From an uncultured Agathobacter sp. (GTDB lineage: Bacteria; Bacillota; Clostridia; Lachnospirales; Lachnospiraceae), in assembly GCA_944381555.1 (NCBI GenBank), contig CALWLL010000012.1, forward strand, positions 1-50,685: a stretch of 50,685 nucleotides of DNA, read 5' to 3'. The translations under genes and the position numbers were made by a program. Shown one piece after another: positions 1 through 50,685 of this stretch; position 1 is the stretch's first letter, and every line of letters starts with the position of its first letter. The notes under the pieces are model-generated. The model did not search any database. It was not told the DNA's origin and saw only the letters and a list, made by a program, of their open reading frames with translations.

Positions 1-30
1 CCTTAATTTGATACTTCTATTATATCAGAA

Positions 31-73
31 AAGTGCCGAAAAGTCCGCATAAATACTGGACATTCTGGCACTT
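31..73. repeat. imperfect inverted repeat left of the IS
   Basis: Two 16-nt arms (31-46 and 58-73) are complementary at all but a few positions, with outer arms AAGTGCC and GGCACTT. There is no T-run on either side, so it is not a convincing terminator. It lies just outside the left end of the ISL3 element and may belong to whatever was there before insertion. Confidence 0.4.
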
Positions 74-220
74 GATACAGAAAAATCCCGCACAAAAGTG
101 GCTCTTCATTAGGATGTGTGGAATAGATAATAGGCCAAAAGCCGCATAATCATTGAAAAAGCATATGTGTTCAGTTATGATTTTTTTGCGAAGAAAAATT
201 ATAACGAAAGAGAAACACAT

Positions 221-1546
221 ATGCTTAACAAAAAGTCTATCAAAACTATCCTAAATGTCAAGCACACTTGTATTGATAATGTAACAATGCTTGCAGATAC
301 ATCCATCATGATAGAGGTACATGCCACCAAAGGTCATCAGTGCCGGTGTGGTATCTGCGGTAAAAAATCCAAGTTCTATGACAACGGCAATCAGGGTGCT
401 AGAACCTGGAGAGCCTGCGACTGGGCAGGGCATAAAATCATTTTGGTTGCACCATCCTGCCGGGTGAACTGCCCGATACATGGTGTTGTTACATGCCAGT
501 TCCCTTGGGCACGCCATGACTCTAAATTCACATATAAGTTCGAAGAGATGACAGCCTGGATGGCAGTCAACTGTTCAAAGACTGCAGTTGCTGCGTATAT
601 GCGTATATCATGGAATACCGTTGGTCCTATTATTGCCCGGGTAGAAAAGGATCTTGATATCAATCCGGAAGAACGCTTTAATAACCTTATCCGAATCGGT
701 GTGGATGAAACCAGCTATCGAAAAGGTCATAAATATATTACAACGGTTGTGAATCATGATACCGGAAACGTCATCTGGGTGGCTCAAGGCCATGGCAAAA
801 CTATTTTTGAGAAGTTTTTCAAACAGCTTACTCCTGAGCAGCGGGCAAGCATACAGCTTGTTTCTGGTGACGGAGCCAAGTGGATCGATGAATGCGTCAG
901 GGAGTATTGTCCAAATGCAAACCGTTGCATTGATCCATTTCATGTTATCGAATGGGCTATGGATGCCCTCGATAACGTCAGGGTAGAGACATGGCGGGAG
1001 GCAAAGAAGAATACACCTTCTCAACCGAAAACCAAGCCCGGGCGTCCCAAAAAAGATGCTCCTAAAAAGGACACGACCGCTACCGAAATCAAAAACTCAA
1101 AAATAGCACTTGGTAAATCTACTTCCAATCTGACGCCAAACCAACAAGCCAAGGTGGAATGGATTGCAAAAACAGAACCCCGGCTATATCGGGCTTATAA
1201 GCTGAAAGAGGCGCTTCGGCTTGTTTTCTACAACGACACGGTGGAAGAAGCCGAGGAAGCTCTTACTGCATGGGTCAATTGGGCACGACATTGCAGGATT
1301 CCTGCCTTTGTAGAACTACAAAGAAAGATCGTGCGCCATTGGAATGCCATAATAAATACGATTGAATATGGATTAACAAACGCCCGCATTGAGGCAATCA
1401 ATAACAAGATCAAGCTATCTATTCGGATGGCCTATGGTTTTCGAAATATCGAAAACATGATAGCAATGATCATGCTCAGGTGTTCTGACATAAAAGTACA
1501 GCTTCCATGGGAGCAGGAAGAATGGATATCCTTCTTCTGCATCTGA
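221..1546 (+). CDS. ISL3-family transposase
   Basis: DDE transposase that would cut and join the ends of its own element. The N-terminus carries the Cys-rich zinc-binding region of ISL3 transposases (CRCGICGKKS, then RVNCPIHG). The catalytic core shows GVDET, SGDGA and a C-terminal ARIEAINNKIK, which fit the three acidic residues of the family. A Lys/Pro-rich segment (KTKPGRPKKDAPKK) sits in the middle and resembles an AT-hook. I chose the ATG at 221 because GAAAGAGA lies at the right distance upstream; an upstream start at 167 would add 18 residues with no ribosome binding site. About 441 residues, close to the family norm, with no frameshift or stop, so it may be active. Confidence 0.9.
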   Translation: MLNKKSIKTILNVKHTCIDNVTMLADTSIMIEVHATKGHQCRCGICGKKSKFYDNGNQGARTWRACDWAGHKIILVAPSCRVNCPIHGVVTCQFPWARHDSKFTYKFEEMTAWMAVNCSKTAVAAYMRISWNTVGPIIARVEKDLDINPEERFNNLIRIGVDETSYRKGHKYITTVVNHDTGNVIWVAQGHGKTIFEKFFKQLTPEQRASIQLVSGDGAKWIDECVREYCPNANRCIDPFHVIEWAMDALDNVRVETWREAKKNTPSQPKTKPGRPKKDAPKKDTTATEIKNSKIALGKSTSNLTPNQQAKVEWIAKTEPRLYRAYKLKEALRLVFYNDTVEEAEEALTAWVNWARHCRIPAFVELQRKIVRHWNAIINTIEYGLTNARIEAINNKIKLSIRMAYGFRNIENMIAMIMLRCSDIKVQLPWEQEEWISFFCI

Positions 1547-1551
1547 CAGGA

Positions 1552-1629
1552 TATCTGATATGGATGTTAGCCGCAAGGGTGCAAGCACCACTTCATGGAA
1601 CCCCTTGCCCCTAACATCCATATCAGATA
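1552..1629 (+). other. large stem-loop downstream of the transposase
   Basis: A 19-bp perfect inverted repeat has arms TATCTGATATGGATGTTAG (1552-1570) and its exact complement at 1611-1629. Inside it a second stem pairs GCAAGGG (1573-1579) with CCCTTGC. No T-tract follows, so it is not a standard terminator. It is inside the IS, between the gene and the right end. Confidence 0.75.
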
Positions 1630-1735
1630 AAGGGTAGTCAAGCAGAATAAGGAGTTGGTGTGCCGCCAGAGGCAGCTACACGCTCACACATTCTGATGAT
1701 GCCTCACAAAAGTGCGGGACTTTGTCTACAGTCTG

Positions 1736-1761
1736 AAACACCACCCTAAAGGTGGTGTTTT
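1736..1761 (-). terminator. terminator of the rhamnosidase run
   Basis: A perfect stem, AACACCACC with GGTGGTGTT, closes over a short loop just after the stop codon of the GH78 gene. The strand that follows it on the minus side is only weakly T-rich, while the plus side ends in TTTTATC. It probably works in both directions and separates the locus from the IS. Confidence 0.75.
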
Positions 1762-1764
1762 ATC

Positions 1765-4311
1765 TTATACCCAATATTTATATTCTCCTGCCAAAACCTC
1801 GTTTTCAATTCCATCTGGTAATATAATCTTCGCACCGCATGGAACTTTTACTTCAACCAAAATTTTTTCTCCTTCATATCTCCAAGCAGAATGAATTTCT
1901 CCCACAGGCGAATGATAACTCGCTTTCGCATATCCTAAAGATGGATGTGGCTGTGGCTGAATGGTTAGTTTACTATTTTCTAGTTTAATACCACACACGC
2001 CTGAAAACAACCAGCCTGTAATCGCACCTTTCGAATAATGATTTAAAGATGCCTTTACCTCGCCTTTTTCATTGATGCCATCCCATTCTTCCCAAATGGT
2101 GGTTGCACCTTTCTTGACTGCATATAACCAGCTTGGAGTTGTGTCCTGAAGTAATAATTTGTATGCAGTATCTACATATCCGTATTCCGCCAAAATTGGA
2201 CAAAGCATTGGGGTAGATAAAAAGCCGGTATTTAGATGATAATTCTTCTCTACAACAAGCTTATTTAAATCAAAGGCCGCCTGTTTCTTTTCTTCTTCAT
2301 CCAACAAATCAAATGCAATCGCACGAATATATTCTGCCTGACGATCAGAATGAATCTTTCCGTTTTCCAAGGCAATATAACGAAATGCGTTTCTTGCTTG
2401 TGCAGCAATCTCTTTATAACGAACTGCGTCCTCTTCTTTTCCAAGAATCTGTGCTATTTCAGATAAAAGTTTTCCAGAATAAGCATAGTAAGCTGTCGCA
2501 ACTTTACCCTGTGGTGTTCTCATAGCAGAAGTGCTTTCCACATCTGGCTCGCACCATTCACCATAATCTATACCTGTCTCAATTGTAAATTTGCGATATG
2601 GATTTTTCTTAAGCAACTTAAGAGGATTCAAAGGTTTCTCTTTTGCTCTCTTTTCTAAGAAAGTATACCACTTCTGCATCATCTCATAGTTTTCTTCTAA
2701 AATACGAATATCGCCATATCTTTTGTATAAGGTATATGGAACTATGATGCATGCATCTCCCCAACCTACAGAGCCTGCAAGTAGTCCTGAGAAAAAGCTA
2801 GGAACATTGTTCTTTGGTGCAATATTAGCTACCTTTCCGTCTTCATACTGCGCTAACCTACACTCTCCTAACCATTTGCGAATAACCGGATAACAATCCA
2901 TAAGATAGATCCCCGTTTCAACAAATACACCCATATCTCCAGTCCATGCTGCACGTTCTCTGGTTGGACAATCGGTAGGCACATCACAGAAGTTAGACTT
3001 TTGACTCCAAATACTGTTCTTTACCAATTGATTGACCTCTTTGTTGCCGCATTCAAACGAACCTAATTCTAGCATATCAGAATACACTGCTATTGCAGTA
3101 AACTGTGCATCACTCAAATCTATATCTGTCTCCACCTTCGCATATCGGAATCCCCAGATTGAGAATTTTGTCTTATATTCATTCTTTCCCTCTTTACAAA
3201 TATAAGTAACTCTCTGCTCAGTACCACCTTCTTTGTGGCGTTTTCTATCTTGGAAATTTTCAGCTGTGAAATTACCATTTTCATCCAAAGACTCACCATG
3301 TGTCATAATAATTTTCTGGCCTTCTTTTGCATTTAATGAAAATGAAATATATCCTGCCAAATTCTGACCATAGTCAATTACTGTCTCTCCATTTGGAGTT
3401 GTGATAATTTTGCCCTTATAATGTTCCTTTTCTACAATCGGTACACAGTTTGAACAACAAAGCTTTTCTACACCAAAATTCTCTACCTTTACTTCATGGT
3501 AGTCTGTAATTTCTTCCATGGAAGCATCAACTACTTCCCCTTGTTGCATATCATTTTCTCGAATCGGTCCTTTTTGAGAAGCAAGCCAGTTCTCATCCGA
3601 AATACATACTGGGTCTCCATCCACTTCTAACTGGAAGTAAAGGGCGATATCCTCTCCATATAGATTTCTATCCCCGTCTACACCAGAGCAGCTCCTATAC
3701 CAACCATCGCCCAAAACAACTCGCACCTGGTTTTCGCCCATGCAAAGTAAATCCGACACATCATATGTCTGATATGCCAATCTTTTTTCATAGTTATATG
3801 TACCTGGCGCAAGAACAAAATTTCCAACTCTGTTTTCATTGATATATACCTCATACAAGCCATGTGCAGTGATATATAAGCGCGCCTTGCCTAGTTTCTC
3901 TACACAAAATGATGTTTTCAAATAACTCGCTGGCTTATGTACTGCTGGGTCACATTCCAACTCTGGATTTATCCACTTTGCTACAAATTGTGATTTATCT
4001 AAAATCCCCATTTCAAAATGGGCAGTTTCGCTCCACTCACCCATTTCATCCTTTTCGTCCCAAAGGCGAACTTTCCAGTCTATTCTCTGACGGCTCACAA
4101 GTGCGATATCTAATATTGCACTCGTTTGAGAAGAAGCTACTTTTCCACTATTCCAAATAGTTGTACCATCACAACATGCTTCAACTTCGTAAGCAACCTG
4201 AGTCTTTCCGCCTACTGCATCCCAAGATACATATGGATGAATTATATCTATTCCTATTGGATTGTCCATGTGCTCTGTCTTTAAATTAATTGCATTCATC
4301 GTATACTCCAT
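1765..4311 (-). CDS. alpha-L-rhamnosidase, GH78
   Basis: Predicted to release terminal L-rhamnose from plant glycosides or pectic oligosaccharides. The order is typical of GH78: N-terminal beta-sandwich, a concanavalin-like part, the six-hairpin catalytic barrel containing CPTRERAAWTGDMG near residue 455, and a C-terminal beta-domain. A later HYSKGAITGWLF block is also typical. About 848 residues, with no signal peptide, so cytoplasmic. The ATG at 4311 overlaps the upstream TGA as TGATG, suggesting translational coupling; a TTG at 4314 and an internal ATG at 4296 are alternatives. It is the last gene of a run with GH43, GH1 and a symporter. Confidence 0.92.
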   Translation of the reverse strand: MEYTMNAINLKTEHMDNPIGIDIIHPYVSWDAVGGKTQVAYEVEACCDGTTIWNSGKVASSQTSAILDIALVSRQRIDWKVRLWDEKDEMGEWSETAHFEMGILDKSQFVAKWINPELECDPAVHKPASYLKTSFCVEKLGKARLYITAHGLYEVYINENRVGNFVLAPGTYNYEKRLAYQTYDVSDLLCMGENQVRVVLGDGWYRSCSGVDGDRNLYGEDIALYFQLEVDGDPVCISDENWLASQKGPIRENDMQQGEVVDASMEEITDYHEVKVENFGVEKLCCSNCVPIVEKEHYKGKIITTPNGETVIDYGQNLAGYISFSLNAKEGQKIIMTHGESLDENGNFTAENFQDRKRHKEGGTEQRVTYICKEGKNEYKTKFSIWGFRYAKVETDIDLSDAQFTAIAVYSDMLELGSFECGNKEVNQLVKNSIWSQKSNFCDVPTDCPTRERAAWTGDMGVFVETGIYLMDCYPVIRKWLGECRLAQYEDGKVANIAPKNNVPSFFSGLLAGSVGWGDACIIVPYTLYKRYGDIRILEENYEMMQKWYTFLEKRAKEKPLNPLKLLKKNPYRKFTIETGIDYGEWCEPDVESTSAMRTPQGKVATAYYAYSGKLLSEIAQILGKEEDAVRYKEIAAQARNAFRYIALENGKIHSDRQAEYIRAIAFDLLDEEEKKQAAFDLNKLVVEKNYHLNTGFLSTPMLCPILAEYGYVDTAYKLLLQDTTPSWLYAVKKGATTIWEEWDGINEKGEVKASLNHYSKGAITGWLFSGVCGIKLENSKLTIQPQPHPSLGYAKASYHSPVGEIHSAWRYEGEKILVEVKVPCGAKIILPDGIENEVLAGEYKYWV

Positions 4312-5159
4312 CAAACATTTTTATTCATAAACTCTGCCGAAATCTCCAACGACTTTACTGGTGAACCATCCACCCAGTTTTTATGCGTTTCTAAAATCAC
4401 TGCATCTGTACCTACGGAAATAACCTGGTCAACCATAGCCGTAAGGTTCATATTACCATATCCCAACTCCATACTATCTGAAGTCAAAATCGGTGTCATG
4501 GAAGGTCCCTTCAAACGAGTTCCTCTATCATTAATATGATATAGTTTTAATCTATCTCCTAATTTTTGCATAAGCATAAGAGGATCAATTCCCGCTTCCG
4601 CAACCCAATAAGAGTCAAATTCAAAATTAACATATTCCGGATTGGTGTGTTCTAATAGAAACTCATAAGCAGTCTTGTCCTCCGTCACCTTTCGGAATTC
4701 GCAATTGTGATTATGGTACAGTAAATGAATTCCATGCTGTAAAAGCTGGCGCCCCACTTCATTTAAATCCTGAGCTAATTGATATAACGCAACCTCGTCC
4801 GAATAATCAAATCGATACATGCCTGTGATAACCACATATTTCGTTCCAAAAGATTTTGCTTCTTCAATAACTGTTTCAGGCTCTCTCTTTAATGTTCCTA
4901 AATCCTCATGAATCGCTACCACAGACAATCCTGCTTCTTTGACCAAAGTACTCCAATCGAACTTTCCACCTTTTCCAACTGGCATACCCGCAAACTTAGT
5001 AAGAATGCGAACAATAAATGGTATTGGACGAATCATAAATCCATTCAACTCAATCCCGTCATAACCTGCTGCCTTGATTTTTCTTAAGACTTTTCTTGCG
5101 TCTGCTTCTGATTTTATTACACTACCCAGCATAATTTGCTGCACTGCTTTTATTGCCAT
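4311..5159 (-). CDS. sugar phosphate isomerase/epimerase-like TIM barrel protein
   Basis: Xylose-isomerase-like TIM barrel of 282 residues. Putative metal ligands appear in the order expected for the family: AIHEDLG, LYHNHNCEF, FEFDSYWV, YHINDRG and ILETH. Such proteins isomerise or epimerise sugars or keto-sugars; the substrate cannot be read from sequence. It lies between the GH43 and GH78 genes with tight spacing and overlaps the latter by one base. A role in processing a released sugar or an oxidised glycoside is an inference from context. No signal peptide. Confidence 0.85.
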   Translation of the reverse strand: MAIKAVQQIMLGSVIKSEADARKVLRKIKAAGYDGIELNGFMIRPIPFIVRILTKFAGMPVGKGGKFDWSTLVKEAGLSVVAIHEDLGTLKREPETVIEEAKSFGTKYVVITGMYRFDYSDEVALYQLAQDLNEVGRQLLQHGIHLLYHNHNCEFRKVTEDKTAYEFLLEHTNPEYVNFEFDSYWVAEAGIDPLMLMQKLGDRLKLYHINDRGTRLKGPSMTPILTSDSMELGYGNMNLTAMVDQVISVGTDAVILETHKNWVDGSPVKSLEISAEFMNKNV

Positions 5160-5171
5160 TGCAACTCTCCT

Positions 5172-6998
5172 TTAAAGCGGAATCACTACACCTTCTGTAA
5201 TTCCATTTTCATTAAACGCATCCACTCTCACATAATATTTTTCTCCTTTTACTAGTGCACCAATGCGTTTCTCAATATTTTTATTGCTGTGAATATTTTC
5301 TCTGTAATGATAAACTAGCCAACTATGATACAGTTTCTCTGGTTCATGTCCCCAAATAATATTGTAACCAACTGCATTTTCTCCTTTAATGCTTACAAGC
5401 AGGTCAAGCTCATCTTCACTTCTATTTGCTTCAAAAGCTGGGACGCTTGGTTTTTTTCCATCACCAATTCCGAACACGCGAAGTCCTGAAATACAAGGAG
5501 CCTGTGCAAAAGGTACTTCTAAAATTGTAAGTTTGATAAACCTTGCTTGGAATCCGTCTGCCCTTACTACTAAATCATGTGACAAATCTGTATCTACCTT
5601 TGATTTATCTTCAATCACAAAATAGTTTTCTCCATCTAATGAACCTTCTAACATCCATCTTGTAACTCTGTCATATTCATCGATATAACGTGGCTGTGTC
5701 ATAGTTCCTTTGATTTCACCTGGAACCGGAACATCTATCTTATCATCTGCAAAATTTATCTGAATTGCATGTACATCCATGCTCTTCTCCAGATCTACTT
5801 CTATCCATTCTCCAGATTCATTTGTTTTTGCCTGCCACCAATTCTTTACATTTTCTTCTGTAGCAAAGTACGGATCTTTTCCTTCTACAAAAGATGATGC
5901 TTTTACCGGTTTACCGAAGCTTAATAAATACCAATTTGGATTTTCCCAAGGATCTGCTTTCTTTGTTACAACTGCTCTTGGCCAATCATTGTAGCGCTGA
6001 TTACAGAACAATTCTCCATCTTTATCAAATCCAGCAGGCCACAAACCTACGCGACGTTCAAACTGTTGGTTTACACTAATTCTCATGGTCGATGTATGCC
6101 AAAGGTTTCCATACATATCCCACATAGTCGAACCATGGCCTGCACCTGGCATAAATCCACCTGGCGCATAAGAATATGGATTGTTCTTTGCTAATTTAAA
6201 TGGTCCTAATGGAGAGGCGCCTACAAATACCGCATCACAATATGTATTAAACTGTGTCCCTGGTGCCGCATACTGCAAATAATATTTTCCATTATGCTTG
6301 TCCATCCATGCCCCTTCTATAAAAGGTTTGTTTGTAAACATTCCTTTTACCATAGAAATAAGCTGTGGAGGAATCGCAGACTCAGATGTACCAGTTTGCT
6401 TTAAAAAGCCTTGATACATCATCTCAATCTGTTCTTCCGTCGATGGAAATAGACTATTGTCTTCTCCAAATCGTTCATACCCTCTTTCATATGGATTTCC
6501 TGATATTAATTCTACTGGTGCTGTCTTTTGTTTCATAGTTTCCGGTTCTAACTCTACACCCCAAATAGGTGTCATATTAGAGCAACCCCAATAAAAATAT
6601 ATTCGTCCATCATCATCAAAGAAAAGATTTGGATCCCAAAACTCAAAGCTGCCTGGGATTTCTTCGTAAGGTCCGTTTATAATATCCTTTGTACGATAAA
6701 AATTACATATTTCCATCTTCTTAGAAGCGGAAAAATATACATAATCTCCACATACTCTTACATCTGGCGCATAGTCGTAAAGTGGTAAATTTTCTGGCAA
6801 ACGATACGCTTCCCAATTCACCAAATCCTCTGACACCCATACACTTAAATTCATAGATGCAAATATGTAATACTTATCTTTAAAACAAATCATGGAAGGG
6901 TCTGCTGCTTCACGTACAATTTTTACCTTCCCTATCCTTGGATCTTTATTAAACTGATAACGATAGTTTATGTTAATCGGATTACAATAGTACTTCAT
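5172..6998 (-). CDS. family 43 glycoside hydrolase with discoidin-like C-terminal region
   Basis: Five-bladed beta-propeller glycosidase of the GH43 type, a family of mainly arabinofuranosidases and xylosidases. Likely catalytic positions are the Asp of REAADPSM (about residue 33), the Asp in FEFWDPNLFFDDDG (about 120) and the Glu of FIEGAWMDKHNGKYY (about 228). Residues around 380-510 (GEWIEVDLEKSMDVHAIQIN and following) look like an F5/8 type C carbohydrate-binding fold, and the last 100 residues look fibronectin-III-like. No signal peptide, so it should act inside the cell on imported oligosaccharides. It starts 29 nt after the GH1 gene ends. The substrate is undetermined. Confidence 0.85.
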   Translation of the reverse strand: MKYYCNPININYRYQFNKDPRIGKVKIVREAADPSMICFKDKYYIFASMNLSVWVSEDLVNWEAYRLPENLPLYDYAPDVRVCGDYVYFSASKKMEICNFYRTKDIINGPYEEIPGSFEFWDPNLFFDDDGRIYFYWGCSNMTPIWGVELEPETMKQKTAPVELISGNPYERGYERFGEDNSLFPSTEEQIEMMYQGFLKQTGTSESAIPPQLISMVKGMFTNKPFIEGAWMDKHNGKYYLQYAAPGTQFNTYCDAVFVGASPLGPFKLAKNNPYSYAPGGFMPGAGHGSTMWDMYGNLWHTSTMRISVNQQFERRVGLWPAGFDKDGELFCNQRYNDWPRAVVTKKADPWENPNWYLLSFGKPVKASSFVEGKDPYFATEENVKNWWQAKTNESGEWIEVDLEKSMDVHAIQINFADDKIDVPVPGEIKGTMTQPRYIDEYDRVTRWMLEGSLDGENYFVIEDKSKVDTDLSHDLVVRADGFQARFIKLTILEVPFAQAPCISGLRVFGIGDGKKPSVPAFEANRSEDELDLLVSIKGENAVGYNIIWGHEPEKLYHSWLVYHYRENIHSNKNIEKRIGALVKGEKYYVRVDAFNENGITEGVVIPL

Positions 6999-7027
6999 AG
7001 CCCCTCCATGTTTGTTTTATCATTTCA

Positions 7028-8368
7028 TTAAATTGTTCCTAAATATCTTAAACTAGGTTTTGCTTTTCGCTCCTGTGTCGTTCTATCTACTTCAACAAGT
7101 CCAAATGTCATGGAATATCCCTTCTGCCATTCAAAATTGTCCATAAGCGACCAATACATATAGCCGATAACCGGAATATCATCTTTTTTACAAGCCACTA
7201 CACCATCTGTTGCTTTCTCGATAAAAGCTACACGTCTGGTATCATCACTCGTTGCAATTCCGTTCTCGGTAACCATGATTGGCATATCCAAACGACCTAC
7301 ATTCTTAAATTCTACATCAGCACGACGAATCACATGCTCAAGTGCTTCTGGATAGAATTCATAGTCCATCTGTGTCTTTTCCGCACCATCCGGCACTGGC
7401 ATAATACCATCTGCGTCTATAATGGAACGTGTGTAATTCTGCAAGCCAAAGAAATCATCTTCTTTGATATATGGCAGATAATGAGTAAATTCTTCTGCCC
7501 ATTCCTTTGCGGCTACTTCTTCTCCACCTTCAACCGCCTGAATATCGTGAAGAGAAAGCGACAGCCCCACTTTAAGCTCTGGCTTAACTTCCTTCATCGC
7601 ATTCTTTGCCGCCTGATGTGCACGCATAACCAAAATATCTCCTGCATCCGTGCGAGCAGACACAAACACCTGTGGCTCAGCTACCCCAAAGACTTCTACA
7701 TTCTCTGCCTGCTGATTTTTCATGTTTTCCATCATGGAATTAAAGTTCATGCCAACCTGAGCTACACCTTCTACACCATTTGCCTGTTCACCCTCTGCAT
7801 TCTGTGCTGCCTGCATAGCCATCATCTGCTGCATCTTCGCCATCATCTGACGTTTGTATCGTTCTGCAATGGCTTTTACCTGTAAGCCCATGTTTGCCTC
7901 ATTGATTGTCACCACATAGTGCATCAAGTCACCGAGTTGTTCCGTCACATATTTACAGTATTTTGCAAATGCATCTATAGTAGTTTCTTCTTCCCAACCA
8001 CCATCTTCGATTACCCACTTTGGTGAAGTAAAATGATGCATTGTCACGATTGGCTCGATTCCGTTTTCTTTACAGCACTCTAACACCTTGCGATAATGCT
8101 CTATTTCAGCCTCGTTATACTGGCCCTGCGAAGGCTCGATGCGGGCCCATTCGATAGAAAAACGATATGCGTTTAGTCCAGCCTCTGCCATCATGCGAAT
8201 ATCTTCTTCATAACGATTGTAATGATCTACTGCATCTAAAGATGGTTCATTGAAATTCGTATATTTCATATGTTCCATAGCCCAATAATCACTATGAATA
8301 TTATTACCTTCTACCTGATGGGCAGCTGTAGCTGCCCCAATCAGGAAAGTTTGTTCAAATTTGCTCAT
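7028..8368 (-). CDS. GH1 family beta-glycosidase with a Met/Gln-rich insertion
   Basis: Retaining beta-glucosidase-type enzyme. GH1 marks are FLIGAATAAHQVEG at the N-terminus, GLNAYRFSIEWARIEPSQG, the acid/base Glu in TINEANMG (about residue 156; usually NEP) and the nucleophile Glu in VTENGIA (about 364). About 446 residues, within the family range. Residues 168-215 form an odd low-complexity stretch rich in Met, Gln, Asn and Ala (QMMAKMQQMMAMQAA and onward) where typical GH1 enzymes have an ordered loop. It is second in the run behind the symporter, which fits cleavage of the glucose left after removal of rhamnose from rutinose-like units (inference). No signal peptide. Confidence 0.88.
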   Translation of the reverse strand: MSKFEQTFLIGAATAAHQVEGNNIHSDYWAMEHMKYTNFNEPSLDAVDHYNRYEEDIRMMAEAGLNAYRFSIEWARIEPSQGQYNEAEIEHYRKVLECCKENGIEPIVTMHHFTSPKWVIEDGGWEEETTIDAFAKYCKYVTEQLGDLMHYVVTINEANMGLQVKAIAERYKRQMMAKMQQMMAMQAAQNAEGEQANGVEGVAQVGMNFNSMMENMKNQQAENVEVFGVAEPQVFVSARTDAGDILVMRAHQAAKNAMKEVKPELKVGLSLSLHDIQAVEGGEEVAAKEWAEEFTHYLPYIKEDDFFGLQNYTRSIIDADGIMPVPDGAEKTQMDYEFYPEALEHVIRRADVEFKNVGRLDMPIMVTENGIATSDDTRRVAFIEKATDGVVACKKDDIPVIGYMYWSLMDNFEWQKGYSMTFGLVEVDRTTQERKAKPSLRYLGTI

Positions 8369-8384
8369 AATTTTACCTCACAAA

Positions 8385-9851
8385 TTATTCGCCTTTCAAT
8401 TCATTTTTCTTTGCTTCAATTCGTTTCTGAACTTCTACCATTTCAGCTCTATCTAATTTACAGAATTTCATCGCAACAAGCGTACAAATCCATCCTAACA
8501 CTGGAAGGCCAAAGTAAATTGCCATTGTCATCCAAAAGATAGATGGTGTTGCCTCATCTTCTGGCTGTGGCATAGTAGTTGTATAGCCAATAAGAGCAAC
8601 CGCGCCTGTTGCAATAACAGCACTAAAAGAAGAAATAAGCTTATCAATCAAACTTGCTGTTCCTGTAACTACTGCTGGTACATAGCGTCCACTTCTGTCT
8701 AATTCATAGTCGATGATATCTGCCATAAAAGAAGTATTTGCTGTTGTAATACACATCTTAGCACCATTCCAAGCTAATGTGAAAAGCACATACATAATCA
8801 TAAATGGTCCCATTTCTGCGATTAATTTAGGATCAATAACTACAAAGAAACCAAACATAGCAATACCAATAATCATCGCTATCCATGTCCATGTCACGAT
8901 AGCTTTCATCGCTCCATGTTTACCTGCATATTTTGCACCTACTACTGCAAAGATAATAGATGGAAGCATACCGATAACTGTTAAAGTTGTAGAAATACCC
9001 ATATTCCCAATAATAATACCAGAAAGCATTGTTCCAATTACTGCCTGTGATGCGGTCTGCTGTGCAATCTTATCAGAAGCTGCGGCTGCGATATAACACT
9101 GTAATGGACGATTCCCTTTTAATACTTCTACCATATCTTTAATTTTTAATGGTTCTTTGCTCTGCTCAATGCCATTATAAAATTCTGGTTTATCATATGC
9201 GCTAATACCAATACAAACTAATACGATACCAATCGCTCCAAGCACCATACAGATTCTACATACTGTAGAAAGGAATGCTTGATTGAATTCTCCTCCGCAT
9301 GCAGGAAGCACAACCATGTTAAGTACTACTGTAAGAATCATAGGTACCATATAGTTGAATGCCGTAGACCATACACTGATTGTAGGACGCTGCTTTGGTT
9401 CATTACTCATAATAGGAGCAAGTGTCTGTGCTGTCATATTTGTGATTGTATAACCGATTACATATACTACATAAAGTGCTACGAATCCTACAATACCCAA
9501 TCCTTTTCCAGAACAGAAATCAAACATCGCCATGAGTGCAATTGCTTCAATTAAAAAACCACCAATCAAAAGCACGCGAAGTTTGCCAAATCTGGTTTCT
9601 ACACGGTCATAAAGAAATGCAAGCATAGGGTCTGTTACGCCATCTAATATACGTGTACAAGTAAGGATTACACCAACCATTGCTGTTGCAATTCCGTAAC
9701 CGATATTTGCACTATAGCTTGCATATCCAATCAAGGTATACACACTCATACCTACCAAAGAGTTACATGAGATTAAAATAATCTGCCATAATTTTGCTCG
9801 ACGGTACTGCACGCCGTCGATTTCGCTTTGTGTTCTTTTTTCTTTTGCCAT
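8385..9851 (-). CDS. GPH-family glycoside/cation symporter
   Basis: Membrane transporter of the glycoside-pentoside-hexuronide:cation type, in the major facilitator fold. The roughly 488 residues contain about twelve hydrophobic helices. DGVTDPMLAFLYDRVETRFGKLR and WNGAKMCITTANTSFMADIIDYE are typical conserved stretches of the family. It is the first gene of the minus-strand run and is divergent from the AraC gene at 10029. It most likely imports the rhamnosylated substrate with Na+ or H+. The ATG at 9851 has GGAGAAAGAA upstream. Confidence 0.9.
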   Translation of the reverse strand: MAKEKRTQSEIDGVQYRRAKLWQIILISCNSLVGMSVYTLIGYASYSANIGYGIATAMVGVILTCTRILDGVTDPMLAFLYDRVETRFGKLRVLLIGGFLIEAIALMAMFDFCSGKGLGIVGFVALYVVYVIGYTITNMTAQTLAPIMSNEPKQRPTISVWSTAFNYMVPMILTVVLNMVVLPACGGEFNQAFLSTVCRICMVLGAIGIVLVCIGISAYDKPEFYNGIEQSKEPLKIKDMVEVLKGNRPLQCYIAAAASDKIAQQTASQAVIGTMLSGIIIGNMGISTTLTVIGMLPSIIFAVVGAKYAGKHGAMKAIVTWTWIAMIIGIAMFGFFVVIDPKLIAEMGPFMIMYVLFTLAWNGAKMCITTANTSFMADIIDYELDRSGRYVPAVVTGTASLIDKLISSFSAVIATGAVALIGYTTTMPQPEDEATPSIFWMTMAIYFGLPVLGWICTLVAMKFCKLDRAEMVEVQKRIEAKKNELKGE

Positions 9852-10003
9852 TTCTTTCTCCTTTGCTTTTATTATAAAACACGAGCATTTTATGTGTATA
9901 TTGTATTTCTTTTAAAAAGCATTGTATTTCAATTTTTAAAGGAGTATTATAATTTACAAAGAGTAGTTGAAAATTCGTGATTGTGCTCAAAATTTCAGTC
10001 GTG

Positions 10004-10017
10004 TTTTTGTACAAAAA
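10004..10017. promoter_or_regulatory. 14-bp perfect palindrome before the araC start
   Basis: TTTTTGTACAAAAA lies directly upstream of, and partly overlaps, the AAAAAGGAG ribosome binding site of the AraC gene. It could be an operator or a small hairpin that limits translation. No function is shown. The divergent intergenic region (9852-10028) also holds a TATAAT at 9950-9955 and an imperfect CTTTTAAAAA/TTTTTAAAG repeat, but no clean -35 box. Confidence 0.4.
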
Positions 10018-10028
10018 GGAGATGCCCA

Positions 10029-11243
10029 ATGATAGCAATACAGACCTTAATGAATTTACTTACCATCCAAAAAGATTTATTCCATATTCCTTTTTACTTA
10101 TACGAAGGAAATTCCTGTATCAAGAAAGCAGAACCTATAAACTTCTCATGTCCTTATATGGAATCATGCCTTCCTACGTTTTCCAGCACAAATAACCAAC
10201 CCTCTTATTATTTTTCCAAAGATTTGTTACTCTTTGGCAAGATACCAGTATTGGGAACTGATTATACTTTAATCGTAGGCCCTGCTCGTGCTAGTGCGTT
10301 AACCTCTACCAATATACATAACATTCTTATCAGCAGCTATCCATATGTAAAGCCAGACCAAGGGGAGGAGCTCTCACATTATCTGAATAACTGTGCCATC
10401 ATTTCCTTTGAAATGTTTCTTCCTATCCTATGTTCTTTGCACGGATTTATTAATGATTCCATTATCTCTTCAGAAGATTTATTGGGAAACCTGTCTCAAA
10501 TGGATGAATCTATTCGCAATCAGATGATTGAAACAGATAAAACACATACCTATGAAGATCAACCACGTAATAGCAGTATCGATTTTGAAGCACAAATTAT
10601 GTTTTACATTAGCCAAGGTATGTATGAAAAGTTTCTTACATTACCTAGCTATCACCACCAAATGGGAAGCCTTGCCCATACTTCATTACGTCATTATCAG
10701 AATGCATTAATTATCCTAAACACTCTTAGTCAGCGTGCTGCTATCCTAGGGGGCTTAAATCCGGAAACCGCATATCAGTTGGGTGAAATCTATATTCAGA
10801 AAATAGAAGCCTGCAAAACTATAAATGATATCATGTCTCTTAACAAAGATTATGCCATCTGTATGGACTACTGCGAACGAGTTGCAGCTATTCGATATCC
10901 TAAAACCAACAACGGCAAAATTAACGCTGCTATGCACTACATTCAGGAAAACTATACTCGCCGGTTATCTGTAAAAGAAATTGCGAAAGAAATAGGCCTT
11001 TCTCCAGAATACCTATCCTCACAATTTCACAAACTGACCGGCACCACTCTTCCTTCTTATATCAGCAAAAGAAAAATCGCAGAAGCCAAAAACCTCCTAC
11101 GATTTACGGAAATGTCTCTGTCCGAAATATCAGAATACCTCTCTTTTTCGTCTCAGAGTTATTTTCAAAGTGTGTTCAAAAAAGAAACCGGCGACACTCC
11201 GAATGAATATCGCCGATTAAATAAATTGCTAGTGATTACTTAG
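10029..11243 (+). CDS. AraC-family transcriptional regulator
   Basis: A 404-residue regulator whose last 100 residues form two helix-turn-helix motifs of the AraC class (MHYIQENYTRRLSVKEIAKE and the LSFSSQSYFQSVFKKETGDTPNEYRR region, read in parts). The N-terminal 290 residues match no sensor domain I can name. The ATG at 10029 follows AAAAAGGAG at 7-nt spacing; the in-frame TTG at 9981 lacks such a site. It is divergent from the symporter/glycosidase run and likely activates it in response to a sugar. The stop is one base from the convergent rhaD stop, with no terminator between. Confidence 0.88.
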   Translation: MIAIQTLMNLLTIQKDLFHIPFYLYEGNSCIKKAEPINFSCPYMESCLPTFSSTNNQPSYYFSKDLLLFGKIPVLGTDYTLIVGPARASALTSTNIHNILISSYPYVKPDQGEELSHYLNNCAIISFEMFLPILCSLHGFINDSIISSEDLLGNLSQMDESIRNQMIETDKTHTYEDQPRNSSIDFEAQIMFYISQGMYEKFLTLPSYHHQMGSLAHTSLRHYQNALIILNTLSQRAAILGGLNPETAYQLGEIYIQKIEACKTINDIMSLNKDYAICMDYCERVAAIRYPKTNNGKINAAMHYIQENYTRRLSVKEIAKEIGLSPEYLSSQFHKLTGTTLPSYISKRKIAEAKNLLRFTEMSLSEISEYLSFSSQSYFQSVFKKETGDTPNEYRRLNKLLVIT

Positions 11244-11244
11244 T

Positions 11245-12069
11245 TTATTTCTCATACAAAAACTTCTCTGGCAATTCTACCTTGAAATCTACTGCTAAAT
11301 CTTTAAAATTCTGCACGGTAATTGTCTGTAATTTATCAGGTCTCATAGAAAGCATCTTCACAAGAATTTCTGCAGATTTTTCTACCGTGTGCATAAGACC
11401 AAATGTCAGGTCGAAATCTTCACCTGATGCAAACATACCATGGTGTGCCCAGATAGCTACATCATACTGTTTCATAAGTTCACTGGTAGCTACTGCGATA
11501 TCTCTGCCACCTGGAACCATCCATGGCACTACTCCGATACCTTGTGGAAATACTACTGGACATTCCGTAGCCATTTCCCATAGTTCACGCGTAAACACTT
11601 CGTCTGTAAGTGGAAGAACAAAAGTAAGTGCGATGACATTCGTAGTGTGTGCATGATAAATCACACGATGCTTGCCATCTGTAGCAAGCATTTTTACTTC
11701 ATGGTTCATAAGGTGGCTTGGAAGTTCAGATGTTGGTCTACCGCCGTTTACAAGTCCCCAAACGATTCGATAGTTTTCACCCATCTCATCCAATTCAATC
11801 ATGCAGATAGAATCTTCTGGTTTAATAATAACATTACGGAAAAACTTTCCACTTCCTGTTACAAGAAAGTATTCTCCTGCTAATTTTGGAACAGATGTGC
11901 CGATAGGCTGCCATTCCTTGATAACAAAATGTTCTTTTACTTCTTCTACTTCTTCTGGTTTTACACGATAAGAAAGATTGCCGCCGTTTCTTTCATGCCA
12001 ACCTAAATCCCAGCCGTCATTTGCCATGCGGATAAATCCCTGTACGAATTCTGCATCTAAAAATCTCAT
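11245..12069 (-). CDS. rhaD: rhamnulose-1-phosphate aldolase
   Basis: Class II zinc aldolase that splits L-rhamnulose 1-phosphate into dihydroxyacetone phosphate and L-lactaldehyde. The zinc-binding HAHTTNV motif is near residue 140, and a second His appears in AIWAHHGMFASG. The protein is 274 residues, matching the usual length of RhaD. It is the third gene of rhaB-rhaA-rhaD with a 12-nt gap. No lactaldehyde reductase or dehydrogenase is in the window, so the lactaldehyde must be handled by genes elsewhere. Confidence 0.94.
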   Translation of the reverse strand: MRFLDAEFVQGFIRMANDGWDLGWHERNGGNLSYRVKPEEVEEVKEHFVIKEWQPIGTSVPKLAGEYFLVTGSGKFFRNVIIKPEDSICMIELDEMGENYRIVWGLVNGGRPTSELPSHLMNHEVKMLATDGKHRVIYHAHTTNVIALTFVLPLTDEVFTRELWEMATECPVVFPQGIGVVPWMVPGGRDIAVATSELMKQYDVAIWAHHGMFASGEDFDLTFGLMHTVEKSAEILVKMLSMRPDKLQTITVQNFKDLAVDFKVELPEKFLYEK

Positions 12070-12081
12070 ATGTATATCCTC

Positions 12082-13332
12082 CTAGCTTCTCTTCATAAGT
12101 ACTTCCTTTTCATAAGCAATCACTTCATCCAACCATCTTTCATCTGCTGCTACACCACATTCTTCGCAGTATTTTGCCCAGATGTCGCCAAATGGCATGG
12201 TCTTTAACTCTTCCTGCATTACCATAAGTTTAGTCATGTTTCCTGCATCCTGAAGTTCTTTTAACATTTCATTTGGAGTAACAAGAGCTGATAAAAGTGC
12301 TTTCTGCCAACTTCTAAATCCTACTGTCCAAGCGCTGATACGGTTGATGCTTGCATCGAAGTAATCAAGTGCCATATAGGTTCTATCTAAACCGTCACAA
12401 CGGACGATTTCCTTTGCTATTTCCTTTGTTTCATCATCGAAAAGTACTACGTGGTCACTATCCCAACGAATAGGTCTTGTAATGTGAAGTGCGATTTCCG
12501 GGAAGAAGCAAAGGAGTGCTGGAATCTTATCCGAAACTACTTCTGTTGGATGATAATGTCCATTATCCATCAAAGGAAGACAGCCATCATGGGAAGAAGC
12601 AAAACTAAGTGTAAACTCTGCACTACCTACAGTGTACGCTTCTACACCGATACCAAATACCTTTGATTCTACACATGGCTTTACCTTATTCTTATCATAT
12701 GGAACAGAAAGAATCTCTTCAATTGACTCTTTATATCTCATACGTGGCGCCATACGATCTGCCGGGATATCTTTGTATCCATCCCCTGTCCAAATATTCA
12801 TAACACATGGTACGCCAGTTTCGTTTGCAAGGTATTCAGAGATGCGCACACAAGCCTGACCATGACGAATCCAGAAGTCTCTAATTTCTTTGTCTGGACT
12901 GGAAAGTGTAAGTCCATCTTTTACTTTATCATGTGAGAAAAAAGTAGGGTTAAAATCAATGCCCATATTTCTTTCTTTTGCAAACTCTACCCATTTTGCA
13001 AAATGCTTTGGTTCTAGTGCATCACGGTCTACAAATTCACCATCTTCGAAGATTGCATAACATGCATGTACATTTAATTTCTTCTTACCTGGCATAAGTT
13101 TCATTGCCAAATCCATATCTGCCATTAATTCTTCTGGCGTACGTGCTTTTCCAGGATAATTTCCTGTTGTCTGGATTCCTCCAGTCAAAGGACCATCGTG
13201 ATCAAATCCAGTTACGTCATCCCCCTGCCAGCAGTGAAGTGCCACTGGAATCTCTTTTAATTTTGCAATTGCAGCATCTGTGTCTACACCATATTTTGCA
13301 TACATCTGCTTTGCTAATTCATAACGTATCAT
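12082..13332 (-). CDS. rhaA: L-rhamnose isomerase
   Basis: Converts L-rhamnose to L-rhamnulose in the cytoplasm. The 416-residue protein matches RhaA along its length: VALHCWQGDDVTGFD at the N-terminus, LNVHACYAIFEDGEF, GIDFNPTFFSHDK, FASSHDGCLPLMDNGHYHPTE and RPIRWDSDHVV, holding the His and Asp metal ligands of the family. It sits between the kinase and the aldolase genes with 11- to 12-nt gaps, so the three are co-transcribed. Confidence 0.96.
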   Translation of the reverse strand: MIRYELAKQMYAKYGVDTDAAIAKLKEIPVALHCWQGDDVTGFDHDGPLTGGIQTTGNYPGKARTPEELMADMDLAMKLMPGKKKLNVHACYAIFEDGEFVDRDALEPKHFAKWVEFAKERNMGIDFNPTFFSHDKVKDGLTLSSPDKEIRDFWIRHGQACVRISEYLANETGVPCVMNIWTGDGYKDIPADRMAPRMRYKESIEEILSVPYDKNKVKPCVESKVFGIGVEAYTVGSAEFTLSFASSHDGCLPLMDNGHYHPTEVVSDKIPALLCFFPEIALHITRPIRWDSDHVVLFDDETKEIAKEIVRCDGLDRTYMALDYFDASINRISAWTVGFRSWQKALLSALVTPNEMLKELQDAGNMTKLMVMQEELKTMPFGDIWAKYCEECGVAADERWLDEVIAYEKEVLMKRS

Positions 13333-13344
13333 TTTTCTTCTCCC

Positions 13345-14775
13345 TTACTGATAAACCTTAATATCAAATGATTCAAAAATACAGTTCCGCGCATCCACTA
13401 AATCCTGCAACTGTCCATCTGCAATCATCTGTGCGGATAAGTTTCCGATTGCTGTCGCTTCAGTAGGTCCGGCATAAACTGTTCTACCTATAACCTTTGC
13501 CGTAAGCTCATTCAAATACTCTGCATTGGAACCTCCTCCTACGATGTGAATTCCATCAAAGCATTTGCCTGTCAGAGTCTCAATTTCTTCGATAGTCTTT
13601 CCATAACACTGTGCCAAGCTGTTATAGATAACCGCTGCTACTTCTGCTAAATCCTTTGGTACTGACTGGCCACTTTCTTCACAGGCTTTCTTTATTTCTT
13701 CGGTCATATTCTTTGGTGCCAAGAAACGGTTGTCATTTGCATCTACAATAGATGGGATATCAGTGTTTGATGCCATCTCACAAATCTCACTAAAACTGTA
13801 TCCCTGTCCGATTTCCTTCTTTATGGACTGAATCATCCATAATCCCATGATGTTTTTTAGATATCTAAAACGATAATCATATCCACCTTCGTTTGTCAGG
13901 TTGCATGTTTTACTATCTGGATTACAATTTGCCTCTAAAAGCTCTGTTCCCATAAGAGACCAAGTACCAGAGCTAATATAAAGAACGTTTTCATTTGTCA
14001 CCTGTTCTTGTATATTATTTCCCTTTTTCTGAATAGGCACTGCCATAACTGCAGAGCCTGTGTCGTGTGTAGCAGGAACCACCACCTTACAATCAAATCC
14101 AGCTTCACGTTGCACCTCTTCTGTAAGATTTCCAAGACAGGTTCCCGGTAACACGACTTTTTGAAAAAGATAAGGGGAGTAGTTAAGTGTCTCTATTAAT
14201 TCCAAATCCCAGTTCTTCGTAATCGGACTAACTAGCTGTGTTGTAGTTGCATTGGTATATTCTGTTGCCTTAACACCTGACAATAAGAAATGCAAGTAAT
14301 CAGGCACCATCAACATTGTCTTTGCTTTTGCATACATCTCGGGTTTATTAATCTTCCATGACATTAACTGATAAATAGTGTTAAAAATCTGCTTTTGGAT
14401 ACCGGTTCTTGCATATAATTCATCCTCCGGAATTGATTCATATACTTTTATGTCCATGCCTTTCGTTCCATTATCACGATACCCTACCGCATTACCAATT
14501 CGTTTATCATTTTCATCCAAAAGGACAATATCTACTGCCCAAGTATCAATTCCAACACTTACCGGAATCTTACCTGCTTCTTTACACTTTTTCATACCTG
14601 TAAGGATTTCTTTAAAAAGTCCTTCGATGTCCCAAGTTAACTCACCATCCTTTTCTATATTTCCATTTGGAAAACGATGTATTTCCTCTAAAATCATTTT
14701 CCCATTTTCCAAATGACCTAAAATATGGCGTCCGCTGGATGCACCGATATCAATTGCTAAATAATATTTTCCCAT
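13345..14775 (-). CDS. rhaB: rhamnulokinase
   Basis: FGGY-family carbohydrate kinase that phosphorylates L-rhamnulose. The phosphate-binding DIGASSGRHILG is at residues 7-18, HDTGSAVMAVP near 235, and the second nucleotide-binding GGGSNAEYLN near 390. It is 476 residues, the normal size. First gene of rhaBAD; the ATG at 14775 follows GAGG at 7-nt spacing. The upstream region has a predicted promoter, a palindrome and a hairpin, described separately. Confidence 0.95.
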   Translation of the reverse strand: MGKYYLAIDIGASSGRHILGHLENGKMILEEIHRFPNGNIEKDGELTWDIEGLFKEILTGMKKCKEAGKIPVSVGIDTWAVDIVLLDENDKRIGNAVGYRDNGTKGMDIKVYESIPEDELYARTGIQKQIFNTIYQLMSWKINKPEMYAKAKTMLMVPDYLHFLLSGVKATEYTNATTTQLVSPITKNWDLELIETLNYSPYLFQKVVLPGTCLGNLTEEVQREAGFDCKVVVPATHDTGSAVMAVPIQKKGNNIQEQVTNENVLYISSGTWSLMGTELLEANCNPDSKTCNLTNEGGYDYRFRYLKNIMGLWMIQSIKKEIGQGYSFSEICEMASNTDIPSIVDANDNRFLAPKNMTEEIKKACEESGQSVPKDLAEVAAVIYNSLAQCYGKTIEEIETLTGKCFDGIHIVGGGSNAEYLNELTAKVIGRTVYAGPTEATAIGNLSAQMIADGQLQDLVDARNCIFESFDIKVYQ

Positions 14776-14798
14776 ATGTATACCTCAATTTTACATCC

Positions 14799-14825
14799 GA
14801 GGGAAAGCCCAATGGACTTTCCCTC
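14799..14825 (-). promoter_or_regulatory. strong hairpin in the rhaBAD leader
   Basis: GAGGGAAAG and CTTTCCCTC pair around an inner CC/GG and a loop of about four bases. No T-tract follows in either direction, so it is not a terminator. It lies between the predicted start site and the rhaB ribosome binding site. It may protect the 5' end or be a binding site; no known riboswitch fold is recognised. Confidence 0.5.
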
Positions 14826-14840
14826 AAAACATAGCAACAA

Positions 14841-14902
14841 CTAGACAGTGGAAGTTTGCACAGTCTAGCAACTATATACATAATACGAAAACGCATCCAC
14901 AA
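14841..14902 (-). promoter_or_regulatory. rhaBAD promoter with palindrome and cre-like site
   Basis: Minus-strand -35 TTGTGG (14897-14902) and -10 TATATA (14873-14878) are separated by 18 bp. A cre-like sequence, CGAAAACGCATCCA on the plus strand at 14886-14899, matches 8 of 10 fixed positions of the catabolite control protein consensus and overlaps the -35 and spacer. A palindrome with arms CTAGACAGTG and CACAGTCTAG (14841-14868) lies at the predicted start site, a classic repressor position. Regulation by CcpA and by a second factor is an inference. Confidence 0.45.
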
Positions 14903-14908
14903 AAAAAA

Positions 14909-14935
14909 GAACACCTTTCATTCAAAAAAGTGTCC
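14909..14935 (-). terminator. terminator of the AraC/cupin regulator gene
   Basis: GGACACTTT pairs with AAAGGTGTTC (one bulge) and is followed on the minus strand by eight T residues. It comes 14 nt after the regulator stop and just ahead of the rhaB promoter, so the regulator and rhaBAD are separate units. Confidence 0.7.
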
Positions 14936-14948
14936 TTATTCGCCATTT

Positions 14949-15929
14949 CTATTTAGCATTATCTATTCTATATTTTCTCGGAGTCACTCCAAACTGCTTT
15001 TGAAATATACGATGAAAATAACTAGTGTTGTCATATCCTACCGCTAAACCAACATCCATAACGTTCATATTGGTTGTTGTCAATAGATATGCAGCTTGAT
15101 TAAGTCTCTTATTCTGCACTAAATCGGTATAATTCTGACCGGTACGTTTCTTAATCTCTTTTGACAACCAACGCATATCATAGTGAAGTTGTCTCGCTAG
15201 ACTATCCAAATCACCATCTCTGTAATGCGCCTCTATATAGCTTAATACATCAATCACCAATTTTTGTTGTTTATCTTTTTCTGCAGTCTCCATTTTATCA
15301 GTTTGGTTCATCAGTTGCAGGAATAAAAGTCCCATAGTAGCCTGCTGAATGCTTCGCTTATTAGTCTCTTTTTGAACAATTGTCCAAATCAGATTTTCCA
15401 CAAGATTCTGAATTGGAAGCACATCTGCTACCTTAAAATGCAGATATCCTGTATCCTCTTTTGCTCCTGTCAGACAATCAATAACAAAAGATCGAAGCTG
15501 ATTATTCTCTTTCTGCATCATGGCAAGTCCATAATCAAAAAACTCCGGTAAAACAATAAAGTTTATTGCCACATCACTCTCTTTTGCTGGATATATTTCC
15601 TGTTTTGCTGACTGACTGATAAAAAGAAGTTCGCCTTCTTGAAGCTCTACGTCAGTTCCATTAATCACGTGATGCGTACTCCCCTGGCACATATACACCA
15701 CTTCTACAAAATTATGAGTATGAACAGGAAAATGTACAAAACGAGTATGTGTGCGAATCTGAATGAGTTTTCCATCATCTAATAATTTCTCTGCATCTAT
15801 GTGAAAACCATCTTCTACATCTGAATCTTGATCTGTATAAATTTCTTTTTCTATATCTTTTTTTCCACTACGCAAACGTTCCTCTTCTGGCGTAACCTTG
15901 CGTAAGAGTTGAAGCAATTCTTTAGTCAT
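14949..15929 (-). CDS. AraC-family regulator with cupin sensor domain
   Basis: A 326-residue regulator. The cupin-type ligand-binding fold occupies about residues 50-140 (RFVHFPVHTHNFVEVVYMC, QEGELLFISQSAKQEIYP). The C-terminal 100 residues are the two-HTH AraC DNA-binding domain (LARQLHYDMRWLSKEIKKR; VGYDNTSYFHRIFQKQFGVT in parts). RhaR and RhaS of enterobacteria share this design, and it lies immediately upstream of rhaBAD on the same strand, so control of rhaBAD by rhamnose is likely but inferred. The start is preceded by GGGGTGACAT. Confidence 0.87.
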   Translation of the reverse strand: MTKELLQLLRKVTPEEERLRSGKKDIEKEIYTDQDSDVEDGFHIDAEKLLDDGKLIQIRTHTRFVHFPVHTHNFVEVVYMCQGSTHHVINGTDVELQEGELLFISQSAKQEIYPAKESDVAINFIVLPEFFDYGLAMMQKENNQLRSFVIDCLTGAKEDTGYLHFKVADVLPIQNLVENLIWTIVQKETNKRSIQQATMGLLFLQLMNQTDKMETAEKDKQQKLVIDVLSYIEAHYRDGDLDSLARQLHYDMRWLSKEIKKRTGQNYTDLVQNKRLNQAAYLLTTTNMNVMDVGLAVGYDNTSYFHRIFQKQFGVTPRKYRIDNAK

Positions 15930-15948
15930 ATGTCACCCCATTTTAGCA

Positions 15949-17151
15949 CTAAACTTCATCCTTAAGTAACCACTCTGCAATATCATACACTTCAATTCCC
16001 TCATACGTATATTTAGGATGTTTTGTTCTTGCAATAATCATCTTTGGATAAGCATCCTTTATTTGTAGCAATGGAGAATACTCTCTCTCAAAAGTTTCCG
16101 GATTAGATATATTATCGCTAACCTGAATATATATTTTTTCACTACCACGTTGTGCAACAAAGTCAATTTCTTTTTGATACAACTTACCAACATAAACTTC
16201 GTATCCTCTACGCAGGAGCTCCACACATACAATATTTTCATATACTCGCCCGTAATCCATATTTCGACTACCTAATATTGCATAACGCATACCTGTATCA
16301 CACATATAGAATTTGTCCGAAGTTTCCAAATATTTTTTACCTCTTATATCATATCGCTTGATATCATAAAAAATAAAGGCATTACACAAATGTTTAATAT
16401 ATTTCCCTATTGTCACATGATTTGTCGACACCTCATTAGCCGTCAATATATCACTTACCCTATTAGGTGACGTCAAGTTACTTATATTATCCATCAAAAA
16501 CTCACTCAACTGACGAAGCACTTGCGTATCCGGCAAATTATATTTTTGTACCAAATCTCTATTCACAATGGTTTCATATACTTCTTTGATATATGTTGTC
16601 CGATCCAAGTCAGTATTGTAAGCATATGAACCTGCCAATCCGCCCTTGATAAAATATTCATCAAAAAGTTTGTCTTTGTCACTTTCTTCACTGTAATATT
16701 CACAGTACTCTTTGAAACTAAATGGAAACATATGAATTTCGATATATCTTCCAGTAAACAATGTTGCCAAATCAGCACTAAGCAAAAAGGCATTTGAACC
16801 CGTTATATAAATATCATATTTATTTTTTGAATACAGGCTGTTAATTGCCAACTCGAAACTTGGACATAACTGTACTTCGTCTACAAATAAATAGTTCTTC
16901 TTTTTCTCATCAAACCTTTCTTCCACATACTTGTGCAAAGCATGATATTCCTTTATATCTTCAAAATCTAAATCCATAAAATCGATAAAGATAATATTAA
17001 TATTGTCAAAATTACTTTTTAAATAATCAATATACGCCTGCATCAAATTAGACTTTCCGGAACGCCTAATACCAGTAATAATTTTTATATCCGGTGTATC
17101 TTTTAATGCTTTGATTCTTTCTAAATATCTTTCTCTCACAATCGTTTTCAT
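15949..17151 (-). CDS. AAA ATPase with DUF4143-type C-terminus
   Basis: A 400-residue ATPase. Walker A is GIRRSGKSNLMQAY (about 27-40) and Walker B is YLFVDEVQL (about 93-101); GSNAFLLSADLATLFTGR follows as expected for the AAA_14 group. The middle holds a winged-helix-like stretch, and the C-terminal EIDFVAQRGSEKIYIQVSD resembles a PD-(D/E)XK nuclease-like core found in DUF4143 proteins. This group is common in anaerobes and its role is unknown. It has a good promoter flanked by repeated operator-like sites. Nineteen nt separate its stop from the AraC gene start. Confidence 0.85.
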   Translation of the reverse strand: MKTIVRERYLERIKALKDTPDIKIITGIRRSGKSNLMQAYIDYLKSNFDNINIIFIDFMDLDFEDIKEYHALHKYVEERFDEKKKNYLFVDEVQLCPSFELAINSLYSKNKYDIYITGSNAFLLSADLATLFTGRYIEIHMFPFSFKEYCEYYSEESDKDKLFDEYFIKGGLAGSYAYNTDLDRTTYIKEVYETIVNRDLVQKYNLPDTQVLRQLSEFLMDNISNLTSPNRVSDILTANEVSTNHVTIGKYIKHLCNAFIFYDIKRYDIRGKKYLETSDKFYMCDTGMRYAILGSRNMDYGRVYENIVCVELLRRGYEVYVGKLYQKEIDFVAQRGSEKIYIQVSDNISNPETFEREYSPLLQIKDAYPKMIIARTKHPKYTYEGIEVYDIAEWLLKDEV

Positions 17152-17161
17152 ATCTTCACCG

Positions 17162-17252
17162 CTTTCGAAACTTTAATATTTTTATTTTTTTGAAACTAAC
17201 TGTATTATAACACCTTATTTATAATTTATTCAACCACTCACTTTCGAAACTT
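17162..17252 (-). promoter_or_regulatory. promoter of the ATPase gene with flanking direct repeats
   Basis: Minus-strand -35 TTGAAT (17228-17233) and -10 TATAAT (17204-17209) are 18 bp apart. Exact repeats CTTTCGAAACTT occur at 17162-17173 (in the leader) and 17241-17252 (just upstream of -35). A weaker TTTTTGAAACT lies at 17187-17197, at the predicted start. Three related sites around one promoter suggest an operator set, possibly autoregulation. Confidence 0.55.
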
Positions 17253-17292
17253 CAAAAAATTTTTATTTTTGAAAAAGATAAAACAAATAAAA

Positions 17293-17318
17293 AATGACAG
17301 GCACTTTCACCTGTCATT
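17293..17318 (-). terminator. hairpin terminator
   Basis: AATGACAGG and CCTGTCATT form a 9-bp stem followed on the minus strand by TTTTTATTTG. It would stop minus-strand transcription arriving from the integrase remnant before the ATPase promoter. Confidence 0.7.
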
Positions 17319-17392
17319 CTACTTAACCTATTTTGCTCGCGAAGGCGCATATAACACCTATTTTCATCTTTTCGTAACTTCCCACAAAATCT

Positions 17393-17646
17393 ACGTACCA
17401 ATTACGTACCAATTTCCGTAGTAATTACATAAAGATATATCGACTTTTATCGTTTTCAAAAACGCCTCTATCCCTTGAAACATCAAGCTTTATCGGACTT
17501 TATAGAGATATAGAAACTTGCATTGGAATCGTCAATTTATAACGATGCCAAGTTTCATTTTATCTTAATCTCCTTCTAAAAAGCTTGATTTTACTGAGTT
17601 TCTGGCGTTTTAGTTTTTGTTAATGTACCAATTTATGTACCAATTT
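17393..17646. repeat. two tandem repeat pairs next to the integrase remnant
   Basis: ACGTACCAATT is repeated head-to-tail at 17393-17403 and 17404-17414. ATGTACCAATTT is repeated head-to-tail at 17623-17634 and 17635-17646, directly beyond the integrase stop. The shared core is GTACCAATT. Paired short repeats beside an integrase gene resemble arm-type integrase binding sites of integrative elements; that role is inferred. Confidence 0.55.
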
Positions 17647-17648
17647 GT

Positions 17649-17866
17649 TTAATCAACTTTCAACGCCATAGCAACCTGATTAATTTCTTTGTGTTTTTGT
17701 TCTTCTGTTGTGTGTACATATAAGTTCATTTTGATACCAATATTAGAGTGACCAAGTATGGTTTGCAATGTTTTCGGTATCATCCCTGCTTCAATGCATC
17801 TTGTTGCAAAAGTATGCCTAAAAACATGCATAGAGATTCTTTGCCGCTTAAATCTTTTCCCATAAT
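17649..17866 (-). pseudogene. tyrosine recombinase, C-terminal fragment
   Basis: Only the last 70 or so residues of a phage/ICE-type integrase remain. They keep box II HVFRHTFATRC, the LGHSNIG His and the nucleophile Tyr in NLYVH. The first catalytic Arg, the core-binding and arm-binding domains are missing; a stop in frame closes the reading frame just upstream. It cannot be active. It marks the site of a lost integrative element. Confidence 0.85.
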
Positions 17867-17946
17867 ATTTGCTCCTTCTTTACAAAAGAGCCTTAACACC
17901 TAGCACATTGTAGCATATCAAGACTCCAAAGTAAATTGGAATTTGC

Positions 17947-18207
17947 CTAAAGAAAATATTCCTCAAACAATTTTACATTTTTCTCTTCCTTCGATTCTCT
18001 AATACCAAAAATTGTATTTGCATCCACTTGAAACAATGTCATTATGCGAAATAGCAAATCAACGCTCATTTTATGTCGTCCCTGTTCTAGCTGTGGGCAA
18101 TGTGTGAAACTAATATCTAATTTCTCAGCAAGTTCCATCTGTGTCATATTTTTGGCTTTACGTAATTCCCGAATAGTATCACCAATGACCATGTTGTCAT
18201 ATTTCAT
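17947..18207 (-). CDS. XRE-family helix-turn-helix regulator
   Basis: An 86-residue DNA-binding protein. The HTH spans about residues 8-65 (IRELRKAKNMTQMELAEKL, then EQGRHKMSVDLLFRI). The recognition helix reads ISFTHCPQLEQG, less typical than the usual VS.SYISQIE pattern. The ATG at 18207 has AGGAGGAATT upstream. Its position between an integrase scrap and a dead transposase suggests it came with an element; the target is unknown. Confidence 0.85.
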   Translation of the reverse strand: MKYDNMVIGDTIRELRKAKNMTQMELAEKLDISFTHCPQLEQGRHKMSVDLLFRIMTLFQVDANTIFGIRESKEEKNVKLFEEYFL

Positions 18208-18237
18208 TTATCTCAATTCCTCCTAGATAATCTAAAA

Positions 18238-18283
18238 AATCGTATCTGAAAGATATTTCCGTCTATATCTCTCAGATACGATT
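18238..18283 (-). terminator. 46-nt near-perfect palindrome with T-run
   Basis: Arms AATCGTATCTGAAAGATAT and ATATCTCTCAGATACGATT pair over 19 positions with one mismatch. On the minus strand it is followed by a run of T residues and then by the XRE ribosome binding site 25 nt later. It is either a terminator that insulates the XRE gene or an attenuator in its leader; it could also be the end of the IS110 remnant. Confidence 0.55.
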
Positions 18284-18350
18284 AAATGATATCTTGTATT
18301 CTTTTGGATTTTTACGTCATAACTTGGTAGGTAATACGTCAGATTTGCTC

Positions 18351-19664
18351 ATGTCAAACAAAGTTATTTTTAATCCTGATGAGTTATTCACCTCTGTTGG
18401 TATTGATGTTGGCGCTAACTTCTCCAGAATGTCTATTGCACTCCCAAGCCAACAAATCATAGGAAACCCTTAAAATCCTACATAATAGCATGGATTCCCT
18501 TACAACCGCTGTTTCTAAAATAAAAGAATCAGAAGAGTTGTATTCTTTGGAAAGTCGCATTTCCCTAGAATCTACGGAATTTATCATTACCCACTCTTCT
18601 GCTATCTTCGTGATAAGGGTTTTAACTGCTCAGTTATTAATCCTATCATCACTAAGAATAACACAAATATGAATATAAGAAAGGTGCATAATGCCCTTTT
18701 TGATTCTAAAAAAATCTGCATTAGTCGTATTAAAGCCTTATTTAAAGTTTTTCCTAATGCCATCTGACCTTGCTTTAAACTGTCGTAATCTCTGTCGTGA
18801 ATACTACGACCTAATGGATAACTGCAGTGCTTATGTGAATAAGCTTCAAGGGGAACTGTGTATAACTTTTCCACAATATCTTGGTATATTTTCCAAGATT
18901 ACAATTTATATATCTCTTACATTGTTGGAAACATATACATCGCCAAATGCTTTTATAACATCTGATACGCAGAAAATCATTGATATCATAAAATCAACTG
19001 CCCGCTTTGGACTTACATATGCCGAGAACAAGTATAACGCCATTATTCAGGCTGTCAACGAAGTAAATGAATTCGACTATATCATCGACAGTAATGTTAC
19101 CCGCATTCGTCTGTATATCAGTTTCATTCGCAAATATGATGAAGAACTCAAAAATATACTGAACGCCATGCATGACCTTGTAAATTCTAACGAGGACACA
19201 GATTTCGTAAAACAGATACATCTGATTGAAACCTTTAAAGTAGCCGGTTTCTTATCTACTGAATCTCTTATGGGAGAGATTGGTGATTTTTCAGCATTTT
19301 CAAAACTTAAACAACTTTTTTCTTATTTCGGTCTTGACCCGACAGTCAAGTAGTCCGGTGAGTTTGAAGGAACTAAAGTTCAAATATCCAAACGAGATTC
19401 TGCCATTGCCAGACATGTCATTCATACGCTGACTTTACAAAGCATCAGTACATCACGTACAGGAGATGCTAAAAATCCAGTACTTAAAGATTACTATCTC
19501 AAAAAATGCGAATCTAAGCCAAAACTGGTAGCAATGGGGCAGTTTCCCATAAAGTATGCAACATGATATTTGCAATACTCAGGGATAATAAAGCATTTGA
19601 AATCATTCCTCCGGCAGATCATATCAAACAATACAATACCGCCAAATGCGACATAGCTGCATAA
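18351..19664 (+). pseudogene. IS110-family transposase, decayed
   Basis: Pieces in two frames read as one IS110 transposase. The start gives VGIDVGANFSRMSIALP (the DEDD N-terminus); a frame change and stops (near 18471-18487) follow; a segment from 18490 reads in one frame and shifts near 18580 (LEST then IYHYPLFCYLRDKG); the longest open part is 18691-19353 (NCRNLCREYYDLMDN, TARFGLTYAENKYN, QLFSYFGLDPTVK). A TAG at 19351-19353 replaces a CAG in the catalytic C-terminus, and another frameshift lies near 19557 before the end NMIFAILRDNKAFEI. Not functional. Confidence 0.88.
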
Positions 19665-20054
19665 AATACCGAAAACTCCAACGATTCAATATTTTTTAAA
19701 AACTGATACTTTCACCAAGGGGTAAGTGCACCTTTTTTTAGTCAGAAATAAAAATACTATTTTTTCATTTCATCTATTGACATTTATTAGCTGGACTTAT
19801 CACAATTATACATTCATTTAGTCAGGGTTACAAGCTTTGTCGTAAAAAAATTACGGTTTTAGCAAATCTTATTTGTATATTATATATCTTTTTTTAAAAT
19901 ATATACTGAGCTATGAAGATATAAAAAAACTATATCAAATCTAAAAAGCATAAAATACCAACAACATTACATTCTATAATCTTGCCGATACCAAATCACT
20001 TTTCATATGCCTTCCAATTTTCTTTCCTTCCCCGACATCCACGCATCACGATGC
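19665..20054. other. gene-free AT-rich stretch
   Basis: No gene is supported. It holds runs of A and T, a small hairpin with GGTAAGTGCACC near 19722-19734 followed by a T-run, and TCTTTTTTT near 19898. It is the transition from the dead IS110 element to the housekeeping operon. No terminator for thiN can be assigned with confidence. Confidence 0.4.
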
Positions 20055-20726
20055 TTAATCCCTTGCCTCAATCATAAGAAGAATGCCTTCTTTTACCCGC
20101 ACGGCAGCTTCGTTATCTATAATCTCGTTACTGATTCCAAGAGAACAGAAGGTCTCAATCGTATGCTCAGTAAGCGGGTATTTAAATCCTTCTAAGGTTA
20201 CACCCTTAACATCTCCCGCAAACGGAAGCAGTGAAACAAACTCTCCAAACTGTTCTTCCTTTCTCAGTGTAACCTCTCTGTCAATCATTCGAATACGATT
20301 ATGTGCATCCACAAGTTCTATATAAACATTAGCGGATAAGCCAATCCCAAGCAGATGGATATTGCCCAGTACATGATCCAATCGCGTACCTGTTCCGCCA
20401 AGAATCGTAATATAGTCAGCTCCCCGCCGGATGGCCTCGCGAACTACAAACTCGGTATCGGTATCGTCCTTGATTGGGTTTAAACGCAGAACTTCCGGCT
20501 GTTTCGCATAAGCAGAAGTTTCTTCTGCCTCTTTTGCGAAATATGCATATGCTTCCTCCTCCAGCGAATCGAAATCCCCTGCAATGATATCGGGTTTTAA
20601 GCCATTCCGATACAGAAAGTCCAATCCGGAATCGGCTGCGATTAACATCTCATAGCTATTCTTTTGTAACCAATTCAGAGCAAAGGTATCCTCTATACTG
20701 CCCCCGGAAATGATAACCGTCTTCAT
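20055..20726 (-). CDS. thiN: thiamine pyrophosphokinase
   Basis: Transfers pyrophosphate from ATP to thiamine, giving thiamine diphosphate in the cytoplasm. Motifs typical of the family are AADSGLDFLYRNGLKPD, IIAGDFDSLE, NPIKDDTDTEFV and LGGTGTRLDHVLGN. 223 residues is a normal length. It is last in the priA to thiN run. No TPP riboswitch is seen upstream. Confidence 0.93.
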   Translation of the reverse strand: MKTVIISGGSIEDTFALNWLQKNSYEMLIAADSGLDFLYRNGLKPDIIAGDFDSLEEEAYAYFAKEAEETSAYAKQPEVLRLNPIKDDTDTEFVVREAIRRGADYITILGGTGTRLDHVLGNIHLLGIGLSANVYIELVDAHNRIRMIDREVTLRKEEQFGEFVSLLPFAGDVKGVTLEGFKYPLTEHTIETFCSLGISNEIIDNEAAVRVKEGILLMIEARD

Positions 20727-20795
20727 CCATTCTCCTCTTTCCTTAATGCCGCCGGACTGCCTGCAAGGACCTCTTACTAACTATTGTAAATCTCA

Positions 20796-21449
20796 TCAGG
20801 AATTTAAAATGTCAAGGAAACGATGTACATTTTCCTCGATTTCTCCGTGAAATACAGCGCTTCCGGCAACAATCACATTCGCTCCCGCATCCAAAAGCAT
20901 TTCTACATTTTCCAATGTTACGCCGCCGTCTACCTCTATATCCGCCTTTAATCCCTTCTCTTTGAGAAGCTTCTTTAATTCCCTGACCTTATCGAGTGTA
21001 TACGGAATCAATTTCTGACCGCCAAATCCAGGATTGACTGTCATAATGAGTACCATATCTATTTTTCCAAGTATCGGTATTATCGCAGAAACAGGAGTAG
21101 CCGGATTGATTGCAACGCCTGCAAGCAGACCTTTCTCTTTGATTGCTTCAATCGTTCTGTCTAAATGTTTACATGCCTCTGCATGAACGGTAATGATATC
21201 TGCTCCGGCCTTTGCAAAATCATTGATATAGCGAATTGGCTCTTCAATCATAAGATGTACGTCAAACATACGCTCTGTACAATCGCGGATAGATTTAATC
21301 AGCGGCATTCCATATGTAATGCATGGCACAAATTCCCCGTCCATGACATCTATGTGCACATACTGGGCTCCCGCCTCATCGAGCTGCTGTATCTGTTCTC
21401 CTAATATTTTAAAATCTGCTGATAAAATGGATGGTGATAAACAGTTCAT
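20796..21449 (-). CDS. rpe: ribulose-phosphate 3-epimerase
   Basis: Interconverts ribulose 5-phosphate and xylulose 5-phosphate in the pentose phosphate pathway. SPSILSADF at the start, HIDVMDGEFVP, VHLMIEEP, TVNPGFGGQ and EVDGGV carry the metal ligands and phosphate-binding loops. 217 residues, typical. It lies 13 nt after rsgA and 70 nt before thiN. Confidence 0.96.
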   Translation of the reverse strand: MNCLSPSILSADFKILGEQIQQLDEAGAQYVHIDVMDGEFVPCITYGMPLIKSIRDCTERMFDVHLMIEEPIRYINDFAKAGADIITVHAEACKHLDRTIEAIKEKGLLAGVAINPATPVSAIIPILGKIDMVLIMTVNPGFGGQKLIPYTLDKVRELKKLLKEKGLKADIEVDGGVTLENVEMLLDAGANVIVAGSAVFHGEIEENVHRFLDILNS

Positions 21450-21462
21450 AATTCCATTCCTC

Positions 21463-22341
21463 CTAATACTTGCGTATCTGCTTCATCTCTTCATACAACA
21501 ATACATAGTTGTCATAACGCACCTTACTGATCGCACCATCTGCCAAAGCATCCTTTACTCCACAGCTTGGTTCGTTAATATGACTACAGCCTTGAAATTT
21601 ACAATATGGTTCAAACGGCACAAATTCCGGGTAGCATGTCCACAAATCTTCCTTTTCAAATCCCGGCATATCCATAGAACTAAAACCCGGAGTGTCCATA
21701 ATATAGGAATCTGCTCCCACAGGAATCATCTCCGAATGACGGGTGGTGTGTTTTCCACGTTCAATCTTCTGGCTGATTTGCCCGGTTTCCATGTGGATTC
21801 CATCCTGTAGCTGATTGATGATAGATGATTTTCCAACACCGGACGGTCCTGCAACCGTAGTAGTCTTTCCCTTCAGAAGCTCCTTAACCGTCTCTAAATT
21901 TTCCCCTGTTTTTACACTGGTAAAAATCACCGTATAGCCGGCGGGCTGATAGATGGATGCAAGTTCCCGGCGTTTTGCCTCATTAATCAGATCGCATTTA
22001 TTAAAGCAGATGATTACCGGCACCTTCTGGTATTCCATCATACATAAAAATCTATCCAGAAGATTAAAATTAGGCTCTGGCTTTGCAGCCGCAAAAATAA
22101 CAAGAGCCATGTCGATATTAGACACAGCCGGACGAATCAATGCATTCTTTCTTGGAAGAATGCATTCCACATTTCCTTTTTTCCTGTTCTCATCCACTAC
22201 TGCAATTTCCACATTGTCTCCAACCAGCGGCTTTATTTTCTGATTACGAAAGGCTCCTTTTGCCTTACATTCATAAATTCCGGTTCCTGCTACATGAACG
22301 TAGTAGAAACCGGAAATTCCTTTAACAATCTTTCCCTGCAT
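21463..22341 (-). CDS. rsgA: ribosome small subunit-dependent GTPase A
   Basis: Circularly permuted GTPase that checks 30S subunit maturation. The order is OB-fold (residues 1-70), then FNKCDLI (G4), GPSGVGKSS (G1), HTTRH (G2), DTPGFSS (G3), then the zinc knuckle CKFQGCSHINEPSCGV. G4 precedes G1, the mark of the family. 292 residues, complete. It lies next to the prkC/prpC pair, as in many Bacillota. Confidence 0.96.
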   Translation of the reverse strand: MQGKIVKGISGFYYVHVAGTGIYECKAKGAFRNQKIKPLVGDNVEIAVVDENRKKGNVECILPRKNALIRPAVSNIDMALVIFAAAKPEPNFNLLDRFLCMMEYQKVPVIICFNKCDLINEAKRRELASIYQPAGYTVIFTSVKTGENLETVKELLKGKTTTVAGPSGVGKSSIINQLQDGIHMETGQISQKIERGKHTTRHSEMIPVGADSYIMDTPGFSSMDMPGFEKEDLWTCYPEFVPFEPYCKFQGCSHINEPSCGVKDALADGAISKVRYDNYVLLYEEMKQIRKY

Positions 22342-22355
22342 TGTTTTTCTGTAAA

Positions 22356-24530
22356 TTATGATTCTTCTGTGAAGGTAACTTCTTCTTCATAAACTTCTGT
22401 AAGCTTGTTAATTTCTCCAGCTTCCGTTTCTTCGTACCAACTGATTACAATCTTACCGGAAGATACTTCTAAACCTTTGACAGAAATCGATATCTTTCCA
22501 TCTGTCTCAGATACCTTCTGATGATTCGTTTCCTCCTTCAGGACATTGCCGACTGCATCATATAATGCATAAGTGTAGAGGCTTGCACCTTCCGGAGCCT
22601 GTATATCTACTCCATTGTAAGCATAGGTCGTTTTTTCTTCTGTATTGCCGGATTCCGTTTCCGTCTCAGTCTCTGTTGAAGGTTCCGGACCTGCACTTAC
22701 ACGAACATCAATTGTGCTGCCATATGGCAGTTTGGTTCCCGCACCGCTTACGCTGATTACCGTACCTTTTGTAATATCTGCACTATATTCTTCAATAATA
22801 TTTACTGCAAATCCTTCATTCTTTAACGCATATTCTGCAACGTTCTGGGTCTGGCCAACCAGATTATCCGGTACTTCAACAGGCGCCTTTCCTTCGCTGA
22901 TATAAACAATTACTGTTGTTCCCTGCTTCTCCTTTGTATCTGCTTCCGGCGTTTGGGAAACGATAAGGCCTGCTTCTACCGTATCGCTTGTAACATAATC
23001 AATTTCCATCTTAAAGCCGTCTGACTCTAACATACGTCTTGCAGCTTCTTCATTGAGTCCAACTACGTTCGGTACTGCAATCTGCGAAACGCTGCCGTTA
23101 TCGCCTGCAACAACAACATTGACTACCGTTCCCTTTGGAATCATTGCGCCTTCTGCCTGATCCTGATTTAAAATCGTTCCGTCAGGTTCTGTAGAACTGC
23201 TGTCGTTTGCGATTATATTAATGCCAAGACCTAACGCTTCTAAATATTCTTCTGCCTGATCTATGTTCCAGCCCAGAATGCTAACCATCTTAACTGTTTC
23301 TTCCGTATCGGTCTCACCCGTTGAATCTGTCTCTGAGTCGCTCTCTGTTTCCGTTTGAGATGAGGAAACCGGCGGATTCTTGGTATTCTCGGAATTACCC
23401 GGTTTAAATAAGTCAAGCACACTTACACAAAGCCAGATAATAATTGCAACAATAAGCACTGCAACTGCGATTAAAGCAATATTGACCGCCTTATCCAGCT
23501 TCGGATTTAAGAAACCGGATGCATCGTCTTCTTCATCATCATCCTCATCATAGTCATCATATGCATCATCCTCATCCTGTGAGGCAGCATAGGCGTTTTC
23601 ACTTTCCAAATCTGCATTTGCTGCTGAATTTTTGATTTCTTCAAGTTCTTCTCCACCGATTACTCTTGTTTTGGCTACTGCTGCCGGAGCAATTACAACA
23701 AAATCCTCCTCCGGATTGGCGAGAGCTTTGCGTAAATCTGCAAGCAGTTCTTCAATCGTCTGGTATCTGCGGTCCGGATTCTTCTGCGTTGCTTTTAAAA
23801 CAATCTTTTCATAGCTGATCGGGAGTTCCGGTGCATAAGCACTTGGCTCAACCATCTCTTCCTGAAGATGCTGGATAGCAACGGATACGGTTGTATCTCC
23901 GTCAAATGGTACGCGTCCGGTAACCATCTCATACATCACAATACCAAGAGAATAAATATCACTTCTTCCATCTACAAAGCCGTTTCTTGCCTGCTCCGGC
24001 GAAGCATAATGAACAGATCCCATCACTTCCGCGCTGATTGTATTTGAACTGATTGCACGGGCAATACCAAAATCCGTTACTTTTACTTTCCCCTCTGTAG
24101 AAATAATAATGTTTTGTGGTTTAATATCCCTGTGGATAATATCCTTGCTGTGCGCAGCTTCAATACCTCTTGCCACCTGAATTGCAATACTGGTTGCTTC
24201 TTTAAAAGAAAGCTGGCCTTTTTTCTCAATATAGGTCTTTAATGTAATGCCTTCTACATATTCCATTACGATAAAATGTAAACCGTTTTCACTTCCTACG
24301 TCATAAATATTTACAATGTTCGGATGCTCTAAACCGGCTGCTGACTGTGCTTCTGAGCGGAACTTCGTTACAAAGTTCACATCCTCAGAAAATTCTGCCT
24401 TCATTACTTTAATTGCTACTGTACGACCAAGAATATGGTCTTTTGCTTTATAAACGTCAGACATTCCGCCTGCGCCTACTTTGCTTAAAATCTCATATCT
24501 GTCTATCAAAAACATACCATTCTCTAACAT
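22356..24530 (-). CDS. prkC: PASTA-domain Ser/Thr protein kinase
   Basis: Membrane kinase that senses muropeptides or lipid II and phosphorylates cell-wall and division proteins. The cytoplasmic kinase domain (1-275) has VGAGGMSDVYKA, IHRDIKPQN near 128, and VTDFGIA. An acidic juxtamembrane linker (DEDDAYDDYDEDDDEED) precedes one transmembrane helix near 355-375. Three PASTA repeats follow in about 415-620, each with the QAEEYL or EAARRML type helix. The last 100 residues are a Thr/Glu-rich linker and a beta-rich tail with no obvious family. The start overlaps the phosphatase stop by 7 nt. Confidence 0.95.
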   Translation of the reverse strand: MLENGMFLIDRYEILSKVGAGGMSDVYKAKDHILGRTVAIKVMKAEFSEDVNFVTKFRSEAQSAAGLEHPNIVNIYDVGSENGLHFIVMEYVEGITLKTYIEKKGQLSFKEATSIAIQVARGIEAAHSKDIIHRDIKPQNIIISTEGKVKVTDFGIARAISSNTISAEVMGSVHYASPEQARNGFVDGRSDIYSLGIVMYEMVTGRVPFDGDTTVSVAIQHLQEEMVEPSAYAPELPISYEKIVLKATQKNPDRRYQTIEELLADLRKALANPEEDFVVIAPAAVAKTRVIGGEELEEIKNSAANADLESENAYAASQDEDDAYDDYDEDDDEEDDASGFLNPKLDKAVNIALIAVAVLIVAIIIWLCVSVLDLFKPGNSENTKNPPVSSSQTETESDSETDSTGETDTEETVKMVSILGWNIDQAEEYLEALGLGINIIANDSSSTEPDGTILNQDQAEGAMIPKGTVVNVVVAGDNGSVSQIAVPNVVGLNEEAARRMLESDGFKMEIDYVTSDTVEAGLIVSQTPEADTKEKQGTTVIVYISEGKAPVEVPDNLVGQTQNVAEYALKNEGFAVNIIEEYSADITKGTVISVSGAGTKLPYGSTIDVRVSAGPEPSTETETETESGNTEEKTTYAYNGVDIQAPEGASLYTYALYDAVGNVLKEETNHQKVSETDGKISISVKGLEVSSGKIVISWYEETEAGEINKLTEVYEEEVTFTEES

Positions 24531-25267
24531 ACTTTCACCTCATCACTATATGGCCTGATTACAAGTGCCGTGATATTGTCTGAACCACCATTCTTATTTG
24601 CTTCATCTACCAGTTCCTTACATATGGATTCTGTATCCGTGTGCGACATAACGATTTGAAGAATTCTCTCATCTGTCACCATATTTGATAATCCGTCAGA
24701 ACATATAACCACAGTATCTTTCTTACCTAATTCTACCTCGAAAAAGTCAATGTTAATCGTTTCCCCGGCGCCAACCGCCCTGGTGATGACATTCTTTTTC
24801 TCATGGGTTCTGGCATCCTCTGGCGCAACCTCACCTCTTCGAACCATTTCTTCTACATAAGAATGGTCTCTGGTAATCTGATGAATTTGTTCATTTACCA
24901 CGTACAAGCGGCTGTCGCCAACATTGGCAACATACATTCTGCGGTCAACAATTGTCGCCACAACAACTGTCGTTCCCATTCCCTGTTTATCTTCATCTTC
25001 CTTAGCTTCCGCTACCAAAATCTCGTTTGCTTTCTGGATTGCATCACGAATCACATGTACCGGATCGTCGCATTTATTTCTCGTTATGGAAGCAACAATC
25101 CTTTCTACTGTGTGTCTGGATGCATAATCGCCGGCCTTATGACCGCCCATTCCATCACATACGATATAAAGATTTGGCAGCTTGCCTACAGAAGTGTCTG
25201 AAGAAAAACAATAGTCCTGATTCATTGTACGTAAGACTCCTGTGTCCGTTATGGAAAACGTCTTCAT
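24524..25267 (-). CDS. prpC: PP2C-type protein phosphatase
   Basis: Dephosphorylates targets of the neighbouring kinase. Metal-dependent PP2C motifs appear in order: DTGVLRTMNQDYCF, CDGMGGHKAGDYAS, VGDSRLYV, ICSDGLSNM and GGSDNITALVI. 247 residues, the usual size for PrpC/Stp. The start overlaps the rlmN stop by 4 nt and the stop overlaps the prkC start, so the three are translationally coupled. Confidence 0.96.
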   Translation of the reverse strand: MKTFSITDTGVLRTMNQDYCFSSDTSVGKLPNLYIVCDGMGGHKAGDYASRHTVERIVASITRNKCDDPVHVIRDAIQKANEILVAEAKEDEDKQGMGTTVVVATIVDRRMYVANVGDSRLYVVNEQIHQITRDHSYVEEMVRRGEVAPEDARTHEKKNVITRAVGAGETINIDFFEVELGKKDTVVICSDGLSNMVTDERILQIVMSHTDTESICKELVDEANKNGGSDNITALVIRPYSDEVKVC

Positions 25268-26313
25268 TCCTTTGTAGTCCTTTCTCTGTATCTCTTGCGA
25301 AGCTGACCGCAGGCACCATCAATGTCCCTGCCCATTTCTCTTCTTATAGTAACATTTATACAGTTTTTTTCAAGTTTATTTTTAAATGCCTCTATGACAC
25401 GGGCATTTGACTGCACATAATTCCTTTCCTTAATCGGATTTACCGGAATTAAATTCACATGACAGTTGATACCCTTAATCAGCTTTGACAATTCATCTGC
25501 ATCTTCGTCTGTGTCATTCACGCCGCCTGCCAGACTATACTCAAAAGTAATTCTACGCCCCGTTTTTTTAAAATAATATCTACAGGCATCTATCACCTCA
25601 TAAATATCATATTTATTCGCCACAGGCATTAACTCCATACGTTTTTCCTGATTAGAAGCATGGAGCGAAAGCGCCAATGTGATGGCAAGCTTTTTATCTG
25701 CCAGCTCCCGCATCTTTGGAACAATTCCACATGTGGATACGGTAATATTGCGCTGGCTGATATGTATGCCGTTCTCATCCGTCAGAAGTTCGATAAACCT
25801 AAGCAGGTTATCATAATTGTCTAATGGTTCGCCCGTTCCCATGACCACAACATTAGAGATGCGCTCTCCAATATCCTTTCCAATCTGATAGATCTGGTCT
25901 AACATCTCGCCTGGGCTAAGACCTCTTACCAGTCCGTCTAAGGTAGATGCGCAGAAGCGGCAGCCCATACGGCATCCTACCTGCGAGGAAATGCACACCG
26001 AATTGCCATGCTTATAACGCATCAGCACACTTTCGATAACATTGCCATCCTCTAAAAGAAACAGATATTTTTTTGTCCCGTCTATCCGGGAGGTCTGCAC
26101 CTCTTCCTTTTTCAGACTGGTCAGGTATGCAGTCCCATTCAGCGTTTCTTTTAAGGATTTCGGGATATTAGTCATTTCCTCAAAGCTGTCTGCCTGTTTT
26201 TCATGAATCCACTGGTATATCTGCTTTGCCCGAAACGCCTTTTCTCCAAGTTCTTCCATAAAGGCCGTAAGCTCCGGAAGGTTCATGGATTTTATATCTT
26301 TTTTTGTTGTCAT
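25264..26313 (-). CDS. rlmN: 23S rRNA (adenine-C2) methyltransferase
   Basis: Radical SAM enzyme that methylates C2 of A2503 in 23S rRNA (and A37 of some tRNAs). The CRMGCRFC cluster motif is near residue 112, the SAM-binding MGTGEPLDN near 160, and the C-terminal catalytic Cys in GACGQL near 333. 349 residues, complete. A 4-nt overlap links it to rsmB upstream and to prpC downstream. Confidence 0.96.
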   Translation of the reverse strand: MTTKKDIKSMNLPELTAFMEELGEKAFRAKQIYQWIHEKQADSFEEMTNIPKSLKETLNGTAYLTSLKKEEVQTSRIDGTKKYLFLLEDGNVIESVLMRYKHGNSVCISSQVGCRMGCRFCASTLDGLVRGLSPGEMLDQIYQIGKDIGERISNVVVMGTGEPLDNYDNLLRFIELLTDENGIHISQRNITVSTCGIVPKMRELADKKLAITLALSLHASNQEKRMELMPVANKYDIYEVIDACRYYFKKTGRRITFEYSLAGGVNDTDEDADELSKLIKGINCHVNLIPVNPIKERNYVQSNARVIEAFKNKLEKNCINVTIRREMGRDIDGACGQLRKRYRERTTKE

Positions 26314-27614
26314 AAAGATTTCCTCTTAAACGTTGCGATAAAGAATCCGTCGCGGTAAGTATCGCCCGGAAACATCTGCTCCTTAGAAACCAGTTCAAAC
26401 TCCGGGTATTTTTCTAAAAACCATGCAACATTTCCTTCGTTTTCATTTCTATGAATGGTACAGGTACTGTATACCAATGTTCCCTGCTTTTTCACATAGG
26501 AATGTACCGTATCCAGAATCTGCCGCTGCAAATTTACAAGATCTGCCATTTTCTCTTCTGTCATCTTATAACGGATATCCGTTTTCTTTCCCATAACTCC
26601 AAGACCGGAGCATGGCAAATCACAGATAAGTATATCGGCTTTTTCTTCGGATTCTTTATCAAAAACGGTTGCATCCATTTGCACCGCTTTCATATTCGTA
26701 AGACCATGACGCTGTATATTTTCTTCTATCAAAGAAATCTTATACTCCGTCAGATCTCTTGCTTCCACCATTCCTGTACCATTTAACTTCTCAGCAAGGT
26801 GGGACGATTTTCCGCCGGGCGCTGCGCATACGTCAATGATATAATCATCTTTCTGCGGCTGCGCCGCCTCCGCCACCATCATGGAGCTGATGTCCTGCAC
26901 ATAGAATAAACCCTGTGAAAAGCTGTCTAGCGATTGCAGATAATCAAACCCTTCTATTTCAAAAGCATAATTCAGCCGCTCTAGCGGATGCACCGTAACA
27001 CCTTCCTTTTCCAGTATTCTCTGCAATTCCTCCGGTGAACATTTCGTCAGATTTGTTCGGATGGTAATTGGCTTCTCTTCTAAAAAAGCAGCGCAGATCT
27101 GCTCGGTTTTGTCTATGCCGTAATCTGCAATCCATTTTTCTGACAGCCATGCCGGAACCGAATACGTTACCTCCAGATAGAGTACCGGTTCCATCTGCTT
27201 ATTCGGATACTCCAGTTTATTAAGATCTCTTGCAATACCGCGAAGTACTCCGTTTACAAATCCCCTTAGCTGTCCAAATCCACGTTTTCTCGCCAGTTTT
27301 ACGGCTTCGTTGCATACGGCCGCATCCGGTATGGAATCCATATATTTTAGCTGGTACACACTCATCCGGAGCAGATTGCGAATCAACGGCTTCATCTTTT
27401 TTACCTTTACCTTGGAGAAGGAGTTAATGATAAAATCCATCTCCAGCATATGCTCAATAGTTCCTTCCGCCAAACGCGTCAAAAATGCCCGTTCCTGTTT
27501 TTCAAGATACTGGTATTTATTCAGAACATCTCTGATTACAAGGTGTGAGTACCGGTCTTTTTCATTCACTTCCAAAAGAATATCCAATACCAATTCCCGT
27601 ATGTTAATCGTCAT
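26310..27614 (-). CDS. rsmB: 16S rRNA m5C967 methyltransferase
   Basis: SAM-dependent methyltransferase with an N-terminal NusB-like domain (residues 1-130). The SAM-binding CAAPGGKSSHLAEKL is near 265. The catalytic Cys pair is in DLPCSGLGVMG (about 334) and VYSTCTIHRNENEGN (about 384). I chose ATG 27614, which has GGAGG upstream, though 11 nt away; the in-frame TTG at 27632 would overlap that GGAGG. About 434 residues. Confidence 0.94.
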   Translation of the reverse strand: MTINIRELVLDILLEVNEKDRYSHLVIRDVLNKYQYLEKQERAFLTRLAEGTIEHMLEMDFIINSFSKVKVKKMKPLIRNLLRMSVYQLKYMDSIPDAAVCNEAVKLARKRGFGQLRGFVNGVLRGIARDLNKLEYPNKQMEPVLYLEVTYSVPAWLSEKWIADYGIDKTEQICAAFLEEKPITIRTNLTKCSPEELQRILEKEGVTVHPLERLNYAFEIEGFDYLQSLDSFSQGLFYVQDISSMMVAEAAQPQKDDYIIDVCAAPGGKSSHLAEKLNGTGMVEARDLTEYKISLIEENIQRHGLTNMKAVQMDATVFDKESEEKADILICDLPCSGLGVMGKKTDIRYKMTEEKMADLVNLQRQILDTVHSYVKKQGTLVYSTCTIHRNENEGNVAWFLEKYPEFELVSKEQMFPGDTYRDGFFIATFKRKSL

Positions 27615-28305
27615 TTCTTCTTCTGCCTCCAAATAAGATGATTACTCGCAGAAGCTGTAAAATCGCAGATGCCGCACTTGCGACATAAGTTAATGCCGCC
27701 GCGCCTAATACTTTTCTGGTATGCGGCAGTTCCGATTCGCTCAAAATTCCCTGGCTTTCTAACAATACCAATGCTCTTTTGGATGCATTGAACTCAACCG
27801 GTAATGTAATCAACTGGAAAATAACTGCGAACGAAAACAGAACGATTCCTATGTTGATTATCATCTGGGAAGATTCTGAATTGATAAATAAACCAAGCAG
27901 AATCACAGGCCATGCCAGTGTCGAACCAATATTGGCAACCGGCACGAATGCCGTCCGAAACGTAAGCGGCGCATAACCTTTTGCGTGCTGGATGGCATGT
28001 CCGCATTCGTGTGCTGCCACACCAATGGCCGCCACTGATGTTGAATTGTATACGGTGTCTGACAGATTAAGCACTTTGGTGGACGGATTATAATGATCCG
28101 TCAAATCTCCAGCTACATGCCCTACTCTGACGTCATAAATACCCGCTGCCTGCAAAAGCCTTTGTGCAGCCTGTGCGCCTGTCATATTTGCCGCACTGCG
28201 GTATTGTGAATATTTCCGGTACGTTGACTTTACATTTGCTGATGCAATAATACAGATAAGCGCACCAATCAATACTAAAATATAAGTGGAATCCCAAAAT
28301 AACAT
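27604..28305 (-). CDS. zinc metallopeptidase, YugP family
   Basis: Membrane-bound putative zinc protease. HECGHAIQHA near residue 100 is the HExxH zinc motif. An N-terminal helix and three later hydrophobic segments (about 130-190 and 205-230) anchor it. 233 residues, normal for the group, whose target is unknown. It overlaps the start region of rsmB and lies between fmt and rsmB, a common order in Clostridia. Confidence 0.92.
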   Translation of the reverse strand: MLFWDSTYILVLIGALICIIASANVKSTYRKYSQYRSAANMTGAQAAQRLLQAAGIYDVRVGHVAGDLTDHYNPSTKVLNLSDTVYNSTSVAAIGVAAHECGHAIQHAKGYAPLTFRTAFVPVANIGSTLAWPVILLGLFINSESSQMIINIGIVLFSFAVIFQLITLPVEFNASKRALVLLESQGILSESELPHTRKVLGAAALTYVASAASAILQLLRVIILFGGRRRNDD

Positions 28306-28345
28306 ATCAATTCCTCCTTTTTGGGGTGAAATCCCCTGCGGTAAA

Positions 28346-29275
28346 CTACCGCAGGAATGTTCCTTTCTCTACATTGTAACCGCGTAGGAAGGCAGAAGTC
28401 TCCATACGCTTTTTCCCTTCAAGCTGAACCTCAAGCAGTGCCAGTACACCCTTTCCGGTCTGCACCTCTATGCTGTCCTTTGTAACATTTGTGATACATC
28501 CCGGCTGGCAGTTATTTGTGCCGGCAGCCACTTTTGCTTTCCAGATTTTAAAAGTTTTACCATCCAGAGTAGTATAAGCACTTGGCCAGGGATTTAATCC
28601 GCGAATTAAGCGCTCAACTTCAACTGCGCTTCTGCACCAGTCGATATTCCCCAGCTCTTTGCCAATCATAGAAACATGTGTAGCCTGTGTTTCATCCTGA
28701 GGCGTATAGGCCGCTGTCTTATCCTCAATATGCTGCATTGTTTCTACACACAACTGCGCGCCAAGTTCCGCCAGTTTATCAAAAAGGCTTCCGCCGGTTT
28801 CATCCTCTGCAATCGCAATCCTTCGTTCTGCAATAATGTCACCGGTATCTACGCCAACATCCATGCGCTGAATCGTAACACCCGTATACGGCTCTCCATT
28901 GATAATCGCCCACTGAATCGGCGCAGCTCCACGATATTTCGGAAGCAGTGACGCATGCACGTTAATACATCCGTACTCTGCCATATCTAAAATACTCTTT
29001 GGCAGAATCTGTCCAAACGCTGCTACGACCATAATATCCGCATCGTATCTGCGAAGATATTCCACATTTTCCTCCATACGGATTTTTACTGGCTGAAAGA
29101 CCTCAATATTATGCGCCAAGGCACATTCCTTCACTGGCGGAAACTGCAATACGCCGCTTCTGCCCTTTGGCTTATCCGGCTGGGTTACAGCCAGCACAAC
29201 CTCATGTCCGGCCTTAATAATTGCTTCTAATGTCACCACTGCAAAATCAGGGGTTCCCATAAAAATTACTCTCAT
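28346..29275 (-). CDS. fmt: methionyl-tRNA formyltransferase
   Basis: Formylates initiator Met-tRNA using 10-formyltetrahydrofolate. MGTPDFAVVTLEA is at the N-terminus and NVHASLLPKYRGAAPIQWAI, the folate-binding catalytic stretch, is near 110. A C-terminal tRNA-binding domain follows. 309 residues. It starts 2 nt after the def stop, the usual pairing with its functional partner. Confidence 0.96.
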   Translation of the reverse strand: MRVIFMGTPDFAVVTLEAIIKAGHEVVLAVTQPDKPKGRSGVLQFPPVKECALAHNIEVFQPVKIRMEENVEYLRRYDADIMVVAAFGQILPKSILDMAEYGCINVHASLLPKYRGAAPIQWAIINGEPYTGVTIQRMDVGVDTGDIIAERRIAIAEDETGGSLFDKLAELGAQLCVETMQHIEDKTAAYTPQDETQATHVSMIGKELGNIDWCRSAVEVERLIRGLNPWPSAYTTLDGKTFKIWKAKVAAGTNNCQPGCITNVTKDSIEVQTGKGVLALLEVQLEGKKRMETSAFLRGYNVEKGTFLR

Positions 29276-29277
29276 TT

Positions 29278-29754
29278 TTACTCCTCGTCCGCATCATAAT
29301 TCACATCATACAATTTGCCTTCTACTTTTTCCAAGTACATATGCCCATCCAGATGGTCTAATTCGTGACAGATAGCTCTTGCAAGAAGCTCCGTTCCTTC
29401 CACCTCACATTCATTCATTTCCTCGTCATAAAAACGGGCGATTACATGATTTGGACGTGTTACCTGTCCGGCCTTTCCCGGAACACTAAGGCAGCCTTCC
29501 GAACCTGTCTGCTCTCCTTCTGCCAGAATGATGGTTGGATTAATCATAACAATCGGACCCTCTCCAACATCAATCACGACAAGACGTTTTAAAATACCAA
29601 CCTGAGGCGCTGCAAGTCCTACCCCATTGGCTTCGTACATGGTTTCAATCATATCATTGATTAAATCAATAATTCTAGGAGTAACCTCCGTAATTGGTCT
29701 ACATTTTTTTTCAAGTACCGGGTCTCCCTGTAAACGAATTTCTCTTAATGCCAT
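29278..29754 (-). CDS. def: peptide deformylase
   Basis: Removes the N-formyl group from nascent proteins. All three motifs are present: GVGLAAPQVG near 44, EGCLS near 87 and the metal-binding ICHELDHLDG near 128. The start at 29754 (MALREIRLQG) follows GGAGAATAAA and fits the family. The upstream in-frame extension of 17 codons from a TTG is part of a repeated RNA-like element, not of the protein. 158 residues. Confidence 0.95.
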   Translation of the reverse strand: MALREIRLQGDPVLEKKCRPITEVTPRIIDLINDMIETMYEANGVGLAAPQVGILKRLVVIDVGEGPIVMINPTIILAEGEQTGSEGCLSVPGKAGQVTRPNHVIARFYDEEMNECEVEGTELLARAICHELDHLDGHMYLEKVEGKLYDVNYDADEE

Positions 29755-29760
29755 TTTATT

Positions 29761-29851
29761 CTCCATTTCTGCGCCGCTTTTTACGCATATGTAGTTTTGA
29801 GTCAAGCAGCGCTAAGACTCAAAGTGCTGTGTGAAAAGTTCATTTTTACAC
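29761..29851 (-). repeat. structured repeat element, copy A (before def)
   Basis: A 91-nt sequence lying between priA and def, read on the minus strand. It can form three hairpins: 29829-29851 (GTGT/ACAC with an AAAA/TTTT inner stem), 29796-29823 (TTTGAGTC/GACTCAAA, 8 bp) and 29770-29787 (TGCG/CGCA). The minus-strand 3' end contains the GGAG that serves as the def ribosome binding site. A second copy sits at 41487-41579. Confidence 0.7.
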
Positions 29852-29862
29852 TATTTTCCTCC

Positions 29863-32127
29863 TTAAAAACTGCTCATAGGATTAAAGTCAAACTGCACAG
29901 ATATATTTTGAAAATCCTTGTTATCCTGTACGTAATATTCCATCCGTTCTTTTAGCAGAACAAGCTTCTGATATTCTTTTGTTTTTATATAAATTACCTT
30001 ACGGTAAATATCATTTACTTTTGCAACCGATGCATCTGCCGGACCGATCATCTGAATTTTCTCATCTTTTAGCAGTTCTTCATTATCCATGTGATATTTT
30101 AACCGCTTTACCATTTTTGCAGCCGCAGAAATAAGCTTTTGTTCCTGCTCAGATGCGCACATAATTACCAGAAGATTCCAAACCGGCGGATAGGACATCA
30201 TCCTGCGGTATGTAATTTCCTGTTCATAAAAATCCTCATAATTCTGTTCCTTAGATGTCAGAACCGCATAATGCTTTGGACTATATGTCTGGATAATCAC
30301 ATCTCCCGGCTCCTGCCCTCTTCCTGCTCTTCCTGCCGCCTGTGTCAGAAGCTGGAAGGTTCTCTCAGCCGCATGAAAATCACTCACATGAAGGGACATA
30401 TCTGCCGCCAGCACCCCCACCAGCGTTACATTCGGAAAATCATGTCCTTTTACAATCATCTGCGTTCCAACTAAAATATCTGCTTCCTGATTGGCAAATG
30501 CCTGTAAAATCTGTTCATAACTATCCTTCGTTCTGGTTGTATCAAAATCCATGCGAAGCACTCTGGCCTGCGGAAACCGCGCTTTAACAAGCATTTCTAT
30601 TTTCTGTGTTCCTGCCTTAAAACCACTGATATATTTCGAGCCGCAGGATGGACAAATCTTTGGCGCCGGTTCCTCGTAACCACAATAGTGGCACACCATT
30701 CTGCTCCCCTCCGTCCCGCCTGATGCATTATGCTGGCTTAACGACACATCACAGTGCGGACATTTTACAACATATCCGCAGGAACGGCAGGATACAAAGC
30801 CGGCCATTCCGCGACGGTTTAAAAACAACATAATCTGCTGCTTTTTCGCCAATCGTTCTTCCATCAATATCTGTAACTTCTCACTGAGAATCGAGCGGTT
30901 TCCCTTCTTTAATTCCTCGCGAAGGTCAATCACCTCACAGGCTGGAAGCGGCTTCTTTTGTACGCGCTCCGTCAGTTCCAACAGTTCATACCGTCCCTCC
31001 TTCGCATGATAGTAACTATCCACAGAAGGAGTTGCAGAGCCAAGCACCACGCTTGCCCCATTCATGTGCGCTCGTTCTATCGCAGTTTCGCGTGCGTGAT
31101 ATCTTGGGACGGTCTCACTCTTATAAGAGGCTTCATGCTCCTCATCTATAATGATCAGGCCCAGTCTGGAAAACGGAGCAAATAACGCGGAACGCGGCCC
31201 AATCATAATATCAATATCCCCATTTTTGGCGCGCAGATACTGGTCGTACCGTTCTCCCTGCGACAATCTGGAATTCATGATAGACACTTTATCCCCAAAA
31301 CGATTGTAAAAACGCATTACCGTCTGGTAAGTAAGTGCAATTTCGGGAATTAAGACGATTGCCTGTTTCCCTCTCTCTATCGTATGCGCAATCAGCTCCA
31401 TATAAACTTCTGTTTTACCGCTTCCGGTAACGCCTTTTAGCAGGTATGTCTTTGCCACACCGGCATCAAGGTCTTTTATGATATGGTCTGCCACAGCCTG
31501 CTGCCTGTCATTTAAAGTAAGGTGATAGCCCTTACTCTTTAAATGGTTTACAGGATTTCGATATTCCTCAAAGACCTTAACTTCCACAATATTCTGCATT
31601 TGCAGACTTTTTACGGTAGCAGCAGGAATATGCAGCCGCTGCATAACCACAGCGTAATCCAGTTCTCCCTCGGCAATCAGTTCCCGAAGCAGTCTGGCTT
31701 TTGCAGTAAAATGTCTGGCCTCAAAAAGAGCCAGCATTCGCAGGGCCTCTTCGTTGCAAAGAAGAAGTTTCAATGTCTTACGCTCTATTGCCCTCGTCTT
31801 CTGCTTAATTGGAATCACGGTTTTTAATGCCTGATTCATGGTTCCGCCATAGTTTTTACGCATCCACGCTGCTAAAGCAATAAGCTGGGACTCAATGGGA
31901 ATGCTTCCCTTTTTCACTCCTGTAATCGGCTTTAGCCTGCTTACATCAAATTCCGGCTCGTCCGTAAGCTCCACAACATAGCCCGTAATGGAACGGTTTC
32001 CAAAGGGAATCTCTGCGAGTACACCGACGCTTACTTCTTTCTGCAAATTATCCGGAATCAGATACTGAAAGGTTTTATCCAGTTTTTCATGAGAAATATC
32101 AACAATGATATTTGCATATCTGGCCAC
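29863..32127 (-). CDS. priA: primosomal replication restart helicase
   Basis: 3'-5' DNA helicase that reloads the replisome at stalled forks. An N-terminal DNA-binding domain (1-105) starts ARYANIIVDI; GVTGSGKTEVY is Walker A near 232 and DEEHEASYK the Walker B near 327. Cys clusters (CRSCGYVVKCPHC, MVCHYCGYEE, KICPSCGS) at 440-490 bind two zincs. C-terminal motifs include TQAAGRAGRG. The start is GTG at 32127 with GAGGTG before it. 754 residues, complete; first gene of the minus-strand operon down to thiN. Confidence 0.96.
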   Translation of the reverse strand: MARYANIIVDISHEKLDKTFQYLIPDNLQKEVSVGVLAEIPFGNRSITGYVVELTDEPEFDVSRLKPITGVKKGSIPIESQLIALAAWMRKNYGGTMNQALKTVIPIKQKTRAIERKTLKLLLCNEEALRMLALFEARHFTAKARLLRELIAEGELDYAVVMQRLHIPAATVKSLQMQNIVEVKVFEEYRNPVNHLKSKGYHLTLNDRQQAVADHIIKDLDAGVAKTYLLKGVTGSGKTEVYMELIAHTIERGKQAIVLIPEIALTYQTVMRFYNRFGDKVSIMNSRLSQGERYDQYLRAKNGDIDIMIGPRSALFAPFSRLGLIIIDEEHEASYKSETVPRYHARETAIERAHMNGASVVLGSATPSVDSYYHAKEGRYELLELTERVQKKPLPACEVIDLREELKKGNRSILSEKLQILMEERLAKKQQIMLFLNRRGMAGFVSCRSCGYVVKCPHCDVSLSQHNASGGTEGSRMVCHYCGYEEPAPKICPSCGSKYISGFKAGTQKIEMLVKARFPQARVLRMDFDTTRTKDSYEQILQAFANQEADILVGTQMIVKGHDFPNVTLVGVLAADMSLHVSDFHAAERTFQLLTQAAGRAGRGQEPGDVIIQTYSPKHYAVLTSKEQNYEDFYEQEITYRRMMSYPPVWNLLVIMCASEQEQKLISAAAKMVKRLKYHMDNEELLKDEKIQMIGPADASVAKVNDIYRKVIYIKTKEYQKLVLLKERMEYYVQDNKDFQNISVQFDFNPMSSF

Positions 32128-32167
32128 TATTTCACCTCATATTTTTCATATGTGCATACTTGTCAAT

Positions 32168-32196
32168 ATTATATGACAAAATAAGGAATATTACAA
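32168..32196 (-). promoter_or_regulatory. predicted priA operon promoter
   Basis: Minus-strand -35 TTGTAA (32191-32196) and -10 TATAAT (32168-32173) with 17-bp spacing, about 40 nt ahead of the priA start. A TTGTCA/TGACAA inverted repeat overlaps it. It would drive the eleven-gene run to thiN. Confidence 0.6.
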
Positions 32197-32219
32197 ATAA
32201 ATTATGTTTGGAGAGAATT

Positions 32220-32633
32220 ATGCGTGGAAAAAACTTCATTATGTGCGGATTAGCGGGTTGGTGTATTGAGGTTGCCTTTACCTCTTTTAATGCTGCCCGG
32301 AAAAAAGACAAAAAACTCATGGGACAAACCTCTGCATGGATGTTTCCTATCTATGGCATGGCGGCAGGAATTGAACTGGTGTATCCGAAAATCAAGCATT
32401 GGCATCCCCTTCACAGAGGCCTTCTGTACGGCTGTTCTATCATGACAGGAGAATATGTAAGCGGAAGCATTTTAAAAAAGCTTGGCGTATGCCCTTGGAA
32501 TTATGATGGATGCAGGTTTTCCGTCAAAGGAATTATAAGAATGGATTTCTTTCCGCTATGGGCTGCTGCCGGACTTCTCTTTGAATGGCTGCTGCTTCAC
32601 AGTAATGAGCATGAAAACACTCTGAAATCTTGA
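32220..32633 (+). CDS. small membrane protein, putative ABC-transporter-permease-like (CmpB family)
   Basis: A 137-residue protein with about four hydrophobic segments (GLAGWCIEVAFTS, SAWMFPIYGMAAG, RGLLYGCSIMTGEYVSG, FFPLWAAAGLLFEWLL). CPWNYDGCRFSVKGIIR is a stretch typical of the PF06541-type proteins. Function is not established. The ATG at 32220 follows GGAGAG; an earlier in-frame start at 32112 lies inside priA and is rejected. It is divergent from priA. Confidence 0.8.
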   Translation: MRGKNFIMCGLAGWCIEVAFTSFNAARKKDKKLMGQTSAWMFPIYGMAAGIELVYPKIKHWHPLHRGLLYGCSIMTGEYVSGSILKKLGVCPWNYDGCRFSVKGIIRMDFFPLWAAAGLLFEWLLLHSNEHENTLKS

Positions 32634-32706
32634 CTTTCTTTTAGAAAGATTGCATACTTTTCTTAGGGTTTTATGAAAATATACAAAGGTTAAATATGGG
32701 GATTTT

Positions 32707-34902
32707 ATGAAAACTATAAAGAGAAAATATATCAAAAAAATGAGCGGATATTTATTTCAGGCATCCATGCTTTCTTTTTTCTATATTGTATTGGAGCTTT
32801 TGTTTCACTTTATGCAGGGCTTTGAATTCTCATTGCGGTTGATTTATCCTGTGGTATTCTGCCTTCCATTAGGGTTTTTACTGACTGCATTTTTCTCATG
32901 GTTCCCACGAAAGGCAAATATTTTTCTTAGCATCTGTGCTATGGCAGTTCCTGCCCTCTGGGCATGTGTGCAGATTTGTTATTCCCATGTGTTTCAGACA
33001 TATATGGAAATCAACAAAATCTTTATGGGCGGTGATGTTGCTGAAAACTTCGGAGCTGAAATGGCAGATGCAGTCATAAGCTGTATTCCCGGTATATTTC
33101 TTTTTGCTGCCTTGACTGTAATTTTTTCATTAGAAACCGCTTTTAAAATCAAACCAAAGAAAAAACCTGTTTCCATCTGCATTGGCGGTATTGCGTTTGC
33201 GGTTATCCTGCATTTTGGATGCTTCGGTCTCTTACATCTTGAAGGAGACGGCGCATATACCCCAATTGCCATGTATAAGCAAAATCCCGGCATTCTGGAC
33301 AACAATATGCAAAACTTTGGCCTGCTTACGGCATTCCGTCTGGATTTATCCCAAATGTTGTTTGCAAGGGGCGATAAGGAGATAGAAAATGCGTTCAAGG
33401 ATGATGATATGTCCGTTTTATTAGGACCGGACACCGAAAAGAATACCATTTCTTCGAACCAGGACAGCTCAACTGAAGAAACAACTGAAAATAGCACAGA
33501 AACTGGTACGGAAAATACCCAACCATCCGTACCGGGAAAAACAAAAAATATTTTAGATATTGATTTTGATGCGTTACTGACCAGTGAAACCGATCCTGCA
33601 ATCACCGCCGTACATCAGTATGTACAATCCCAGCCGGGTTCAAATGCAAATGCATACACGGGATATTTTGAAGGATATAACCTCATTATGATTTGTGCGG
33701 AAAGCTTTACCTCTTATATGATTGACGAAGAACTGACTCCAACTTTGTACAAAATGTCCAACAACGGATTTGTATTTCCAAACTTTTACGGAACCTTCAA
33801 ATCCGTTACTACCAATGGCGAATACGCCTTCTGCACCGGACTTATGCCAAATACGGTTGGAAAAAGCACAGAACTAAAAACCAACTCTACCTTTCTGGCA
33901 TCTTCGGATAAATATCTCCCATACTGTATGGGCAGAGTTTTTCAGAATATGGACGCAAGAACCTATGCCTATCATAGCAACGATGGGGATTATTATAAAC
34001 GTGAAAAAACCCATTTAAACATGGGATATGATGTACTTCGTTTCTTAGACGGCTCTTATATAGATGGTGTTTTTGATTCAAACGCCAAACTAAAGTACAC
34101 CACCAAACGGCCAAATTCCGATGAAGAGACCATCTTACAGACCATGCCGGATTATCTGAATGAAAAAGATGAAAATGGAAATGTAAAGCAGTTTCATGCA
34201 TACTATATGACCTACAGCGGACATCATCCATATTATGATGTAACGGAAACAGACAAGACCAGAAACCCTATGGTATTTCAAAACCGTGAGATTGTCGATA
34301 CGCTTCCTGTAAGCAGCCATGTAAAAGCCTATATCGCAGCAAATCTTGAGTTGGAGAATATGCTTACCCAGCTCTTAAAGTGCTTAGAAGACGCCGGCTG
34401 TCTGGAAAATACCGTAATCGTTTTAACCAATGACCATTATCCATACGGCTTAACGGATAAGGAATTTAAAGAGCTTGCTTCCTTTACCGGGAAAACAATC
34501 GAACCTACCTATGGCATCTACAAAAACGCCTTCATCTGCTACAATGCAGGCATGGACGAAAAGGTCGTAGTAGATACGCCATGCTGTACCGTAGATATTA
34601 TTCCTACGCTCCTTAATCTCTTCGGTGTTGATTACGACTCCAGACTTCTGGCGGGAACGGATATCTTAGATACGGATTCTTTCCATGTTGCAATGTTATA
34701 TAACCAAAGTTTTATCACGGATAAAATCAAATATAACACCTCTAACGGAAAGGTTACATATCTGGCAGATAAAGATACGGTATCTCAGGAGTACATTGAT
34801 GCATGTGTCAATTATGTGCAGAATAAATTTGAGATTTCCCTGCAGATTATCAACAACGACTACTATAAGATTATTTATGATACGTTAAATCAAACTGAAT
34901 AA
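32707..34902 (+). CDS. LTA synthase family sulfatase-fold protein
   Basis: Likely transfers glycerol phosphate or phosphoethanolamine to a surface polymer. Five hydrophobic helices fill the first 190 residues. A Ser/Thr/Glu-rich linker (about 235-280) leads to an extracellular sulfatase domain: LIMICAESFTSYM near 325-337 (metal Glu), GTFKSVTTNGEYAF with the presumed nucleophile Thr near 367, and VIVLTNDHYPYG near 577. 731 residues. The catalytic order matches LtaS, but the exact polymer cannot be told from sequence, so I give no symbol. It is convergent with pyrI across a bidirectional terminator. Confidence 0.87.
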   Translation: MKTIKRKYIKKMSGYLFQASMLSFFYIVLELLFHFMQGFEFSLRLIYPVVFCLPLGFLLTAFFSWFPRKANIFLSICAMAVPALWACVQICYSHVFQTYMEINKIFMGGDVAENFGAEMADAVISCIPGIFLFAALTVIFSLETAFKIKPKKKPVSICIGGIAFAVILHFGCFGLLHLEGDGAYTPIAMYKQNPGILDNNMQNFGLLTAFRLDLSQMLFARGDKEIENAFKDDDMSVLLGPDTEKNTISSNQDSSTEETTENSTETGTENTQPSVPGKTKNILDIDFDALLTSETDPAITAVHQYVQSQPGSNANAYTGYFEGYNLIMICAESFTSYMIDEELTPTLYKMSNNGFVFPNFYGTFKSVTTNGEYAFCTGLMPNTVGKSTELKTNSTFLASSDKYLPYCMGRVFQNMDARTYAYHSNDGDYYKREKTHLNMGYDVLRFLDGSYIDGVFDSNAKLKYTTKRPNSDEETILQTMPDYLNEKDENGNVKQFHAYYMTYSGHHPYYDVTETDKTRNPMVFQNREIVDTLPVSSHVKAYIAANLELENMLTQLLKCLEDAGCLENTVIVLTNDHYPYGLTDKEFKELASFTGKTIEPTYGIYKNAFICYNAGMDEKVVVDTPCCTVDIIPTLLNLFGVDYDSRLLAGTDILDTDSFHVAMLYNQSFITDKIKYNTSNGKVTYLADKDTVSQEYIDACVNYVQNKFEISLQIINNDYYKIIYDTLNQTE

Positions 34903-34922
34903 GATTCATCACTGATAAATCG

Positions 34923-34953
34923 AAAAGGAATAAGACACAGCTTATTCCTTTTT
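34923..34953. terminator. bidirectional terminator between the sulfatase gene and pyrI
   Basis: AAAAGGAATAAG (34923-34934) and CTTATTCCTTTTT form a perfect 12-bp stem with a 6-nt loop. T-runs on both strands make it work for both convergent genes. Confidence 0.9.
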
Positions 34954-34962
34954 AAACCTGTA

Positions 34963-35406
34963 TTATTTTTGGCGTCTTGCAGGGTTTATATACTTTTCTT
35001 CACAGTATTTGCAGCGGTACACCTCTTTTAAAGGGTCCGTAAGAAGGAATATCTGATCCAGCTCCTGCTCAACAGAGGTAATGCATCTTGGATTTTTGCA
35101 CTTGATGACATTCTTTACCTCTTTGGGCAGCGTCAATGCTCTTTTCTCCACAATCCGGTCCCCTTTTACCACATTCACAGTAATGTTATGGTCTATGAAA
35201 CCTAAAATATCAAGGTCAAGTGCTTCAATTGGACACTCCACTTTGATAATGTCCTTCTTGCCCATTTTATTGCTTCTTGCATTTTTAATAATCGCAACCG
35301 TACAATCTAACTTGTCTAATTTCAAGTCATGGTAAATCTGAAAGCTCATTCCTGCCTGAATGTGGTCTAATACAAAGCCTTCATGTATTCCGCTTATATT
35401 TAACAT
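34963..35406 (-). CDS. pyrI: aspartate carbamoyltransferase regulatory subunit
   Basis: Binds nucleotides and, with PyrB, forms the allosteric enzyme of the pyrimidine pathway. The C-terminal zinc site has two Cys pairs: CKNPRC (about 103-108) and CKYC (about 135-138). 147 residues, normal. It follows pyrB with a 12-nt gap. Confidence 0.95.
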   Translation of the reverse strand: MLNISGIHEGFVLDHIQAGMSFQIYHDLKLDKLDCTVAIIKNARSNKMGKKDIIKVECPIEALDLDILGFIDHNITVNVVKGDRIVEKRALTLPKEVKNVIKCKNPRCITSVEQELDQIFLLTDPLKEVYRCKYCEEKYINPARRQK

Positions 35407-35418
35407 ATGACTACCCCC

Positions 35419-36336
35419 TTAAACCTCAATATTAAGCAGCGTCAGAATCAATGCCATACGAACATATACGCCGTATTTCGCCTGCTTGAAATACACTGCT
35501 CTTGGATCATCATCTACCTCTACTGCTATTTCATTTACACGCGGCAGCGGATGAAGGATTAGCATATCATCTTTTGCAAGAGATAACTTCGCTTTGTTTA
35601 ACACATAGAAGTCTTTTAACCGGATATAGTCTTCTTCATTGAAGAAACGTTCCTTCTGGACGCGTGTCATATAAAGTGCATCCAGACTTCCGATAGCATC
35701 CTCTAAACGCTCTACCTCCTGAAATTCAACTCCTTTTGCCTTTAATACATCCTCACGAATATACTCCGGAATGCGAAGTTCTTCCGGTGAAATCAGGACA
35801 AATCTGACATTTTCATAACGCACCAGCGCATGAATCAGCGAATGCACGGTACGTCCGAATTTTAAGTCTCCGCAAAGACCGATTGTTAAATTGTCTAATC
35901 TTCCTTTTAAAGAACGGATAGTAAGGAGATCGGTAAGAGTCTGGGTTGGATGTTGATGTCCACCATCACCGGCATTGATAACAGGAATCTCAGATTTCGA
36001 AGCGGCTACTAATGCAGCTCCTTCTTTTGGATGACGAATAGCGCAGATATCTGCGTAACTGGAAATAACACGAATTGTATCAGAAACACTTTCACCTTTG
36101 GCGGCTGACGAAGAATCAGCTCCTGCAAAACCTAAAACAGAACCCCCAAGATTTAACATGGCAGCTTCAAAACTAAGTCTTGTTCTTGTACTTGGCTCAT
36201 AAAAGCAGGTTGCAAGCTTCTTCCTTTTACAGGCGTCTGCATACTTATCAGGATTATTCTCAATGTCATTGGCAAGATTTAACAGCCTTTCCAACTCCTC
36301 CACCGAGAAATCCAATGGACTAATCAGGTGTCTCAT
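35419..36336 (-). CDS. pyrB: aspartate carbamoyltransferase catalytic subunit
   Basis: Joins carbamoyl phosphate and aspartate, the first committed step of pyrimidine synthesis. Carbamoyl-phosphate-binding [10 protein letters not shown] near 48-57, HPTQTLTDL near 128, and the C-terminal HPLPRVNEI near 263 are intact. 305 residues, complete. The leader is short (about 24 nt), with no attenuator or PyrR-type structure visible. Confidence 0.96.
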
Positions 36337-36366
36337 TTCTTCCTCCTTGATTTATACATTTTTTCT

Positions 36367-36395
36367 ATCATATCTCAACCCGTGCTAAAGTTCAA
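36367..36395 (-). promoter_or_regulatory. pyrBI promoter
   Basis: Minus-strand -35 TTGAAC (36390-36395), 17-bp spacer, -10 TATGAT (36367-36372). Transcription would begin near 36360, leaving a leader too short for classical attenuation. Confidence 0.7.
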
Positions 36396-36407
36396 GATAA
36401 AATATGA

Positions 36408-36435
36408 TTGCAATTTGAAGTTTTTCTAGTAAAAT
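36408..36435 (+). promoter_or_regulatory. predicted promoter of the PH-domain gene
   Basis: -35 TTGCAA (36408-36413), 16-bp spacer, -10 TAAAAT (36430-36435). It is back to back with the pyrBI promoter and about 58 nt before the start codon. Confidence 0.5.
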
Positions 36436-36492
36436 ATGAAATATAAGAAAAAGCAAAACGTTACTATTTTATAAAAGAAAAGGAGATTTGTT

Positions 36493-36921
36493 ATGGCAGA
36501 ACAGAACAATATTCATGTAGATATGGACACCACCGTTGTATTCCGGGAGAGAAAGCGCCTGTTATTTTTTGGCCTTCCATTGACATTTACAAAATATACC
36601 ATTACACCATCTTTTCTGACTGTAGACCGAGGACTTTTGAACACCGTTCAGGATGACTGCTATATGTACAAGATTCAGGATGTAAAATTAAATAAATCTC
36701 TGATTGAACGTATTTTTGGGCTTGCTACCATTATCTGCTACACCGGCGATGTCACGCATCCGGAAATCAAATTAGAACACATTAAAAATTCCGATAACAT
36801 CAAGGCTTATCTGTTGAAGACTTCTGAAGAGGCGAGAATCAAACGCCGTACCTTAAATACCATGAATATTGACGCGCAAAACTGTGACGCCCAGGATGAT
36901 GATATAGCCGATAACTTTTAA
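36493..36921 (+). CDS. PH domain-containing protein (DUF304/bPH_2-like)
   Basis: A 142-residue protein with no transmembrane segment. Residues 30-115 read as a bacterial PH-like fold (YTITPSFLTVDRGLLNTVQD, YKIQDVKLNKSLIERIFG, GLATIICYTGDVTHPEIKLE in parts). The last 25 residues are polar (DAQNCDAQDDDIADNF). Such domains are often next to membranes; the role here is unknown. AAGGAG precedes the ATG at 36493. Confidence 0.8.
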   Translation: MAEQNNIHVDMDTTVVFRERKRLLFFGLPLTFTKYTITPSFLTVDRGLLNTVQDDCYMYKIQDVKLNKSLIERIFGLATIICYTGDVTHPEIKLEHIKNSDNIKAYLLKTSEEARIKRRTLNTMNIDAQNCDAQDDDIADNF

Positions 36922-36930
36922 GACAGACAA

Positions 36931-36974
36931 GGGAGAAACCTGCATATGGCACAACGCCGGCAGTCGTTTCTCCC
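36931..36974. terminator. terminator between the PH gene and capA-like gene
   Basis: GGGAGAAAC and GTTTCTCCC pair with an inner CTGC/GCAG, followed by TCTCTTTATT on the plus strand. It lies between convergent stops. Confidence 0.75.
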
Positions 36975-36995
36975 TCTCTTTATTCCTGCTGTTGT

Positions 36996-38174
36996 TTAGT
37001 TGATATTACCCTCTTCATCAATCACGACCCCAAACTCTTCGGAATATCCGTTCATCTGAGCAATGACCTTCTGCGCTTCTTCTCCTTCTAGGATTACCGG
37101 ACAATAGTCGTTTTGATTCGTTACAGAGGAAAGGCGGCATGGAATAATCTTTGCCTCGGTCTCCTCTTGCATAACACCCTCTGCAAAAGAAAATTTTATC
37201 TGAAAAATCATGGATTCCTTTTCCGCAGGATTCTTGCTTCCGCCATAACAGAAATTGCCCATGCTGTATACGATGTATTTTCCGTTATACTTTTCAATTC
37301 CCTGCAATACATGCGGATGACAGCCTAGTACAAGGTCAAATCCCCTGTCAATACACCATTTGCCCATTATATACTGGTTTTCTTCTAATTCGTGGACTTT
37401 ATCTCCACCCCAGTGCATGGCTGCAATCACAATATCCGCGCCCTGACTTTTTAGGTCTTCCAATCCATCCTCGAGCCACTGATATACCCTGTCTCCATCA
37501 TAATATTCGTTGACGGACACAAACCCGATTTTTATGCCTTTTACTTCATAGATTCCCAGAGCATGGCCCCAGTCGCCGCTTAACCCATAGGCAAGCCCTG
37601 CGTCTTTTACCGTTTGGATGGTATCATTTACACCTTCCTGCTGGTAATCCATAATGTGATTGTTCCCTAAAGTTACCGCTTCCACAGAAGCATTGACAAG
37701 AATATCGACATACTCTGGTTTTCCTTTGTGGTTCCATTGTTTTGTCGTTCTTATATTATCAGAGTCAGTGAGCGTTCCTTCTAAGTTGACAATCGTGAAA
37801 TCATCTTCTTCAAATACACCTTTTACATTCTGAAAGAAGTAATCTTCTCCGTACTTATCATAGTATTCGTGAAAAGATCTGCTGTAGGCAGTCTTTTGGT
37901 TTGTTCCAAGCATCACATCCCCTACGGCGCTGATAACGATTTCCGTTACCTCCGGCTGTGGAACTGCTTCTGTTTCAGAGCTTGTTTCCTCCTGTGTCTG
38001 CTCTATTCCGCCCGCGCTCTCTGTTGTATGGCTCTGTGTTTCCGTCCTGTTTTCTGTCTGTCCTTCCATGTTCCCTGTTTGTGTTTCTCCATTTGTATCA
38101 GACCAGACTCCTCCACACGCCGTAAAAAAAATCATCAATACTATAATCCCTGACAATATTGCTTTTCTATTCAT
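36996..38174 (-). CDS. CapA family lipoprotein
   Basis: Metallophosphatase-fold protein of the CapA/PGA_cap type. A lipobox in MIFFTACGG gives a lipid-anchored surface protein, followed by a Thr/Glu/Ser-rich linker to about residue 75. The domain starts ISAVGDVMLGTN and includes VNLEGTLTD, TLGNNHIMDY, IAAMHWGGDKVHELE, and GCHPHVLQG, containing the Asp, Asn and His metal ligands. 392 residues. Related proteins are tied to poly-gamma-glutamate or capsule assembly, but no capB/capC gene is nearby, so its task is unclear. Confidence 0.87.
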   Translation of the reverse strand: MNRKAILSGIIVLMIFFTACGGVWSDTNGETQTGNMEGQTENRTETQSHTTESAGGIEQTQEETSSETEAVPQPEVTEIVISAVGDVMLGTNQKTAYSRSFHEYYDKYGEDYFFQNVKGVFEEDDFTIVNLEGTLTDSDNIRTTKQWNHKGKPEYVDILVNASVEAVTLGNNHIMDYQQEGVNDTIQTVKDAGLAYGLSGDWGHALGIYEVKGIKIGFVSVNEYYDGDRVYQWLEDGLEDLKSQGADIVIAAMHWGGDKVHELEENQYIMGKWCIDRGFDLVLGCHPHVLQGIEKYNGKYIVYSMGNFCYGGSKNPAEKESMIFQIKFSFAEGVMQEETEAKIIPCRLSSVTNQNDYCPVILEGEEAQKVIAQMNGYSEEFGVVIDEEGNIN

Positions 38175-38189
38175 CCTTCCCCCCTAAAA

Positions 38190-38226
38190 AATAAGATTGC
38201 CACAGTTTCTCTTCGGCAATCTTATT
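38190..38226 (-). terminator. terminator after the DnaJ-like gene
   Basis: AATAAGATTGCC and GGCAATCTTATT form a perfect 12-bp stem, followed on the minus strand by TTTTAGG. It separates the DnaJ-like gene from capA. Confidence 0.85.
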
Positions 38227-38235
38227 ATACACCTA

Positions 38236-38874
38236 TTAACATGGTCTGCAACAACAGTTACAGAAAAGATTCAGCAAAATCATCCTCATGCACCAATCAC
38301 CGCCGGAGTATGGACGTTCGTATCCGCTTCCCATAGTCGTATACCATGTTCCGCCATATTCCAAATGCTCCTGAAACTGACGATACGAAACGTTGCTCGG
38401 CTCTAGTTCTACCGCACGGCGGATATGCTCCAAAGCTGTCGCAGTGTTTCCAACGCCTTGATTTGCCATAGCGCTGTAGTAATACCATCTTCCCTGACGC
38501 TCACTAAACGGAATGTCATTTAACACGTTAAGCGCTTCTTTGTAATACCGGTTCTGAATATAATTGGCAGCCGCCTGAAGCCTGCTGGATTCTTCACGGT
38601 AAGATGAATTCTGACCGCCATAGTTTCCACCAAATCCGGAACCAAATCCGCCATAAGAGGAACTTCCATAACCACTCGTTCCCTGCTGCTTTTCTTTCAT
38701 AATCTGGTCATATGCCTGCTGAACCTGCTTAAACTTTTCTTCTGCCTGTGCTTTGTTTGGATTATTCACGTTTGCATCCGGGTGATAACGGCGGCTCAAT
38801 GCACGATATGCTTTTTTTATTTCTTCATCCGAGGCATTTCGGGAAACCCCGAGCACCTGATATGGATCCATCAT
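38236..38874 (-). CDS. DnaJ-domain protein with TPR-like middle and Cys-rich tail
   Basis: J-domain co-chaperone-like protein. Residues 1-70 form the J domain with the HPD tripeptide in [16 protein letters not shown] Gly/Ser-rich linker (about 70-95) follows; then a helical pair resembling TPR repeats ([36 protein letters not shown]), and a C-terminal FCNCCCRPC ending. 212 residues. It overlaps the DUF5685 gene by 4 nt. The zinc-finger region of true DnaJ is absent. The partner chaperone and client are unknown. Confidence 0.88.
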
Positions 38875-39713
38875 TTTTGTGTCCTCTTTTTCTTTTTCAG
38901 TTGAATGTACTCATATTTTGTCCATACACCTGAATATAAAATATTACGTAATATATCTGCATGCTGCAAAATCGGAAGCCTTTCAAAGGACCGTGCGCAT
39001 TCTGACATCATGCTGGTCATCATAAGTTTGCACAGGGTTTCAAAATCCTTTTCATTCTGTTTTTTTAAAGCCCTGAGCGGATTGTAATTATTTTTCTTCT
39101 CATCTTTGTCAACATCCTCATAGGCATCCATGAGATAAATAAATTTACCCATATAATACCCCAGAGTTTTTAACTCCTTATACCATTCATCTTCTTTCCA
39201 TGCCATGAGTTCGCCTAACATCTCTCCCGTCAGCCCTGCGACAAGGTCAATATTGGTTTCTCCTGCCTCTTCGTACTGCGCAGTCTTTTCCATATACTCT
39301 TCAATGGCTTTTACCTGTCTTGGATATTCAGTGGCAAATCTTTCATAATCCTTCCGAATAATTCCCGCTAAAGTTTTCTTACTATAACTTCTTTCATCCT
39401 TCCAGTCATCAATCAGATTATGGTAGGCAAGCATTACATTGATTGCCGCACAATAATCGGATACTTCATTTTCAAAAGCAGTCTGCTTTTTTGTCGGATG
39501 CACGCCACAGGTAAATTGTTTCTCTTTGTTTTCCAGCTCATATAAACCGGTTAACAAGACAATCAGGAATGTCATATCATAGCTAAGCAGCATTTGTCCT
39601 TTTATACCGCAATTACTATGCAGACGCTGACACAAACCGCAATAATAGGATTGATATATTTTTTTATTCTCTTCTGAGAGTTCTGACTTATTTACATTAA
39701 TATAGCCAAACAT
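38871..39713 (-). CDS. DUF5685 family protein
   Basis: A 280-residue mostly helical protein. The N-terminus [20 protein letters not shown] and the Cys pair in [13 protein letters not shown] are characteristic of this uncharacterised family. [12 protein letters not shown] and [20 protein letters not shown] are acidic helices resembling those of isoprenoid synthases, though no such activity is shown. It is encoded next to the DnaJ-like gene and the zinc-ribbon protein, probably in one transcript. Confidence 0.8.
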
Positions 39714-39737
39714 ACAGCCTCCATGCTAAAAAACGTT

Positions 39738-40133
39738 CTAGGAACGTTTCACAAATTCTGTTCTACATTTTGGACAGGTAATACAGATTTTACCACGTCC
39801 TCTTGGTACACGCACTTTTTGTTTGCAGATAGGGCAACGATAAAAACGATACACTTTTCTCTGTGCCCATTCTTTCTTCTTATTGTTCCATTTGATTGTC
39901 ATATCATAACGGAAATTACGGTACTTTTGATTTTCTGCATAACGCTTTGGAATATTTTTAGAAAACACGCGAAAATACATATAAATGATTAAAAGGAATG
40001 CTATGGCATATAAGAAGCCCCAGCCCGTGAAAATCGAAAGAATAAGGAGCACTAAAATAACCACATTTAATGCCTTAGACAAATCGTCCACACCATTTCT
40101 TCCCTGCATAAATCTCATAAATTTTTCTCTCAT
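39738..40133 (-). CDS. two-helix membrane protein with C-terminal zinc ribbon
   Basis: 131 residues. Two adjacent hydrophobic helices (about 24-60: VVILVLLILSIFTGWG, then FLYAIAFLLIIYMYF), then a basic stretch, then a zinc ribbon of two Cys pairs, CPICKQK and ITCPKCRTEF. Family unnamed. First gene of the ZnR-DUF5685-DnaJ run and preceded by its own predicted promoter. Confidence 0.75.
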   Translation of the reverse strand: MREKFMRFMQGRNGVDDLSKALNVVILVLLILSIFTGWGFLYAIAFLLIIYMYFRVFSKNIPKRYAENQKYRNFRYDMTIKWNNKKKEWAQRKVYRFYRCPICKQKVRVPRGRGKICITCPKCRTEFVKRS

Positions 40134-40198
40134 TTGTGGTTCTCCATTTCTATAATAAACTAAGGGCTTTCCTGCATTTTTAACAGCCTTCTCTAAGC

Positions 40199-40227
40199 AT
40201 ATTACATTGGAAAAAGTCTGCCGTCAA
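40199..40227 (-). promoter_or_regulatory. predicted promoter of the zinc-ribbon gene run
   Basis: Minus-strand -35 TTGACG (40222-40227), 17-bp spacer, -10 TAATAT (40199-40204). It lies about 65 nt before the start at 40133 and just after the rnpB terminator. Confidence 0.6.
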
Positions 40228-40275
40228 TGGAGGTATTATCTTTTTAGGAAGAATTTATATTTTGGTAATAAATAA

Positions 40276-40297
40276 GTGCCGCGCACATGCGCGACAC
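40276..40297 (-). terminator. rnpB terminator
   Basis: GTGTCGCGC and GCGCGGCAC pair (one G-T) around ATGT, followed on the minus strand by TTATTTATT. It comes about 15 nt after the RNase P RNA 3' end. Confidence 0.7.
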
Positions 40298-40311
40298 CTA
40301 AATCTTACAGT

Positions 40312-40663
40312 TATGCAGGACGATAAGCCGGGTTATGTCGTTGGGTGATCATCTATCTAGGACGACTGTTACCAGCCGCCTCAAGCGACCTACCTAAAGC
40401 TAGCGGGCCACATCATCGCTTTGTTTCGGTCTTGCTTCGGATGGGGTTTACATGTGCCCTCTCTGTTACCAGCGAGGCGGTAGTCTCTTACACTGCCATT
40501 CCACCCTTACTGCAGAACTTCCATTCCACAGCGGTATATTTCTGTTGCACTTTCCTTAGAGTTTCCTCCACCGGCCGTTAACCGGCATCCTGCCCTATGA
40601 AGCCCGGACTTTCCTCACCTGCGGCCTTTCGGCACTTGCAGCCGCGATCACCTGTCCTGCACA
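40312..40663 (-). ncRNA. rnpB: RNase P RNA, type A
   Basis: Catalytic RNA that trims pre-tRNA 5' ends. The P1 stem joins GTGCAGGAC at the 5' end (minus strand, 40654-40662) to GTCCTGCAT at the 3' end (40313-40321). The conserved core GAGGAAAGTCCGGGC, the CAGTAAGGGTGGAA-type region, the universal ACAGAGAG segment, GTAAACCCC and the 3' GCTTATCGTCCTGC-type end are readable. About 352 nt, normal for bacterial type A. The stretch upstream of the 5' end carries tandem repeats. Confidence 0.95.
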
Positions 40664-40667
40664 AAGT

Positions 40668-40752
40668 AAACTTCGTTTACTTATAAACTTCGTTTACTTA
40701 TAAACTTCGTCTACTTATAAACTTGGTCTACTTACAAACTTCGTTTGCTTGA
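40668..40752. repeat. five tandem 17-bp repeats in the rnpB leader
   Basis: Five contiguous copies of AAACTTCGTTTACTTAT-like units (40668, 40685, 40702, 40719, 40736). The two nearest rnpB are identical; the farther ones carry one to four changes. On the minus strand AAGTAAAC-GAA-GTTTACTT forms a hairpin with a three-base loop across neighbouring units. They lie between the predicted promoter and the mature 5' end. Confidence 0.85.
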
Positions 40753-40755
40753 AAT

Positions 40756-40784
40756 ACTATACACACTTACTCCGAAAAAAGCAA
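40756..40784 (-). promoter_or_regulatory. predicted rnpB promoter
   Basis: Minus-strand -35 TTGCTT (40779-40784), 17-bp spacer, -10 TATAGT (40756-40761). Transcription would start near 40749, placing the tandem repeats inside an 85-nt leader. Confidence 0.6.
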
Positions 40785-40823
40785 GCAAATTATTTTACAT
40801 ACCTTAATATATTCTTTTTTCCA

Positions 40824-41480
40824 TTACCGTTTCAATTTTAAAATGGAATAATCGCCCCATGTATCTTCAGCAATTATATAAATATGCTCTTTATCAATAT
40901 AATAATTTAGGTAATATGTATCCCACTCTTCCTCTGTCCGGACTCTTCTAAGATGCTCTACTATTTCCTTCTGGGACATCACATGATAGCCACCATATTC
41001 AACCTCATATTCTCCCGTTTCCACCATTTGAATTAATGCTTCCAAACTAGGAATATAATCTTTCAGGTAAATAACACGCCCTGTCTCTCTATCGATTGTT
41101 AATCCATAGAATAACCCAACCGGATTTGGTGCACTCTCAGGCACATACAGCCTCTCAATGGTAATGCTATACACCTCGTCATCTGAATAAAATAAGTTCA
41201 TCCTATCTTTTGGACTAATTACGAGCCTGTCTAAAGACAAAAGATCTTCGTCGTAATCAAAGATTTCTGAGTTAACAAACCCGCTTTCCGTATCTTCTTC
41301 CGTGTTCGTACCCGATTCATTATTCATCCCATAAGATTCATCCGTTTCACAACTGCTGTCAGTCGTTTCGCTCACAGATGTTCCTTCACTTCCATCTTTG
41401 CTGCTATTGACACTACTGTTTCCACATCCAGACAGACACAATACCATTATTATCATAACAACAAAACTTCGTTTTTTCAT
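40824..41480 (-). CDS. lipoprotein of unknown function
   Basis: 218 residues. A lipoprotein signal ends in MVLCLSGCGNS with the lipid Cys near residue 20, followed by a Ser/Glu/Thr-rich linker to about residue 70. The rest is a mixed alpha/beta region (LVISPKDRMNLFYSDDEVYS, GLTIDRETGRVIYLKDYIPS in parts) that I do not recognise. GGAG sits 6 nt before the ATG at 41480 and belongs to repeat copy B. A longer reading frame from a TTG at 41531 is the repeat element, not protein. Confidence 0.75.
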   Translation of the reverse strand: MKKRSFVVMIIMVLCLSGCGNSSVNSSKDGSEGTSVSETTDSSCETDESYGMNNESGTNTEEDTESGFVNSEIFDYDEDLLSLDRLVISPKDRMNLFYSDDEVYSITIERLYVPESAPNPVGLFYGLTIDRETGRVIYLKDYIPSLEALIQMVETGEYEVEYGGYHVMSQKEIVEHLRRVRTEEEWDTYYLNYYIDKEHIYIIAEDTWGDYSILKLKR

Positions 41481-41486
41481 TTTAAT

Positions 41487-41579
41487 CTCCATTTCCGTGC
41501 CTCTTTTTGCACATATGCAGCTTTGAGTCAAGTAGCACCCAACTCAAATTATCGTGTTAAAAATTTAGTTTTCACACGA
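41487..41579 (-). repeat. structured repeat element, copy B (before the lipoprotein gene)
   Basis: A 93-nt sequence closely similar to that at 29761-29851 and in the same orientation to its downstream gene. Its hairpins are 41553-41578 (CGTGT/ACACG), 41522-41548 (TTTGAGT/ACTCAAA) and 41497-41512 (GTGC/GCAC). The GGAG at the end is the lipoprotein gene's ribosome binding site. Confidence 0.7.
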
Positions 41580-42059
41580 TTACTCCATTTCTGTCAATTT
41601 ATTATATATATCTATTCTCTTACTAGAATCTTTTTCTTTAGAATTTATTTCTTGAGTTACCTCTTTTACAGTAGGTGTATTTCCATCATCAAAAAGATGT
41701 TGAACATATGTCTTCCAATACCATCCTGCTGCTTCCCACGCATACTTTTCCGCAACATAATCAGCCCCCTCTTCTAGTATTCTCTCATCTCCCAAATCCT
41801 TAGAAAAACGCGTATAATTATATCTTCCTGTTAACTGAATGTATCCTGCGCCTCGATATGTATATCCATCCTCACCGCCTTGATTTCCAACTGCATATGC
41901 ATACTTTTCATTAAAATATTCCCTATTAACCGCCTCATCTTGATTGTTATAGCCCGTCTCCCAATCTACCTCTATTAACGCCCATCCGAAATAAGACTCT
42001 ATGTAAGATTGTGCTAAAAAATGGTCTATTTCCCTTCTATAAAAAAACGGACAAAGTTG
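41580..42059 (-). pseudogene. GH19-like chitinase/lysozyme fragment, 5'-truncated
   Basis: The frame open from at least 42059 to the stop at 41580 reads EIDHFLAQSYIES, EYFNEKYAYAVGNQGG, TYRGAGYIQLTGRYNYTRF and AEKYAWEAAGWYW, matching the GH19/lysozyme-like fold, including the Glu of the first helix and the RGxGYIQLTGRxNY block. No start codon with a ribosome binding site is visible, and the frame runs back into a terminator of the neighbouring operon. The N-terminal part (signal peptide or binding modules) is missing. It is probably a remnant. Confidence 0.7.
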
Positions 42060-42092
42060 GCAACAAAATAGAGGAGGATTTTTTAAATAAAA

Positions 42093-42141
42093 AACAGTCC
42101 AAATTGCTATACAAATAAATTTGTATATAATTTGAACTGTT
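42093..42141 (-). terminator. long hairpin terminator of the dnaG-rpoD operon
   Basis: Arms AACAGTCCAAATT plus TATACAAAT pair with ATTTGTATA plus AATTTGAACTGTT in a near 24-bp stem with a two-base loop. On the minus strand it is followed by TTTTTTATTT, shortly after the stop at 42163. Confidence 0.8.
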
Positions 42142-42162
42142 CTTAGCGTTCTGATACCTTAT

Positions 42163-43827
42163 CTATACATTAAAGCAGCTTCCGCCCACAAATTCTCTTA
42201 CTAACGAATTGTGTGCAATTTCTTCTGTTGGAAGCGGAAGGAAATAATCCAGAAGTTTCAGAAGTCTCTTGGCTTCTAAATACTCTTCACAGTCTCTTGG
42301 AATCTGGAATAACAGCGGTTCTGCATATACCTTAAGTACTGCCATTTCATATACCAGAGCCGAGTTAAACATAACGTCTGCACTGTCCTGAAACGGGAAG
42401 ATGTATTTTTCCTCACCACGTCTTACTGAAGCCCACATTCCCAGAGTTTCCTGCGCAGAGGTACCGCGCGTTCTGGCATCGCGCACAATACGGCGGAGCA
42501 AGCGTCCGTCTGTTGTTGGGAGCGGATTATGCTCGTCAATATTAAGCTGTGTCAGGGCAGAGATATAAATACGGAATTTACTCTCTGCCGGCAGACTGTA
42601 TGACAGCTTATCGTTTAAACCATGAATTCCTTCTATAACAAGAATATCGTTTTCTCCAAGTTTTAGCTTCTTGCCACGATATTCCCGGCGTCCTGTCTTA
42701 AAGTTAAAGGACGGCATTGGAATTTCTTCCCCATTTAAAAGACTTGTCATATCTTCGTTAAATTTCTCTACGTCAATCGCTTCTAAACATTCAAAGTCAA
42801 ATTCCCCATTCTCATCTCTTGGGCATTTATCCCGATCAATATAATAATCATCCAAACCGATTGGATGCGGGTTTAACCCTTTTGCGCGAAGCTGGATGGC
42901 CAAGCGATTGGAAAAGGTTGTTTTCCCTGAGGAAGATGGTCCTGCGATCATGACAAATTTTTTGTCGTGAGACGCTGCAATCTGGGCTGCAATACTGCCG
43001 ATTCGTTCCTCCATCAATGCCTCCTGAAGGAGAATCAATTCATGACCTTTTCCATGAGAAATCGCCTCGTTTAACGCTCCTACCGTACCTACGCCTAACA
43101 TCTGGCTCCATTTCTTGGAATCCTGAAGCGTATGAAACAATTTTGTGGAAGTTTCCAGCGGTTCTACCACCGAACCGTTTTTGTTCGGGAACATAATCAC
43201 AAACCCATTTTCATACAAATCCAAATCAAACCACTGGATGTAACCCGTACTTGGCACCATAAATCCGAAATGGTAATCCACAAATCCATCTAAGGAATAG
43301 AGGTTCACTCTGGAGTTTCTGCGGTACTCCATCGTAAGTTTCTTATCAATAAGCCCGAAATTATGAAACATCTCAATAGCTTCATCCCTATTGACATTAT
43401 ATTTTTCAATCGGATAATCCTTAGCAGCCAGACGAAGCATTTCTTCTTTTAACATAAGAATGCTCGCCTTATTTAGCTCTACACCTTCTAAGCTGCAAAA
43501 GTACCCCTGCCCCAAAGAATGATTCACACGAATCATCACATCGTTTTTCCAAAGATTATTCGCCGCTTTCTGCATTAAAAGGACTGCGCTTCTGCGATAT
43601 GCGCGTTTGCCATCCTTGTCAGTCATTGTGATAAAGGTAAGCTCTAAATCCTTTTTTACTTTCTTAGTCAGTTCTCTAAGTCTATGGTCGTGCATAACAA
43701 GCACAATCTGGTCCTTGTAGTATTTCTGGTATTTCTTCGCAAGGTCAATGAAGCGAGTGCCCTCTGTCACCCGCTCTGTAAATTTCTCTTCATCTGAGAT
43801 TTTGATTATTAAATTAAATTCCTGCAT
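42163..43827 (-). CDS. uridine kinase-like nucleoside kinase with TGS/SAD-like N-terminus
   Basis: The C-terminal half is a P-loop kinase: GPSSSGKTTFSNR near 296, the DDYYIDRD loop and VIEGIHGLN, typical of uridine kinase/phosphoribulokinase. The N-terminal half resembles the TGS and editing-like domains of threonyl-tRNA synthetase (EEKFTERVTEGTRFIDLAKK, NHSLGQGYFCSLEG in parts). This fusion is frequent in Clostridia; its true substrate is not known. I chose ATG 43827, with GGGGGAAATC upstream; 43863 overlaps trmK. About 554 residues. Confidence 0.88.
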   Translation of the reverse strand: MQEFNLIIKISDEEKFTERVTEGTRFIDLAKKYQKYYKDQIVLVMHDHRLRELTKKVKKDLELTFITMTDKDGKRAYRRSAVLLMQKAANNLWKNDVMIRVNHSLGQGYFCSLEGVELNKASILMLKEEMLRLAAKDYPIEKYNVNRDEAIEMFHNFGLIDKKLTMEYRRNSRVNLYSLDGFVDYHFGFMVPSTGYIQWFDLDLYENGFVIMFPNKNGSVVEPLETSTKLFHTLQDSKKWSQMLGVGTVGALNEAISHGKGHELILLQEALMEERIGSIAAQIAASHDKKFVMIAGPSSSGKTTFSNRLAIQLRAKGLNPHPIGLDDYYIDRDKCPRDENGEFDFECLEAIDVEKFNEDMTSLLNGEEIPMPSFNFKTGRREYRGKKLKLGENDILVIEGIHGLNDKLSYSLPAESKFRIYISALTQLNIDEHNPLPTTDGRLLRRIVRDARTRGTSAQETLGMWASVRRGEEKYIFPFQDSADVMFNSALVYEMAVLKVYAEPLLFQIPRDCEEYLEAKRLLKLLDYFLPLPTEEIAHNSLVREFVGGSCFNV

Positions 43828-44557
43828 TTTTGATTTCCCCCATAATAGTATATGCTGATTCATTTAAGGCTATTTCTTCCAAAACCTCTTGCTTTCTCAT
43901 GGAAATAGCTTCTGAATCAGGCTGACTTTCTAATTTCTTTAAAATTTTGTTTAACTGTTTATGCTGTTTTACCAGATATTTTCGAAGAGACGGATTTCCA
44001 TTCCTTAAAAGAAGAGGCCCGTACATATCACAGGAACAAATGGTTTCTTCCGGCAAAAAGCGCCAGAAGTTATCCTCCTTAACCGGAACCACCTTCATCA
44101 TGGGATAGTATTTGCCATCTTCGATAATCATATCTTCATCAATAATCTGAAAGCAATGCTCACGCAGGTACCTTCGCACCTTCGCCAGTTCAGACTGCGG
44201 CTGCAAAATCAATTCTTCTGCCTGTCTGCACACAGCCATTCCTGCATCTATAATGTGAATTACCAAATCTCCGCCCATTCCCGCAATCAGAATGGTCTCT
44301 GCTTCCCCAGCTTCCAAGGCTGCCACCCCATCTGAAAGCCTTGTCTCTATGTAATCCTCCAATTGGCACATGGAAATATGTTCGTTGGCCCGCTGAAGCG
44401 GGCCAGCATTGATATCCATTGCAATTGCTCTGGGTATTTTTCCCTGCTGTACCAATGCGATAGGCACATATCCGTGATCTGTTCCAATATCAGCCAGAAC
44501 ATTTCCCGGCGTTACCATATCAGCAACAGCATTCATTCGCTTTGACAGTTTTATCAT
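43814..44557 (-). CDS. trmK: tRNA (adenine22-N1)-methyltransferase
   Basis: Methylates N1 of A22 in tRNA using SAM. ADIGTDHGYVPIALVQQG near 20-38 is the SAM site, AIAMDINAGPLQRA the second strand, and LIAGMGGDLVIHII the catalytic loop; LQPQSELAKVRRYL follows. 247 residues, complete. It lies 4 nt after rpoD, as is common in Bacillota, and overlaps the next gene. Confidence 0.92.
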   Translation of the reverse strand: MIKLSKRMNAVADMVTPGNVLADIGTDHGYVPIALVQQGKIPRAIAMDINAGPLQRANEHISMCQLEDYIETRLSDGVAALEAGEAETILIAGMGGDLVIHIIDAGMAVCRQAEELILQPQSELAKVRRYLREHCFQIIDEDMIIEDGKYYPMMKVVPVKEDNFWRFLPEETICSCDMYGPLLLRNGNPSLRKYLVKQHKQLNKILKKLESQPDSEAISMRKQEVLEEIALNESAYTIMGEIKNAGI

Positions 44558-44561
44558 TTCT

Positions 44562-45824
44562 TTACTCTAAATAGTCCTTTAATTTGCGGCTTCTGCTTGG
44601 ATGGCGGAGCTTACGAAGCGCTTTTGCTTCAATCTGACGGATACGTTCACGGGTAACGTTAAACTCTTTTCCTACTTCTTCAAGTGTACGGGCACGTCCA
44701 TCCTCCAGACCGAAGCGGAGCGTCAGTACCTTCTGTTCACGTTCTGTCAATGTACCTAAGACTTCCTCTAACTGTTCCTTTAACAGTGTAAATGCTGCGG
44801 CATCTGCCGGAACCGGAACATTATCATCCTTAATAAAATCCCCAAGATGTGAATCTTCTTCTTCACCGATTGGTGTTTCCAATGACACAGGCTCCTGAGA
44901 AATCTTTAGAATTTCACGGACACGATCTACCGGCATATTCATTTCTTCTGCGATTTCTTCCGGTGAAGGTTCACGTCCAAGCTCCTGAAGAAGCTGTCTG
45001 GAGACACGGATAAGCTTATTTATCGTTTCTACCATATGAACCGGAATACGGATCGTTCGTGCCTGGTCTGCAATCGCACGCGTGATTGCCTGGCGAATCC
45101 ACCATGTCGCATAAGTAGAGAATTTATATCCCTTACGATAGTCAAACTTTTCAACCGCCTTTATAAGACCAAGGTTTCCTTCCTGAATCAAATCAAGGAA
45201 CAGCATACCACGACCCACATAACGCTTCGCAATGCTTACTACAAGACGAAGGTTTGCTTCTGCAAGGCGCTTTTTGGCTTCAGCACCCCCGTCAACATCC
45301 TTCTGGAGGTTTTTAATCTCTTCATTTAACCCGTCAAGTTCTGCTTCTTCAACTTCTTCATTGTCTATACGGCTCTTAAGAATCTGGATTTTTTCAGTTG
45401 CAACCGCACCTGCCTCCATCTTCTGCGCCAGTTCAATTTCTTCTTCTGCACTAAGAAGCGGTACCTTACCGATTTCTTTTAAGTACATACGAACCGGGTC
45501 TTCCACGCTTACGCCATCCGGCACAGATAGATCGATTTTTTCAACCTCAACATCATCATCTTCTGTCAAAATGATTTCATCATCGTCATCATCGCTGATG
45601 CGTAATACATCAATGCCATTATGGTCAAGATAATCCAATACCAGTTCCATTTTTTCGACGTCCAATGGGAAATCTTTGAAAAAATCACTGATTTCCTGAT
45701 ATTCAAGAATATTCTTTTTCTTTTTGCCGAGTGTGAGAAGTTCTGCTAGCTTCTCCTGAAATTTCACTTTAACATCTTCTGTTTCTACAACTGCTTCTAC
45801 TTGTTCTTCTTTTTTCATTGCCAT
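44562..45824 (-). CDS. rpoD: primary sigma factor SigA
   Basis: Housekeeping sigma-70 factor. Region 1.1-like N-terminus (residues 15-75), region 1.2 [16 protein letters not shown], region 2 with [17 protein letters not shown], region 3 around [20 protein letters not shown], and region 4.2 [18 protein letters not shown] are all present. 420 residues; the acidic stretch [13 protein letters not shown] is typical of the non-conserved part. ATG 45824 has AGAGGAC upstream; a second ATG two codons on is possible. It is third in the dgt-dnaG-rpoD-trmK order. Confidence 0.97.
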
Positions 45825-45861
45825 TTTAATTTGTCCTCTCAGGTTATTTACTATTTTGTCC

Positions 45862-47640
45862 TTAATTAATAGAAATATGCAATGTTTGCAACTGCTGCAG
45901 GGCTTTGCGGTCCTCTATTATCTGCGACATTACATCTAAATTCGTTGGGTCCATATGCTCACTGCGGAAGTTCATTGCGTTTTGTTTAATACGGATAATG
46001 GTTTCTTTTAGCGCTTTCTCCTTATCACTTTGTGTTTCCAATTCATGAACATGTGCGCTAAATAATCCTGCCACCTCTTTCTGCTCCGCTTCATCTTCAA
46101 ACATACTGATGATTTGCGCCGGAGTTGCCTCGCCCTGCGCCTTATATTGTTCGTAGACGATCTGTGCAACCTTGTGACATAACTCTTCGGTAAAATCCTC
46201 CGGTGTAATATAGGCGGAAACAGCTTTAAATAAACGGTCATCTTCCACAAGCCATGTGAGCAGGAGCTTCTGTGACTGCTTCATTCCATCCTCTTTTTTC
46301 TTTCCTTGGACACCGCTTTTTAGCTGAGGCGGTTTGTTTACAACCGTACCTTTCATGGCAAGGTTGTTTACCTTTCTCCGTAAGTCATCAAAACTTATTT
46401 TGTACTTGTTCGCAATAGCCTCTATATAGTTATTCCGAGCCAATTCCTCTGGAATTTCCAGAAGTTTTTTTGCTGTTTCATTATAAAATGCAGTCTTTGA
46501 CTCCGGATCTTTCATATCATAATTGCTCTCCATTATACGAATTTCAAACAGAAAACTGTTTTCAGCCTCATCAATCCGTTTTTGGTATTCTTCTGCCCCA
46601 AGGGCCTTGATAAATTCATCCGGGTCTTTATATGGCTGCATACTTATAATCTTAGTTACCATTCCGTATTCTTTAAGAATCGGAATGGCCCGAAGAGCGG
46701 CTTTGACACCGGCGCCATCGCTGTCATAACTTAAATACACCTCCTTGGTGTAGCGTTTTAAGAGATTAGCATGTCCACCGGTAAGCGCCGTTCCAAGGGA
46801 TGCCACCGCATTATCAAAGCCAGCCTGATGAAGTGCAATTACATCCATGTATCCTTCACATAGAATTAACTGCTCTTTTCTTGTGCTTCTGGCAACATTA
46901 AGTCCGTAAAGGTTTCGGCTCTTATCAAATATTTTCGTTTCGGGAGAGTTTAAGTATTTCGGCTCGCCATCTCCCATCACTCGTCCGCCAAAACCGATAA
47001 CGTGATTATGCACATCCATAATCGGAAACATCGCCCTGTTCCAGAACTTGTCCCGCCCGCCCCGGACTTCGTCATAGGTAATGAGCCCTGATTCTTTTAA
47101 AATTTCATCCTCATACCCCTTGCTTTTTAAGTATCGGTACAAATCATCACTGTACTGGTCCGAATAACCCAGTCCAAACTTCTGCATCGTCTCATCCGAC
47201 AACTCTCTTTTTTTAAAATACTCATAAGCTTTTTTTCCTCGTGGATGCCGAAGCAGCGTATAAAAATACTTTGCGGCTTCTTTATTGATTTCCAAAAGTC
47301 TGGCCCGTTTGTCTGCTTCCTGTTTCTTTGCCGCAGACAGTTCCTGTTTCGGCAGTTCTATACCCGCTCTGTCTGCCAAGGTCTGCATTGCCTCACCAAA
47401 AGTAAAATTCTCATACTGCATGAGAAATGTAAATACATTTCCGCCTGCGCCGCAGCCAAAGCAGTAATACATCTGCTTATGCGGACTAACGGAAAAAGAA
47501 CCCGTCTTTTCATTATGGAACGGGCATAACCCAAAGTATGTATTTCCTTTTTTCTGAAGGCGTACATAACTGCCAATAATATCCACGATGTCATTTCGTG
47601 AACGGACTTCTTCGATTAGTTCATCTGGGTAAAAAGCCAT
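45862..47640 (-). CDS. dnaG: DNA primase
   Basis: Makes RNA primers for replication. The CHC2 zinc domain has [18 protein letters not shown] and CFGCGAGG at residues 37-62. The TOPRIM core has [18 protein letters not shown] and [16 protein letters not shown] helicase-binding C-terminus follows. I chose ATG 47640 because AAAGGAGGGC precedes it; a TTG at 47655 overlaps that site. 592 residues. Confidence 0.96.
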
Positions 47641-47681
47641 ACGCCCTCCTTTCAACCGGTATCTATGTTGTCAACAATGCG

Positions 47682-48695
47682 TCAATATCCGTCAACTGCC
47701 CATGCCTCCGGTAAGAAAAACTCGCTGAATTTGGTAATTGCGTATTGGTCAGTCATGCCGGAAATATAATCGCAAAGCACACGCCCCTTATCCTCTCCCT
47801 CGTCATACATACGAAGATATTTTGCAGGAAGAATATCCATATGCTCTGCATAATAAAAGTATAACTGCTCTAACATAACCTTTGCTTTTGCTTCTTCTCT
47901 CTTTGCAATTGGGTTCGTATACAGATTACGGAACATAAACGCACGAAGCTCCTTTAATGCTCCGGCGCATTCTTCTGACATTCTGATGTCATCCTGTCCC
48001 ATGCTGTTTGTAATGGTATTATGAATCAAATAATCGAGTCTGCTTTTTGTATTGTATCCTAATGTCTTGCGAATCTCTAACGGAATGTCTTCCTCACACA
48101 ATAGCTGCGCCCGGATTGCATCATCAAAGTCTGCATTTACATAGGCTACTTTATCGCAGATACGCACGATTTTTCCTTCTAAGGTATGCGGCATTGCCCC
48201 CGTCTGGTGATTTAAAATTCCATCCCGAACCTCCCATGTAAGGTTTAAGCCACGTCCGTCTTTTTCAAGTTTTTCTACAATACGCACGCTCTGCTCGTTA
48301 TGTTTAAATCCGCCAAGATATATCTGGTTCAAGATAGCCTCGCCCGCATGGCCAAACGGAGTATGTCCTAAATCGTGACCTAAAGCAATCGCCTCCACCA
48401 AATCCTCATTTAGTCTTAAAGCCTTTGCAATGGTTCTTGCGTTCTGAGACACCTCTAAGGTATGAGATAAGCGGGTGCGATAATGGTCTCCCTTAGGCGT
48501 TAAAAACACCTGCGTCTTATTCTTCAGACGCCGGAAAGATTTGCTGTGCAGAATTCTATCGCGATCCCTTGTAAACACCGGACGAATATCGCACTCTGGC
48601 TCCTCCATATCTCTGCCTTTGCTGTTTACACTCAGGCAGGCAAATGGACTAAGAGTCTCTCTTTCCATTGCTTCAATTCTTTCACGTATTGTCAT
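47682..48695 (-). CDS. dgt: deoxyguanosinetriphosphate triphosphohydrolase-like protein
   Basis: HD-domain dNTP triphosphohydrolase. RLSHTLEVSQNARTIAKAL and LGHDLGHTPFGHAGE near 95-120 hold the HD metal ligands; HNEQSVRIVEKLE follows. 337 residues, matching the short type-2 Dgt of Bacillota. AAAGGAGAGG precedes the ATG. It heads the dnaG-rpoD run. Confidence 0.93.
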   Translation of the reverse strand: MTIRERIEAMERETLSPFACLSVNSKGRDMEEPECDIRPVFTRDRDRILHSKSFRRLKNKTQVFLTPKGDHYRTRLSHTLEVSQNARTIAKALRLNEDLVEAIALGHDLGHTPFGHAGEAILNQIYLGGFKHNEQSVRIVEKLEKDGRGLNLTWEVRDGILNHQTGAMPHTLEGKIVRICDKVAYVNADFDDAIRAQLLCEEDIPLEIRKTLGYNTKSRLDYLIHNTITNSMGQDDIRMSEECAGALKELRAFMFRNLYTNPIAKREEAKAKVMLEQLYFYYAEHMDILPAKYLRMYDEGEDKGRVLCDYISGMTDQYAITKFSEFFLPEAWAVDGY

Positions 48696-48811
48696 ATTTC
48701 CTCTCCTTTGTTAAGTTCGAAGAATAACCTACATAATTAATATTCTATGCCACTTTTGAAATTCCTTTTTTTCTTTGGAATTTTTTCGACATTTTTTTCA
48801 AAAAAAACAAA

Positions 48812-48837
48812 AAACCCAGACTGTTTCGTCTGAGTTT
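48812..48837. terminator. bidirectional terminator upstream of dgt
   Basis: AAACCCAGAC and GTCTGAGTTT pair over a 6-nt loop. The minus side is followed by TTTTTTGTTTTTTTT, the plus side by CTTTTATTC. It ends transcription from the immunity gene before the dgt promoter. Confidence 0.88.
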
Positions 48838-48883
48838 CTTTTATTCTTTGTCTAAGGACTATAAAAAAGATATTTTGCGTTTT

Positions 48884-48940
48884 ACGAAAGAGGGAGTTGA
48901 ACTCTCACACAAATCATTTTTCTTGCAATTCAAGTCTTCC
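48884..48940 (-). other. possible tRNA 3'-half remnant
   Basis: On the minus strand, GTGAG-AGTTCAA-CTCCC looks like a tRNA T-arm (TTCAA loop with a 5-bp stem, one mismatch), followed by a 7-nt acceptor-like stretch TCTTTCG. A CTTG/CAAG stem upstream could be an anticodon arm remnant. No 5' half or complete cloverleaf is found. It may be a tRNA gene broken by an integrative element. Confidence 0.3.
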
Positions 48941-48992
48941 AGCGAATACCACTTTTATTTCAGCTTTTTAAGAAAATTGACATAAAAATAAT

Positions 48993-49538
48993 TTATTCTT
49001 TGTCATCTTGCCATACACAGATAAACTTAAACCCCTTAATACCATTTTGCTCTATTAGCTCCTTAAAATCCTCTGTGACATAAGGGTGAGTAAATACTTC
49101 TTCCGGAATCTTGAAAATAAACACATTATCAAGAAGTTCTCTATGAAAAGCATACTCCTCAATCCGCATAATTCTACCGGAACTTTTGAACAGTTTTATC
49201 TTCGACTTTTCTCGATCTAAGCAATCAATTACTGTCGTTACATTAAGCACATAAAGGCGTTGAGACGCACTTTGTGCCGGCAAGATTTGGGTGTTCCCCT
49301 GAAGGTGTGAACTGAGCACATTAAAACATTTCTCGTTCACAACAACGGAGCTGACTTCAATAGAATAAACATCTCCGATTTCCTTGCCTGTTTCTGTGTA
49401 GTGTTTGCTTGGATACAACTCGACACTTTCCCAATTTTCTATTAGCTGACCACTAAACATAAACGCTTTATAGCCATTCTTATCTTTTGTTTCAAATGCT
49501 CAATATGTGCGATCAGTCCATAATTGATAAATTTTCAT
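48993..49538 (-). pseudogene. immunity protein (Imm11/DUF1629-like), nonsense-interrupted
   Basis: The full frame begins ATG at 49538 (MKIYQLWTDRTY) with GGGAG upstream, but codon 13 is TGA at 49500-49502 where TGG would be expected. After it, the frame is open for 168 codons (AFETKDKNGYKAFMFSG onward) to the stop at 48993. An internal ATG at 49460 could start a shortened 155-residue form. The layout, 14 nt after the toxin-like gene, fits the immunity partner of a polymorphic toxin. The family assignment is by pattern only. Confidence 0.6.
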
Positions 49539-49552
49539 GACAATACTCCCAT

Positions 49553-50035
49553 TTAAAATGTTCCGTTAGAAAGTTGTTCGGCAATATCATTCAATATATC
49601 AATTGTTTCATCTCAATTTTGCGTACAACTTAGCTTATTATTAATTTTATCATAGTAATCGGTAGTGTGCAATGTCCTATGGTTGATGCCACCAGATAAA
49701 GTATCTGATGACAAATACATGCCATTCTCCGCACTATTAATATCCATTCCAAAATCATCAAGAATATCTCTTGCTTCTTAGTCTCCAGGTGCATCACCTG
49801 CAACAATATGATGTGTTGCATATTCATCAGGTTTTGCAACACCTGTTTGCCTATCAATATTTCTACTTAATGTTGCCGAATTACTATTTTTAGGTTTTAG
49901 CATTGATAAAGAATAGAAAGATATATCGCTTTCTATAACGAAAAGAGACCGCACAGCACTATACACTACAAAACTCCCAATGCTGCCGAAGAAGCCTTTT
50001 ATCATAATGAAAAAAGCTAAAATCTTATCGGACAA
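49553..50035 (-). pseudogene. polymorphic toxin fragment with AHH-type nuclease domain
   Basis: Residues 70-161 read YATHHIVAGDAPGD, then EARDILDDFGMDINSAENGMYL, HRTLHTTDYYDKINNKL and ILNDIAEQLSNGTF, matching the AHH HNH-like nuclease domain found at toxin C-termini. Two in-frame stops break it: TAA at 49778-49780 and TGA at 49613-49615. No N-terminal delivery domain is present, and the frame starts with an unrelated-looking hydrophobic stretch, so the gene is both truncated and interrupted. Confidence 0.7.
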
Positions 50036-50188
50036 ATCGGTTCGAATCGCAGAACATTTTAGTTTTTGTCACGGGATTTCAGCGTTTTTGTAAAAACACT
50101 GTCCGATTCAATTCATATAGATTATTGCTCTTAAAGCCTGTTGGCAAAAGATTCCTATAAAAAATACCGGTTGGCACAACTGCGCTTT

Positions 50189-50553
50189 TTATTGATTGGT
50201 ATCATTATAATTACACTTGTTTCTAATATTTTTTGCTTTAAATAAAGCCGATATTTTCAGCTCATTTTCCAGCAGCTGTTCCACCCGGTCTGCCAGATAA
50301 TCCACCGCACGCTGCTCGCCTGCCGGGAAAGTCCCTCACAGGGGTCGCTGATCTCCACCGTCAGGACCGTGTCCGGCGGATGCTCGGATACAGACAGCGT
50401 AAATCCGCTTCTGTTTCCATAAACGGTTATTCCGGCGGCGATACATCCGCTTTCCTGTTTGTCATATTCGCTTTTTTCCGAATCCAGAACATCGTACAGC
50501 GCATACAGCACAAGCTGTTTTGTATACGGCAGGATCCGCTGAACCGATTTCAT
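50189..50553 (-). pseudogene. unknown gene with one frameshift
   Basis: The start MKSVQRILPYTKQLVLYALYD at 50553 has GGGGGCGG upstream and reads well to about 50340 (TVEISDPCEGLS). The next sequence only makes sense in another frame: AGEQRAVDYLADRVEQLLEN, ending at 50189. One missing C in a CCCC run would explain it. The joined protein would be about 120 residues, cytoplasmic, family unknown. A sequencing error is possible. Confidence 0.55.
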
Positions 50554-50576
50554 GATACCGCCCCCTTTAATTTTTA

Positions 50577-50685
50577 TTATTTCATGGAAAGCCCGACTCC
50601 GCTGCCGGTCATCTCAAAATCCGGAGAAATCACAACCGTACCGTCTTCCTTTACATAAATATAATCCTGCTGTTTGTCCCACTCG
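50577..50685 (-). CDS. partial CDS, unknown function (3' end only)
   Basis: Only the last 36 codons are in the window: WDKQQDYIYVKEDGTVVIS and then PDFEMTGSGVGLSMK, ending in TAA at 50577-50579. It is 24 nt upstream of the frameshifted gene and likely in the same transcript. The family is not recognised. Confidence 0.6.
   Translation of the reverse strand, partial: EWDKQQDYIYVKEDGTVVISPDFEMTGSGVGLSMK

Follow-up and report, generated by a model that had tools for sequence, protein, structure and literature searches.

We find that a repeat of about 88 nt, present twice in a 50,685-nt contig of an uncultured Agathobacter sp. (the window), is probably a mobile and apparently non-autonomous element that integrates between the Shine-Dalgarno sequence (SD) of a gene and its start codon, oriented in the coding direction; we infer both the tolerance of such insertions and the role of the fold. 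The three hairpins in two copies of the original prediction give way to a real and widespread mobile repeat with a covarying pseudoknot, which is located at start codons and carries an SD at its 3' end.

Both copies in the window, called A and B, lie on the minus strand, align end to end and run from GTGTRAAAA to AAATGGAG-N6-ATG. The original prediction had reported two copies aligning almost end to end, in the same orientation to a downstream gene and each ending in GGAG. They are present in these places, with GGAG 6 nt before an ATG in each, and their RNA sense is the minus strand. The start of def in the window reads TAAGGAGGAAAATA-[element]-ATGGCATTAAGAG. A promoter and terminator scan around copy A found none, and stops are abundant upstream of copy B in the one frame read. 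The features of the window are as follows.

29278 to 29754, minus strand: def, peptide deformylase (TIGR00079), the gene 3' of copy A
29761 to 29851, minus strand: copy A, from GTG (29849-29851) to the 3' GGAG, between the native SD and the start codon of def
29761 to 29764, minus strand: 3' SD (GGAG) of copy A, 6 nt from the def ATG (29752-29754)
29771 to 29812, minus strand: P3 pseudoknot of copy A, loop strand 29806-29812 with 29771-29777, from covariation and own-versus-swapped pairing
29796 to 29823, minus strand: P2 hairpin of copy A, 29816-29823 with 29796-29803
29829 to 29851, minus strand: P1 hairpin of copy A, 29844-29851 with 29829-29837, C29833 bulged in this copy
29858 to 29862, minus strand: native SD (GGAGG) of def, kept 5' of copy A, right after the stop of the upstream ORF (29863-29865)
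29863 to 32127, minus strand: ORF upstream of copy A, which we take to be priA after the name used in the original prediction rather than from a family scan
40824 to 41480, minus strand: ORF downstream of copy B, with a lipoprotein-like N-terminus; presumably a lipoprotein, by its N-terminal motif
41487 to 41577, minus strand: copy B, from blastn and alignment with copy A
41497 to 41538, minus strand: P3 pseudoknot of copy B, 41532-41538 with 41497-41503, 6 of 7 pairs
41583 to 41593, minus strand: CAGAAATGGAG, a possible relic of an older copy, adjoining the 5' side of copy B and identical to an element 3' end

Stretches similar to CAGAAATGGAG also precede copies L153 and L156 in genome G235 and L202 in G022, as if new copies insert beside older ones.

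Copy number in the genome of the window (G000) is far above chance. A blastn search with copy A returned 17 copies at 75-100% identity, and a covariance model built from these 17 found 19 places at E<1e-12 (36 matches at E<=1 in all, those beyond the 19 being weak). At E<=1e-4, other genomes held 16 (G006), 25 (G014), 51 (G022), 63 (G235) and 81 (G212) copies; the five genomes closest by def (G303, G315, G023, G007 and G308) held none and the sixth, G311, held one, with some of the closest-relative assemblies being incomplete (58-99% complete). In a survey of the family with one genome per genus, the window genome included, 69 of 250 genomes matched at E<=1e-3 under strict filters and with 15 candidates scored per genome. 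Covariance searches of this genome and of other Lachnospiraceae, both suggested with the original prediction, thus returned further copies. A class-wide draw gave matches at 1e-4 in 10 of 391 genomes, namely the window genome, three others from its family and six from outside it; these last six gave weak matches, and three of them (L402, L405 and L408) carry the 3' signature before an ATG. Records from a pattern search, among the 80 listed of 116 stretches, were mostly Lachnospiraceae or Roseburia, Acetatifactor and Lachnoclostridium, with a few titled only Clostridium sp. or Bacillota bacterium. Overall, the element is patchy yet widespread in the host family and rare elsewhere. Copies of one genome have P1 sequence types in common (GAGTG in G006, for instance, and GATTG in some copies of G022), and lineage-specific amplification is supported.

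Two sets of copies were used for most comparisons. The first comprised 103 copies extracted from seven genomes (21 from G000, two of them weak; 20 of 63 from G235; 20 of 81 from G212; 20 of 51 from G022; 10 of 16 from G006; 10 of 25 from G014; 2 of 5 from G019), which are among the best scoring and were retrieved by models containing the SD and ATG. The second comprised 82 further copies in named genomes, from 80 loci fetched by a pattern that includes the SD, which biases their context.

At gathering thresholds, an Rfam 15 scan of the window matched only RNase P, with nothing over the element, and scans of 8 loci and another 17 loci found no family above threshold over it. A literature search returned no title or abstract opening describing the element, so the earlier statement that no described family matches holds for Rfam 15 at gathering thresholds and for titles and abstract openings. 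The RNase P RNA is of bacterial class A and lies at 40308-40663 on the minus strand (292.9 bits). We rejected a phage or plasmid vehicle: a 26-base element pattern had no exact match in viral_contigs, and copy A had no blastn match at E<=0.01 in plasmid and phage collections.

The conserved fold is two hairpins plus a covarying pseudoknot, adjoining the 3' SD. Over 17 copies, 86.0% of cells were paired in P1 and 92.4% in P2, in agreement with the earlier claim that the first and second hairpins persist, and 96.6% in P3. The P3 pseudoknot joins the P2 loop to the strand just before the 3' SD and shows two-sided changes, including C-G to U-A in three copies (columns 63/93) and GCGC/GCGC in copy A versus GTGC/GCAC in copy B. 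An alignment of 33 copies from nine genomes in two families, fitted to P1 and P2 and not to P3, contained two-sided changes in 16 of 24 pairs. It had 66 two-sided cells compared with 19.6 in shuffles and at most 22 with partners slid, where shuffle tests overstate independence given that the copies are mutually related. Further copies without covariation had been named as counter-evidence to the original prediction; covariation was what we found in them. A 28-copy core without P1 or tail still had 20 two-sided cells (8.0 expected), with no excess in the number of pairs showing such changes (214 of 500 shuffles).

Alignment-free comparison of P3 strands gave the same picture. Across 100 of the 103 copies, own strands paired at -9.63 kcal/mol and swapped strands at -8.68 kcal/mol (p 0.0002), a difference that holds within genomes. 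In a larger set (149 of 185 copies), in which the loop strand was misplaced in some copies, the values were -9.08 and -8.58 (p 0.0004, and 0.004 within groups). The third hairpin, which pairs the linker with the same 3' strand, is weaker. Over the 149 copies its own strands were only marginally better partners than swapped ones (p 0.012; p 0.38 for swaps within groups), and 5 of 17 copies have A-C in place of one of its pairs (columns 83/99). The original prediction had rested its third stem on an exchange of C-G (29772/29785) for T-A (41498/41511). We see this compensating change as described, and it fits P3 as well; a conserved third stem was not borne out. Three simple hairpins were therefore replaced by two hairpins and a pseudoknot. 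Since all three strands changed together in copy B, the third hairpin may be an alternative state.

Single-sequence folding found copy A mildly unusual (z -1.54) and copy B more so (z -4.26). Predicted SD accessibility was 0.553 compared with 0.515 in shuffled upstream sequence, from folding that leaves the pseudoknot outside the model; with so small a difference, we set aside SD exposure as the effect of the element. Some copies depart from the common form. Most of L163-L171 (G235) have a hairpin of type GAACCAACTTTGTTGGTTC instead of P1; L166 and L167 have both P1 types in tandem. Copies L159, L160, L203 and L208 carry hairpin-like extra stretches in the P2 loop (L208 also in the linker), with the pseudoknot strands untouched. 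In the weak match L040 (E 0.027; G000:C44:31867-31917), P1 nearly abuts GAAATGGAGATTAAAATG, as if the middle were deleted.

Copies of the element lie at translation starts. Among the 103 extracted copies, 94 stand directly before an ATG-initiated ORF of at least 40 codons, compared with 865 of 5150 random positions (17%) in the same loci, and the same is true of 77 of the 82 pattern-fetched copies. A model trimmed of SD and ATG found the same 19 places in the window genome, along with one weak 38-base match that overlaps a weak match of the full model. In all of the first 17 copies from this genome, an ATG follows a few bases past the SD in the same direction; the frame after it is short in two (7 codons in L013, 52 in L004). 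The 3' SD is usually about 6 nt before the ATG of the gene. Insertion at the start codon in the coding direction is what these 94 of 103 copies, and the empty sites in relatives described below, display. An upstream open frame of at least 100 codons ends within about 80 nt in 61 of 103 copies, so many copies probably lie inside operons.

Comparison with relatives indicates mobility. Loci for def were returned from 29 relatives, and in 29 of 29 the gene starts without the element (def was matched in 57 of 60 genomes, the window genome included). In G303, for example, def begins TAAGGAGG...ATGGCATTAAGAG, i.e., TAAGGAGGAAATAGAAAA-ATGGCATTAAGAG, without the element. Eight more genes gave the same result in four relatives, with the element absent in 22 of 22 ortholog places (22 of 23 places were used, a 47-base partial match being left out). 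These genes were ackA, pepT, rbfA, hypE, whiA, rfbC, a binding-protein gene and what is presumably a PmbA-like gene; ten gene starts had been queried, and trpC and an ATP-grasp gene gave no usable ortholog. The empty site is clearest at whiA: G308 and G303 read AGAGGAAAATARA-ATG at the very position taken by a shortened copy. Scanning the relatives' def and other eight gene starts with the covariance model gave no match at any start; in L130 and L113 weak matches lay at the end of def opposite to its start (E 0.004 and 0.008), and weaker ones fell elsewhere in L122 and L117 (E 0.09 and 0.1). Covariation, lineage-specific amplification and empty sites in relatives together bear out the original view of a structured, mobile RNA. 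Its observations are partly confirmed overall, and its interpretation is partly supported.

The gene's old SD is often still recognizable on the 5' side of the element. Among named-genome copies, GGAG or GAGG precedes the NTG of P1 in 38 of 45 scorable copies (of 82), against a background of 9.7%, at a distance of 3-11 nt, mostly 5-6. This core is present in 9 of 11 copies in G235 and 5 of 8 in G006, and in only 4 of 13 in G000, 2 of 11 in G212 and 2 of 9 in G022. Of the 89 copies used (from 185), 66 have a frame that runs from the NTG to the new SD without a stop, compared with 34.3 expected from dinucleotide shuffles; in 40 of them it terminates no more than 20 nt from the ATG, in 14 it joins the gene in frame and in 12 it overlaps further. 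An earlier internal-frame count found it open in 35 of 60, with 0 and 7 for the other two frames. The window genome shows no excess (5 of 13, 4.4 expected), and the short frame therefore seems to belong to young copies and not to be preserved afterwards.

These features suggest how an insertion could be survived. Insertion would place the element between the old SD and the start codon, in the coding direction. Ribosomes drawn by the old SD could initiate at the NTG of the element and translate a short frame ending near the new SD; alternatively, they could load directly on the new SD. With either route still serving ribosomes, the insertion would be tolerated, even at essential genes. The pseudoknot may persist because the start site remains usable with it, or because it modulates how that site is used. 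Since a copy ends in an SD, control of downstream translation, as originally proposed, is plausible, and any regulatory effect is putative. More tentatively, the repeat may represent a new class of selfish element that targets the translation start site. It would recognize the SD region, insert one way and render itself harmless through the start codon, short frame, pseudoknot and second SD that it brings along; whole genomes could in this way accumulate dozens of copies before essential genes.

A different reading of the same fold is a cis-regulatory RNA, either a riboswitch or a protein-binding leader, that serves a real regulon and whose pseudoknot by the SD switches translation on a signal. 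The conserved pseudoknot beside the SD, the conserved linker and the near-fixed distance to the start codon would all suit such an RNA, as would the resemblance to preQ1-II, in which a hairpin is followed by a second hairpin with its loop pseudoknotted close to the SD. Copy A aligns with the preQ1-II family (RF01054) over its full length but weakly, at 26.8 bits against a gathering threshold of 47, and it was the only match among 8 loci, with none among another 17. The element pairs just before the SD rather than in it, copy A precedes def, and no queuosine genes occurred among the downstream proteins named (18 of 20 scanned) or the Pfam families listed (25 of 123). We rejected preQ1-II identity on the sub-threshold score for this single copy. 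The genes downstream are largely unrelated, encoding peptide deformylase, acetate kinase, RbfA, TrpC, PepT, HypE, RmlC, a GyrB/ParE-type subunit, GroEL, EF-Ts, PheS, FabZ, CoaD (two genomes), WhiA, GlmS and LeuD. In a Pfam scan of 82 of 83 chosen downstream proteins, no family, among the 25 of 123 listed, matched more than two. This list does not look like a metabolic regulon. With sites empty at nine of nine genes compared, no copy in the five closest relatives and copies of one genome resembling one another, we rejected a regulon or riboswitch as the leading view on gene diversity and empty sites, and consider it unlikely. (Copies precede coaD in two genomes of different genera, L169 in G235 and L172 in G212.) Far less credible still is a protein-coding module. 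The frame open in 66 of 89 copies and the similar peptides recurring in several genomes speak for it, but single-base changes in linker length shift the frame, peptide ends differ between subfamilies and the base pairs covary; we rejected it because the frame is not conserved.

Two further readings accept an insertion between SD and start codon and differ in how the DNA would move. If the element were MITE-like, a DNA transposase would move it and duplicate about 7-10 bp, SD included, which would make the second SD host sequence. Exact duplicates do flank L192 (GAGGAATAAA on both sides) and L194 (GAGGAGAAA on both sides), and both whiA flanks resemble the empty site. Inverted repeats are missing, however, with terminal scores over 96 copies of 4.04 compared with 3.76 for shuffled ends. 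Target-site duplication was convincing by eye in G006 and failed most permutation tests: per genome, with 6 of 103 copies (no recognizable P1 or tail) and the two G019 copies left out, only G006 was significant (p 0.013), and G235, G212, G022, G014 and G000 were not. For 54 young copies, out of the 82 fetched by pattern, the test gave p 0.0004 overall but p 0.06 once swaps were confined to subfamilies. Which SD stands at the 3' end depends largely on the genome: it is GGAG in 13 of 21 copies in the window genome and GAGG in 18 of 20 in G235. The 3' SD accordingly seems to belong to the element and not to come from a duplicated target. We regard a MITE-like origin as possible, if on the doubtful side. 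In the SINE-like alternative, a reverse transcriptase acting in trans would copy the RNA to DNA, which would account for copies shortened on the 5' side, for 3' ends that stay intact and for the missing inverted repeats. Of the places in G235 that match a single end pattern, 11 have only the 3' one and one has only the 5' one; at least two of the 11 (L159 and L160) are complete copies with an insertion in the loop. Several named-genome copies keep an intact 3' end with the 5' half absent. This asymmetry would fit copying from the 3' end, but also selection for the 3' SD, and the fetching pattern itself favors intact 3' ends. Using PF00078 as the sole reverse transcriptase model, at E<=1e-5, we found one match each in G000, G006, G014, G235, G203 and G166 but none in the copy-rich genomes G022 and G212, which have 51 and 81 copies. 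These two genomes argue against copying from the 3' end; we rejected a reverse transcriptase in trans on this count and judge the SINE-like account improbable. Insertion of an apparently non-autonomous repeat behind the old SD, with a 3' SD of its own, is the reading that we retain.

The hosts of MIRUs, mycobacteria, belong to a phylum different from that of the element's hosts. Compared by description rather than by sequence, MIRUs behave in a similar way, with start-codon insertion and a short internal frame: the cited passage describes them as apparently mobile, inserting at start codons with an ORF coupled to the gene behind, probably with little harm (PMC12548453). Coupling there is at -4 nt, whereas in the element the frame has several end points, with a second SD behind it; that passage mentions no pseudoknot, and the element's is conserved (PMC12548453). 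BOX, RUP and SPRITE of pneumococcus are described as small, structured, multi-copy, probably non-autonomous and co-transcribed with genes, and the element is like these and MITEs in size, structure, copy number and probable non-autonomy (PMC3049150). In the same description, MITEs are marked by terminal inverted repeats, which the element lacks, and SPRITE resembles a terminator, whereas element copies face one way and target a start site (PMC3049150). Rickettsia RPE repeats are likewise small and join open frames of host genes, but are described as in-frame inserts inside genes (PMC10969869); the element stands before the start codon and conserves RNA pairs.

If this reading is correct, mobile RNA elements occur by the tens in a large family of gut bacteria, where they either take the place of the ribosome-binding sites of housekeeping genes or add a second one, and the annotation of start codons and leaders in Lachnospiraceae would change. 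The copies would also offer natural experiments on a pseudoknot beside the SD and on initiation, and would pose the question of what machinery inserts DNA specifically at translation start sites.
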